A DNA stretch of 34,071 nucleotides from Candidatus Fibrimonas sp. (GTDB taxonomy: Bacteria > Fibrobacterota > Fibrobacteria > Fibrobacterales > Fibrobacteraceae): assembly GCA_031273195.1 (NCBI GenBank), contig JAISSJ010000177.1, positions 1 to 34,071 on the forward strand. The letters run 5' to 3'. Positions 1 to 34,071 of the stretch are shown piece after piece (positions within the stretch are counted from its first letter, which is position 1; each line of letters begins with the position of its first letter). Both the position numbers and the translations under genes were made by a program. The notes under the pieces are model-generated. The model was not told the origin of the DNA. It was given only the letters and a program-made list of their open reading frames with translations, and ran no database searches.

Positions 1-198
1 TGTTCTGTCTATATCGTAACCGATAACTGAACTTGCCCTGCCAGCCTTAGCCCATTTTAACAAATCACCTGCTCCGGCAAAAGGGTCTGTTATATTTTTG
101 TCTATAATAAATTTGTTCAATCCTTGCAATATATAATCTGTATTCTTTGTATAGAACTGACCGAACTGCTGTTTTGGAGTTGACAATATTTTATCCAT
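1..198 (-). CDS. DNA methyltransferase, N-terminal fragment (cut by window edge)
   Basis: The minus strand from the ATG at 198 is open to the window edge, giving the first 66 residues. They include a QFGQFYT segment near residue 11 and DPFAGAGDLL near residue 38. The second is the SAM-binding motif I (DPFxGxG) of amino-group DNA methyltransferases, and a Q-x-GQFYT start is common in restriction-modification methylases, so an N6-adenine DNA methyltransferase is likely. Specificity, and whether a nuclease gene follows, cannot be seen. The start codon is 2 nt past the lpxK stop. A TATATT box lies 7 nt before the ATG and there is no Shine-Dalgarno, so it may have its own leaderless transcript as well as read-through from lpxK. 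Confidence 0.75.
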   Translation of the reverse strand, partial: MDKILSTPKQQFGQFYTKNTDYILQGLNKFIIDKNITDPFAGAGDLLKWAKAGRASSVIGYDIDRT

Positions 199-200
199 TG

Positions 201-1031
201 TTAATAATATAGTAAGTTAGCTTTAACACCAACCCCGCACACAAACACCCTTTTATTTTCCAGCAAACGCTCCGGCAAACGAACCGCATTCTTTTCCGTT
301 ATCACAACCGGCAAACCTAATTTCAATGCCTTTTCCACTTTCTTTTGAACATTAAAATGATCCGGGCAATCTATTTTTTTTACTACGTGATAATTTTTTC
401 GTAATCCTGAAAAAAACCTTTGCGAACGTGCAATGCCTGCAATAGCGACTATTTCGGAATTCTCCGGCAAAGTTTCACCGCTTGCATTTACAGGCGGGTT
501 CATTGAAAAAACAATATCCGCTGTTTTTGCACCTTCTTCCCACTCCATTGCACACCTTTTTATGCAACCTATTTCCGGATGATCTTTCCACAAACTGCGG
601 CAATTCCCGTGAGGAATTATGTCCCGCAAACCCTCCGCTCGCTCACCCCATGTCAAGCAAACCCAAAAAGCATGGCTAAGACGGCGGTCTTCCAAACCAT
701 CATCGCTGATTAAAATGTCAAATTTGCCATCCAGTTTTTTGCAAAGTTCTAAACGATTCCCTGTAAAAACCTCTAAGCCTTTTTTTGCAAACCATAAATT
801 TTCATCACCCGTGTTTTTACACAGGATTGCAACGCTAAGTCCCTGCAATTTAAGCCGTTCCGCTAAAAACGCCGTATATGGTGTTTTGCCTGCCCCACCC
901 GCAAGCAAACTTCCAATGCCTAAAAGCGGAGTGGTGAAGTTCGTGTTTTTTTGGGGAGCAAGCCGTGTTTTTAAATCCATACAGTAACCCAATCGCCAAA
1001 GCGCAGCAGCAAAAAGAGAAAAGGGATTCAC
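201..1031 (-). CDS. lpxK: Tetraacyldisaccharide 4'-kinase LpxK
   Basis: LpxK phosphorylates the 4' position of the lipid A disaccharide at the inner face of the inner membrane. The 276-residue protein has a hydrophobic N-terminal segment (residues 1-17), a Walker A loop GGAGKTP at 45-51 and the family DDGLEDRR motif at about 110-117 (usually DDGLQHR). It is somewhat short for the family (usually over 300 residues), mostly through compact loops and a short C-terminus. The start is GTG: its GTGA overlaps the stop of the upstream DUF3791-like gene, and the N-terminal PFSL and hydrophobic stretch fit LpxK. Translational coupling to a toxin-like operon is unusual for a gene that is normally essential. 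Confidence in the family is high. Confidence 0.93.
   Translation of the reverse strand: MNPFSLFAAALWRLGYCMDLKTRLAPQKNTNFTTPLLGIGSLLAGGAGKTPYTAFLAERLKLQGLSVAILCKNTGDENLWFAKKGLEVFTGNRLELCKKLDGKFDILISDDGLEDRRLSHAFWVCLTWGERAEGLRDIIPHGNCRSLWKDHPEIGCIKRCAMEWEEGAKTADIVFSMNPPVNASGETLPENSEIVAIAGIARSQRFFSGLRKNYHVVKKIDCPDHFNVQKKVEKALKLGLPVVITEKNAVRLPERLLENKRVFVCGVGVKANLLYY
206..211 (-). promoter_or_regulatory. Putative -10 box of the methyltransferase gene
   Basis: TATATT on the minus strand, exactly 7 nt upstream of the ATG at 198, inside the last codons of lpxK. Same geometry as the other TANNTT-N6-8-ATG sites in this window. Confidence 0.4.
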
Positions 1032-1219
1032 TTTATCAAATCTTCTATTTCGGAAAGCACAAAATTTGTGTCTAAAGTGTGAATTGCTTCAAAAGTATTG
1101 CCTATGTATTCTAAAATGCCTTTTTCCTTAAACAAATTGTAAGTCGCTTTTGCTGAAATGCCTCGCTTAAAGCGAAATTGCTCTATTAAAAATATTGTGT
1201 ATTTCTCTCTGTTTGTCAT
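1028..1219 (-). CDS. Small DUF3791-like protein
   Basis: A 63-residue protein, helical in appearance, with a hydrophobic core around IFLIEQFRFKRGISAKATYNLF and the ending FEAIHTLDTNFVLSEIEDLI. This resembles DUF3791 proteins (pattern: ALELFEKYG-x-FDYI...HT), which are commonly encoded beside DUF3990 genes. Its ATG overlaps the stop of the gene before it by 4 nt, and its stop overlaps the lpxK GTG. It has no catalytic motif. Its place beside an ADP-ribosyltransferase-fold gene suggests an antitoxin or accessory role, which is inference only. Confidence 0.7.
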   Translation of the reverse strand: MTNREKYTIFLIEQFRFKRGISAKATYNLFKEKGILEYIGNTFEAIHTLDTNFVLSEIEDLIK

Positions 1220-1458
1220 AATACTCCTTCTGGAATTTCGAATTTTCCTGTCTTTTGCTCCCTGTCAAAAACTAAAAATATAAATAACTTGCTAAACTGC
1301 CACAAGCCGGTACCTCTATCTTCCAGCATTGAATAGGTTTTTGAATTATAAAGTTTTTCCATTGTGCTTTCTACACTTATCTTATATTGACTTGATATAA
1401 ATTCAATCAAATTTTTCGTGATTGCATATAATAAAAAAGAAAATCTGGAATCAGACAT
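1216..1458 (-). CDS. Small protein of DUF3990-associated operon (80 aa)
   Basis: An 80-residue soluble protein. Its core YKISVESTMEKLYNSKTY followed by LEDRGTGLWQFS is typical of short proteins encoded next to DUF3990/DUF3791 genes, where a YNSKTY-LED-ETGLW motif recurs (from memory). The start overlaps the end of the DUF3990 gene by 8 nt and the stop overlaps the next ATG by 4 nt, so the three genes are one translation-coupled unit. A GGAG-like site (aaggaggtaaaaa) precedes the ATG. The function is unknown; a toxin-neutralising partner is one possibility. Confidence 0.65.
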   Translation of the reverse strand: MSDSRFSFLLYAITKNLIEFISSQYKISVESTMEKLYNSKTYSMLEDRGTGLWQFSKLFIFLVFDREQKTGKFEIPEGVL

Positions 1459-1927
1459 TTTTTACCTCCTTGAATATCAATTTACTCATAATATCTCGGT
1501 TTTTGAACACATATTGATTATACAAATTTCTAACCAGCAATCGCTTTAAAGTTTCCTGCTCATCGTAAATTCCGTTTTCGAAAGCAATTATGGTTTCATA
1601 GACATCGTCATTTGCCACAGGCCCTATAATCAAATCATAATTTTTCTCAATTTGTTTTGACATTCTGTTATTCACAACAAAATGCAACCAATCGGCATTA
1701 GGGCTCTCAAATCGTAAAATTAAATATTTCTCCATTTCATTTTCATTAAATTCATATATATTGACTAAAGCTACGCCATTACGCAATTTAACAACTCTGT
1801 TTGCAAAGTCGGCTGCCTGCTTATGGTTAGTAGTTGTATAAAATCCTGTGCCAAAGTCGGTAGGATGGCTTGCCGGCAAAAGCAAGGGATTTTCTATTGG
1901 CAAATTGCTTCCATGGTATAGCAGCAT
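1451..1927 (-). CDS. DUF3990 protein, ADP-ribosyltransferase fold, putative toxin
   Basis: A 158-residue protein beginning MLLYHGSN, then DFGTGFYTTT at about residues 25-34, HKQAADFANR, and later DLIIGPVANDDVY. These are the hallmarks of DUF3990, which belongs to the ADP-ribosyltransferase superfamily: the His of YHGS and the Tyr of GFYTT would be the first two members of an H-Y-E-type catalytic set. The third residue cannot be assigned by eye. The length is normal for the family. It is the first gene of a compact four-gene minus-strand operon ending in lpxK. The region from 1028 to 1927 is visibly more AT-rich than lpxK or lptF, which fits horizontal acquisition. Target and activity are unknown. 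Confidence 0.78.
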   Translation of the reverse strand: MLLYHGSNLPIENPLLLPASHPTDFGTGFYTTTNHKQAADFANRVVKLRNGVALVNIYEFNENEMEKYLILRFESPNADWLHFVVNNRMSKQIEKNYDLIIGPVANDDVYETIIAFENGIYDEQETLKRLLVRNLYNQYVFKNRDIMSKLIFKEVKNV

Positions 1928-1933
1928 AAAAGG

Positions 1934-1939
1934 AATTTA
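1934..1939 (-). promoter_or_regulatory. Putative -10 box of the DUF3990 operon
   Basis: TAAATT on the minus strand, 6 nt before the ATG at 1927. No Shine-Dalgarno is present. It lies in a 35-bp gap shared with the divergent lptF promoter. Confidence 0.4.
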
Positions 1940-1948
1940 GTAATTTTC

Positions 1949-1954
1949 TACATT
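1949..1954 (+). promoter_or_regulatory. Putative -10 box of lptF
   Basis: TACATT, preceded by TTTTC, 8 nt before the ATG at 1963. It implies transcription starting at or next to the start codon. No Shine-Dalgarno is seen. Confidence 0.4.
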
Positions 1955-1962
1955 CCATTCCA

Positions 1963-3276
1963 ATGATCCTCATCCGTTATGTCCTCAAAGAGCACATTGC
2001 CCCATTCTTTGCGGCACTTTTTGTGACTACGTTTTTGTTTGTGATAAACTTTCTGGTTGAGGTGCTGGATAAAATTCTCTCAAAAGGGATTCCTGCGCAA
2101 ATTGTTTTGGAGATTTTTACGCTCAATGTGGTTTGGATGGTGGGGCTTGCCGTGCCCATGTCCGTGCTTGCCGCTACCCTTATGACCTTTGGCCGGCTCT
2201 CCGCAGATAGAGAAATCACGGCTATGCAGGCAGCAGGAATATCACCGCTCTCGCTTATGCGGCCTGTTTTAATCTTTTCTGCGCTGCTCATGATGCTTTT
2301 GATTATCTTCAACAACTGGCTTTTGCCGGAAGCAAATTACCGCAGCTCAATGCTGATGCAGTCCATAACCCGCAAAAGGCCGCATGCCATGATAGATGAG
2401 GGCAAGCTCATAAACCAGTTCCCCGGTATTCAAATTTGGGTTTCTCGCATAGATAACCAAAGCGCTACGCTTTACGGCATAAGAATCTTTGAAATAGGCG
2501 GTGCTTATCCGCGGGTGATAACAGCAGACAGCGCATCTATGGAATATGTGGACATGGGCGCAACTTTAATGCTTCACTTGAAAAATGGCGAAAACCATTT
2601 TGTGGACCCAAAAGACTCCGAGCGATATTTCAGAATTCGCTTTGCAAACCAGGATTTTGCCGTGCAAAACGTTGATGCCCGCTTTGAGCGCACAGATAAA
2701 AAAACTCGCGGCACCCGTGAAATGCCCATAGAAGACATGATAAAAGCTATGAAAGAAACCGAGGACAATTTGCAAAAATTGATTAAGGACTTTGAACCTC
2801 ATGTTTGGAAAAGGGCGGATAATTTAATTGCGATTCTTAAAAATGACACCATTTTGCCGGAAGGCTTAAAAGAGGTCCAGCCGAACAGAGAAAGGCTTCG
2901 CGGAGTGATAGAAATAACAAAAAGAGAAGAAATAGAGACTCTAGCATTGATAAATAGAATGGAATCAAGGCGTGATGGCTTTTCCAGGCAAATCGCTCAG
3001 TATATGGTTGAGATTCATAAAAAAATAAGCACTGCCGTGGCATGTGTTGTATTTGCCCTTATAGGCGCGCCGCTTGGCATAATAGCAAGGCGGGGCGGCA
3101 TAGGCCCCGGCACGGTTTACAGTCTTGGATTTTTCGCCGTTTACTGGGTGTGCCTGATCGGCGGGGAAAACCTGGCTGCCCGTTTGATAATTTCGCCGGA
3201 AATAGCAATGTGGGCTTGCAATGCGTTAATCGGAACAATCGGTTTATTTTTGACATGGCGGGTTGCAAGGCGATGA
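1963..3276 (+). CDS. lptF: LPS export permease LptF
   Basis: A 437-residue YjgP/YjgQ-family permease. Hydrophobic segments at about residues 12-35, 55-75 and 98-120 form the N-terminal transmembrane block, and three more (about 350-375, 382-400, 412-432) form the C-terminal block, with a periplasmic domain between. The family motifs FGRLSADREITAMQAAGIS (about 81-99) and LPEANYR (about 125-131) are present. With LptG and the ATPase LptB it would extract LPS from the inner membrane. The periplasmic part carries an extra charged, probably helical stretch (about 245-345), which makes the protein longer than usual. The stop overlaps the lptG ATG. F versus G is assigned by gene order and is less certain than the family. 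Confidence 0.88.
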   Translation: MILIRYVLKEHIAPFFAALFVTTFLFVINFLVEVLDKILSKGIPAQIVLEIFTLNVVWMVGLAVPMSVLAATLMTFGRLSADREITAMQAAGISPLSLMRPVLIFSALLMMLLIIFNNWLLPEANYRSSMLMQSITRKRPHAMIDEGKLINQFPGIQIWVSRIDNQSATLYGIRIFEIGGAYPRVITADSASMEYVDMGATLMLHLKNGENHFVDPKDSERYFRIRFANQDFAVQNVDARFERTDKKTRGTREMPIEDMIKAMKETEDNLQKLIKDFEPHVWKRADNLIAILKNDTILPEGLKEVQPNRERLRGVIEITKREEIETLALINRMESRRDGFSRQIAQYMVEIHKKISTAVACVVFALIGAPLGIIARRGGIGPGTVYSLGFFAVYWVCLIGGENLAARLIISPEIAMWACNALIGTIGLFLTWRVARR

Positions 3277-4352
3277 AATTTTCCCTATACCTTCTTGTGA
3301 ACTTTTTTAAAGCCTTTACCTTAATATCCGTGGGCAGCGTTGTGTTTTTTATAATAATAGATTTTGTTGGCAATATAAAGATGTGGCTTTTAAAAGGAAT
3401 GGATCAAGTGGCGGAATATTATTTAAATTATCTGCCGTATATAATATACCTTGTTTCGCCAGTCGCGCTAATGCTAACCGCAATAGCCAGTGTCGGTGCA
3501 ATGGCAAGGCACTTGGAAATATCTGCGATGCAGGGCGCAGGCAAAAGCCCTTCCAAAATACTTTTGCCTATTATAATAGCGGGAGCGGTGATAACCGTGC
3601 TTCTCTTTGGCATTAGCGAAAGGATTTTGCCGAATGCAAATTATCGCCGTTTGGAAATTGCGGAAACAAGAATTGAGCAGAGAAAAAATCCTAGGATAAA
3701 GGAAAAACATCAGTTTGTGTTTATAGGTTCCGACCATTCGGACTGGTACTTCAGGTATTACAACGGCATAGAAAAAAAAGGCCAGCAGATGTCCCTGGTT
3801 TTGCAAAGTAACGGCAAACCCATTGCTCGCTACGATGCAAAAAATATAGAATGGGGTGATAGCTCTTGGGTTTTATCGGACGGTTGGGCGAGATATTTTA
3901 CACAGGATGGCAATTTGAGCGCATATAAGTTTAGAACGATGGATATAGGAAAGCAAACCAGCGTTTTGCCGGAGGATATAATAAACGAGAGGCAAAGCCA
4001 TGAAGAGATGAACACAAAGCAGATAAGCCGCAGAATTGAGATTTTGAGACGCAGCGGCGAAGACACGCAGAAAATGGAAACCCAGTGGCATTTTAAATAT
4101 TCTGGGCCGGTAACGGCTTTGGTAACTTTGGTAATAGCTCTTTCTCTTTCGCATAAATACAAGCGGGGCGGTTCTTTGAGCCATCAATTCGGCATAGGCA
4201 TAATTTTGACATTCAGTTACTATATAGTTGTGAGGGTAGGTTTGCAAATGGGCGAAAACGGTATTTTGGAGCCGTGGCTGGGGGCATGGATCGGTCACAT
4301 AATTTACGGCACGGTTGCCCTTGCGATGTTGTTCAGGTCGTTTAGGTTGTAG
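3273..4352 (+). CDS. lptG: LPS export permease LptG
   Basis: A 359-residue YjgP/YjgQ-family permease: transmembrane segments near residues 10-32, 50-75 and 95-118, the motif ARHLEISAMQGAGKSPSK, then LPNANYR, a periplasmic beta domain (HQFVFIG...WYFRYYNG), and C-terminal transmembrane segments. The reading frame is open about 230 nt further upstream, but the ATG at 3273 is chosen because it forms an ATGA overlap with the lptF stop, has AAGG just upstream, and starts at the first membrane helix. It partners LptF in the LptB2FG exporter. Confidence 0.88.
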   Translation: MKFSLYLLVNFFKAFTLISVGSVVFFIIIDFVGNIKMWLLKGMDQVAEYYLNYLPYIIYLVSPVALMLTAIASVGAMARHLEISAMQGAGKSPSKILLPIIIAGAVITVLLFGISERILPNANYRRLEIAETRIEQRKNPRIKEKHQFVFIGSDHSDWYFRYYNGIEKKGQQMSLVLQSNGKPIARYDAKNIEWGDSSWVLSDGWARYFTQDGNLSAYKFRTMDIGKQTSVLPEDIINERQSHEEMNTKQISRRIEILRRSGEDTQKMETQWHFKYSGPVTALVTLVIALSLSHKYKRGGSLSHQFGIGIILTFSYYIVVRVGLQMGENGILEPWLGAWIGHIIYGTVALAMLFRSFRL

Positions 4353-4381
4353 TTTTTCATATTTTCTTTGTTTTTTATTTC

Positions 4382-4387
4382 TATATT
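4382..4387 (+). promoter_or_regulatory. Putative -10 box of the 4395 FISUMP gene
   Basis: TATATT, preceded by TTTC, exactly 7 nt before the ATG at 4395, in the T-rich gap after lptG. Confidence 0.4.
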
Positions 4388-4394
4388 TACCCTA

Positions 4395-5243
4395 ATGGCT
4401 CATTTTCACACAAAACCCCTAAAAAAGAGTTCTTTTATGAAAGTACTTGCAATAACATTGATATTCTTTGGCTATTCCGCTGCCGGGCAAGGCGATTTTT
4501 ATTCGGATTTACGGTTTTCTCTTGGCGGTAAACCATTTGAAGCCAAGAAAAGTTCTGCCCCAGAACGAAAAGAAGTTAAACCAAAAACAAAAGAAACCAA
4601 AGTAAAAGAAACCAAAGCAAAAAAAGAAGTTAAACCAAAAAAGGAAATTAAACCAAGAGAAACCGTACGAAAAGATGAAGCTAAAGCAAAAGAAGAGGAG
4701 GCAGCACGAAAGGCTTCTGTACAAAGCGACCAGAGGGACGGCAAAACATATAAAATCGCAAAAATAGGCTCGCAAACCTGGATGGCAGAAAATTTGAATT
4801 ACAACGCAAGCGATAGCAAATGTTATGGCAACGATGAAAGCAATTGCCAAAAATACGGACGTCTTTATGATTGGAATACAGCCATAAAAGCATGTCCTTC
4901 CGGCTGGCATTTGCCAACCCAAGCGGAGTGGGAATTGATGGCAACTTATATAGGCAGCGAGAGCACTGAGGGAAAAAGACTGAAAACAACGAGCGGCTGG
5001 AATGATTATCAAGGAAAATCCGGCAATGGTACAGACGAATTCGGCTTTTCGGCCCTGCCGGGCGGCGGCGGCTATTCGGATGGCCGTTTCACCAGTGCCG
5101 GCTACTACGGCTATTGGTGGAGTGCCAGCGAAGGCAATAGCAACGGTGCCTACATCCGCTACATAAATTATAACTACGAGAACGCTACATGGTACAACAT
5201 CAATAAATCTTACCTGTTCTCTGTCCGTTGCGTACAGGACTAG
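4395..5243 (+). CDS. Secreted FISUMP-domain protein with charged linker
   Basis: About 282 residues. A signal sequence (KVLAITLIFFGYSAAGQ) is followed by a repetitive Lys/Glu/Pro-rich linker (about residues 52-107, with recurring KETK and KEVKPK units) and a C-terminal FISUMP domain (about 114-282: IGSQTWMAENLNY, CQKYGRLYDW, GWHLPTQAEWE, GFSALPGGG, YWWSAS, SVRCVQD). The function of FISUMP domains is unknown; they are abundant on exported Fibrobacter proteins. The start at 4395 is preferred for its -10 geometry; the ATG at 4437, directly before the signal sequence, is the alternative. The charged linker could span periplasm or peptidoglycan, which is inference. Confidence 0.85.
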   Translation: MAHFHTKPLKKSSFMKVLAITLIFFGYSAAGQGDFYSDLRFSLGGKPFEAKKSSAPERKEVKPKTKETKVKETKAKKEVKPKKEIKPRETVRKDEAKAKEEEAARKASVQSDQRDGKTYKIAKIGSQTWMAENLNYNASDSKCYGNDESNCQKYGRLYDWNTAIKACPSGWHLPTQAEWELMATYIGSESTEGKRLKTTSGWNDYQGKSGNGTDEFGFSALPGGGGYSDGRFTSAGYYGYWWSASEGNSNGAYIRYINYNYENATWYNINKSYLFSVRCVQD

Positions 5244-5277
5244 TAAAATTTACGATATTTTTCGCAGTACTATTTAC

Positions 5278-5283
5278 TATATT
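5278..5283 (+). promoter_or_regulatory. Putative -10 box of the 5294 gene
   Basis: TATATT preceded by TTTAC, 10 nt before the ATG at 5294. It would give a leader of only a few nucleotides. Confidence 0.35.
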
Positions 5284-5293
5284 CAAAAAATCT

Positions 5294-6055
5294 ATGAATA
5301 AAAAATGTTTCTTTATCTTACAGTTTTTCATTTTTGCTGCCTATGGGCATGGCTCATGCCCTTCAGATATGGTATTGGTAAAAGGCGGAACATTTACAAT
5401 GGGCTGCACTGCGGAACAGGGAAGCGATTGCTTTGGTGATGAGAGACCCGCTCATAGCGTTACAGTAGCGGATTTCTGCATTGGAAAATGGGAGGTTACC
5501 CAAAAGCAGTGGATGGAAATTATGGGCAGCAACCCGAGTTCTTTTAAAAGCTGCGGCGAAGATTGTCCGGTGGAAAGTGTAAGTTGGAATGATGCACAGG
5601 AATTTGTAAAAAAACTAAACCTCCAAACAGGCAAGAACTATCGCCTGCCTACGGAGGCGGAATGGGAATATGCTGCTAGAGGCGGCAGCCAAAGCAAGAG
5701 TTACAAATACAGCGGCAGCGATAACTTGTTCAATGTAGCTTGGCATAATGGCAATAGTAGCCGCAGAATTCATTCCGTAGGCCTTAAGCAACCAAACGGC
5801 TTGGGAATATACGATATGAGCGGCAATGTGCAGGAATGGGTAAACGACTGGTACGATAGATATGGCTCCGGTTTACAGAAAAATCCCGTGGGGCCAAGGA
5901 ATGGTTCTAACCGCATTCTTCGCGGTGGCAGTTGGTACTACGATGCGCTGGGTTGCCGGGTTTCGGATAGAGGCTACAGTTCTCCCGGAACGCGCCACAA
6001 CTATAACGGTTTCCGCCTGGCTCTGCCCCTACCGCCCAAAGCTGAATCCAAATGA
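5294..6055 (+). CDS. Secreted formylglycine-generating-enzyme-like (SUMF1/FGE) protein
   Basis: A 253-residue protein with a signal peptide (about 1-20, NKKCFFILQFFIFAAYGHG) and one FGE-sulfatase domain: MVLVKGGTFTMGC, DERPAHSVTVADFCIGKWEVTQ, VSWNDAQEFVKKLN, YRLPTEAEWEYAARGG, YDMSGNVQEWVNDWY, ILRGGSWY, GFRLA. True FGE oxidises a cysteine in sulfatases using a Cys pair near the C-terminus. Here the RGGSWYYDALGCR region has only one nearby Cys, so activity as FGE is doubtful; many bacterial members are enzymes or binding proteins of other kinds. The frame is open upstream to 5228, but 5294 fits the signal peptide and the -10 box. Its last 27 nt overlap the end of the opposing dGTPase gene. Confidence 0.88.
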   Translation: MNKKCFFILQFFIFAAYGHGSCPSDMVLVKGGTFTMGCTAEQGSDCFGDERPAHSVTVADFCIGKWEVTQKQWMEIMGSNPSSFKSCGEDCPVESVSWNDAQEFVKKLNLQTGKNYRLPTEAEWEYAARGGSQSKSYKYSGSDNLFNVAWHNGNSSRRIHSVGLKQPNGLGIYDMSGNVQEWVNDWYDRYGSGLQKNPVGPRNGSNRILRGGSWYYDALGCRVSDRGYSSPGTRHNYNGFRLALPLPPKAESK

Positions 6056-7216
6056 CTTTGGCACAACAAGCTCACTGTAGGAGGTCATCAAAAAATCGTC
6101 TGTCATGCCGGAGATGTAATCTGCGGCAATACGTGCCGGGCTGCTGGTTTTAAAATATTCATCGTTTTGCTCGCTCTTCCATTTTTCATATTGCTGCTTG
6201 ATGTTTCCGCGCAAGTTTTCATTTAAAAGAGAATCCAGCACGGAATTGAACATTACGTGTATTTTATCGTCTTCGGATGTTTTTTTAGGATTGTTGTAAA
6301 TATTCTCGTAATTCCATCCCTTTAATTTATCCAAAGCCTTAAAAACATCCTTTGAAAAAGCTATGGAATCTTTGCCGTAGCTGTTGTTTATTATATCCAA
6401 AACCAGAGAATTGACTATAAGTTTGTTTGAGTTTCCTAAAGCCTCGCTAATATCGGCGGGAATGTCCTCTCTGTTTATCAAGTTCACAGCAATTGCGTCT
6501 TCTATGTCCCTGCCGATATATGCAATAACGTCCGAAACCCTGACTATGCAGCCCTCCAAAGTCATAGGGCGCAGCTTTTTTGTTTGCGTTTCGTCAATAA
6601 GGCATTTTTGGTATTCTTCAACAAGCATTTCCTTTGTTTTTGCGGAATTGCTTTTATACTCCTCAACAAGCCATTCCCCGTTATGGCAAAGAATGCCATC
6701 CAAAGTTTGAACGCATAAATTTATATTATGCATGTTTTCGTTCTTTTCAATTTCGTGCAGTAACCTGAAGCTCTGCGCATTGTGGCAAAAGCTGCCTTCT
6801 TTTTTTTCTTTTAGGTAGGCGGAAACAAACCTCTCGCCGGTGTGCCCAAACGGGGTATGCCCAACATCATGGCCTAGGGCTATCGCTTCTATCAAGTCTT
6901 CGTTGCATTTTAAAATGCGCCCGATTGTTCTCGCTATTTTGGCTACAAGCTGCACATGCAACACCCTATGCGTTAAATCTTCGTTTTCGCACAGGTAAAA
7001 AACCTGAGTTTTATCTATGTACCTGGTGTAGGCTTTGGAATGTATTATGCGGTCGGTATCGTGGAAAAACGGCGGGCGAATTTCATTTTCGCGATTTTCG
7101 GGAAAATATCTAGCCGCTTCCGAATTTTTCGTTGCATTTTCGGAAAGCAAGGTGTCTTCGGCAAATTTGCCTTTTATCTCGGAAAGTATTTCCGGGTTTA
7201 TGTCTTTTACCAGCAT
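6029..7216 (-). CDS. dgt: dGTP triphosphohydrolase-family HD protein
   Basis: A 395-residue HD-domain phosphohydrolase of the dGTPase/dNTPase family, which cleaves dNTPs to nucleoside plus triphosphate. Family motifs include DRIIHSKAYTRYIDKTQVF (about 55-73), THRVLHVQ (about 82-89, first metal His), LGHDVGHTPFGHTGE (about 114-128, the HD pair) and later VSDVIAYIGRDIEDA. The length suits the shorter dNTPase subfamily. No Shine-Dalgarno is present; TATCTT sits 6 nt before the ATG, so it probably has its own promoter although the PEGA gene ends only 26 nt upstream. The symbol is by family; substrate preference may be broader than dGTP. Confidence 0.9.
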   Translation of the reverse strand: MLVKDINPEILSEIKGKFAEDTLLSENATKNSEAARYFPENRENEIRPPFFHDTDRIIHSKAYTRYIDKTQVFYLCENEDLTHRVLHVQLVAKIARTIGRILKCNEDLIEAIALGHDVGHTPFGHTGERFVSAYLKEKKEGSFCHNAQSFRLLHEIEKNENMHNINLCVQTLDGILCHNGEWLVEEYKSNSAKTKEMLVEEYQKCLIDETQTKKLRPMTLEGCIVRVSDVIAYIGRDIEDAIAVNLINREDIPADISEALGNSNKLIVNSLVLDIINNSYGKDSIAFSKDVFKALDKLKGWNYENIYNNPKKTSEDDKIHVMFNSVLDSLLNENLRGNIKQQYEKWKSEQNDEYFKTSSPARIAADYISGMTDDFLMTSYSELVVPKSFGFSFGR

Positions 7217-7222
7217 GGGGTG

Positions 7223-7228
7223 AAGATA
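7223..7228 (-). promoter_or_regulatory. Putative -10 box of the dGTPase gene
   Basis: TATCTT preceded by TTTC on the minus strand, 6 nt before the ATG at 7216. Confidence 0.4.
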
Positions 7229-7242
7229 GAAAGATAATTTCC

Positions 7243-8451
7243 TTAGAAACTCATTGTAAACCCAATTCCCGCCAAAAGCAACGAAAGCCCGATTAAACCT
7301 GCGCCAACGCCTGTTTTTAAATTGCCGTTTTTAACAGCCTTGTGATTTTCATCTATTTTTGCTTTAAAATTCTCTCCGCCAAAAGACGGGTATTCCAATT
7401 CCCTTTTTATATTCCTTGCCTTTTGGTAATCGTCTTGAGCAAGAATGCAAAGCAGAATACCGGCTGCAAGAGGGCCTGTGCTTCCGCCCAAAAGCCCAAG
7501 CCCTATGTCTTTTTTGTTTTGGCTTTTTACAAGCAGATTCTGCTCGGAAATTTTTTGCGGGTCTGTAATCGGAGTTAATTGCACAAATTGTATTTGCTTT
7601 TCCAGGGCGTCAATTTTTACATTTAACAAAGTGTCGTTATAGCCTTTGCGGAAAAGCCTGATTTGCGTTTCGCCCGGCAAACCTTGCATATTATATGGAG
7701 TTTTGCCGATAGCTTTTGAATTTATATCCAGAATATCCGCCGTAAAGACCGATGCGTTGTCAGGATTTGTGCGGATTTCCGTTCCCGCAAAGGAACGCTT
7801 TAATTCCAGAAAAACTTTCACCGTGTCGTTGCCTAGCTTTACCATCGTTTTAGCTGCCCACAGGTTATCTCCCGATTGCCAATAGGCGGAGATTTGCGCC
7901 ATAGAGCTACTGTCTGAAAATGCGCATGGAGCCTGGCAAACGGCATTTCCGTTTAGCATAACAACTGCATATTCCGGATTTGTTTCAACGCTTATAACCG
8001 TATTTTTATTTCTGACATTTTCAATGTCTGCGTTTTTTCCGGTTATTCCCGATAGCAATTTCAAGATAATCCCGCTTTTAATCGTTTCATCCCATGCGAG
8101 CGGCGCAATGCCTTGAACATCTGTTTGCGGGTTTGAACTTCCCGCAAGCCAGTCTATGCAAAGCCTTACGCTAACGGAATCCTTGCCCTCTGCCCGCAAC
8201 CGCCCCCTGAACAAACCCTGCGCTCCGGAAACTCTTGCCGCAGATATTGCGCATTCTATATTTTCGCATTTGGCAAAATGCTCAGGGTCTATTTTTACAG
8301 GTTCAAAAGCCGCCTCTTTTAAAATCTGCATAATGGAGTTTTCCCATAAAGCGGAAATGCTGCTGTCAATATCGGATTCCATGTTTAGCATAAAAAGCGG
8401 AGCGGAATTTGCCATGCTGGCAATCAGTGTTAACAATAGTATTTTTTTCAC
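7243..8451 (-). CDS. PEGA-domain exported protein
   Basis: A 402-residue protein. It starts at GTG 8451, which has a GGGAGG site 5 nt upstream and directly begins the signal peptide (KKILLLTLIASMANSA); an ATG 33 nt upstream lies inside the Shine-Dalgarno context and is less likely. The N-terminal half looks like a TolB/FlgT-type domain. Two PEGA-like units follow, at about 165-240 (ISVETNPEYAVVMLNG) and 245-305 (TEIRTNPDNASVFTADI, IGKTPYNMQGLPG). Two hydrophobic segments lie near the C-terminus (about 327-347 and 382-402), so the protein may be membrane-anchored at that end. It is the third gene of an operon with two lipoproteins. Role unknown; PEGA domains are usually surface or envelope modules. 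Confidence 0.8.
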   Translation of the reverse strand: MKKILLLTLIASMANSAPLFMLNMESDIDSSISALWENSIMQILKEAAFEPVKIDPEHFAKCENIECAISAARVSGAQGLFRGRLRAEGKDSVSVRLCIDWLAGSSNPQTDVQGIAPLAWDETIKSGIILKLLSGITGKNADIENVRNKNTVISVETNPEYAVVMLNGNAVCQAPCAFSDSSSMAQISAYWQSGDNLWAAKTMVKLGNDTVKVFLELKRSFAGTEIRTNPDNASVFTADILDINSKAIGKTPYNMQGLPGETQIRLFRKGYNDTLLNVKIDALEKQIQFVQLTPITDPQKISEQNLLVKSQNKKDIGLGLLGGSTGPLAAGILLCILAQDDYQKARNIKRELEYPSFGGENFKAKIDENHKAVKNGNLKTGVGAGLIGLSLLLAGIGFTMSF

Positions 8452-8462
8452 TTTCAACCTCC

Positions 8463-9104
8463 CTAGCAAAACTTGCCTATGCATCTCTTTGAAAAAACGG
8501 TATCTTGCTCCGTAAATGCCTTAACGCCCCAAAAATAAATATCGTCAAGAGGGGGTTTTAAAATATTATCCGGCAAAATATTTTCTTCTTTCCACAGCGA
8601 GTTTTCATCTGTAGAAACATAAACAAAAGAGGAGGCTTGCTCCCAGCTATCTACGCCGCCAATTTTATACCTAAACTCCAGCGAATCCGTTTTTGAGAAA
8701 TCCGAAAAACCGTCTATGGGGGAAAGCAATTCAATCCTTAGCTGTTCGTTTAGGCGAACAGTTATGCTGTCGCTAAGGGTATCTCCATAAACGTCTATCA
8801 AAACTAATTTTACAAAGTGCTCGCCGTAGCTTGCTCTGTGAGGATTTTTATTTGAGCGAATGGTATCGCTGTCTATAATCCAAAAATAATCGCCAAGGTA
8901 ATACTTTGCGGAATCCAGGCGAAACGGAACGGAGTTTTCCGAATTGACCAGCCGTAAATCTTCATATAGATACAATTCATTTGCCCTTGGAGTATAGTAG
9001 GAAATTCCTTTAAGCTGAATCACATCGCTTTTTTCACTGCCGAATTCATCGCTGTCGGAACAGGAGAGCATAAGGAGAGTTAATGCGAGAACCGGATTTT
9101 TCAT
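8463..9104 (-). CDS. Lipoprotein of unknown function (213 aa)
   Basis: Start at ATG 9104, which overlaps the stop of the preceding gene as ATGA. The frame is open 72 nt upstream, but 9104 begins a lipoprotein signal (LALTLLMLSCSDSDEFG, lipobox LMLSC). The mature part is rich in beta-type sequence with repeated D-[ST]-[IL] patterns (GDTLSDSITVRL), resembling the PKD-like architecture of the gene before it. No known domain is recognised. It is 11 nt upstream of the PEGA gene and part of the same operon. Confidence 0.8.
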   Translation of the reverse strand: MKNPVLALTLLMLSCSDSDEFGSEKSDVIQLKGISYYTPRANELYLYEDLRLVNSENSVPFRLDSAKYYLGDYFWIIDSDTIRSNKNPHRASYGEHFVKLVLIDVYGDTLSDSITVRLNEQLRIELLSPIDGFSDFSKTDSLEFRYKIGGVDSWEQASSFVYVSTDENSLWKEENILPDNILKPPLDDIYFWGVKAFTEQDTVFSKRCIGKFC

Positions 9105-9688
9105 GGCGTACCCCATATGGAATCCAGTTTGGCTTTGAAGCCGTAACTGTTTGTGGCGGTTATATGAACTTCCCAATAGTCGCTATGCAAGGCATAACCC
9201 AGTTGCAGGGAGTCTTCCCGCAAGGTTTTATTGAAAGTTCTGGTTTTATCCTTTAATGTAAAGTCATAAGTCAGGCTGCCGCCATCTATATCGTAGCAAT
9301 CCCATTTGAAAATCGGCGAGCCGTGAGAAAATTTTAAATAAAAAACACTGTTGCAAACAGGCATGTTTGAAACGCTTATGGTAAAACCGGTGCTTAGGGT
9401 ATCGCCTAAAAAATCCACTGCATAAAACCTTGCATTGTAAACCCCGGATGTATCAAAAATGGTATTTACCTGCAAAGACGGGTATTTTTTGGAATTTACG
9501 GTCCAAAAAAAATTTTTTACGCTGGAGGTAGATGGATTTATTTTAGCCTGGAAATGCACGGAATCCGTTGTTAAAATCGTATCTGAACGGTTTTGGACTT
9601 CAATGGATATATGTGGCGTTGCTTCGTTATATAATAAATTATCGGAGCACGAAACAAGGGGCAAAAGCAAAAACAGCAGGAGTGGCAT
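9101..9688 (-). CDS. Lipoprotein with PKD-like domain (195 aa)
   Basis: First gene of the 9688-7243 operon. Lipobox LPLVSC at residues 9-14. Residues 25-105 resemble a PKD/Ig-like fold: VHFQAKINPSTSSVKNFFWTV followed by DTSGVYNARFYAVDFLGDTLS. The second half is beta-rich with no recognised family. TACATT lies 7 nt before the ATG, with TTGACG 16 nt further upstream as a good -35, so this is the best-supported promoter of the leaderless class here. Function unknown; its position with another lipoprotein and a PEGA protein suggests a small envelope complex. Confidence 0.82.
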   Translation of the reverse strand: MPLLLFLLLPLVSCSDNLLYNEATPHISIEVQNRSDTILTTDSVHFQAKINPSTSSVKNFFWTVNSKKYPSLQVNTIFDTSGVYNARFYAVDFLGDTLSTGFTISVSNMPVCNSVFYLKFSHGSPIFKWDCYDIDGGSLTYDFTLKDKTRTFNKTLREDSLQLGYALHSDYWEVHITATNSYGFKAKLDSIWGTP

Positions 9689-9695
9689 TGCAATA

Positions 9696-9723
9696 AATGT
9701 AGAAAATTAACGAAAAACGTCAA
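9696..9723 (-). promoter_or_regulatory. Promoter of the lipoprotein operon (-35 TTGACG, -10 TACATT)
   Basis: On the minus strand TTGACG (9723-9718) is followed by 16 nt and TACATT (9701-9696), then 7 nt and the ATG at 9688. This is the only member of the class with a near-consensus -35. Confidence 0.55.
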
Positions 9724-9772
9724 CATATGTTTGCAAAATGCAGGGTAAAAGTGAAAATGGCCTGATAATAAT

Positions 9773-9778
9773 ATATAA
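9773..9778 (+). promoter_or_regulatory. Putative -10 box of the ECF sigma gene
   Basis: TATAAT within an AT-rich stretch about 30 nt before the ATG at 9808, leaving room for a true leader with the GAGGAGG site. No clear -35 can be named. Confidence 0.35.
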
Positions 9779-9807
9779 TTGGTAAAACGGTTTTTGAGGA
9801 GGTTATT

Positions 9808-10269
9808 ATGAACATATCCGAACTTTGGCAGAAAAATGCGAATTTTGTGCTTAAAGTCTGCTTGCATCTTGTGGACAACATGGCGGCGGCGGAAGATATT
9901 CGCCAAGAGGTTTTTTTAAAGGTTATCAACAGCGAAAAGCCTTTCAAAAAGCAATCTTCCATTAGAACATGGCTTTATTCCATAACGTATAATTGCTGCA
10001 TGGACTATTTCAGGGAACTAAAAAGACAGCAGGATATAACGGATGAAATTTCTCGCACGGGAACTTTTTACTTTAAAGATAGCCAATCCCCCATATGGGA
10101 AGTTAACGATATTTCCGAAATGTCTAGCCCTATTGCGCAATTATTTGTTGAACTTCGCTTTGGAGAAGGCTGGAACCGTGAAGAAATAGCGCAGATTTTC
10201 GGATTCAGCGTTGATTATGTAAGCAAAAAAATACAGATGGGTTTGCAGCAACTGCGGAAGATAATGTAG
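9808..10269 (+). CDS. ECF-type RNA polymerase sigma factor
   Basis: A 153-residue sigma70-family factor. Region 2 spans about residues 5-75 (AAAEDIRQEVFLKVI, then IRTWLYSITYNCCMDYFRE) and region 4 about 105-150 (LFVELRFGEGWNREEIAQIFGFSVDYVSKKIQMGLQQLRK, a helix-turn-helix). A strong GAGGAGG site precedes the ATG, unlike the leaderless neighbours. No anti-sigma gene is adjacent: the next gene downstream is a Wzz-like protein and the upstream one is divergent. It may control envelope genes such as the polysaccharide chain-length gene or the divergent lipoproteins; that is inference. Confidence 0.9.
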   Translation: MNISELWQKNANFVLKVCLHLVDNMAAAEDIRQEVFLKVINSEKPFKKQSSIRTWLYSITYNCCMDYFRELKRQQDITDEISRTGTFYFKDSQSPIWEVNDISEMSSPIAQLFVELRFGEGWNREEIAQIFGFSVDYVSKKIQMGLQQLRKIM

Positions 10270-10288
10270 TTAGGGTTCGGCATTTTTC

Positions 10289-10294
10289 TAAATT
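10289..10294 (+). promoter_or_regulatory. Putative -10 box of the Wzz-like gene
   Basis: TAAATT preceded by TTTTTC, 7 nt before the ATG at 10302. No Shine-Dalgarno. Confidence 0.4.
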
Positions 10295-10301
10295 CTCCCC
10301 T

Positions 10302-11312
10302 ATGCAAACGGAAACCGAAGAAGAAATTGACCTGCTGGAACTGGTATTTTCAATAATCAAGCGCACCTTGAAGCACAAGGTTTTAGCTGTTTTTACGTTT
10401 ATTCTCATTGTGGGGTTGGTTTTTGCCATTGCGCTTTTATCAACCCCCTTTTACAAAACAGAAGCAAAAATCATTTACCAAACATCAAGCGGCCCGCAAA
10501 GCAGCAGTTTAAGTGCCCTTGCCGCCCTTGCCGGAGTTTCTACTTCCAAAGGCGATGACCCTTCTGCGTATTTAAGCGATATAATTCTATCAAACTATAT
10601 GTTGCAATTGATTTTGGCGGAAAAATGGAAAGTTACCAAGGCCTTGCCCGATACTTCAACTCCGGTTACCTTGCAGGCCCTTTGGAAAATAAAACCGGAT
10701 ACCACAAAAGAAAACTGGCAAACAAGACTTGAATACGGTATGCTTGGCACCCTTAAAAAAGGGAATTATATAGCTTTTTCCCAAGACAAAAAAAGCGGCG
10801 TAATAACGCTATCTACGGAATTTGAAGATCCCCAAGTCTCTTTTGACGTGAATAATTTCGTATTTAATCAGTTGAACGATATTTTACTGAATAAGATGCA
10901 CTTTAAGGCTTCGGAAAATCGAAAATTTACCGAGGAAAGGCTTGCGGAGGTTAAAGGAAACCTTAAGGAAGCAGAAGAAGACCTGCGCAGATTTAGGCAG
11001 CGAAACAGGCTTCGCATAGACCCTTCAGACGAATTGGAAGATGCGAGATTGCAAAGAGATGTTTTTATGAATCAGGAGATTATGATTCAACTGCAAAAAC
11101 AGTATGAGCTTGCAAAAATAGACGAAGCGCGCGATATGCCGGTTTTGGATGTTATAGATACTCCTATGAAACCGATTGATAAATCCAAGCCAAAAAGAAA
11201 GTTGATTGTTATGGCGGGCGGCGTGGCAGCGGTATTCTTTTCAATTTTAATTGCAGTTCTCTATGATCTGTTCCTGGAGAAAAAATCCGCTTGGAGAAAA
11301 TATGTCTCATAG
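10302..11312 (+). CDS. Wzz-family polysaccharide chain-length determinant / co-polymerase
   Basis: A 336-residue inner-membrane protein. Transmembrane segment 1 is at about 29-50 (AVFTFILIVGLVFAIALLS) and segment 2 at about 304-325 (LIVMAGGVAAVFFSILIAVLY). Between them is a periplasmic domain with a coiled coil at about 200-265 (ENRKFTEERLAEVKGNLKEAEEDLRRF), as in Wzz/GNVR polysaccharide co-polymerases. The PxxP-like stretch ahead of segment 2 (DTPMKPIDKSKPKRK) is typical. There is no C-terminal tyrosine-kinase domain. No glycosyltransferases lie in the window, so the polymer controlled is unknown. The end overlaps the activase gene by 11 nt. Confidence 0.87.
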   Translation: MQTETEEEIDLLELVFSIIKRTLKHKVLAVFTFILIVGLVFAIALLSTPFYKTEAKIIYQTSSGPQSSSLSALAALAGVSTSKGDDPSAYLSDIILSNYMLQLILAEKWKVTKALPDTSTPVTLQALWKIKPDTTKENWQTRLEYGMLGTLKKGNYIAFSQDKKSGVITLSTEFEDPQVSFDVNNFVFNQLNDILLNKMHFKASENRKFTEERLAEVKGNLKEAEEDLRRFRQRNRLRIDPSDELEDARLQRDVFMNQEIMIQLQKQYELAKIDEARDMPVLDVIDTPMKPIDKSKPKRKLIVMAGGVAAVFFSILIAVLYDLFLEKKSAWRKYVS

Positions 11313-13113
11313 CGACCTGTTGGTTGGTGTTGATGTAGGCTCCACTACAGTTAAAATTGCCGTTGTAAATCCAGAAACACGGGAACTTTTGCACAGCCGC
11401 TATCTTAGGCATAACGCCATGCAGGCAAAAACCGTTAGCGAGTTATTGAACGAGGCTCATGGATTATTTGAAAATAAATCCTTTATAGTTTCCTTTTGCG
11501 GTTCGGGCGGGCAGCCCTTTGCGGAAAAGGCCAACGCCTTCTTTGTTCAGGAAGTAGTTGCAAACGCCTTGGCCGTGCGCGAGATGTACCCGGAAACCCG
11601 TGTTGCTATAGAGCTTGGCGGGCAAGATGCCAAGGTTATATTTTTTGAGAAGGACAAAACAACGGGAAAGCTCCTTGCCTCCGATATGCGAATGAACGGA
11701 GTGTGCGCAGGCGGAACCGGTGCTTTTATAGACCAGGTTGCGGAGCTTTTGCGAGTGAGAACGGAGGAATTTGAGAGCTATGCTTCCAGAGGCGAAAAAG
11801 TGTATGAAATTTCCGGCAGGTGCGGAGTTTTTGCAAAAACCGATATACAGCCTCTTTTGAACCAGGGCGTTGCAAAGGAAGATATTGCGCTATCAAGTTT
11901 CCATGCCATTGCAAAGCAAACCATAGGCGGGCTTGCGCAGGGAATGGAAATAAAGCCCCCGGTGCTCTTTGAAGGCGGGCCTCTGACTTTTAATCCCTCG
12001 CTTGTAGGGGTATTTCAGCAGCGTTTGGGAATTTCAAGTTCGCAGGTTTTAGTGCCCAGGCATTCCGAGGTTTTGGTTGCATGGGGTGCGGCACTCTCTG
12101 CGAGCGTTATGTATAAAGACAGAAAAAACGGTTATAGCAAGGAAAAAAGCCTTTATGCTCTTGAGCATTTTTATGCAAAAAAGGAAACTCAGGGCGAAGA
12201 GGAAATTCCGCCGTTTTTTAAAGATGAAAAGGAAAAAAACAGGTTTATGCAAAGACATCCGCTTTTTGGCGGTAACTATTCGCAACCGGAGAAAGATGCG
12301 GTTATCAAAGCGTATTTGGGCATAGATGCGGGCAGCACCACCACAAAATTCGTGCTGCTGAACGAAGAAGAAGAAGTTATGGACAGTTTTTATTCCGGCA
12401 ATCAGGGAGACCCTCTTGTTGTGTTGAAAAGCGCTCTGATTCAGCTTAATGAACGCTACAGGGAAGCCGGTGCAAAGCTGAACATTTTGGGTGTTGGAAC
12501 AACCGGCTACGGAGAGCTTTTATTTTATCGCGCGCTTCGTGCCGATTACCACACGGTAGAGACGGTAGCCCATGCAAAAGCGGCAAAAAAAATATGCCCC
12601 GATGTAAGTTTTATTTTAGATATTGGCGGCCAGGATATGAAGGCGATTTCCGTGGCGAGCGGAGTGGTCACAGGCATAATTTTGAACGAGGCTTGTTCAA
12701 GCGGCTGCGGTTCTTTTATAGAAACTTATGCCCGCAGCCTTGGCATTAAAATGGAGCAAATCGCAGAAATGGCGTTTCGCTCCAAAAATCCGTCAAAGCT
12801 GGGCAGCCGCTGCACGGTGTTTATGAACAGTTCCATAATAACGGAGCAAAGGGACGGCAAAAAACCCGAAGACATAATAGCGGGAATTTGCCGTTCCATT
12901 ATAGATAATGTTTTTACAAAGGTAATTCGGTTGCGGAATTTGGATTCTTTGGGCAAAAAGGTTGTGGTGCAGGGCGGCACGTTCAAAAACGATGCTGTGT
13001 TGCGCGCTTTTGAGCAATACACCGGTTTAACGCCAATCCGCCCGGAGCGTCCGGGTGAAATGGGAGCCATAGGCATTGCGCTTTTGACTAAAGAGCACAT
13101 GGAAAAAAGTTAG
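11302..13113 (+). CDS. Tandem-domain BadF/BcrA/HgdC-type CoA-dehydratase activase
   Basis: A 603-residue protein made of two ASKHA ATPase domains: the first begins DVGSTTVK (11-18), the second DAGSTTTK (342-349). Domain 1 has CAGGTG (C135) and GRCGVF (C174), 39 residues apart as in the 2-hydroxyacyl-CoA dehydratase activator, where such cysteines hold a [4Fe-4S] cluster between two subunits. Domain 2 has CSSGCG (C465, C469) and SRCTVF (C504), so the cluster could form within one chain. Larger homologues continue into a DUF2229/HgdB-like part that is absent here, and no dehydratase subunit gene is nearby. ATG 11302 is chosen over 11251 for its GGAG site. The substrate is unknown. Confidence 0.88.
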   Translation: MSHSDLLVGVDVGSTTVKIAVVNPETRELLHSRYLRHNAMQAKTVSELLNEAHGLFENKSFIVSFCGSGGQPFAEKANAFFVQEVVANALAVREMYPETRVAIELGGQDAKVIFFEKDKTTGKLLASDMRMNGVCAGGTGAFIDQVAELLRVRTEEFESYASRGEKVYEISGRCGVFAKTDIQPLLNQGVAKEDIALSSFHAIAKQTIGGLAQGMEIKPPVLFEGGPLTFNPSLVGVFQQRLGISSSQVLVPRHSEVLVAWGAALSASVMYKDRKNGYSKEKSLYALEHFYAKKETQGEEEIPPFFKDEKEKNRFMQRHPLFGGNYSQPEKDAVIKAYLGIDAGSTTTKFVLLNEEEEVMDSFYSGNQGDPLVVLKSALIQLNERYREAGAKLNILGVGTTGYGELLFYRALRADYHTVETVAHAKAAKKICPDVSFILDIGGQDMKAISVASGVVTGIILNEACSSGCGSFIETYARSLGIKMEQIAEMAFRSKNPSKLGSRCTVFMNSSIITEQRDGKKPEDIIAGICRSIIDNVFTKVIRLRNLDSLGKKVVVQGGTFKNDAVLRAFEQYTGLTPIRPERPGEMGAIGIALLTKEHMEKS

Positions 13114-13121
13114 AGGTAAAA

Positions 13122-13729
13122 ATGAAAAGTTCGTTTAAATATGCGCTGTTGATTGTGGTTTGCACTTCTTTTGCATCCGCTCAAGAGTTTCATTTGGGTA
13201 TTCGCTCCGGGCTGGGAGCAAGCGCTTTGCGCGGTCACAATGTTCTCCAGTCCCTTTCCTTCGGGCCTAATGTCGTTAAGCTTCATCCGGCTTTTTCGGC
13301 AAGCGCAGGCCTAGCTTTTGCCGCTGAGGTGAATAGGCTTTTCAGCATTGCGCCCGAACTGCAATACACCTTGTATCAGGCTAAGGGTGAGTTAACGCTG
13401 AAAACCGGAGATGGCTTTGATGATTTGCGCAGGGCCGGAGTTAATCTGCATTCTTTGGAATTGCCGTTCCTGGTGCGTTTCAACATCGGGTCTGCTTATA
13501 TAGAGGCCGGTCCTCAAGTGGGCGCCAATCTCTATGCCGTGCTTTACAAGAACAACGAACTTAAAAAACCCAAAGTCAATGTTCTTGCGTTTGGTCCGAG
13601 CCTTGGCGGCGGAGTGAATATAAAAGGTGCTTTGTTTGGTCTTCGTGGGCATTTCGGCTTACTGGAATATGCTAAAAAAACGAATGGATATCCCTGGGCG
13701 GTTCAGGCGAGCGTGGGTAAATTTCTCTT

Positions 13730-13733
<4 letters not shown>
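13122..13733 (+). CDS. Outer-membrane beta-barrel protein
   Basis: A 203-residue protein with a signal peptide (KSSFKYALLIVVCTSFASAQ) followed by alternating amphipathic strands: FHLGIRSGLGASA, FSASAGLAFAAEVN, FSIAPELQYTLYQ, LELPFLVRFNIGSAYIEAGPQVGANLYAVL, FGPSLGGGVNIKGALFGLRGHFGL and a C-terminal aromatic VGKFLF. This is the pattern of PorT/OMP_b-brl_2 barrels of about eight strands. An AGAGG site lies 8 nt after the activase stop. Its stop overlaps the TTG start of miaB. Specific function unknown. Confidence 0.85.
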
Positions 13734-14990
<1,257 letters not shown>

Positions 14991-14998
<8 letters not shown>

Positions 14999-16064
14999 GC
15001 TGGTGTTCATAGCGGCATTGCTTTTAATCTCCTGCGGCAAAGACAGCAAAGACGGCAAAGGCACAAAAGACACCATTGCGGAAAAAGAGGAAAACAAAGT
15101 TTTGCCGTTAATTCAAGAGGAAAAACCCATGCTAAAAGATATAAAAATCGGCGAACTGCAATATGAAGAGATTATTTACACTTCCACTTTCAATAATATT
15201 CCAAGTAATATAAAATGTGTGGTTGAAAACAGCGGTTCTAAGCCTCACAGGATTGCATTTCAATATTGGCTGAATGGCGGTTTTAGCAAGGTGGTGTCTG
15301 TTACAAAAGATATTGAGCCAATGAGCCGCATGGAATTTGAGCTTGGCAGGGAATTGAGCCTTGCAAAAGAGGCCTTTGCCATAAAGAGCGAAACAAAAAC
15401 GACTTTGGAAATCCGTGTTTACGGGCTGGACGGCGACAAGGTTCCTTTATTTGAACGCTCATACGGAATCAGGTTGTTGCCGCCTCAATTTTTTAACTGG
15501 CGTGAACCGGAGTACATAGCGGCGTTTATAACATATCAAATGGATTCAATCCCGGCTTTGCAAAGGGAGGTAGCTCAAAAAATCGGCGGCATAGACGCTT
15601 ATCAGCGGCGTGATACAAGCAGGGTGGAGGAGCAGGTGAAGGCCGTTTATGAAATTATAACTGAGAGAAAATGGCATTATTTGGGTGGTTTTGCCACGAA
15701 TGCCGGTCAGAAAGTCAGGTATCCTGTAGAGATAATGCGTGAAAAAAGTGCGAACTGCATAGAGGGTGCTTTATTATTTTCCGCCATCATAGAGAGTTTG
15801 GGCATTGGAACAGCCATTGTTTTGGTAAACAGGCCTTATGGCGGTCATGCGTATTTGGCATGGAAAAGCGATGAGAGGCTTGACCATTTTGACAAAATTA
15901 TTGAGACCACATTGGCTTTCAGCGATAATCCCGCAAGCTATGAACAGGCCACGATGCGTGGCAACGATGAATTTTACGGGGATAAGAATGCGGGGTATAT
16001 AGGAAAAATCATAGATGTGAAAAAAATGTGGAATGCCGGGATTGTTTTGAATGAGGTGCCGTAA
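14991..16064 (+). CDS. Transglutaminase-like lipoprotein
   Basis: A 357-residue protein from ATG 14991, which overlaps the miaB end by 8 nt, has a GGAAAGG-like site and directly begins a lipoprotein signal (lipobox LLISC, C15). The C-terminal half has a papain-like transglutaminase core: C256 in SANCIEGALLFSAIIESLG, H286 in GGHAYLAWK, and D298 or D301 as the likely acid. Residues 50-180 are beta-rich, possibly an Ig-like spacer. Members of this superfamily include proteases, peptidases and inactive binding proteins; the substrate cannot be told. It is the last gene of a run of closely spaced plus-strand genes. Confidence 0.8.
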
Positions 16065-16081
16065 CCGGACCACACCACACC

Positions 16082-16374
16082 GTAGGGGCAGACCTGCGTG
16101 TCTGCCCTTGTGCGGCGATGGTTGCCCTTGTGCAACAATGGTTGCTCTTGTGCGGCGATATTCGCCATTTTCCCACGATATTCGCCCATCGCCCATTTGC
16201 CGCAATTTTCGTAAAATATGTGGCGTTTCGTTGCAAATGGGCGTTGCAGGCAACGCCCCTACGGTGGCGGCGGTCATCGCAAACGGGGCGAAAATCGGGC
16301 AAAATGGGCAAATTTTGTGGCAAACAGGGCAAACGGCGTGGCGAAATGGGGCAGACACGCAGGTCTGCCCCTAC
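16082..16374. repeat. 293-bp element bounded by 26-bp perfect inverted repeats
   Basis: The left end (16082-16107, starting GTAGGGGCAGACC) is the exact reverse complement of the right end (16349-16374, ending GGTCTGCCCCTAC). Inside are a 9-bp hairpin with a 2-nt loop (16239-16258, GGGCGTTGC/GCAACGCCC) and three 20-bp tandem units (16103-16162, each TGCYCTTGTG plus 10). No transposase and no clear target duplication are seen. It resembles the multi-copy GTAGGGGC... palindromic repeats known from many bacterial genomes, so a REP- or MITE-like element is likely. Short open frames in it are low-complexity and not credible. Confidence 0.8.
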
Positions 16375-16474
16375 AATACCCGCAAATTTTTTCTATATTT
16401 ACCCCTCATATGCCCCAAATGCCGTTTTTGCCTCAAAATCACCCCTCGCTAGAGCCTCACACGCAAGCTCTAAG

Positions 16475-16520
16475 GCACGTTACGTCTGGGGGGTCAAAAA
16501 ACGTCCCCCAACACACGTGC
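16475..16520. other. Two-tier hairpin
   Basis: The outer arm GCACGT (16475-16480) pairs with ACGTGC (16515-16520); the inner arm TGGGGG pairs with CCCCCA around a 12-nt loop. No T run follows directly, so it is not a classical terminator. Confidence 0.5.
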
Positions 16521-16717
16521 TGCGATTTTAGGGGTATTTCTGCGCAAGCAGAGGGGTATTTTTTCTATTTATAAAAAATTTCGAAAAATTTACACCCCTC
16601 TCCTCGCTCCCCCCGCTCCCCCACCCTCGCCCCCCCCCCCCCTCTGCGGCCCTCGCCACGCGCCCTGGCGGGACGCGAGGGGGCCGGCGTGCGGGGGCGG
16701 GGGGGCGGCAGGGCTGA

Positions 16718-16742
16718 GGGGGGGGGGGGGGGGGGGGGGGGG
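16718..16742 (+). repeat. Poly-G tract, 25 nt
   Basis: Twenty-five uninterrupted G residues at the end of a GC-rich block. Real tracts of this length are rare and unstable, and the count in any assembly is unreliable. Confidence 0.6.
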
Positions 16743-16959
16743 TAACCCTACTGCACAAATGTTCAGTAGTTTGATATGCCAATATGCGAGCCTGCAGTGC
16801 AGACCCTGCTAACTTGCCAAATCCCGTTTTCTCGCCCAAAAGCATAATTATGGGTAAATATAGATTATTTTTTTGCGAAAATTGTGCTTTTGGGAGTAGA
16901 AAAACGCTTAAATTCATTTTTTTGCCGGGAAAGGGGATTTTAATGAGAAAACATCCGTG

Positions 16960-17115
16960 TCAATTAGCACTACCATACTTTTCATCCAGAGCTGATTTCA
17001 ATTCCTGTTTATAATCTATGTCTCTATCTATAACCCCTCTATACTTTTCCAACCTTTCATAAGCAGCTCTCTTTTTAGATAGCTCAATCTCCGTTTCAAA
17101 GGCAACTGCTCTCAT
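16960..17115 (-). CDS. Small protein (51 aa), possible orphan antitoxin
   Basis: A 51-residue charged protein starting MRAVAFETEIELSKKRA and ending DIDYKQELKSALDEKYGSAN. The ending YK-x-EL-x(4)-DEKYG is reminiscent of short antitoxins of bacterial toxin-antitoxin pairs (from memory, weak). No toxin frame follows its stop; the next sequence is the poly-G/GC-rich block. The frame is open upstream to 17346, but the ATG at 17115 has TATATT exactly 7 nt before it, in a mirror image of the response-regulator promoter. That promoter geometry is the main reason to believe the gene is real. Confidence 0.5.
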   Translation of the reverse strand: MRAVAFETEIELSKKRAAYERLEKYRGVIDRDIDYKQELKSALDEKYGSAN

Positions 17116-17122
17116 GAGCGTA

Positions 17123-17166
17123 AATATAGTAAACGAATTAACTCGGATTCCTGCGTTTACTATATT
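17123..17166. promoter_or_regulatory. Back-to-back divergent promoters in a 13-bp perfect inverted repeat
   Basis: AATATAGTAAACG (17123-17135) and its exact complement CGTTTACTATATT (17154-17166) are separated by 18 nt. Each arm carries TATATT 7 nt before a start codon (17115 on minus, 17174 on plus). The two arms could be identical promoter cores, an operator for one dimeric regulator, or both. Confidence 0.6.
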
Positions 17167-17173
17167 CCCCCTA

Positions 17174-18358
17174 ATGGCCAAAATCCTAATAGTTGATGAC
17201 GAAGAAATAGTACGCGATGCAGTTGCGGATATTCTTGAGCTTAACGGACACCGCTGCACGGTTGCGGCGAACCCGCAGATAGCTTTGGAGCAAGTTGCCC
17301 TTGTGAATCCCGATTTGATAATCTCGGATTTTAAAATGCCCGGCATGACTGGCTTGGACTTGCTGAAGGCGGTGAAAAAAGAAAGACCTGCACAGCCGTT
17401 TTTGATGATGACCGCCTACGGCTCCATCGAGATGGCTGTGGAAGCACTGCAAAACAGGGCAGACCATTATATAGAGAAAAAAGACCTGCAAGTGGAAATT
17501 ATAGAACACGCCGTTGCTATGGTGCTTGAGAAACATAAATACAGAACGGAAAATTCCGCCTTGAGAAAAAAACTCTGCGAGAAAAATTTTATAGGACATG
17601 GCGAAAAATTTCTGCTCTTGAATAAATTTGTTGAGACGGTTGCCCCCACTAACGCTTCGGTTTTGATAACAGGCGAGTCAGGGGTTGGAAAAGAAGTTCT
17701 GGCACGTGCCGTGCATTACCAAAGTTTGAGAGCCGGCGGGCCTTTTGTAAAGATAAATTGTGCCGCACTCCCGGAATCCTTAATAGAAAGCGAACTCTTT
17801 GGGCACGAGAAAGGCTCTTTCACAGGGGCCTTGAAAACAAGACGCGGCAAATTTGAGCTTGCAGACGGAGGTACCCTTTTATTGGACGAAATCGGCGAAA
17901 TGCCCCTCGCCGCCCAAAGCAAACTCCTGCGTGTTTTGCAGGAACGGGTGATTGTCCGCATTGGCGGAGACGATGAAATAAAAGTTGATGTTCGCATAAT
18001 TTGCACAACCAACAGGGACTTGAAAGAAGAAGTGAAAAAAGGAACTTTCAGAGAAGATTTATATTACCGGTTAAGCGTTGTACCTATAAACATTCCGCCC
18101 TTGAGAGAACGCAAAGAGGACATCCCCGACTTGCTGGATTATTTCATAGGCAAGTTCAACGAAGAAAACGGCTACGCCGTTGAAGAGGCAAGCGAAGAGA
18201 CAATAGCCACGCTTCAAAAACAACCTTGGCCCGGCAACATCAGGCAACTGGAGAACGCCATTGAACGTGCGATGGTGTTTTGCAAAAGCGGCATTTTAAC
18301 TCCGGAATTTTTTGACATCAGCGATGATGAAAAAGCAAAAAGCAAGAAAAAGCCATGA
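17174..18358 (+). CDS. NtrC-family sigma54 response regulator lacking a DNA-binding domain
   Basis: A 394-residue protein. The receiver domain (about 1-115) has acidic DDE at 8-10, phosphoacceptor D52 (IISDFKMPG), T80 and K102/K103. The AAA+ domain (about 140-370) has Walker A GESGVGKE (167-174), the sigma54-contact loop GSFTGA (214-219, Ser for the usual Ala), Walker B LLLDEIG (DE at 238-239) and PWPGNIRQLENA near 351. The chain ends in a Lys-rich tail 20-odd residues later with no Fis-type helix-turn-helix; NtrC proteins are normally about 450-470 long. No frameshift is evident, as the stop overlaps the next ATG. It may act from solution, as DNA-binding-free FlgR-type regulators do. No histidine kinase is adjacent. 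Confidence 0.92.
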   Translation: MAKILIVDDEEIVRDAVADILELNGHRCTVAANPQIALEQVALVNPDLIISDFKMPGMTGLDLLKAVKKERPAQPFLMMTAYGSIEMAVEALQNRADHYIEKKDLQVEIIEHAVAMVLEKHKYRTENSALRKKLCEKNFIGHGEKFLLLNKFVETVAPTNASVLITGESGVGKEVLARAVHYQSLRAGGPFVKINCAALPESLIESELFGHEKGSFTGALKTRRGKFELADGGTLLLDEIGEMPLAAQSKLLRVLQERVIVRIGGDDEIKVDVRIICTTNRDLKEEVKKGTFREDLYYRLSVVPINIPPLRERKEDIPDLLDYFIGKFNEENGYAVEEASEETIATLQKQPWPGNIRQLENAIERAMVFCKSGILTPEFFDISDDEKAKSKKKP

Positions 18359-18504
18359 TTTTCAGCCGCAAAACCGATGAGCTTCCGCCTTGGAGCATAA
18401 AAAAGCAAAAGGCCTATAGAATTTCGCGTATTCTTTGGATAATGCAAATTGTGATAGCCCTGCTTGCGTCTATAGCAATATGCCTATGGGTGTTTGTTCT
18501 ATGA
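18355..18504 (+). CDS. Small single-pass membrane protein (49 aa)
   Basis: The ATG at 18355 overlaps the response-regulator stop (ATGA), and its own stop overlaps the ATG of the helicase gene (18501) by 4 nt. The protein starts MIFSRKTDELPPWSIKK, has a basic stretch (KKQKAYRISR), then one hydrophobic helix at about residues 26-48 (ILWIMQIVIALLASIAICLW) that would sit in the inner membrane. No family is recognised. The double translational overlap argues that it is real and expressed with both neighbours; it was too short for routine gene calls. Confidence 0.65.
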   Translation: MIFSRKTDELPPWSIKKQKAYRISRILWIMQIVIALLASIAICLWVFVL

Positions 18505-20177
18505 CAAGCCCTTGCATCATAGTTCAAAGCAATATGGAAGTGCTGCTGAATGTGGACAGCACATTGCATCACGAAGCACGAGACGCCATTGCCCCATTTA
18601 CCGAAATCGTAAAAAGCCCGGAGCACTTTCACACATACAGCATCTCGCACCTGAGCCTGTGGAACGCCGCCTCAACCGGACTAAAGGCAAACGATGTTTT
18701 AGCCCGGCTAAAAAAATACAGCACCTACGAAATTCCCGCAAGCGTTATCACCGAAATCACCGAATACATGGGGCGTTACGGGATTTTGCGTCTTGTGCTC
18801 CAAGACGGCAATCTAATTCTTGAGTCCGAGAGCGAAGCCCTGTTTATTGAAATCTGCCAAAGAAAGGAAATTCAAGGCTACATTGAAACCTTCATCTCAA
18901 AAAAGGCGGCAATCGTCAGCCCGCTCCTGCGTGGCAAACTCAAAATCCTGCTAACGGAACTCGGCTTTCCGGTGCAGGACTTAGCAGGCTATGTTCAGGG
19001 CGAGCATTTGGAAATTGGATTGAGGCAAAAGTTAGCAGACACCGGCGAAAAATTCACCCTAAGAGATTATCAAAAGGATGCAGCACAGATTTTCTACGCA
19101 TCCGGCTCGGAAAAAGGCGGCTCCGGCGTAATCGTATTGCCATGTGGTTCGGGCAAAACCATCATCGGCATAGCAACAATGGCCCTGATAAAAACCCACA
19201 CCCTGATTTTAACCCCAAGCGTAATCGCCGCCCGTCAATGGATAAGGGAAATCCTGCAAAAAACAAACCTGACAAAAGAGCAAGTAAAAGAATACTCCGG
19301 AGATTTAAAAGAAATAGGCCCGGTAACGGTAGCCACCTACCAAATCTTAACCCAAAGAAAAAAAAATTCTCCGCTAAACAAAGACTTCTCAAACTTCTCT
19401 ATCTTTGAATCCCAAAAATGGGGCCTGATGATTTACGACGAGGTTCATCTTTTGCCGGCACCGGTGTTTCGCTTTTCCGCAGATATGCAAGCTACAAGGA
19501 GGTTAGGATTAACCGCAACTTTGGTCAGGGAAGACCACAAGGAGACGGAGGTTTTTTCTCTAATCGGGCCTAAAAAATTTGACATTCCCTGGCGTATTTT
19601 GGAAAGTCAAGGCTGGATAGCAAAGGCAAAATGCCATGAGATTAGAATAGCCATGAACACGCCTCTTAGAATGTCTTATGTTGTTGCGCCGCTCAGGGAA
19701 AAAATCGCAATAGCTGGTTGCAACCCGGAAAAATTCAATGTTGTAAAGAATTTACTGGAAAAGCACAGCAAGGAAAGCGACCGTGTTTTAATAATAGGGC
19801 AATACATTGAGCAACTGGAAACATTAGCAAAGGAAATAGAAACTCCCTTAATCACAGGCAAAACGCCCAACAAGGAGCGAGATAGGATTTACGAGAGTTT
19901 TCGCAAGGGCGAGATTAGAATTTTGATGGTGAGCAAGGTAGGGAATTTTGCAATAGACCTGCCGGACGCAAGTGTTTTAATTCAAATATCCGGCACTTTC
20001 GGCAGCCGCCAAGAGGAAGCCCAAAGGCTGGGCAGAGTTCTGCGGCCCAAAAAAGACGGCCGCCCGGCGATGTTTTATTCCATTGTCACAAAAGATTCCC
20101 GCGAACAGGAATTCGCCATGAACCGCCAGTTGTTTTTGGTGGAACAGGGGTATGGGTATGAGGTGATATCTTCGTAA
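18501..20177 (+). CDS. XPB/Rad25-type DNA repair helicase
   Basis: A 558-residue superfamily 2 helicase of the bacterial XPB group. The N-terminal domain (about 1-170) matches the helicase-C-like damage-recognition part of XPB (YSISHLSLWNAASTGLKANDVLARLKKYS). Motif Q-like LRDYQ is at 187-191, Walker A GSGKT at 216-220, DEVH box at 313-316, and LTATLVRED at 337-345, the last being the XPB RED motif. Helicase motifs IV-VI follow (RVLIIGQYIEQL, MVSKVGNFAIDLPDASVLIQISGTFGSRQEEAQRLGR). ATG 18501 is chosen because it overlaps the upstream stop. XPB unwinds DNA in repair in archaea and eukaryotes; the bacterial role is less clear. Coupling to a response regulator is unusual. Confidence 0.9.
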   Translation: MTSPCIIVQSNMEVLLNVDSTLHHEARDAIAPFTEIVKSPEHFHTYSISHLSLWNAASTGLKANDVLARLKKYSTYEIPASVITEITEYMGRYGILRLVLQDGNLILESESEALFIEICQRKEIQGYIETFISKKAAIVSPLLRGKLKILLTELGFPVQDLAGYVQGEHLEIGLRQKLADTGEKFTLRDYQKDAAQIFYASGSEKGGSGVIVLPCGSGKTIIGIATMALIKTHTLILTPSVIAARQWIREILQKTNLTKEQVKEYSGDLKEIGPVTVATYQILTQRKKNSPLNKDFSNFSIFESQKWGLMIYDEVHLLPAPVFRFSADMQATRRLGLTATLVREDHKETEVFSLIGPKKFDIPWRILESQGWIAKAKCHEIRIAMNTPLRMSYVVAPLREKIAIAGCNPEKFNVVKNLLEKHSKESDRVLIIGQYIEQLETLAKEIETPLITGKTPNKERDRIYESFRKGEIRILMVSKVGNFAIDLPDASVLIQISGTFGSRQEEAQRLGRVLRPKKDGRPAMFYSIVTKDSREQEFAMNRQLFLVEQGYGYEVISS

Positions 20178-20183
20178 CATTTC

Positions 20184-20189
20184 TACCTT
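20184..20189 (+). promoter_or_regulatory. Putative -10 box of hisC
   Basis: TACCTT preceded by TTTC, 7 nt before the ATG at 20197. No Shine-Dalgarno. Confidence 0.35.
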
Positions 20190-20196
20190 CCCCTTC

Positions 20197-21285
20197 ATGC
20201 CCATTTCTCGCAAAGAACTGAATTCCATTCCGGACTATGTGCCGGGTAAGTCCATTGATGAAATCAGGGAAAAATACGGGCTTTTGCAAGTGACTAAACT
20301 TGCCTCCAACGAAAACCCGTTTGGGGCAAGCAGAGCGGCTATGGCTGCTTATAAAAAATGCGCCGCTAAGCTGCACTTGTACCCCAGAGGGTCTGCGCCG
20401 GAACTTGTAAAAAAACTTGCATTAAAGTGGAAAGTCAAAGAGGAAAATTTGATTGTAGGCAATGGCTCCGATGAGATTCTGGATTTGGCGGCAAGGGCGT
20501 ATTTGAACAAAGGTGATTATGCGGTTGGGGCAAATTCCACATTTTCACTTTATTCTTCCGCTACAAAAATAGCTGGAGCTAAATATAAAACTTTTCCGCT
20601 TGAAAAGTTTTATTACCCTCTTGAGAGTTTGTTGAGTTTTAAGAAAGCAAAAATTATTTTTATCTGCAACCCGAATAATCCAACCGGAACTCATTTTTCA
20701 AATAAAAAGATTTTTGATTTTCTGAAAAAGGTTCCCAGAGAAATTCTGGTCGTTTTAGACATGGCTTACAGGGAATTTACCGATGAAGATGAACCGCCTC
20801 TGCACAAGTGGATTAAGCTATTTCCAAATCTTTTATGCACTCGCACTTTCAGCAAACTGTACGGGCTTGCTGGGTTGAGGGTTGGTTATGGAATTGCTTC
20901 CGAGCAAATAATAAAAGTGTTGAAAAAGATAAAACCTCCGTTCAACTCAAATTACCCCGCACAGATGGCGGCAATGGCAGCCCTTGACGATGCTGGCTTT
21001 GTTGAAAAATCCCTGAAAACCAACAGCGAGGAACGCAGAAAACTCACGCAAAATCTGCAAGCTCTTGGCTTTGAGGTTTTGCCTTCGGGAGCAAATTTTG
21101 TCTGCGTGAAAATAGGAAAACAGGCAAAGGAGCTTGTAATCTGGCTTGAGAGCAAGGGCGTGGTTATAAGGCATTTAGGCAGTTTTGGTATGCCGGAGTG
21201 GGTTAGGATTACGGTGGGAACACCAAAGCAGAATGGGATTTTAATTTCTAAATTGCGTTTAAATTATGGATTTCCTTCCCGATAA
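20197..21285 (+). CDS. hisC: Histidinol-phosphate aminotransferase
   Basis: A 362-residue fold-type I PLP aminotransferase. Visible motifs: [12 protein letters not shown] (34-45), [14 protein letters not shown] (62-75), [17 protein letters not shown] (87-103), NPNNPTGT (158-165), D188 ([10 protein letters not shown]), and [17 protein letters not shown] with PLP lysine K220. These are the HisC signatures; the enzyme converts imidazole-acetol phosphate to histidinol phosphate in histidine synthesis. No other his gene is nearby, so related aromatic or phenylalanine transamination cannot be excluded. It overlaps the DUF1232 gene by 20 nt. Confidence 0.92.
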
Positions 21286-21562
21286 TGTGCTTGTTTTGGT
21301 CACCTGCATATTTGTGCTGGCGGTTTGCATTTCTATTGTTGTTATCGCTTTCAAAATCGCATTCAAGATTAAGAGTTTGAAAATTAAACTTGCCGCCATG
21401 GGACTTTCGGCGTTATACACATTAAGCCCCATCGATTTTATTCCCGATTTTATTCCGATTCTTGGGCAAATGGATGATGCGGGTGCAGTTGCTGCGTTTA
21501 TCGGGCTGGCTCTTTCTGTTTATTCCGAGTTCAGGAAAAAGAAAAGGGAAACGAAAGATTGA
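21266..21562 (+). CDS. DUF1232 (YkvA-like) small membrane protein
   Basis: A 98-residue protein. An N-terminal transmembrane helix (about 8-30, [22 protein letters not shown]), then [48 protein letters not shown], which is the DUF1232 signature (Y-x-LSPIDLIPD-x-IP-x-LG-x-LDD). Function unknown. The start overlaps the 3' end of hisC, implying co-translation. It ends 12 nt from the convergent PEGA gene. Confidence 0.88.
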
Positions 21563-21574
21563 AATTTTATTGCT

Positions 21575-23467
21575 TTAAAATTGCATATGCCCAATCCCAA
21601 TGCAAATAGAAAAATACCGTGCATCGCGACCCTTAATTTGAGGCATATGATATTGCCCTTCGAGAAAAAGTATAACATAAACTAATCCTGTTCCGGCAGA
21701 TAATACAGGTGCCCAACCCCTCGGCCCTGAAATTCCATCGCCACTCTTCGTTTTAAAGCTATAATTTCCATAATAGCCCAAGCCGGCACCTCCCGACAAA
21801 TACCAAGACAAGTTTTTGGAACTCACCGGATATAAACTTGCGAAAGCACCAATCTTAAACAAACCTCCAGGATTAGGAGACCTATCGATGTCGGGATGTA
21901 TTCTTTTGAACACATCATCGTCAGTAAAAATGAAGCCAAGATCCATACTTAGCCCCAAGCGGATAAAATCAGCACCCCCGTAAAAGAATTCACTGCCTAA
22001 GGAATAGAAAATGCCTCCTCCTGAATGGGTAGAATCAATAGAGTTCATCATAATTAGTGCACCAGGAATAGGAAAGACTATAAAAGGAAACCAATGCCAA
22101 GAGGTTCGATCCGCCTCTATTCTCGCTTTTCTAGCCGCTTCTTCCTTCGCTTCCATATTTTTTGCTTGCTGCCGCTGCCGCTCCAGCTGCTCCTGCTGTG
22201 CTCTCCGTTCCTCTGCTTCTCTCCGCCGCTCCGCTTCCTGCCGCTCCCGTTCCATGCGTTGCTCCCTCGTCTCATGCACAACATATTCCACTTTGCCATT
22301 ATGTTTCAATTCAACATCTACCCTTTCCCTGCTTCTCCCAATCTCTATCTTGGCACACAGAGGAACCGAGCCGCTGAATGGCGTTTCCCCGACTTGCCTG
22401 CCATTCACAAAAACAGGCTCGCTCGCAGGCTCTCCGTTCCGCTCCGCCCTCAAAACCAAACCGCCTTTCTTCAATGATATGTTCCTGGCTATATCAAAAA
22501 CTTCACGCTTGCCCTTATTTATACCCACCTTAAAACCTATATTTTCATAACATTCGTGACTGAGCTTAACCTCATAACTGCCGGGGAAAAGCCTTATTTC
22601 GCCCAAAGAGTAAGATTTATCGCTTATTGACAAATTCCATTGCCTGTTTGTGCCTATGCCGTCCGAGTAAGCGGGATTTATTTCCAAAACCCCGAAATTC
22701 GGTTTCAACGCTATCGCTATGTTTTGGTTGTTCTGTTTTATGGAAACGGTTGTGTCTGCTGTTTCGTATTGCTCCAACCTTGCGATTATGCGAACACTGC
22801 CTTCGGGAAACTCGGTTTTGCAAGGCGTTTTGTTGCATCTGTCGTCAGGCAAGCCGTTAAAACTCAAAGCGGCTCCTTGCGGCTCGGAGCTTATGTTTGC
22901 CAGATAACGCTTTTCATCGTCAAATTCATAATCAACCGCTCTTTCCAAATCTCTTATGCCGCCGGGAACAGGAGGCAAAACAGCTTTTCCCCGTGAAGCA
23001 GCGCCGGGTATTTTCATAAAGCCATCGGGAAGTTTTTTCTCCATAATGGCACGTAAACCATTGATATCTTTTGTGTCGTCGGTAAACTTGTCAATAAGCC
23101 CGGAAGTGCTCACTTTGTACAACTCAAAATCTATTGTCAAATTAGAGCCAAATTTCCCAAAACGGCATTGCGCTACATAATCCACCATCGCCTTTCTTCC
23201 CAACTCCACAATGCACGAACTTTCTTTGCATTCTTTGACATAACTGTCGAATCCGCCCAAACGCTTGATTACAACCTCTTGCGGAAAAACCTCAAAGCTG
23301 CTTTGCGACAAATTGTTAACAGCTATTTCCTGAGCCTTGCTTGTGAGAAATTCCAATTCGTCTTTGCTGAGAATTCCATCGGAGGGCAACACGGCCACAG
23401 TTTGCTTGGCAGCAAAAATCGCCTGAACGCAGACAGCTATGATAAGCAAGAAAAAATTTATTCGCAT
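21575..23467 (-). CDS. PEGA-domain envelope protein with coiled coil and C-terminal barrel-like domain
   Basis: A 630-residue protein. ATG 23467 is used because it has GGAG 6 nt upstream and starts a signal peptide (RINFFLLIIAVCVQAIFAAK); the longer open frame only reads back through intergenic repeat A. The N-terminal part (about 20-165) resembles TolB/FlgT-type domains (QTVAVLPSDGILSKDEL). PEGA-like units follow (GAALSFNGLPDDRCNKTPCKT; GGLVLRAERNGE...VFVNGRQVGETPFSG). Residues about 395-454 are an Arg/Glu/Gln coiled coil. Residues 455-630 look like short amphipathic strands with GLGYYGNYSF and an aromatic C-terminus, so an outer-membrane domain is possible. Last gene of the surface-protein locus. 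Confidence 0.8.
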   Translation of the reverse strand: MRINFFLLIIAVCVQAIFAAKQTVAVLPSDGILSKDELEFLTSKAQEIAVNNLSQSSFEVFPQEVVIKRLGGFDSYVKECKESSCIVELGRKAMVDYVAQCRFGKFGSNLTIDFELYKVSTSGLIDKFTDDTKDINGLRAIMEKKLPDGFMKIPGAASRGKAVLPPVPGGIRDLERAVDYEFDDEKRYLANISSEPQGAALSFNGLPDDRCNKTPCKTEFPEGSVRIIARLEQYETADTTVSIKQNNQNIAIALKPNFGVLEINPAYSDGIGTNRQWNLSISDKSYSLGEIRLFPGSYEVKLSHECYENIGFKVGINKGKREVFDIARNISLKKGGLVLRAERNGEPASEPVFVNGRQVGETPFSGSVPLCAKIEIGRSRERVDVELKHNGKVEYVVHETREQRMERERQEAERRREAEERRAQQEQLERQRQQAKNMEAKEEAARKARIEADRTSWHWFPFIVFPIPGALIMMNSIDSTHSGGGIFYSLGSEFFYGGADFIRLGLSMDLGFIFTDDDVFKRIHPDIDRSPNPGGLFKIGAFASLYPVSSKNLSWYLSGGAGLGYYGNYSFKTKSGDGISGPRGWAPVLSAGTGLVYVILFLEGQYHMPQIKGRDARYFSICIGIGHMQF

Positions 23468-23501
23468 TTCGGGCTCCATTCTTTGATTTCCTTTTCCCAT
23501 T

Positions 23502-23567
23502 TTCCCCACAAGTTCACCTTTGCCAAACCCTTGGGGAAAAATCAAGGTCTGGGAGGTTTGCACCACT
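23502..23567 (-). repeat. Intergenic leader repeat, copy A (5' of PEGA gene)
   Basis: Most diverged of five copies. The stem CCAGA-CCTTG / CAAGG-G-TTTGG is kept by a G-T wobble, and the TTTTCCCC/GGGGAAAA pairing is kept, but the upstream hairpin (GYACC/GGTGC) is lost and the Shine-Dalgarno lies farther away. Confidence 0.85.
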
Positions 23568-23587
23568 AACCGCCAATAAAAAACGCC

Positions 23588-25054
23588 TTATAGCGTAGTG
23601 GCGGAAACAGGGTCTGATAGTTGTCCATCCCTAGCTTTCACCTTGTAATAGAATGTCGTAGCGGTTGCCAGATTACGGCTAGTATACGATAAAGCACTAC
23701 CAGCGTAGCCAAGCTCTGTATAAGGTCCTGAGGAACTTTCCGCTATATAAACGTAGTACCCGGAGGCGAAGGTTACAGCATTCCAACTGATAGTGATACT
23801 GTTTGACGAAACCGCCTCCGCAGTTACACTGGTAGGAGCACGCAGAAGCACGGTTGCGTTAACGTAACTCGATTGATCTCCCTCCAAAGTATTATTACGC
23901 ACTGATACTTTATAATAGTAGTTAGCGTTTGACGCTAGTTCTGTGTCGGTATATGAGTTTGACGTTGAAGTTCCAATTTCGGCGTAAGTGCCGGAATAAC
24001 TTTCGCTCCTGTAAATACGGTAAGCCGTGGCGTTCGCAAAATCATTCCAAGTGATAGTTATACTGCTCGATGTAAGGGACTCCGCTTTTACGCCGGAAGG
24101 AGCAGTCAGTAGCGTAGTGGTGGAAACAGAGTCTGATAGTTGCCCATTTGCAGCTTTCACCTTGTAATAGAATGTCGTGGCGGTTGCCAGATTACTGTTA
24201 GTATACGATAAGCTACTAGTGCCGTTAACAATCCGTGTATAAAGTCCTGAGGAACTTTCCGCTCTATAAACTTCGTAAGAGGAGGCGCTAGTTACGGCGT
24301 TCCAACTGATAGTGATACTGTTTGATGAAGCTGCCTTTGCAGTTACGTTGGTAGGAGCATGCAGAAGCACGGTTGCGGAAACGGAACTAGATCCATCTCC
24401 CTCCAAAGTATTATTACGCACTGACACTATATAATAGTATCTAGTGTTTGGCGCTAGTTCTGTGTCGGTATATGAGTTTGACGTTGAAGTTCCAATTTCG
24501 GCGTAAGTGCCGGAAGAACTTTCGCTCCTGTAAATACGGTAAGCCGTAGCGTTCGCAAAATCATTCCAGGTGATAGTTATACTGCTCGATGTAAGGGACT
24601 CCGCTTTTACGCCGGAAGGAGCAGTCAGTAGCGTAGTGGCGGAAACTGGGTCTGATAGTTCTCCATTATTAGCTTTTACCTTGTAATAGAATGTCGTAGC
24701 GGTTGCCAGATTACGGCTAGTATACGATAAAGCACTACCAGCGTAGCCAAGCTCTGTATAAGGTCCTGAAGAACTTTCCGCTATATAAACGTAGTACCCA
24801 GAAGCACCAGTTACGGCGTTCCAACTGATAGTGATACTGTTTGACGAAACCGCCTCCGCAGTTACGTTGGTAGGAACGTTTTTGTTACCGCTTCCACTGC
24901 TATTGTCGCCCCCACTGCTATTACCGCCTCCACCATTACTACTGCTGGATATACCATTGCCATCTTCTTCCCATTCAACCGAGCAGGAAAGGGCCAAAGC
25001 CAAGGCAAGCGAAATGCTTGCCGCCAATGCGAATTTTGAGACTGTTTTGTTCAT
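23588..25054 (-). CDS. Lipoprotein with five fibronectin type III repeats
   Basis: A 488-residue protein. Lipoprotein signal (ALALALSC, C24), a Gly/Ser/Asn linker (about 34-58), then five Fn3 domains in the order A1-B1-A2-B2-A3 (61-144, 145-232, 233-316, 317-404, 405-488). Type A starts PTNVTAEA and contains SITISWNAVT; type B starts PSGVKAES and contains SITITWNDFANATAYRIYRSES. The final domain ends exactly at the stop, with no catalytic domain. Such arrays serve as spacers or adhesive stalks on cell surfaces. AGGAG 5-6 nt before the ATG follows repeat B. Confidence 0.88.
   Translation of the reverse strand: MNKTVSKFALAASISLALALALSCSVEWEEDGNGISSSSNGGGGNSSGGDNSSGSGNKNVPTNVTAEAVSSNSITISWNAVTGASGYYVYIAESSSGPYTELGYAGSALSYTSRNLATATTFYYKVKANNGELSDPVSATTLLTAPSGVKAESLTSSSITITWNDFANATAYRIYRSESSSGTYAEIGTSTSNSYTDTELAPNTRYYYIVSVRNNTLEGDGSSSVSATVLLHAPTNVTAKAASSNSITISWNAVTSASSYEVYRAESSSGLYTRIVNGTSSLSYTNSNLATATTFYYKVKAANGQLSDSVSTTTLLTAPSGVKAESLTSSSITITWNDFANATAYRIYRSESYSGTYAEIGTSTSNSYTDTELASNANYYYKVSVRNNTLEGDQSSYVNATVLLRAPTSVTAEAVSSNSITISWNAVTFASGYYVYIAESSSGPYTELGYAGSALSYTSRNLATATTFYYKVKARDGQLSDPVSATTL
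23591..24874 (-). repeat. Higher-order 516-bp tandem repeat encoding Fn3 pairs
   Basis: Alternating units of 252 bp (type A) and 264 bp (type B): A1 24874-24623, B1 24622-24359, A2 24358-24107, B2 24106-23843, A3 23842-23591. The lengths sum exactly to the region. A1 and A3 are closer to each other than either is to A2. Confidence 0.85.
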
Positions 25055-25066
25055 AAAAACTCCTAT

Positions 25067-25140
25067 TTCCCCGTCAGTTCACCCTTGCCAAACCCTTGGG
25101 GAAAAAATCAAGGCTTGGCTGGTTTGCACCGTTGTGGTGC
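25067..25140 (-). repeat. Intergenic leader repeat, copy B (5' of Fn3 lipoprotein)
   Basis: Starts on the minus strand with hairpin GCACC-acaac-GGTGC, then the GCCAA/TTGGC and CCTTG/CAAGG stem, then GGGGAAA directly next to the AGGAG of the Fn3 gene. Confidence 0.9.
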
Positions 25141-25156
25141 GACTTGTTCATAAAAC

Positions 25157-26719
25157 TCACTCCCTAAAGTCAAACGGAATAGTTGGCGTGGTATTGCCGC
25201 TCTTTATGGCTTTCCACTTCCAAGTGCCTACCATATTCTTAACAGCGTTGTCAAATCCGGCATAACTTGTTGTGCTGGACACTATGGAAATGTCAATAAT
25301 GTCGCCACCTGGAGCAATGGTAAATTTGAGCGTAACTTTGCCGCTAAAACCAGGTTTTAACTTTAAATACTTATTGTAGATGTTCCTCAAACCGGGCATA
25401 CGGGCATTAACAACAGCCATTATTTCCGCTTTGGAACGAGCCCCGTCACCGGAACCCATATCTATATCTCTTGCGCTTGGGGCCTTAAGAGAGCCTTTCG
25501 CTTTTGAGCCTATGCCACCTGCACTGCCACCCATCAAACCGCCCATCATATCGCCGATACCGCCTGAACCGCCTTCTGCGTAGCCATCGTTAAGGCCATC
25601 TGTGGCAGAACTGCGACGACCGCCAAATTCGGATTTACCGCTGTATTCTCCCTCGCCTTTCAGGCAGCGAACGCTTAATTTGTTTGATTTGCTGTAACTA
25701 ATATTCATCATCTCTGTTGAATTGTATAGCATACCGGCACCAACAATGCTCTGATAATTTCTCGTGGCCGTCCACCAATATCCGGATATATTTTTACTTG
25801 AACTCGGCAAAGCAGAAAAGCCATAGCTATCCGAATTGCATTTGCTTGACTTTGTCTTTCGCCCCCTATCATCAATATCCGTCAATTCACAATTCCACTT
25901 TTCCCATCCGTTTCTCGCTTTGAGCTTCTGCCCGGCAATTTCCGTGCCGCCAGCGGAAGCCGCAAGGGTTTGCCATTCTTCATAGCTCGGCAAATGCCAC
26001 CCGTCAGGACATGCCAGCCTTGCATTTTCCCAGTCATAGAGCCTCCCGTACTTTTGGCAATTTGCCGGCTCATTATCAGAGCAAGCACCGATATCTTCAT
26101 CTTCACCTGCGTAATCCAAATTCTTCGCCATCCAAGTTTGCTCACCTATTTTCACGGTTTTATATGTTTTGCCATCCCTTGGGTCGGTAAATGTATTAGC
26201 TGAGGCGGGCTCGTCTTCGTAATTTTCTACCCTTTCCAAATTTCCATTTCTGTCAAAATATTTCCATTCTCCGTGTTTATTGCCGTTTTTGTAATTTCCC
26301 ACACAATACAAATATTTTTTATTGTCTTCAAAATCATATCGAAACTCTTTCCATTCTCCATGCAATTTGCCATCTTCATAATTTGTCGTAATGTTTACTT
26401 CATCGTCTCTCTTTTCCCATTTTCCGTGCAACTTGCCTTCCTTGTAATTTTCTATGTATGTTTCACCTTCGTTAATCGTTTCCATTTTTCCATGCCACTT
26501 GCCATTTTTTATATTTCCTATATAATAAAAGAGGCCACACCCTCCACAATCTTCATTGGAATATTTAACCGTCCCTGTGTACGGTTTATTCTGATAGAAA
26601 TAAACATCATCTATTTTCTGCAATTTATCTATATTAATTGGTTCACTGGAGTACACCACAGGTTGCAAAGCAATCGCAATTACTACCAGCACATTGAGAA
26701 TTCTCGTTCTCTTTTTCAT
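25157..26719 (-). CDS. Exported MORN/YwqK-like + FISUMP + AgmX/TonB-like protein
   Basis: A 520-residue protein. Signal peptide (1-25), MORN/YwqK-type repeats (about 60-170: NGKWHGKME, EGKLHGKWE, DGKLHGEWKE, NGNKHGEWKYFDRNGN), a FISUMP domain (about 179-354), a Gly-rich and Ser-rich linker (365-430), and a C-terminal AgmX/TonB-like domain (about 435-520: PGFSGKVTLKFTIAPGGDIIDISIVSSTT...FDNAVKNMVGTWKWK). The start at 26719 has AAGGAG and a signal peptide; the longer frame reads through repeat C. AgmX/TonB-type C-termini are periplasmic in motility and transport proteins. Three module types in one protein is unusual. Role unknown. Confidence 0.88.
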   Translation of the reverse strand: MKKRTRILNVLVVIAIALQPVVYSSEPINIDKLQKIDDVYFYQNKPYTGTVKYSNEDCGGCGLFYYIGNIKNGKWHGKMETINEGETYIENYKEGKLHGKWEKRDDEVNITTNYEDGKLHGEWKEFRYDFEDNKKYLYCVGNYKNGNKHGEWKYFDRNGNLERVENYEDEPASANTFTDPRDGKTYKTVKIGEQTWMAKNLDYAGEDEDIGACSDNEPANCQKYGRLYDWENARLACPDGWHLPSYEEWQTLAASAGGTEIAGQKLKARNGWEKWNCELTDIDDRGRKTKSSKCNSDSYGFSALPSSSKNISGYWWTATRNYQSIVGAGMLYNSTEMMNISYSKSNKLSVRCLKGEGEYSGKSEFGGRRSSATDGLNDGYAEGGSGGIGDMMGGLMGGSAGGIGSKAKGSLKAPSARDIDMGSGDGARSKAEIMAVVNARMPGLRNIYNKYLKLKPGFSGKVTLKFTIAPGGDIIDISIVSSTTSYAGFDNAVKNMVGTWKWKAIKSGNTTPTIPFDFRE

Positions 26720-26733
26720 GTACAAACTCCTTT

Positions 26734-26806
26734 TTCCCCGCCAGTTCACCCTTGCCAAACCCTTGGGGAAAAATCAAGGCTTGGCTGGTTTGCACCACTG
26801 TGGTAC
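26734..26806 (-). repeat. Intergenic leader repeat, copy C (5' of MORN-FISUMP gene)
   Basis: Hairpin GTACC-acagt-GGTGC (one G-T wobble), the GCCAA/TTGGC stem, and the longest leader pairing of the five (TTTTTCCCC with GGGGAAAAA), which runs straight into GGAG. Confidence 0.9.
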
Positions 26807-26823
26807 GATTTGGTTCCTTTACC

Positions 26824-27486
26824 CTATAATAAGTTAAGCGGGTCGTCACTTTTTCCCCGATTATTTTTGCTAGATAACAAGTTAAGCGGGTCACTCTTTC
26901 CCAGAGTATTCTCGCTAGATGATAAGTTAAGCAGGTTACTTGCTTCCTGAGTATCCTTGCTAGATGATAATAACTTTTCTAGGATATCCCCGCCTTCTTC
27001 ATGTTTTGCACAATGTAGAGTAAAACCAGCCAATCCTGCGTATATGAGCAAAATAAACCAGTTATTTCCGGTTAACTTAAAAGCTCCTTCGTAATAACCT
27101 GAGAGCTTAATATGTGCAGCTATTAAGAATATGATTTTAACAACTAAACCCGCTATGGAAACATTACGCAATACAATGAAAGACTTGTTCGTAAATGCGA
27201 ATACTAACAAAACTGCAGGGATAATTATTAATGCGAAAACAAGCGGATAACCGTCATCCTTATTTTTACTAACTTTATTAGCTGCATTAAATAATTCCCC
27301 TTTACCTGTAGCGATTTCCCAACCAGAAGCCGTTAGGCTATCATCTTTGGAACATTTCGCTAAAGGACAGGCAAAGAATAATACGCACAATGCAAATGCG
27401 CATATCTTGACAATATGCCTAAAATTATTTTTTTCTGTTGTCGGATTCATGCCCAACCGCTTCAGCAATTCCTCTTCCGTGTTCAT
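26824..27486 (-). CDS. Multi-pass membrane protein with C-terminal LNLL repeats
   Basis: A 220-residue protein. About four hydrophobic segments (about 24-42, 83-100, 106-126, 140-157) with a short periplasmic or cytosolic loop between the first two. The C-terminal tail (about 177-220) is a degenerate repeat of about 16-19 residues: ASNLLNLSSSENTLGKSDP, LNLLSSKNNRGKSDDP, LNLL, with matching DNA repeats (TAAGTTAAGCGGGTC and variants). The N-terminus MNTEEELLKRLGMNP looks cytosolic. No family is recognised. It is the only gene in the 21.5-33.8 kb locus without a signal peptide, and it is more AT-rich than its neighbours. GGAG sits just before the ATG, after repeat D. Confidence 0.75.
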   Translation of the reverse strand: MNTEEELLKRLGMNPTTEKNNFRHIVKICAFALCVLFFACPLAKCSKDDSLTASGWEIATGKGELFNAANKVSKNKDDGYPLVFALIIIPAVLLVFAFTNKSFIVLRNVSIAGLVVKIIFLIAAHIKLSGYYEGAFKLTGNNWFILLIYAGLAGFTLHCAKHEEGGDILEKLLSSSKDTQEASNLLNLSSSENTLGKSDPLNLLSSKNNRGKSDDPLNLL

Positions 27487-27504
27487 ATCTCCAATTACTC
27501 CAAT

Positions 27505-27577
27505 TTCCCCGCCAGTTCACCCTCGCCAAACCCTTGGGGAAAAATCAAGGCTTGGCAGGTTTGCACCACTGCGGTGC
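27505..27577 (-). repeat. Intergenic leader repeat, copy D (5' of membrane protein gene)
   Basis: Hairpin GCACC-gcagt-GGTGC (fully Watson-Crick), the GCCAA/CCTTG stem, then GGGGAAA followed at once by TTGGAG. It starts 3 nt after the upstream stop codon. Confidence 0.9.
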
Positions 27578-27580
27578 GAT

Positions 27581-29374
27581 TTACTCTTTCACGCAACGAA
27601 CATAAGCCAAGCCAGATTTATCATCGTTGTCCCAACGTAATCTACCACGGTTAAGATCCATGTTTGTGGTATATGCACGAGAAGCACTGCTTTCTGTGGC
27701 ACTCCACCAGTAGCCAAAAGAACCAATGCTGTTAAATCTACCGCTGGAATAGCCTTGACCACCCGGCAAAGCAGCAAAACCATAATCATCCGTGCCATTT
27801 CCGTCATTGCTCCATCCGTTTTTTGCCCTTAATTTTATGCCGGCAACGTTCTCACCGCCAGCAGCCGTCATTAACTCATTCCACTCCTTATAGCTCGGCA
27901 AATGCCAACCGCCCGGACAAACTCCCTGCACTTTTTCATCGTTACCGTCAAACTTCTTCCAGTTATACTCTCTGTCAAGACCCATTGCCTCGCTCCAGTC
28001 GTAGAGACGGCCATACTTGTCGCAATTTTCCGGATTGCGAATTTGTTCCCTCGGTCTATCTCCATAGCACAAACCGAGATAACCATCATCAACATAGTTC
28101 AAATTCTGTGCCATCCAGGTTTGAGTGCCGATTTTAATTGTTTTGTATGCTTTATTATCACGAGAATCAGTAAAGCTGCCCGATGCAGCCGCTATTGCTC
28201 TAAGCCGCCCCTCGTCTATTTTTTCTATCAGCCTTTCATACATATATTCATACATATCTTCATCTTGATAATTCAAAGAAAAACCGATTGCATTTTGCAT
28301 AGTTGCTGACAAATATTCATTAATATCCTTTCTAGTTGTTTCATACAAAGGCGGAACGATGAAATTGCCAGTTTTATTTATAAAGCCAGTTTTGTCCTCA
28401 GTATTAACTGCCATAGCATAATCGCCGCTAAACGGAAAGGCAAGAAGAAATTGCGGATTTATTATGATTTGTCCTTTTCTGTCTATGTAAGCCCATTTTT
28501 CGCCCATTCGCACTGCGGCAAGTTTGCTTCCGCTAAATCCTGTTGCATTATCAAATTGCGGATTTATGATTATCTCGCCTTTTTTATTAACCCAACCCCA
28601 TTTTTTTCCAACCTTGGCTAAAAACAATCCATCGCAGTCATATACTAATGATTCATACTGCGGATTTACTACAAAACTCCCTTCTTTGTCAATAGCACCC
28701 CATTTAGTGCCGCTCAAAATAGTTGCCATTCCGTCATTGAAAAACGAAATATCATCAAATTGTGCATTTATCACAATTTCACCGCTTTTGTTTCTGTAAC
28801 CAAATTTTTCAGTCTTTTTATCTTGAAAGCGATATAATCCGTCTTTCATAAAGGGGACTGACTTTTCTTCGGCTGCTGTGGCAGCTACAAGTTCCCCTTT
28901 TTTATCTATAAACATCGTTAATCCATGTTGCCCTTGGCTATAGACATTTATTCCTGCTATACCGCCGTTAAAAGGATAAGCGGCGGTTAAGGAGTCTATT
29001 TGCAGGAGCGTTTTGCCTTTTTTATCAATGAGCATAGGGGGTTGGTTTTCCAATTGCACCCAAGCCACGCCTTCGCTGAAGTTCTGTGCTTTGCTATAAA
29101 CCGGAGCTATTATAAACTTGCCTCTTTCGTCTATATAACCCCATTTTCCTTCTTCGCCGCTAGTTTGGACAAGTGCTAATTCGTCTCTGAACATAAGTGC
29201 TTGCTTGAACTGTGGGTTGATCACGATTTTTCCATTCTTAGAAATATCAATGTACTGATATTCCTCATTTGAACCCTTAATGGGAACTATTGAAAAATTC
29301 GCTTCTGTTTTATTCCCGCAAGCAAAGCAGAAAATTGCTGCCGCTGCGATGAATGTTAATTTTACCTTTTTCAT
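27581..29374 (-). CDS. WG-repeat + FISUMP lipoprotein
   Basis: A 597-residue protein. Lipobox FCFAC (C19) after KKVKLTFIAAAAI. Residues about 30-380 hold some nine WG (KWG) repeats of about 40 residues, e.g. KWGYIDERGKFIIAPVYSKAQNFSEG and KWGWVNKKGEIIINPQFDNATGFSG. A FISUMP domain fills about 400-597 (IGTQTWMAQNLNY, CDKYGRLYDWSEAMGLD, GGWHLPSYKEW, GFAALPGGQG, YWWSATESS, YVRCVKE). It is a close paralogue of the protein at 31109-32812 over its whole length. A surface-exposed binding role is plausible but unproven. GGAGA precedes the ATG; no leader repeat is present, the gap to the next gene being only 26 nt. Confidence 0.9.
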   Translation of the reverse strand: MKKVKLTFIAAAAIFCFACGNKTEANFSIVPIKGSNEEYQYIDISKNGKIVINPQFKQALMFRDELALVQTSGEEGKWGYIDERGKFIIAPVYSKAQNFSEGVAWVQLENQPPMLIDKKGKTLLQIDSLTAAYPFNGGIAGINVYSQGQHGLTMFIDKKGELVAATAAEEKSVPFMKDGLYRFQDKKTEKFGYRNKSGEIVINAQFDDISFFNDGMATILSGTKWGAIDKEGSFVVNPQYESLVYDCDGLFLAKVGKKWGWVNKKGEIIINPQFDNATGFSGSKLAAVRMGEKWAYIDRKGQIIINPQFLLAFPFSGDYAMAVNTEDKTGFINKTGNFIVPPLYETTRKDINEYLSATMQNAIGFSLNYQDEDMYEYMYERLIEKIDEGRLRAIAAASGSFTDSRDNKAYKTIKIGTQTWMAQNLNYVDDGYLGLCYGDRPREQIRNPENCDKYGRLYDWSEAMGLDREYNWKKFDGNDEKVQGVCPGGWHLPSYKEWNELMTAAGGENVAGIKLRAKNGWSNDGNGTDDYGFAALPGGQGYSSGRFNSIGSFGYWWSATESSASRAYTTNMDLNRGRLRWDNDDKSGLAYVRCVKE

Positions 29375-29400
29375 GGTTATCTCTCCTATTTTGAGTTTGT

Positions 29401-31095
29401 TTAATCGTCCCAGCCACCTTTATCATCGCTAGATAAATTTACCCCTGATTCGATTGTAAATTCTTTACGTTTATTATCATTGATATATACAGCATGGCCC
29501 CTGCGTACCAATACGCCGTCAATATCCCTAACTATATTGCCATTGCTCTGGTCATCTTTATATCCGGTAATCGTTCCACCTGTTTTAGTAAAAGCTTCAC
29601 GCCAGTTATCACTAACATATACTCCACCGCCATTTTCGTTGGCGGTATTGCCTGTGATAGCACCGCTACGCATGGTAAATCTATAATTCAAGTGTACCCC
29701 ACCGCCGCGACTGGCAGTATTATCGAATATATTTCCACCAGTCATGGTAAAAGTTCCTCTTTCCACATACACTCCACCACCATTTTTAGATGCAACGTTA
29801 CCAGAGATAATTCCATTGCTCATGTTGAAGGTTCCATGGTACACACTCACACCGCCACCCTCAGATGCTTTATTACCGGATATAGTTCCGCCACTCATTG
29901 TAAAAGTTCCTCTTACATCCACACCACCACCCCGAAAATTTGCATTTCTGCCATTATCAGAAATGGTACCGCCAGTCATTTCAAAGGTTCCCGATTCCAC
30001 ATACACTCCGCCACCTTCACCACCTGCATTGCCGGTAATAGTTGCTCCGGTATTCATTTTAAGCACTCCGCCTTTTACGTCAATCACGTTACCCTTGTTA
30101 CCGTTGTGACCATGAAGGGTAATGTTGTTATCCAAAATAAATGTAACATTAGATGTTACAGTAAACATTGTGCCATTGGTTGAAAGCCTGATAGTTCGGT
30201 TTTCGTAATCGCCTCTTAGAACTATGGTAATGTTGATTGCTCCTTTGTACTCAAATTTATACGGAGCGATATTTTCATTGGCGTTTACCTCAATTATATA
30301 GGTATTATGGCTTTCTGCGTTTCTTTCCAGCCAAGCCAACTTTCTGGCAAGGGTACTCCCCTGTAGAATAGTACCTTCGTTTGTAACCTCAGTGGTAAGC
30401 GGATTAGCAGCTTCCATTGCATTAACTGCTTTTTTTTCAGCTTCTGCTGTTGCCATAGCAGTTTGTTTGGCAGCAAGTTTATCTGGCAATTTTCCCTCGC
30501 CTTTCAGGCAGCGTACGCTTAGTTTATTTGATTTGCTGTGATTAGTACTCATAATCTCTATTGAATTGTTTAGCATATAGGAACTAACAGCGCCCGACCA
30601 ATTTTCCGTGGCTGTCCACCAAACACCTAATGTATTTTTACTTGAACTTGGCAGAGCAGAAAAACCATAGTTATCCGAATTGCATTTGCTCAACTTTTTC
30701 GTTCGCCCCCTGTCATCTGTCGCTGTCCATTCGCAATCCCATTTTTCCCACCCGTTTCTAGCTTTGAGCTTCTGACCAGCAGTTTCCTTACCGCCAGCGG
30801 AAGCCGCAAGGGTTTGCCATTCCTCCAAACTCGGCAAATGCCAACCGTCAGGGCAGGCCAGCATCGCATTTTCCCAGTCATAGAGCCTCCCATACTTTGG
30901 GCAATTTTTCGGGTCATCATCAGGGCAAGCACCGATGTCTTCATCTTCACCTGCGTAATTCAAATTCTCCGCCATCCATGTTTGGGTGCCAATTTTCACA
31001 ATTTTATACTTTTTGCCATCTCTTGGATCGTTAAAAGTGTTTTGTGCAAAGGTTGCAACGCAGAGCAGCAATAATAATGCTATGAGGCTTTTCAT
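29401..31095 (-). CDS. FISUMP + polymorphic-membrane-protein-like beta-helix protein
   Basis: A 564-residue protein. Signal peptide (KSLIALLLLLCVATFAQ), FISUMP domain at about 22-205, an Ala/Lys-rich helical linker (about 205-250), then a right-handed beta-helix-like region (about 265-545) of repeats such as GGGVYVESGTFEMTGGTISDN, GGGVSVYHGTFNMSNGIISGN and GGGVYVERGTFTMTGGNIFDN. These are like Pmp-type repeats of chlamydial and treponemal surface proteins. The FISUMP part is very close to that of the 25157 gene (NYAGEDEDIGAC, SAGG-x-E-x-AGQKLKARNGWEKW), yet the flanking domains differ completely, which points to domain shuffling. AAGGAG precedes the ATG. Confidence 0.87.
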   Translation of the reverse strand: MKSLIALLLLLCVATFAQNTFNDPRDGKKYKIVKIGTQTWMAENLNYAGEDEDIGACPDDDPKNCPKYGRLYDWENAMLACPDGWHLPSLEEWQTLAASAGGKETAGQKLKARNGWEKWDCEWTATDDRGRTKKLSKCNSDNYGFSALPSSSKNTLGVWWTATENWSGAVSSYMLNNSIEIMSTNHSKSNKLSVRCLKGEGKLPDKLAAKQTAMATAEAEKKAVNAMEAANPLTTEVTNEGTILQGSTLARKLAWLERNAESHNTYIIEVNANENIAPYKFEYKGAINITIVLRGDYENRTIRLSTNGTMFTVTSNVTFILDNNITLHGHNGNKGNVIDVKGGVLKMNTGATITGNAGGEGGGVYVESGTFEMTGGTISDNGRNANFRGGGVDVRGTFTMSGGTISGNKASEGGGVSVYHGTFNMSNGIISGNVASKNGGGVYVERGTFTMTGGNIFDNTASRGGGVHLNYRFTMRSGAITGNTANENGGGVYVSDNWREAFTKTGGTITGYKDDQSNGNIVRDIDGVLVRRGHAVYINDNKRKEFTIESGVNLSSDDKGGWDD

Positions 31096-31108
31096 TTTCT
31101 TTTTCTCC

Positions 31109-32812
31109 TTATTTTAAATCCTGAACGCAACGTATTGAATACATAAACGTCTTGCTGAGGTTAGTTTCATATAAGAAATCCATATCATGACTCAGGCGGC
31201 GGCGGCGCGCATTGTATACGTTTTGTTCCGTAGAAGTCCACCAATCGCCTTCCGTACCAATTTCACTGAAACCTTTATCATATCTGCCGCCGGGTAAAGC
31301 CGTAAAACCATAGTCGTCTATGCCATTGCCGTTTTTATCCCAACCGCTTGCCGCCTTCAATTGTTTGCCAGCCGTTGTAAAACCGACAAATTCCTTGAGA
31401 ATTTGCCATTCCTCACTGCTCGGCAAATGCCATCCTTCCGGGCAAGCTCCCTGCACTTTCTCTTCACTGTTGCCAAACTGTTTGCGGTTATAGGTTCTAT
31501 CCAAACCCATTGCCTCGCTCCAATCGTAAAGGCGGCCGTATTTTTCGCAATTCTCCGGGTTGAAAATTTGCTTTCTCGGCTCATCTCCATAGCATAAACC
31601 TAAATAGCCATCCTCGCCACGATAGTTCAAATTCTGCGCCATCCATGTTTGCTTGCCTATTTTTATTGTCTTGTACTCACTGCTGTCCCTTAGGTCAACA
31701 AATGAGCCTCTGGCATATATCATCCTCTTTTCCTTTAATTTTTCATAGCTGGAAAACCGATCATCCTCAATAGAGAAAGCATTTTCATATAAAGGCGGGA
31801 CAATAAATTCGCCTTTATTGTTTATAAAGCCAATCTTGCCGTCATTGCTCGCCACCTTAGCCCAATTTCCGTCAAATGAGTAAGCTACGCTAAACTGGGG
31901 ATTGATTTTTATTTCACCCTTGCGGTCTATGTATGCCCACTTGTTGCCCATCTTAACTGCTGCCAGTTTGTTCCCTGCAAATTCCGCCAAGCTGTCATAT
32001 TGCGGATTTATGATGATTTCACTCTTTTTATTCACCCAGCCATATTTTTTCCCGGCCTGAGCAGTGAACAACCCATCGCAGTCATAATGCAAACTATCAT
32101 ATTGCGGGTTTATTATGAAATTTCCGCCTATGTCAATTACTCCCCACTTGTTGCCAACTTTGACTGCCGCCATTTCATCAGCAAAAGGCGATGCTTCTTC
32201 AAACTGCTGATTAATCACAGTTTCGCCATTCATGTTTTTATAGCCCCATTTATCTATTGCGGCATTTTTGAAAGCGTAAAAGCCATTGCTGAATACGCCA
32301 ATTTTTTCTCCTTTCGTCACTGCTGCTGCACTGGTTCCGTTTTTGTCTATGAATATTCCTGTTTCCGTGCCTCTGCCGTAAACCTCTAGGGCAGCGATTC
32401 CTTCTTTGAATGGAGTAGCTGCTATCAGCGAATCTATTTGCAGAATAACTTTACCCTTTTTGTCTATGAGCATGGGTGGCTGCCCTTCCATCTGTACCCA
32501 AGCAACTTCTTCGCTAAAACTCTGTGCTTTGCTATAAACCGGAGCTATTATGAATTTGCCTTTATTGTCTATGTAACCCCATTTTCCTTCTTGGCCGCTT
32601 GCTTTCACCAAAGCCAAGCCGTCTTTAAATATATGTGCTTCGCCAAACTGCGGATTGATTACAATTCTTCCCTTTTTGGAAAGGTCAATGTATTGATATT
32701 CGCCGTTTGCCCCCTTGATGGGAACTATGGAAAAATCTTCCCCTGTTTTGCTTTCGCAAGCGAAAAGCAGAGCAGCGACTGCGGCAATGAATGCTAGTTT
32801 GCCCTTTTTCAT
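31109..32812 (-). CDS. WG-repeat + FISUMP lipoprotein (paralogue)
   Basis: A 567-residue protein. Lipobox ALLFAC (C19). WG repeats at about 30-345 (e.g. KWGVIDIGGNFIINPQYDSLHYDCDG, KYGWVNKKSEIIINPQYDS), then FISUMP at about 370-567 (IGKQTWMAQNLNY, CEKYGRLYDWSEAMGLD, GWHLPSSEEWQ, GFTALPGGR, DWWTSTEQN, SIRCVQD). It matches the 27581-29374 protein nearly end to end and differs mostly in an internal segment before FISUMP that is shorter here. It lies directly downstream of leader repeat E, 13 nt upstream of the FISUMP/beta-helix gene. Confidence 0.9.
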   Translation of the reverse strand: MKKGKLAFIAAVAALLFACESKTGEDFSIVPIKGANGEYQYIDLSKKGRIVINPQFGEAHIFKDGLALVKASGQEGKWGYIDNKGKFIIAPVYSKAQSFSEEVAWVQMEGQPPMLIDKKGKVILQIDSLIAATPFKEGIAALEVYGRGTETGIFIDKNGTSAAAVTKGEKIGVFSNGFYAFKNAAIDKWGYKNMNGETVINQQFEEASPFADEMAAVKVGNKWGVIDIGGNFIINPQYDSLHYDCDGLFTAQAGKKYGWVNKKSEIIINPQYDSLAEFAGNKLAAVKMGNKWAYIDRKGEIKINPQFSVAYSFDGNWAKVASNDGKIGFINNKGEFIVPPLYENAFSIEDDRFSSYEKLKEKRMIYARGSFVDLRDSSEYKTIKIGKQTWMAQNLNYRGEDGYLGLCYGDEPRKQIFNPENCEKYGRLYDWSEAMGLDRTYNRKQFGNSEEKVQGACPEGWHLPSSEEWQILKEFVGFTTAGKQLKAASGWDKNGNGIDDYGFTALPGGRYDKGFSEIGTEGDWWTSTEQNVYNARRRRLSHDMDFLYETNLSKTFMYSIRCVQDLK

Positions 32813-32830
32813 GTTTTGAACTCATCTCCT

Positions 32831-32903
32831 TTCCCCGCAAGTTCACCCTTGCCAAACCTTTGGGGAAAAATCAAGGCTTGGCTGGTTTGCACCACTGTGG
32901 TAC
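32831..32903 (-). repeat. Intergenic leader repeat, copy E (5' of WG-FISUMP gene)
   Basis: Hairpin GTACC-acagt-GGTGC; the stem keeps GCCAA/TTGGC with CCTT/AAGG; GGGGAAA runs directly into GGAG. It starts 9 nt after the upstream stop codon. Confidence 0.9.
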
Positions 32904-32912
32904 ATTTTTGTC

Positions 32913-33809
32913 TTAGTCCTGCACACAACGCACACTAAACAGGTAAGACTTGAAGAGGTTACTTGAACGGGCGTACTCGCCGTTATAATAAATGTAACCA
33001 TAGCAGGAACTATCGACAGTATCATCTTCATCGGCACACCACCAATAACTACGGTCGCTAATGGCGTGGAAGATGATACCATCTGGAAAATCTGAAAAGA
33101 AACCACCACGACCGCTTGACAGAGCCGAAAAGCCGTAGTTGTCTGTGCCATTGCCGTCGCTGTTGTTTTCGCTGTTGTAATTCCAGCTTGTTGCCGCTTT
33201 TAAATACCTGCCCGCTGAATTATCCCTATCATCACCTTCTCCACCATTATCAATATCCACAAAACGGAACAATTCATCCCAATCGTCACGGCTCGGTATA
33301 TGCCAACCTGCAGGACAAATACCTTGATGATGAGGTGAGTTTATTTGACTTGAGCAAAAATCCGAATTACAGCTTGACGGAAGGTTCATCGCTGTTGACC
33401 AATCGTAAAGACGGCCATATTTGTCGCAATTGGCTTGCACTTCAGCGGGCGATAATGTTTTTGTAATGGGATTATTATCTTCGTCATAACCTATTAAAAC
33501 TTCACCACCTTCGCCGTAGCACTTGCTTCCTGCAACGGCGTAATTCAAATTCTCCGCCATCCAAGTTTGTGTGCCGATTTCAACGATTCTATATGGTTTT
33601 CCGCCATCCCCACCGCCACCACCGGACGATGAACTGATACCCAACGTGCTACTGGATAAACCGCCGCCGGAGGAATTGGAAACACTGCCTTGAGAGCCTT
33701 CGCTACTTGAGGAAGAACCGCCACCGCCGTCATCGTCTGACGAGCAGGAAAGGGTGAGTACCATAGCCGTAACCGCAGCCGCCAATGAAATAAACTTAAC
33801 GTTCTTCAT
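32913..33809 (-). CDS. FISUMP lipoprotein with Ser/Gly-rich linker
   Basis: A 298-residue protein and first gene of the locus. ATG 33809 has AGGAGG 6 nt upstream and begins a lipoprotein signal (AMVLTLSC, C22); the longer frame to 33866 is unsupported. A low-complexity linker of Ser, Gly and Asp (about 23-70) leads into a FISUMP domain (about 75-298: IGTQTWMAENLNY, CDKYGRLYDWSTAM, GWHIPSRDDWDELF, GFSALSSGRGG, YWWCADEDD, SVRCVQD). It carries an insertion (GEVLIGYDEDNNPITKTLSP) between the first two motifs. Function unknown. Confidence 0.88.
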   Translation of the reverse strand: MKNVKFISLAAAVTAMVLTLSCSSDDDGGGGSSSSSEGSQGSVSNSSGGGLSSSTLGISSSSGGGGGDGGKPYRIVEIGTQTWMAENLNYAVAGSKCYGEGGEVLIGYDEDNNPITKTLSPAEVQANCDKYGRLYDWSTAMNLPSSCNSDFCSSQINSPHHQGICPAGWHIPSRDDWDELFRFVDIDNGGEGDDRDNSAGRYLKAATSWNYNSENNSDGNGTDNYGFSALSSGRGGFFSDFPDGIIFHAISDRSYWWCADEDDTVDSSCYGYIYYNGEYARSSNLFKSYLFSVRCVQD

Positions 33810-33868
33810 GAGAACCTCCTGTTGTTGAATTTTTCCCTGCACTGGTGCGGGGTGATAGAACAGCATTG

Positions 33869-33890
33869 TTCTGCCTTCTTGCGGGCAGAA
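33869..33890. other. Hairpin followed by T-rich tract
   Basis: TTCTGCC (33869-33875) pairs with GGCAGAA (33884-33890) around an 8-nt loop, then TTTGAATTTTTTTT on the plus strand. This looks like an intrinsic terminator for plus-strand transcripts, but no plus-strand gene ends here. On the minus strand it would be a leader stem-loop 60-80 nt before the FISUMP start. Confidence 0.4.
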
Positions 33891-33926
33891 TTTGAATTTT
33901 TTTTGAAAAATGAGAAATTTTCACTA

Positions 33927-33932
33927 AATCTA
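33927..33932 (-). promoter_or_regulatory. Possible -10 box of the surface-protein locus
   Basis: TAGATT on the minus strand. Sixteen nt upstream of it the poly-G tract (poly-C on this strand) begins, so the expected -35 position falls inside the tract. The leader to the ATG would be about 110 nt, unlike the leaderless class. Confidence 0.3.
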
Positions 33933-33948
33933 GCAAACTGGCACGATT

Positions 33949-33972
33949 GGGGGGGGGGGGGGGGGGGGGGGG
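33949..33972 (+). repeat. Poly-G tract, 24 nt
   Basis: Twenty-four uninterrupted G residues about 140 bp upstream of the first FISUMP gene. Confidence 0.65.
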
Positions 33973-34046
33973 AATATTTTGAAAATTTTTAGTTTTTGGG
34001 AAAAAAAGCCCCTCGTTTTGTGCAAAAACACCCTAAACTCCCCATA

Positions 34047-34062
34047 GGGGGGGGGGGGGGGG
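34047..34062 (+). repeat. Poly-G tract, 16 nt
   Basis: Sixteen uninterrupted G residues after CTCCCCATA, near the window end, followed by TTTTTTT. The contig may degrade here. Confidence 0.6.
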
Positions 34063-34071
34063 TTTTTTTAC

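Follow-up and report, generated by a model that had tools for sequence, protein, structure and literature searches.

A pseudoknotted RNA element, probably a translation-control leader, at intercistronic junctions of Candidatus Fibrimonas

Element copies and their genes in the window

The window, by which we mean the whole 34,071-nucleotide stretch of Candidatus Fibrimonas DNA analyzed here, encodes Fn3, PEGA, WG-repeat, and MORN-type FISUMP proteins, the MORN label being the name given in a first-pass annotation of this DNA, which we presume to be right. That annotation had described five copies of a repeat on the minus strand, each lying between a stop codon and the following Shine–Dalgarno sequence. 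All five are recovered at those positions, although their length, given as 66–74 nt, extends to ~84 nt under our covariance model R1, which was built from 14 copies of the window's own genome. R1 detects the window copies at E = 1.7e-17 to 1e-24, with the qualification that these same copies were among the input from which it was built. The features are as follows, from the upstream end of the array:

32916–33866, minus strand: FISUMP gene upstream of copy E (PF09603, E=2e-31), its 3' end resembling a variable repeat of a diversity-generating retroelement (DGR)
32824–32907, minus strand: copy E, after FISUMP gene 32916–33866 and before the WG-FISUMP gene 31112–32812 (R1 101.6 bits, alignment)
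27584–29374, minus strand: WG-FISUMP gene upstream of copy D (PF09603, E=2e-29), its 3' end resembling a DGR variable repeat
27498–27581, minus strand: copy D, after WG-FISUMP gene 27584–29374 and before the membrane-protein gene 26827–27486 (R1 101.5 bits, alignment)
26727–26810, minus strand: copy C, before the MORN-FISUMP-TonB_C gene 25160–26719 (R1 104.8 bits, alignment)
26792–26806, minus strand: hairpin P1 of copy C, GTACC-ACAGT-GGTGC (from sequence; P1 covaries family-wide)
26754–26785, minus strand: stem P2 of copy C with its loop (from sequence; P2 covaries family-wide)
26765–26773, minus strand: pseudoknot 5' strand of copy C, loop TTTTTCCCC (from sequence and family pseudoknot tests)
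26731–26739, minus strand: pseudoknot 3' strand of copy C, GGGGAAAAA (from sequence and family pseudoknot tests)
26727–26730, minus strand: Shine–Dalgarno GGAG of copy C, adjoining the pseudoknot strand, with the ATG at 26719 (from sequence)
25060–25144, minus strand: copy B, before the Fn3-repeat gene 23591–25054 (R1 98.1 bits, alignment)
23495–23578, minus strand: copy A, without P1, before the PEGA gene at about 21578–23479 (R1 77 bits)

Aligned 5'→3' over ~84 nt, the window copies comprise an A-rich lead, the hairpin P1 (GYACC-N5-GGTGC), a conserved AAACC, and the stem P2 (consensus GCCAARCC-TTG ... CAA-GGTTTGGC) closing a T/C loop, after which GGGGAAA leads into GGAG and then ATG. The details first described hold in this alignment: P1 is seen in copies B–E and is missing from copy A, P2 is retained in copy A with altered bases, and in all five copies the loop TTTTTCCC(C) can base-pair with GGGGAAA(A). 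In copy A, a terminator-like hairpin (23583–23596) occupies the expected place of P1. The two genes without a copy likewise start, as described, 13 and 26 nt past their neighbors (ORF ends 31109/31095 and 29401/29374). Promoter-like sites in the window array do not exceed the shuffled level, and intrinsic promoters were set aside on this ground.

Distribution across Fibrobacterota genomes

A plain BLAST search of the window's whole genome returned 15 places at E < 1e-5, and R1 recovered at least 25 copies at E < 0.01, a lower bound in a genome that is 60.6% complete. Extending the covariance-model search to the Fibrobacterota, as the first-pass annotation had proposed, placed copies in 12/12 genomes of Candidatus Fibrimonas, a genus of termite guts, and in few beyond. 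The highest count, 53 copies at E up to 0.5 and 50 at E up to 0.01, was obtained in genome G011; these numbers come from incomplete MAGs that are broken at repeats, and the copies of one genome are non-independent. The broader model R2 added one copy each in G017 and G018, which represent two further genera of the same family, a single copy in a different family (G062), and three copies in G096. None was obtained at the R1 and R2 search thresholds in g2, a large sister genus that is probably Fibrobacter.

The window has no match in Rfam release 15 at the gathering threshold. Copies C–D gave no relevant match at E up to 10, and four other loci, searched at E up to 1, gave none at all. A literature search, which took in few subscription papers, found no paper naming this RNA or Fibrimonas. 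The element is an RNA family new to Rfam, and its copy number is unusual for a bacterial leader. A viral origin was considered and rejected: the exact DNA pattern matches viral contigs, yet none of those matches the covariance model.

Placement relative to the downstream start

In keeping with the oriented, structured leader first proposed, a Shine–Dalgarno sequence, an ATG, and an open frame follow within 36 nt in 124/160 copies; random sites pass at a rate of 3.8% on the same strand and 0.6% on the opposite one. The remaining 36/160 copies fail this strict test, and no antisense start was found among the 160. The distance from the element to the ATG is tight (median 8, IQR 7–11), and that from a FISUMP stop to the element is loose (median 24, IQR 7–45). 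With upstream and downstream genes called mechanically, upstream sequence was readable for 150 copies, and 120 of these overlap the stop of a co-directional ORF or lie within 60 nt past it; co-transcription is therefore likely. Homologous downstream genes retain the element despite a different upstream neighbor (L029/L034, L081/L104); hence, the element is associated with the downstream start.

These observations bear on the alternative raised at the outset, that of a functionless REP- or MITE-like repeat which merely spread between genes. Copies are indeed many per genome, all extragenic, and some degenerate (L045, L046), and REP/BIME repeats are similarly multi-copy, extragenic, and palindromic in part. 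However, copies in both orientations, far from starts, and devoid of covariation are not what we find. The element keeps a single strict orientation and a fixed place ahead of the Shine–Dalgarno sequence, undergoes compensatory changes in P1, P2, and the covarying pseudoknot, and in distant genera preserves the same fold with other sequence. Because it is oriented, structured, and placed in this way, we do not regard it as REP-like, and a dispersed repeat is the least probable of the explanations considered.

Covariation and conserved features of the two stems

In an alignment of 141 copies, 90.8% of stem cells are paired and two-sided changes occur at 16/16 pairs; pairing falls to about 53% when the partner is slid by one column, and P1/P2 covariation exceeds every shuffle and slide. 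Since this alignment was fitted to the model, covariation was retested in a structure-free MAFFT alignment of 148 non-redundant copies, where the top three covarying column pairs are one from P2 and two from P1. The covariation anticipated for the fold is strong in both stems, this second alignment included. An extension of P2 by ACC/GGT is conserved, but it was omitted from the model because its covariation is no more than expected. Stem pairing quality is the same whichever gene lies upstream.

P1 consists of a 5 bp stem and, in most copies, an AYRRY-type loop of 5–6 nt. Covariation is seen at its stem positions and not at those loop positions that a DNA palindrome would pair, and a DNA operator or palindrome was rejected on this ground. 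In both stems, G-U changes are commoner than A-C changes, indicating the mRNA-sense strand as the one that folds. Certain unpaired positions are highly conserved, namely the AACC ahead of P2 and an A in loop 3.

Upstream FISUMP genes and the DGR context

The gene preceding the element ends in a FISUMP domain in 85/160 copies, in genomes that each encode about 110–130 such domains. The first-pass annotation had missed this upstream context. Reverse-transcriptase (RT) loci of the genus include an Avd gene and a template repeat just upstream of the RT; the template reads LPGGNGNSDGSFNNVGNNGNWWSASENNSNNAYNRNMNYNNDNANYNNNNKNNLYSVRCLQD, corresponding to a FISUMP C-terminus rich in AAC codons. Relative to the templates, FISUMP ends upstream of elements differ at 48% of adenine positions and at 20% of the rest; in the window, the counts are 30/62 at A and 29/100 at other bases for gene 32916–33866, and 36/65 and 33/110 for gene 27584–29374. 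This adenine-biased mismatch is the mark of DGR diversification. FISUMP is a known target of DGRs, as is FGE-sulfatase (PMC4159848). A pure leader role does not account for the strong enrichment of FISUMP genes upstream.

The element could, on this evidence, belong to the DGR machinery itself, with a structure past the variable repeat marking FISUMP genes as homing targets and the next gene being incidental. The frequent FISUMP ends with their adenine signature suit this explanation, as does the copy in the other family (G062), which follows an FGE-sulfatase-type end, assigned from sequence pattern and representing another DGR target class. Against it, position is fixed by the downstream start rather than by the variable repeat, the element is absent from the variable repeat–avd junction of DGR loci, and RT and element do not co-vary in presence across the phylum, each occurring without the other (in MAGs that are incomplete). 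The DGR target hairpin or cruciform has a GC-rich stem of 7–10 bp and a 4-nt GRNA loop, located 4–34 bp past the repeat (Guo et al. 2011, PMC3240598). Although the element, too, is often found past a variable repeat of the DGR type, P1 departs from that pattern in its shorter stem, its mostly 5–6 nt loop, and its variable distance (0–100 nt), with a pseudoknot and a start codon coming after it. Better candidates are other GC-rich hairpins with GAA-type loops, which many copies have in the interval from stop to P1 and which resemble DGR target hairpins (PMC3240598). Given the junctions without an element and the uncoupled presence of RT and element, we treat the DGR as context rather than cause, and a part in its machinery seems quite improbable.

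Diversity of the downstream genes

The downstream genes fall into 83 clusters, 64 of them singletons. Their Pfam and NCBIfam content includes FISUMP (27/130), zinc ribbons, 8xMP membrane proteins, DUF2971, and TPR, and a common downstream function was rejected since the two databases show none beyond FISUMP and some zinc ribbons. By a simple hydrophobicity rule, and thus as a heuristic call, 65/135 have neither a signal peptide nor an early membrane segment. With about half of these very diverse genes in that class, the surface-protein regulon originally envisaged is not supported at the scale of the genus.

One-strand arrays of unrelated, often orphan genes split by a folded element, together with this spread of clusters, would be expected of an integron-like cassette boundary, at which an attC-like site of folded single-strand DNA lets unrelated genes swap behind FISUMP genes. 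However, it is the bottom strand of attC that folds and is cut, whereas the excess of G-U over A-C changes here points to the mRNA-sense strand. No RYYYAAC/GTTRRRY boxes were seen by eye, and the pseudoknot and the closeness to the Shine–Dalgarno sequence suit translation better, leaving a cassette boundary very improbable.

The pseudoknot and its probable role in translation initiation

The H-type pseudoknot suspected in the window copies is supported across the family by matched run lengths and rewired helices. Loop and strand run lengths correspond within copies, CCC occurring with GGG and CCCC with GGGG (50/13/14/36; p=4.8e-8 pooled; p=2.2e-5 and odds ratio 7.5 when stratified by genome). 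In several copies the helix is rewired, as in G006 (TCCTCGC with GCGAGGA) and G009 (TTCTCCGCT with AGTGGAGAG). Native strand pairs score higher than permuted ones, with 2/2000 permutations equaling them, and the duplex-energy variant of this test is weak (95/2000). Loop 3 measures 12–17 nt in most copies and is often A-rich. Between the end of the pseudoknot strand and the Shine–Dalgarno sequence that comes after it there is a median gap of 2 nt, the strand lying beside the Shine–Dalgarno sequence without including it in 112/127 analyzable copies and overlapping it in 15/127, an arrangement of the repZ type. Loop 3 length and strand placement together make a plausible H-type geometry.

The element is an oriented leader between cistrons, with covarying stems and a pseudoknot, and it shares with structured cis-regulatory leaders a covariation-backed fold and a consistent sense position before the start codon. 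We consider it probable that it represents a new structured leader controlling translation at these junctions. A polycistronic transcript, most often with a DGR-type FISUMP gene just upstream, would carry the element, which would act on translation initiation of the next cistron.

To our knowledge, repZ and the element have no sequence relation. In repZ, too, an upstream reading frame is found just before the pseudoknot. Translation of repZ depends on a pseudoknot upstream of its ribosome binding site (PMC8383071), and the element resembles it in this placement. The two differ in that repZ is a single plasmid gene controlled by an antisense RNA, whereas the element precedes dozens of unrelated chromosomal genes. 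In a repZ-like mode, the closed pseudoknot beside the Shine–Dalgarno sequence would help the downstream cistron to initiate independently, and melting or competition would lower this initiation. We lean, tentatively, toward this activating mode because the pseudoknot abuts but excludes the Shine–Dalgarno sequence in most copies. Its main rival, a repressive mode with the pseudoknot closed by a shared ligand, protein, or sRNA, is somewhat less likely; the remaining probability goes to roles in, for example, RNA processing or stability.

As an explanation of the whole family, a riboswitch or protein-responsive switch would have a common ligand or regulator close the pseudoknot, which would then block 30S binding at the adjoining Shine–Dalgarno sequence, so that dozens of genes respond together. 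Small translational riboswitches typically combine conserved unpaired positions with an H-type pseudoknot at the Shine–Dalgarno sequence, and the conserved AACC and loop-3 A, beside just such a pseudoknot, agree with this; preQ1 and SAM-II riboswitches also have an A-rich third loop. Unlike those riboswitches, however, the element has an extra 5' hairpin, P1, and no Rfam match, its Shine–Dalgarno sequence lies mostly outside the pseudoknot, and its downstream genes share no pathway. We regard such a switch as rather unlikely and retain the translation-control leader as the preferred reading.

The ~160 natural variants and the ready model offer a test bed for a pseudoknot beside a Shine–Dalgarno sequence acting on initiation. 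In uncultured termite-gut bacteria, the element also serves as a marker for operons of DGR-type hypervariable surface genes and provides a handle on their co-expressed genes. More speculatively, and on balance improbably, one pseudoknot module might couple the translation of many unrelated second cistrons, some of them immune-effector-like, to operons with DGR-diversified FISUMP receptors in a genus-wide post-transcriptional network; if so, a diversified receptor and an effector set would be under a common RNA switch. The immune-effector-like genes (TIR, SIR2, restriction, and Lamassu-type matches) are drawn from the downstream set, in which PADLOC gives scattered matches to TIR, SIR2, restriction, and DUF4297 models.

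Diversity-generating retroelements and their FISUMP targets

In Candidatus Fibrimonas, diversity-generating retroelements (DGRs) share the gene order Avd, template repeat, reverse transcriptase (RT), with the template repeat encoding a FISUMP C-terminus that contains AAC runs:

L158:1074-1260 (genome G001), DGR of the genus; further loci L156, L157, L160 and L155
L158:1270-1320, perfect palindrome GTAGGGGCGTTGCATGCAACGCCCCTAC with GGGGAAGC and GGCTTCCCC on either side, 3' of the template repeat and before the RT

FISUMP domains number about 110–130 per genome in the genus, so that one or two RTs may serve an unusually large target family. At non-adenine sites, 21 of the 82 FISUMP ends tested differed from a DGR template by at most 15%.

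Hairpins upstream of the leader

Two kinds of hairpin were recovered at or near the P1 hairpin of the leader element:

L030:320-380 (also, for example, in L098 and L085), small GC-rich hairpins between the FISUMP stop codon and P1
Window 23583-23596, terminator-like hairpin ACGCTATAAGGCGT with a T-run, directly 3' of the Fn3 gene

The GC-rich hairpins, which match DGR target hairpins in placement, carry GAA/GTA/GGA-type loops and show compensatory stem changes (e.g. CCGCTAGCGAAGCAAGCGG, GCCCATAGCGAAGCAATGGGC). In copy A, the terminator-like hairpin occupies the position of P1 itself.

Downstream genes and degenerate copies

Second cistrons behind the element include recurring orphan families, as well as PADLOC matches to TIR, SIR2, a restriction enzyme and DUF4297. 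Example downstream genes and a degenerate copy are:

L088:1101-2600, downstream gene
L090:1112-1717, downstream gene
L147:1129-1740, downstream gene
L045:886-969, degenerate element copy adjoining a FISUMP gene fragment

The degenerate copy and its adjoining fragment are possibly the remnant of a gene rearrangement. Separately, assembly artefacts may account for a long G-run (window 34038-34062) where the window's contig ends and for a long C-run close to the beginning of contig C22 (start of L033).

Follow-up and report, generated by a model that had tools for sequence, protein, structure and literature searches.

A run of FISUMP genes in a termite-gut Fibrobacterota genome, probably diversified by segment exchange and retroelement hypermutation

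Introduction

The FISUMP domain occurs in very many copies in the fibre-degrading Fibrobacterota. In the available sections of the published accounts FISUMPs are taken as putative cellulose-binding proteins or as cohesin-like analogues (PMC4704652, PMC3625147). In one of these sources 17-119 FISUMPs were counted in nine of ten Fibrobacterota genomes and none in the tenth (PMC4704652). The domain of these FISUMP/Fib_succ_major paralogues (TIGR02145, PF09603) and the scale of their copy number are the same as in the genome studied here, where 115 FISUMP matches were found. However, those sections mention neither module exchange nor a retroelement, both of which are described below, and we noticed neither for Fibrobacterota FISUMP families in the portion of the literature consulted.

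Another closely related system is the diversity-generating retroelement (DGR) of Treponema denticola, in which a template and a reverse transcriptase (RT) act on dispersed targets, several of them predicted lipoproteins, as appears to be the case here. Its target TvpA has a C-type-lectin fold, as predicted here for FISUMP (PMC4891356; PDB 2y3c). According to the available part of that source, T. denticola isolates carry a DGR with two to seven targets (PMC4891356), whereas we found four targets changed at template adenines only among eight loci of one sister genome and 17 footprinted genes in the partial genome of the window, with swapped bodies. DGR variable proteins with Fib_succ_major or DUF1566 domains are known from human microbiomes (Fib_succ_major n = 9) and thus share the Pfam domain of the DGR target described here. 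However, the described example has an Mfa2 domain, and the link to the large Fibrobacterota families is not drawn in the sections available (PMC4159848).

Results

The window, i.e. the whole stretch of 34,071 nucleotides that was analysed, comes from a termite-gut bacterium whose genome is a MAG of 186 contigs and 61% completeness; chimeric contigs are possible in principle in such data. It was studied within a genus set of 12 genomes, in which the labels G001-G008 denote genus relatives, with G002 and G005 being genomes of sister species. The features are collected in Table 1, where W1, BH and W2 are nicknames of the 31109, 29401 and 27581 genes.

Table 1. Positions of genes, FISUMP domains and intergenic elements in the window.
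Feature	Position	Strand	Evidence or parts
First gene of the run, lipoprotein-type, FISUMP at the C-terminus (32913 gene)	32913..33809	-	PF09603 110 bits, TIGR02145 145 bits
Start of the 32913 gene (ATG)	33809	-	read from sequence
Two-hairpin element, copy 1	32828..32905	-	model R1, 87.4 bits
W1, WG-repeat and FISUMP gene (31109 gene)	31109..32812	-	WG_beta_rep 198 bits, PF09603 104 bits
FISUMP domain of W1	31118-31708	-	
BH, gene with signal peptide, FISUMP and repeat/helix part (29401 gene)	29401..31095	-	FISUMP 30490-31041
Hypervariable patch of BH FISUMP (aa 157-190)	30526..30627	-	entropy peak; dN/dS 1.9 vs 25157 gene
W2, WG-repeat and FISUMP gene (27581 gene)	27581..29374	-	FISUMP 27584-28180
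Two-hairpin element, copy 2	27502..27579	-	85.7 bits
Gene without known family, between W2 and the 25157 gene (26824 gene)	26824..27486	-	
Two-hairpin element, copy 3	26731..26808	-	90.8 bits
Gene read as chimeric (25157 gene)	25157..26719	-	MORN-like body 26198-26719, BH-type FISUMP 25645-26197, TonB/AgmX tail 25157-25643
Hypervariable patch of the FISUMP in the 25157 gene	25682..25783	-	
Two-hairpin element, copy 4	25064..25142	-	85.7 bits
fn3-repeat lipoprotein-type gene (23588 gene)	23588..25054	-	
Two-hairpin element, copy 5, first hairpin degraded	23499..23575	-	60.8 bits
PEGA gene	21575..23566	-	N-terminal module 22967-23485
Sixth FISUMP of the window	4725..5240	+	in gene 4368-5243, PF09603 match

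Five genes of the run (25157, 27581, 29401, 31109 and 32913) exceeded the cut-offs of PF09603 and TIGR02145. An earlier note on this DNA had assigned FISUMPs to the 25157 and 29401 genes and WG-FISUMP architectures to W1 and W2, and these domains were all found above the profile cut-offs. The note had also placed a second-type FISUMP gene after each WG gene; this holds for W1, which BH adjoins, but after W2 the 26824 gene intervenes before the 25157 gene. In the 11 other genus genomes the 26824 gene was matched only once, in G004, by a sequence that carries three stops. For the 25157 gene, ATG 26719 is a more probable start than TTG 26758. Parts of the run recurred elsewhere: the BH architecture in G005 (L115:10523-11989), W2 relatives in G005 and G008 (66%), the element and leader of the 23588 gene twice on C39, a contig of the same genome (83-85% across some 160 bp), and the N-terminal module of the PEGA gene as the N-terminus of FISUMP genes on the own contigs C27, C167, C7, C160 and C44.

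The predicted fold of FISUMP (AF2, pLDDT 86.5) aligned to C-type-lectin-like structures. The best structural match was TvpA (Z 10.7 over 153 residues), Lcl and FGE gave Z 8.9 and 8.3, and 14 of the 840 chains compared reached Z >= 8. Foldseek alone gave no PDB match to the model at E <= 0.001, with lectin-like domains in the top rows, and a sequence search of the PDB with the FISUMP profile gave none at E <= 1. According to the predicted model, FISUMP is a lectin-like head.

The FISUMP blocks of BH (31041-30489) and the 25157 gene (26197-25645) were 84% identical in DNA, and the two FISUMPs 77% identical in protein; the pair is a clear match, for which the earlier wording 'near-identical' was too strong. 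Identity was high throughout the domain except for a dip at the patch. It ended no more than about a dozen bases from the domain borders and dropped on both sides to an ungapped 0.20-0.37 within one 30-bp window. Greater likeness to other FISUMPs was confined to short stretches that mainly lie at the 5' end. The next-best FISUMP of the genome by score reached only 70% over about 280 bp, and therefore the match is neither chance nor family-wide. The pair had a dS of 0.47 [0.32-0.67], and the BH FISUMP was farther from its own orthologue (1.27 [0.83-2.40]). Judged by synonymous sites the pair appears young, and gene conversion would look alike.

The tail of the 25157 gene resembled that of the TonB gene in the ExbB-ExbD-TonB operon of the same genome (89-91% in DNA; dS 0.42 [0.28-0.61]), with a dS of 1.11 and 0.79 to the same TonB gene in G001 and G007, respectively. 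The FISUMP block ended at query position 1314 and the tail block started at 1316. The AgmX part named earlier was confirmed in this tail (NF033768, 65 bits vs a cut-off of 40). The proposed MORN part of the body was matched by MORN_2 with E 0.0003, below the Pfam cut-off, and the beta-helix proposed after the BH FISUMP by a Chlam_PMP repeat with E 0.002, with no family above cut-off; 'beta-helix' is a label read from the repeats. From its sequence, the 25157 gene is a chimera of a MORN-like body, a 29401-type FISUMP and a TonB-operon-like tail, and illustrates at base resolution how a bacterial gene can be put together from parts whose sources are identifiable; the direction of copying among these sources we infer. 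The TonB tail was also found on a PEGA body and on a 433-aa protein, both in G008. Both parts had matches in 42 FISUMP genes of the genome itself; the N-module and the head shared their best partner in 10 of these and had different ones in 32. The exchange of flanking modules suggested earlier, to be checked by identity along the locus and by comparison of strains, is supported by sharp breakpoints at the FISUMP borders, by sources in the same genome and by other module combinations in relatives.

The synonymous sites of W1 and W2 were saturated (pS 0.78 in the WG body), which points to an old duplication. G005 keeps the order WG, signal-FISUMP-helix, WG with one extra gene, and the block is flanked there by genes other than those in the window. 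The stretch of G005 that was read contains only one signal-FISUMP-helix gene and none resembling the 25157 gene. The two WG bodies of G005 had a dS of 0.63 compared to 2.43 [1.29-] for their FISUMPs, i.e. unlike FISUMPs lie under similar WG bodies, and the AU test rejected a clade of the W1_05 and W2_05 FISUMPs (p = 6e-5), a pair that was picked after the distances had been seen. The WG tree made W1_05 and W2_05 sisters with a support of only 52/32. The odd FISUMP of W1 in G005 grouped with second FISUMPs (92/85). An origin from a tandem FISUMP pair that lost its first member is not favoured, because this FISUMP was saturated against the second FISUMP of W2_05 (pS 0.79) when the WG bodies gave 0.43. 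The protein tree joined the BH_00 and 25157 FISUMPs (88/81), and a grouping of BH_00 with BH_05 was not rejected by the AU test (p 0.27).

An RVT_1 reverse transcriptase was detected in five of the 12 genus genomes (six matches). At all four RT loci that were read, a FISUMP-like stretch below cut-off lay in frame upstream of the RT, giving the RT with adjacent template that is typical of a DGR. Two of the loci also had an Avd-like neighbour, matched below cut-off by NF033474 (E 1e-6 and 5e-7, 29-30 bits vs a cut-off of 80) and likewise by bAvd. In G002, four of the eight dispersed FISUMP loci examined differed from the template only at A (22/65, 23/65, 32/65 and 36/65), each with 0/130 mismatches at non-A template sites; the remaining four had 10-19 non-A changes. 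A strong hairpin of their own followed just past the stop in two of the four A-only targets. By this pattern, FISUMP is a DGR target in this genus. Such targeted hypermutation of the FISUMP patch had been missed in the earlier note.

Against the G002 template, the mismatch rate of the 71 VRs of the window's genome was 0.49 for A sites and 0.23 for the others. This ratio of 2.15 exceeded all of 86 pseudo-templates used as control (maximum 1.80, 97.5% point 1.65). The ratio was 1.97 with the G008 template and 1.71 with the G004 template, the latter under the control maximum and over the 97.5% point. Seventeen of the 65 alignable own VRs, chosen by their non-A likeness to the G002 template, had a mutual identity of 0.90 at non-A sites and 0.51 at A sites, compared with 0.65 for the remainder of the domain; these 17 FISUMPs are dispersed copies alike at non-A and different at A. 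Within the window, an A-bias was not clear for the FISUMPs of W2 (0.52 A vs 0.38 other), W1 (0.48 vs 0.47) and the 32913 gene (0.55 vs 0.36), and for the end of the sixth FISUMP the mismatches were 25/65 at A and 23/129 elsewhere. The aligned stretch was too short for BH and the 25157 gene, which were left out of this count, and their template was not found in the own 61%-complete assembly. Between these two, dN/dS was 1.9 inside the patch and 0.17 outside, and the differences by codon position were 10/10/5 inside and 8/19/35 outside. An active DGR in the window's genome is not claimed, because RT matches in its assembly were 0 at this completeness; we infer that the genome still has a DGR and that the window's own FISUMPs were once direct targets.

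Five copies of a two-hairpin intergenic element lie in the region, and the element separates many genes of this kind. The gaps 31109/29401 and 29401/27581 are without it. Rfam gave no match in the window at gathering thresholds and none at the elements of three loci, with only microRNA-family noise elsewhere, and one copy compared with phage and plasmid collections had no match. In a first test with poor parsing the second hairpin was nearly null (0.619 vs 0.570, permutation maximum 0.619). The refined test gave 18.37 vs 17.10 (sd 0.26) for the second and 11.32 vs 9.05 (sd 0.29) for the first hairpin, both inflated by related copies, and the fold z-scores of five single copies were not significant. 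The element is unlikely to be an attC site, a terminator or a member of an Rfam family; it had no Rfam match in these searches, and attC core sites were not seen by eye. A role as DGR homing hairpin was not supported, because it lay downstream of 5/17 footprinted genes and 10/83 others (Fisher p 0.13).

Discussion

In our opinion the locus is likely one segment of a genome-wide FISUMP family that is diversified by segment exchange and DGR hypermutation. The family would consist of surface or periplasmic proteins with a common C-type-lectin-like head, FISUMP. Heads, tails and leaders would be copied in frame between genes by recombination, presumably of the ordinary homologous or illegitimate kind. 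The 25157 gene would have arisen from a MORN-like body, a 29401-type FISUMP and the tail of the TonB gene in the ExbB/ExbD/TonB operon, and the 31109/27581 WG pair would be an older duplication. The genus DGR, with its RT, Avd-like gene and template, would replace the final ~195 bp of dispersed FISUMP genes by a copy altered at the adenines of the template. This would re-draw the variable patch of the lectin, and the ligand that the patch presumably binds may be a plant polymer or a host or bacterial surface.

The earlier note had instead proposed that one unit of a WG-FISUMP gene and a second-type FISUMP gene was duplicated, with later exchange of the flanks of the latter. Two genes of each type do lie in the same run and order, but their synonymous ages are unequal (0.47 vs saturation), the 25157 gene is not directly after W2, G005 has, in the stretch read, only one signal-FISUMP-helix gene and none like the 25157 gene, and a rescue by conversion of the second FISUMP after an old duplication takes an extra step. 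Duplication of such a unit is thus quite improbable. The run is better explained by a WG pair of old date enclosing a signal-FISUMP-helix gene, which a sister species also has, and by the later formation of the 25157 chimera. Ongoing gene conversion in place of a recent copy could also make the BH and 25157 FISUMPs alike, which we regard as rather unlikely. Pairs within the genome are nearer than orthologues in both FISUMP and helix (helix BH-B478 0.77, BH-BH05 1.34), and the FISUMP 5' end, 78-87% identical over 54-95 bp in many FISUMPs, could seed recombination. However, the identity is high over the whole domain apart from a dip at the patch and stops at the domain borders, and the TonB tail, another domain, is of similar age; the similar dS of FISUMP and tail (0.47, 0.42) fits joint assembly. 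A metagenome assembly artefact is extremely improbable as the origin of the 25157 gene. The genome is fragmented, and contig ends (C72/C73) interrupt its own TonB gene within the repeated tail, but the blocks differ by 16% and 9-11% from their nearest sources and are therefore not reads of those genes. Moreover, no common sequence that could misjoin contigs is visible at the junction, the reading frame is uninterrupted, and in another assembly this tail occurs on other bodies.

Ordinary diversifying selection with no DGR would agree with the lack of an RT in the own assembly and with the poor fit of the window FISUMPs to the G002 template. It would not, however, make dispersed genes more alike at the non-A sites of the patch (up to 98%) than elsewhere in the domain (60-65%), nor leave the four G002 targets free of non-A changes, and we hold it to be very improbable. 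Movement of whole genes as cassettes via the two-hairpin element, either in the manner of integrons or because its copies recombine homologously, is unlikely. The element is present in 12/12 genus genomes, 84 of the 96 copies examined sit -9 to 103 bp past a same-strand stop, and the two element-free gaps keep their order in G005 except for one extra gene, where the outer neighbours differ. Against this, no integron integrase was shown (the genome has four tyrosine recombinases), attC core sites were not seen by eye, very few gaps were compared, and the element is absent from the in-gene breakpoints.

If the FISUMP heads are retroelement-diversified lectins on exchangeable bodies, FISUMPs are better seen as changeable receptors or adhesins. 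This would predict binding residues, a reason for the many copies, and strain differences in a patch of about 60 residues. Through the mutated shared part these microbes may command a broad repertoire of receptors that can be changed. We tentatively suggest that termite-gut Fibrobacterota run a combinatorial receptor library, in which one template re-mutates dozens of lectin heads in trans and recombination moves the heads between bodies (WG, PEGA, helix, fn3, TonB tail), so that heads and scaffolds change independently of each other. Within such a system the two-hairpin element may serve as a signal for recognition or exchange.

ERIC and BOX are known intergenic repeats that are short, structured and dispersed between co-oriented genes, and the two-hairpin element is alike in these respects. 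It differs in that the Rfam searches made gave no match for it, and in that 63 of its 96 sampled copies follow a FISUMP gene.

The gene run

The window corresponds to contig C148 in a draft genome (1.96 Mb, 61% complete), in which the lectin-like FISUMP domain (PF09603) was matched in 115 places. In PMC4704652, FISUMP counts in Fibrobacteres are given as 17-119 in 9 of 10 genomes and 0 in the tenth. Two other genomes of the genus, G005 and G006, presumably come from termite guts.

Genes of the run, named by lower coordinate and listed from the 5' end
Gene	Order in run	Strand	Type or domains
32913	first	minus	lipoprotein-type, FISUMP
31109 (W1)	second	minus	WG-FISUMP
29401 (BH)	third	minus	signal peptide-FISUMP-helix
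27581 (W2)	fourth	minus	WG-FISUMP
26824	fifth, between W2 and 25157	minus	family not assigned
25157	sixth	minus	MORN-like-FISUMP-AgmX
23588	seventh	minus	fn3
21575	eighth, last	minus	PEGA

A possible slippage (phase-variation) tract, 24 consecutive C on the minus strand (33949-33972), precedes the first gene by about 140 bp. The 26824 gene was almost absent from the genus, and its C-terminal end holds a 45-bp tandem repeat in 3.2 copies (26826-26970). The fn3 gene carries an internal duplication (23591-24875), with DNA identity of 87% along 768 bp and 93% along 247 bp.

FISUMP borders and the 25157 chimera

The FISUMPs of BH and the 25157 gene were 84% identical in DNA over 553 bp, corresponding to BH aa 19-202; the TIGR02145 match in BH spans aa 20-198. 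Sliding ungapped identity was mostly 0.7-0.93 inside this block (stretches shown), 0.63 at the patch, a hypervariable stretch near the FISUMP end, and 0.20-0.37 outside, the drop taking about one 30-bp window per border. Divergence across the domains is thus not uniform, and the refuting condition set by the earlier note does not hold. Synonymous divergence (dS) of FISUMP was 0.47 (0.32-0.67) between BH and the 25157 gene and 1.27 (0.83-2.40) between BH and its counterpart in the same-genus genome G005.

The 25157 gene is, judged by its matches, a chimera of three parts. Its FISUMP match stops at query base 1314 and its tail match starts at base 1316. The tail matches (91% and 89-90% DNA) the C-terminal portion of the gene that comes last in a MotA/ExbB-ExbD-ExbD-TonB operon and lies on contigs C72/C73 of the same genome. 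When two C72 operon genes were run against Pfam, ExbB was recognised and the truncated TonB had no match; at the G001 operon locus 4/4 genes were recognised. Tail dS was 0.42 (0.28-0.61) to the own TonB gene, 1.11 to the same gene in G001 and 0.79 in G007, and because the own gene is nearest, the tail was most likely copied within the window's lineage. Among the matches listed, no frame with both FISUMP and the TonB tail was found outside the own genome. The synonymous ages of FISUMP block and tail agree (0.47 and 0.42), which fits a single assembly episode. The same tail is also carried by two proteins encoded on own contig C127 (84-85% DNA), which we take to be VIT-like, and in G008 once by a PEGA body and once by a 433-aa protein. 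The own TonB gene is split over two contig ends (L140 on C73, L141 on C72), both of which hold about 118 bp of the tail present in the 25157 gene; it was apparently at this repeat that the assembly broke.

History of the WG pair and module exchange

The earlier note had proposed duplication of one two-gene unit followed by exchange of flanking modules; its observation was partly confirmed and its interpretation partly supported. The single duplication was not supported, as synonymous sites are saturated between W1 and W2 (pS 0.78 in WG, 0.70 in FISUMP) whereas the second FISUMP pair has a dS of 0.47, and G005 keeps W1, a 421-aa gene, BH and W2 in one stretch (L115). Since the three genes stand together there, BH has by this comparison long been next to the WG genes; the 25157 chimera looks like a late addition to the locus. 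Exchange of modules was supported by the sharp FISUMP borders, the own-genome sources of the chimera and the discordance of WG and FISUMP in G005, where the WG bodies were 76% identical in protein (dS 0.63) and their FISUMPs 51% (dS 2.4).

AU tests, on clades chosen after the distances had been seen, rejected the G005 W1 and W2 FISUMPs as one clade (p 6e-5) and likewise the four first FISUMPs (p 0.0012), whose WG bodies group at 97/95 support; in the WG tree the two G005 bodies were sisters at 52/32 support only. One WG body, on own contig C160, terminates without FISUMP. The BH helix was nearer to a gene that lacks FISUMP on own contig C69 (dS 0.77) than to G005 BH (1.34).

The own loci taken gave 221 aligned pairs at ≥130 bp and ≥80% identity, within-gene repeats counted. 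An N-module was present in 54/100 own FISUMP frames; N-module and FISUMP shared their best partner in 10 of the 42 frames with matches for both parts and differed in 32, a rough split in which many matches are short leaders. In a clear swap case (contigs C105/C79) the N-modules were 94% identical over 253 bp and the FISUMPs alike over 89 bp only. The PEGA gene was matched 87 times in G008, and as judged by positions at least five of these matches (C1, C5, C43, C87, C114) stand in one open frame with FISUMP; PEGA is a second large expanded module family. At L081 (own contig C176:8076-9941) a tyrosine-recombinase match falls in a 409-aa frame near a FISUMP match.

A two-hairpin intergenic element

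Five copies of an element of about 78 bp with two hairpins lie in the gaps of the run, each ending shortly before the next start. When a model was made from 19 own copies and the best 150 candidates per genome were scored, it matched at E 0.01 in 12/12 genomes of the genus (4-55 each; 27 in the own genome). Among 96 distinct copies, a sample biased toward FISUMP contigs, the upstream gene was FISUMP in 63 and another gene in 21, with none within 300 bp on the same strand in 12. Both hairpins exceeded permutation, and in 110 rows fitted to the model the first showed compensatory changes (C-G 60/U-A 36 at one pair, G-C 44/A-U 40 at the next). The Rfam searches made gave no family for the element. 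We lean towards reading it as an RNA element of the leader or intercistronic kind, which would move along with gene ends and give homology for exchange. At L260 (G001:C76:12000-28825) seven elements, all on one strand, separate FISUMP and other genes within a stretch of about 11 kb.

A retroelement acting on FISUMP in the genus

The AlphaFold model of FISUMP (44 sequences, pLDDT 86.5) aligned best with Treponema TvpA (Z 10.7), the C-domain of Legionella Lcl (8.9), FGE (8.3) and C-type lectins. Within the 185-residue head, variability was maximal at positions 151-170 (protein aa 168-187; 2.2-3.0 bits, hardly any gaps).

Reverse transcriptase (RVT_1) was found in 5/12 genomes of the genus and had no match in the window's own genome (61% complete). 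At all four RT loci read (six matches in total) the RT-bearing frame opens with an Asn-rich FISUMP end; two neighbouring genes tested looked Avd-like, with scores under cut-off. In G002, four of eight loci differed from the template at 22, 23, 32 and 36 of 65 A sites and at 0/130 other sites; the other four had 10-19 non-A differences as well. Two of the A-only targets are on the RT contig, about 32 and 64 kb from the RT, and two on other contigs. The best of six G008 loci differed from the C8 template at 25/65 A sites and 1/130 elsewhere. On this pattern, a diversity-generating retroelement (DGR) is acting on FISUMP in the genus. DGR-diversified lectins and modular surface proteins are already known; what is new is the dispersed multi-target repertoire with exchangeable bodies. 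Strong hairpins begin a few bases past the stop of two A-only targets (L302 and L306, G002:C155); known DGRs have comparable homing hairpins.

In the window's genome, the mismatch of 71 variable regions (VRs) to the G002 template was 0.49 at A sites and 0.23 at other sites, a ratio of 2.15; the ratio was 1.97 with the G008 template (69 VRs) and 1.71 with that of G004 (63 VRs). With 86 own FISUMPs as pseudo-templates the median was 1.36 (95% range 0.83-1.65, maximum 1.80). In 17 own VRs picked for differing from the G002 template at ≤15% of non-A sites, pairwise identity was 0.90 at non-A sites, 0.51 at A sites and 0.65 in the rest of the domain; the top pair had 0.984, 0.585 and 0.601, and in 136/136 pairs likeness was higher in the VR backbone than in the remaining domain. 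Overwriting from one template would give this pattern; selection at the protein level would not.

For the FISUMPs of the window itself the DGR evidence is weaker than for this VR set: W1, W2 and the 32913 gene showed no clear A-bias against the G002 template, and BH and the 25157 gene were not countable. Between BH and the 25157 gene dN/dS was 0.17 over aa 19-156; over aa 157-190 it was 1.9, and pS was 0.15 there against 0.39 in the first part. Differences per codon position numbered 8/19/35 in the first part and 10/10/5 in the second. Between W1 and W2 they shifted from 30/35/69 to 19/20/18 in the patch.
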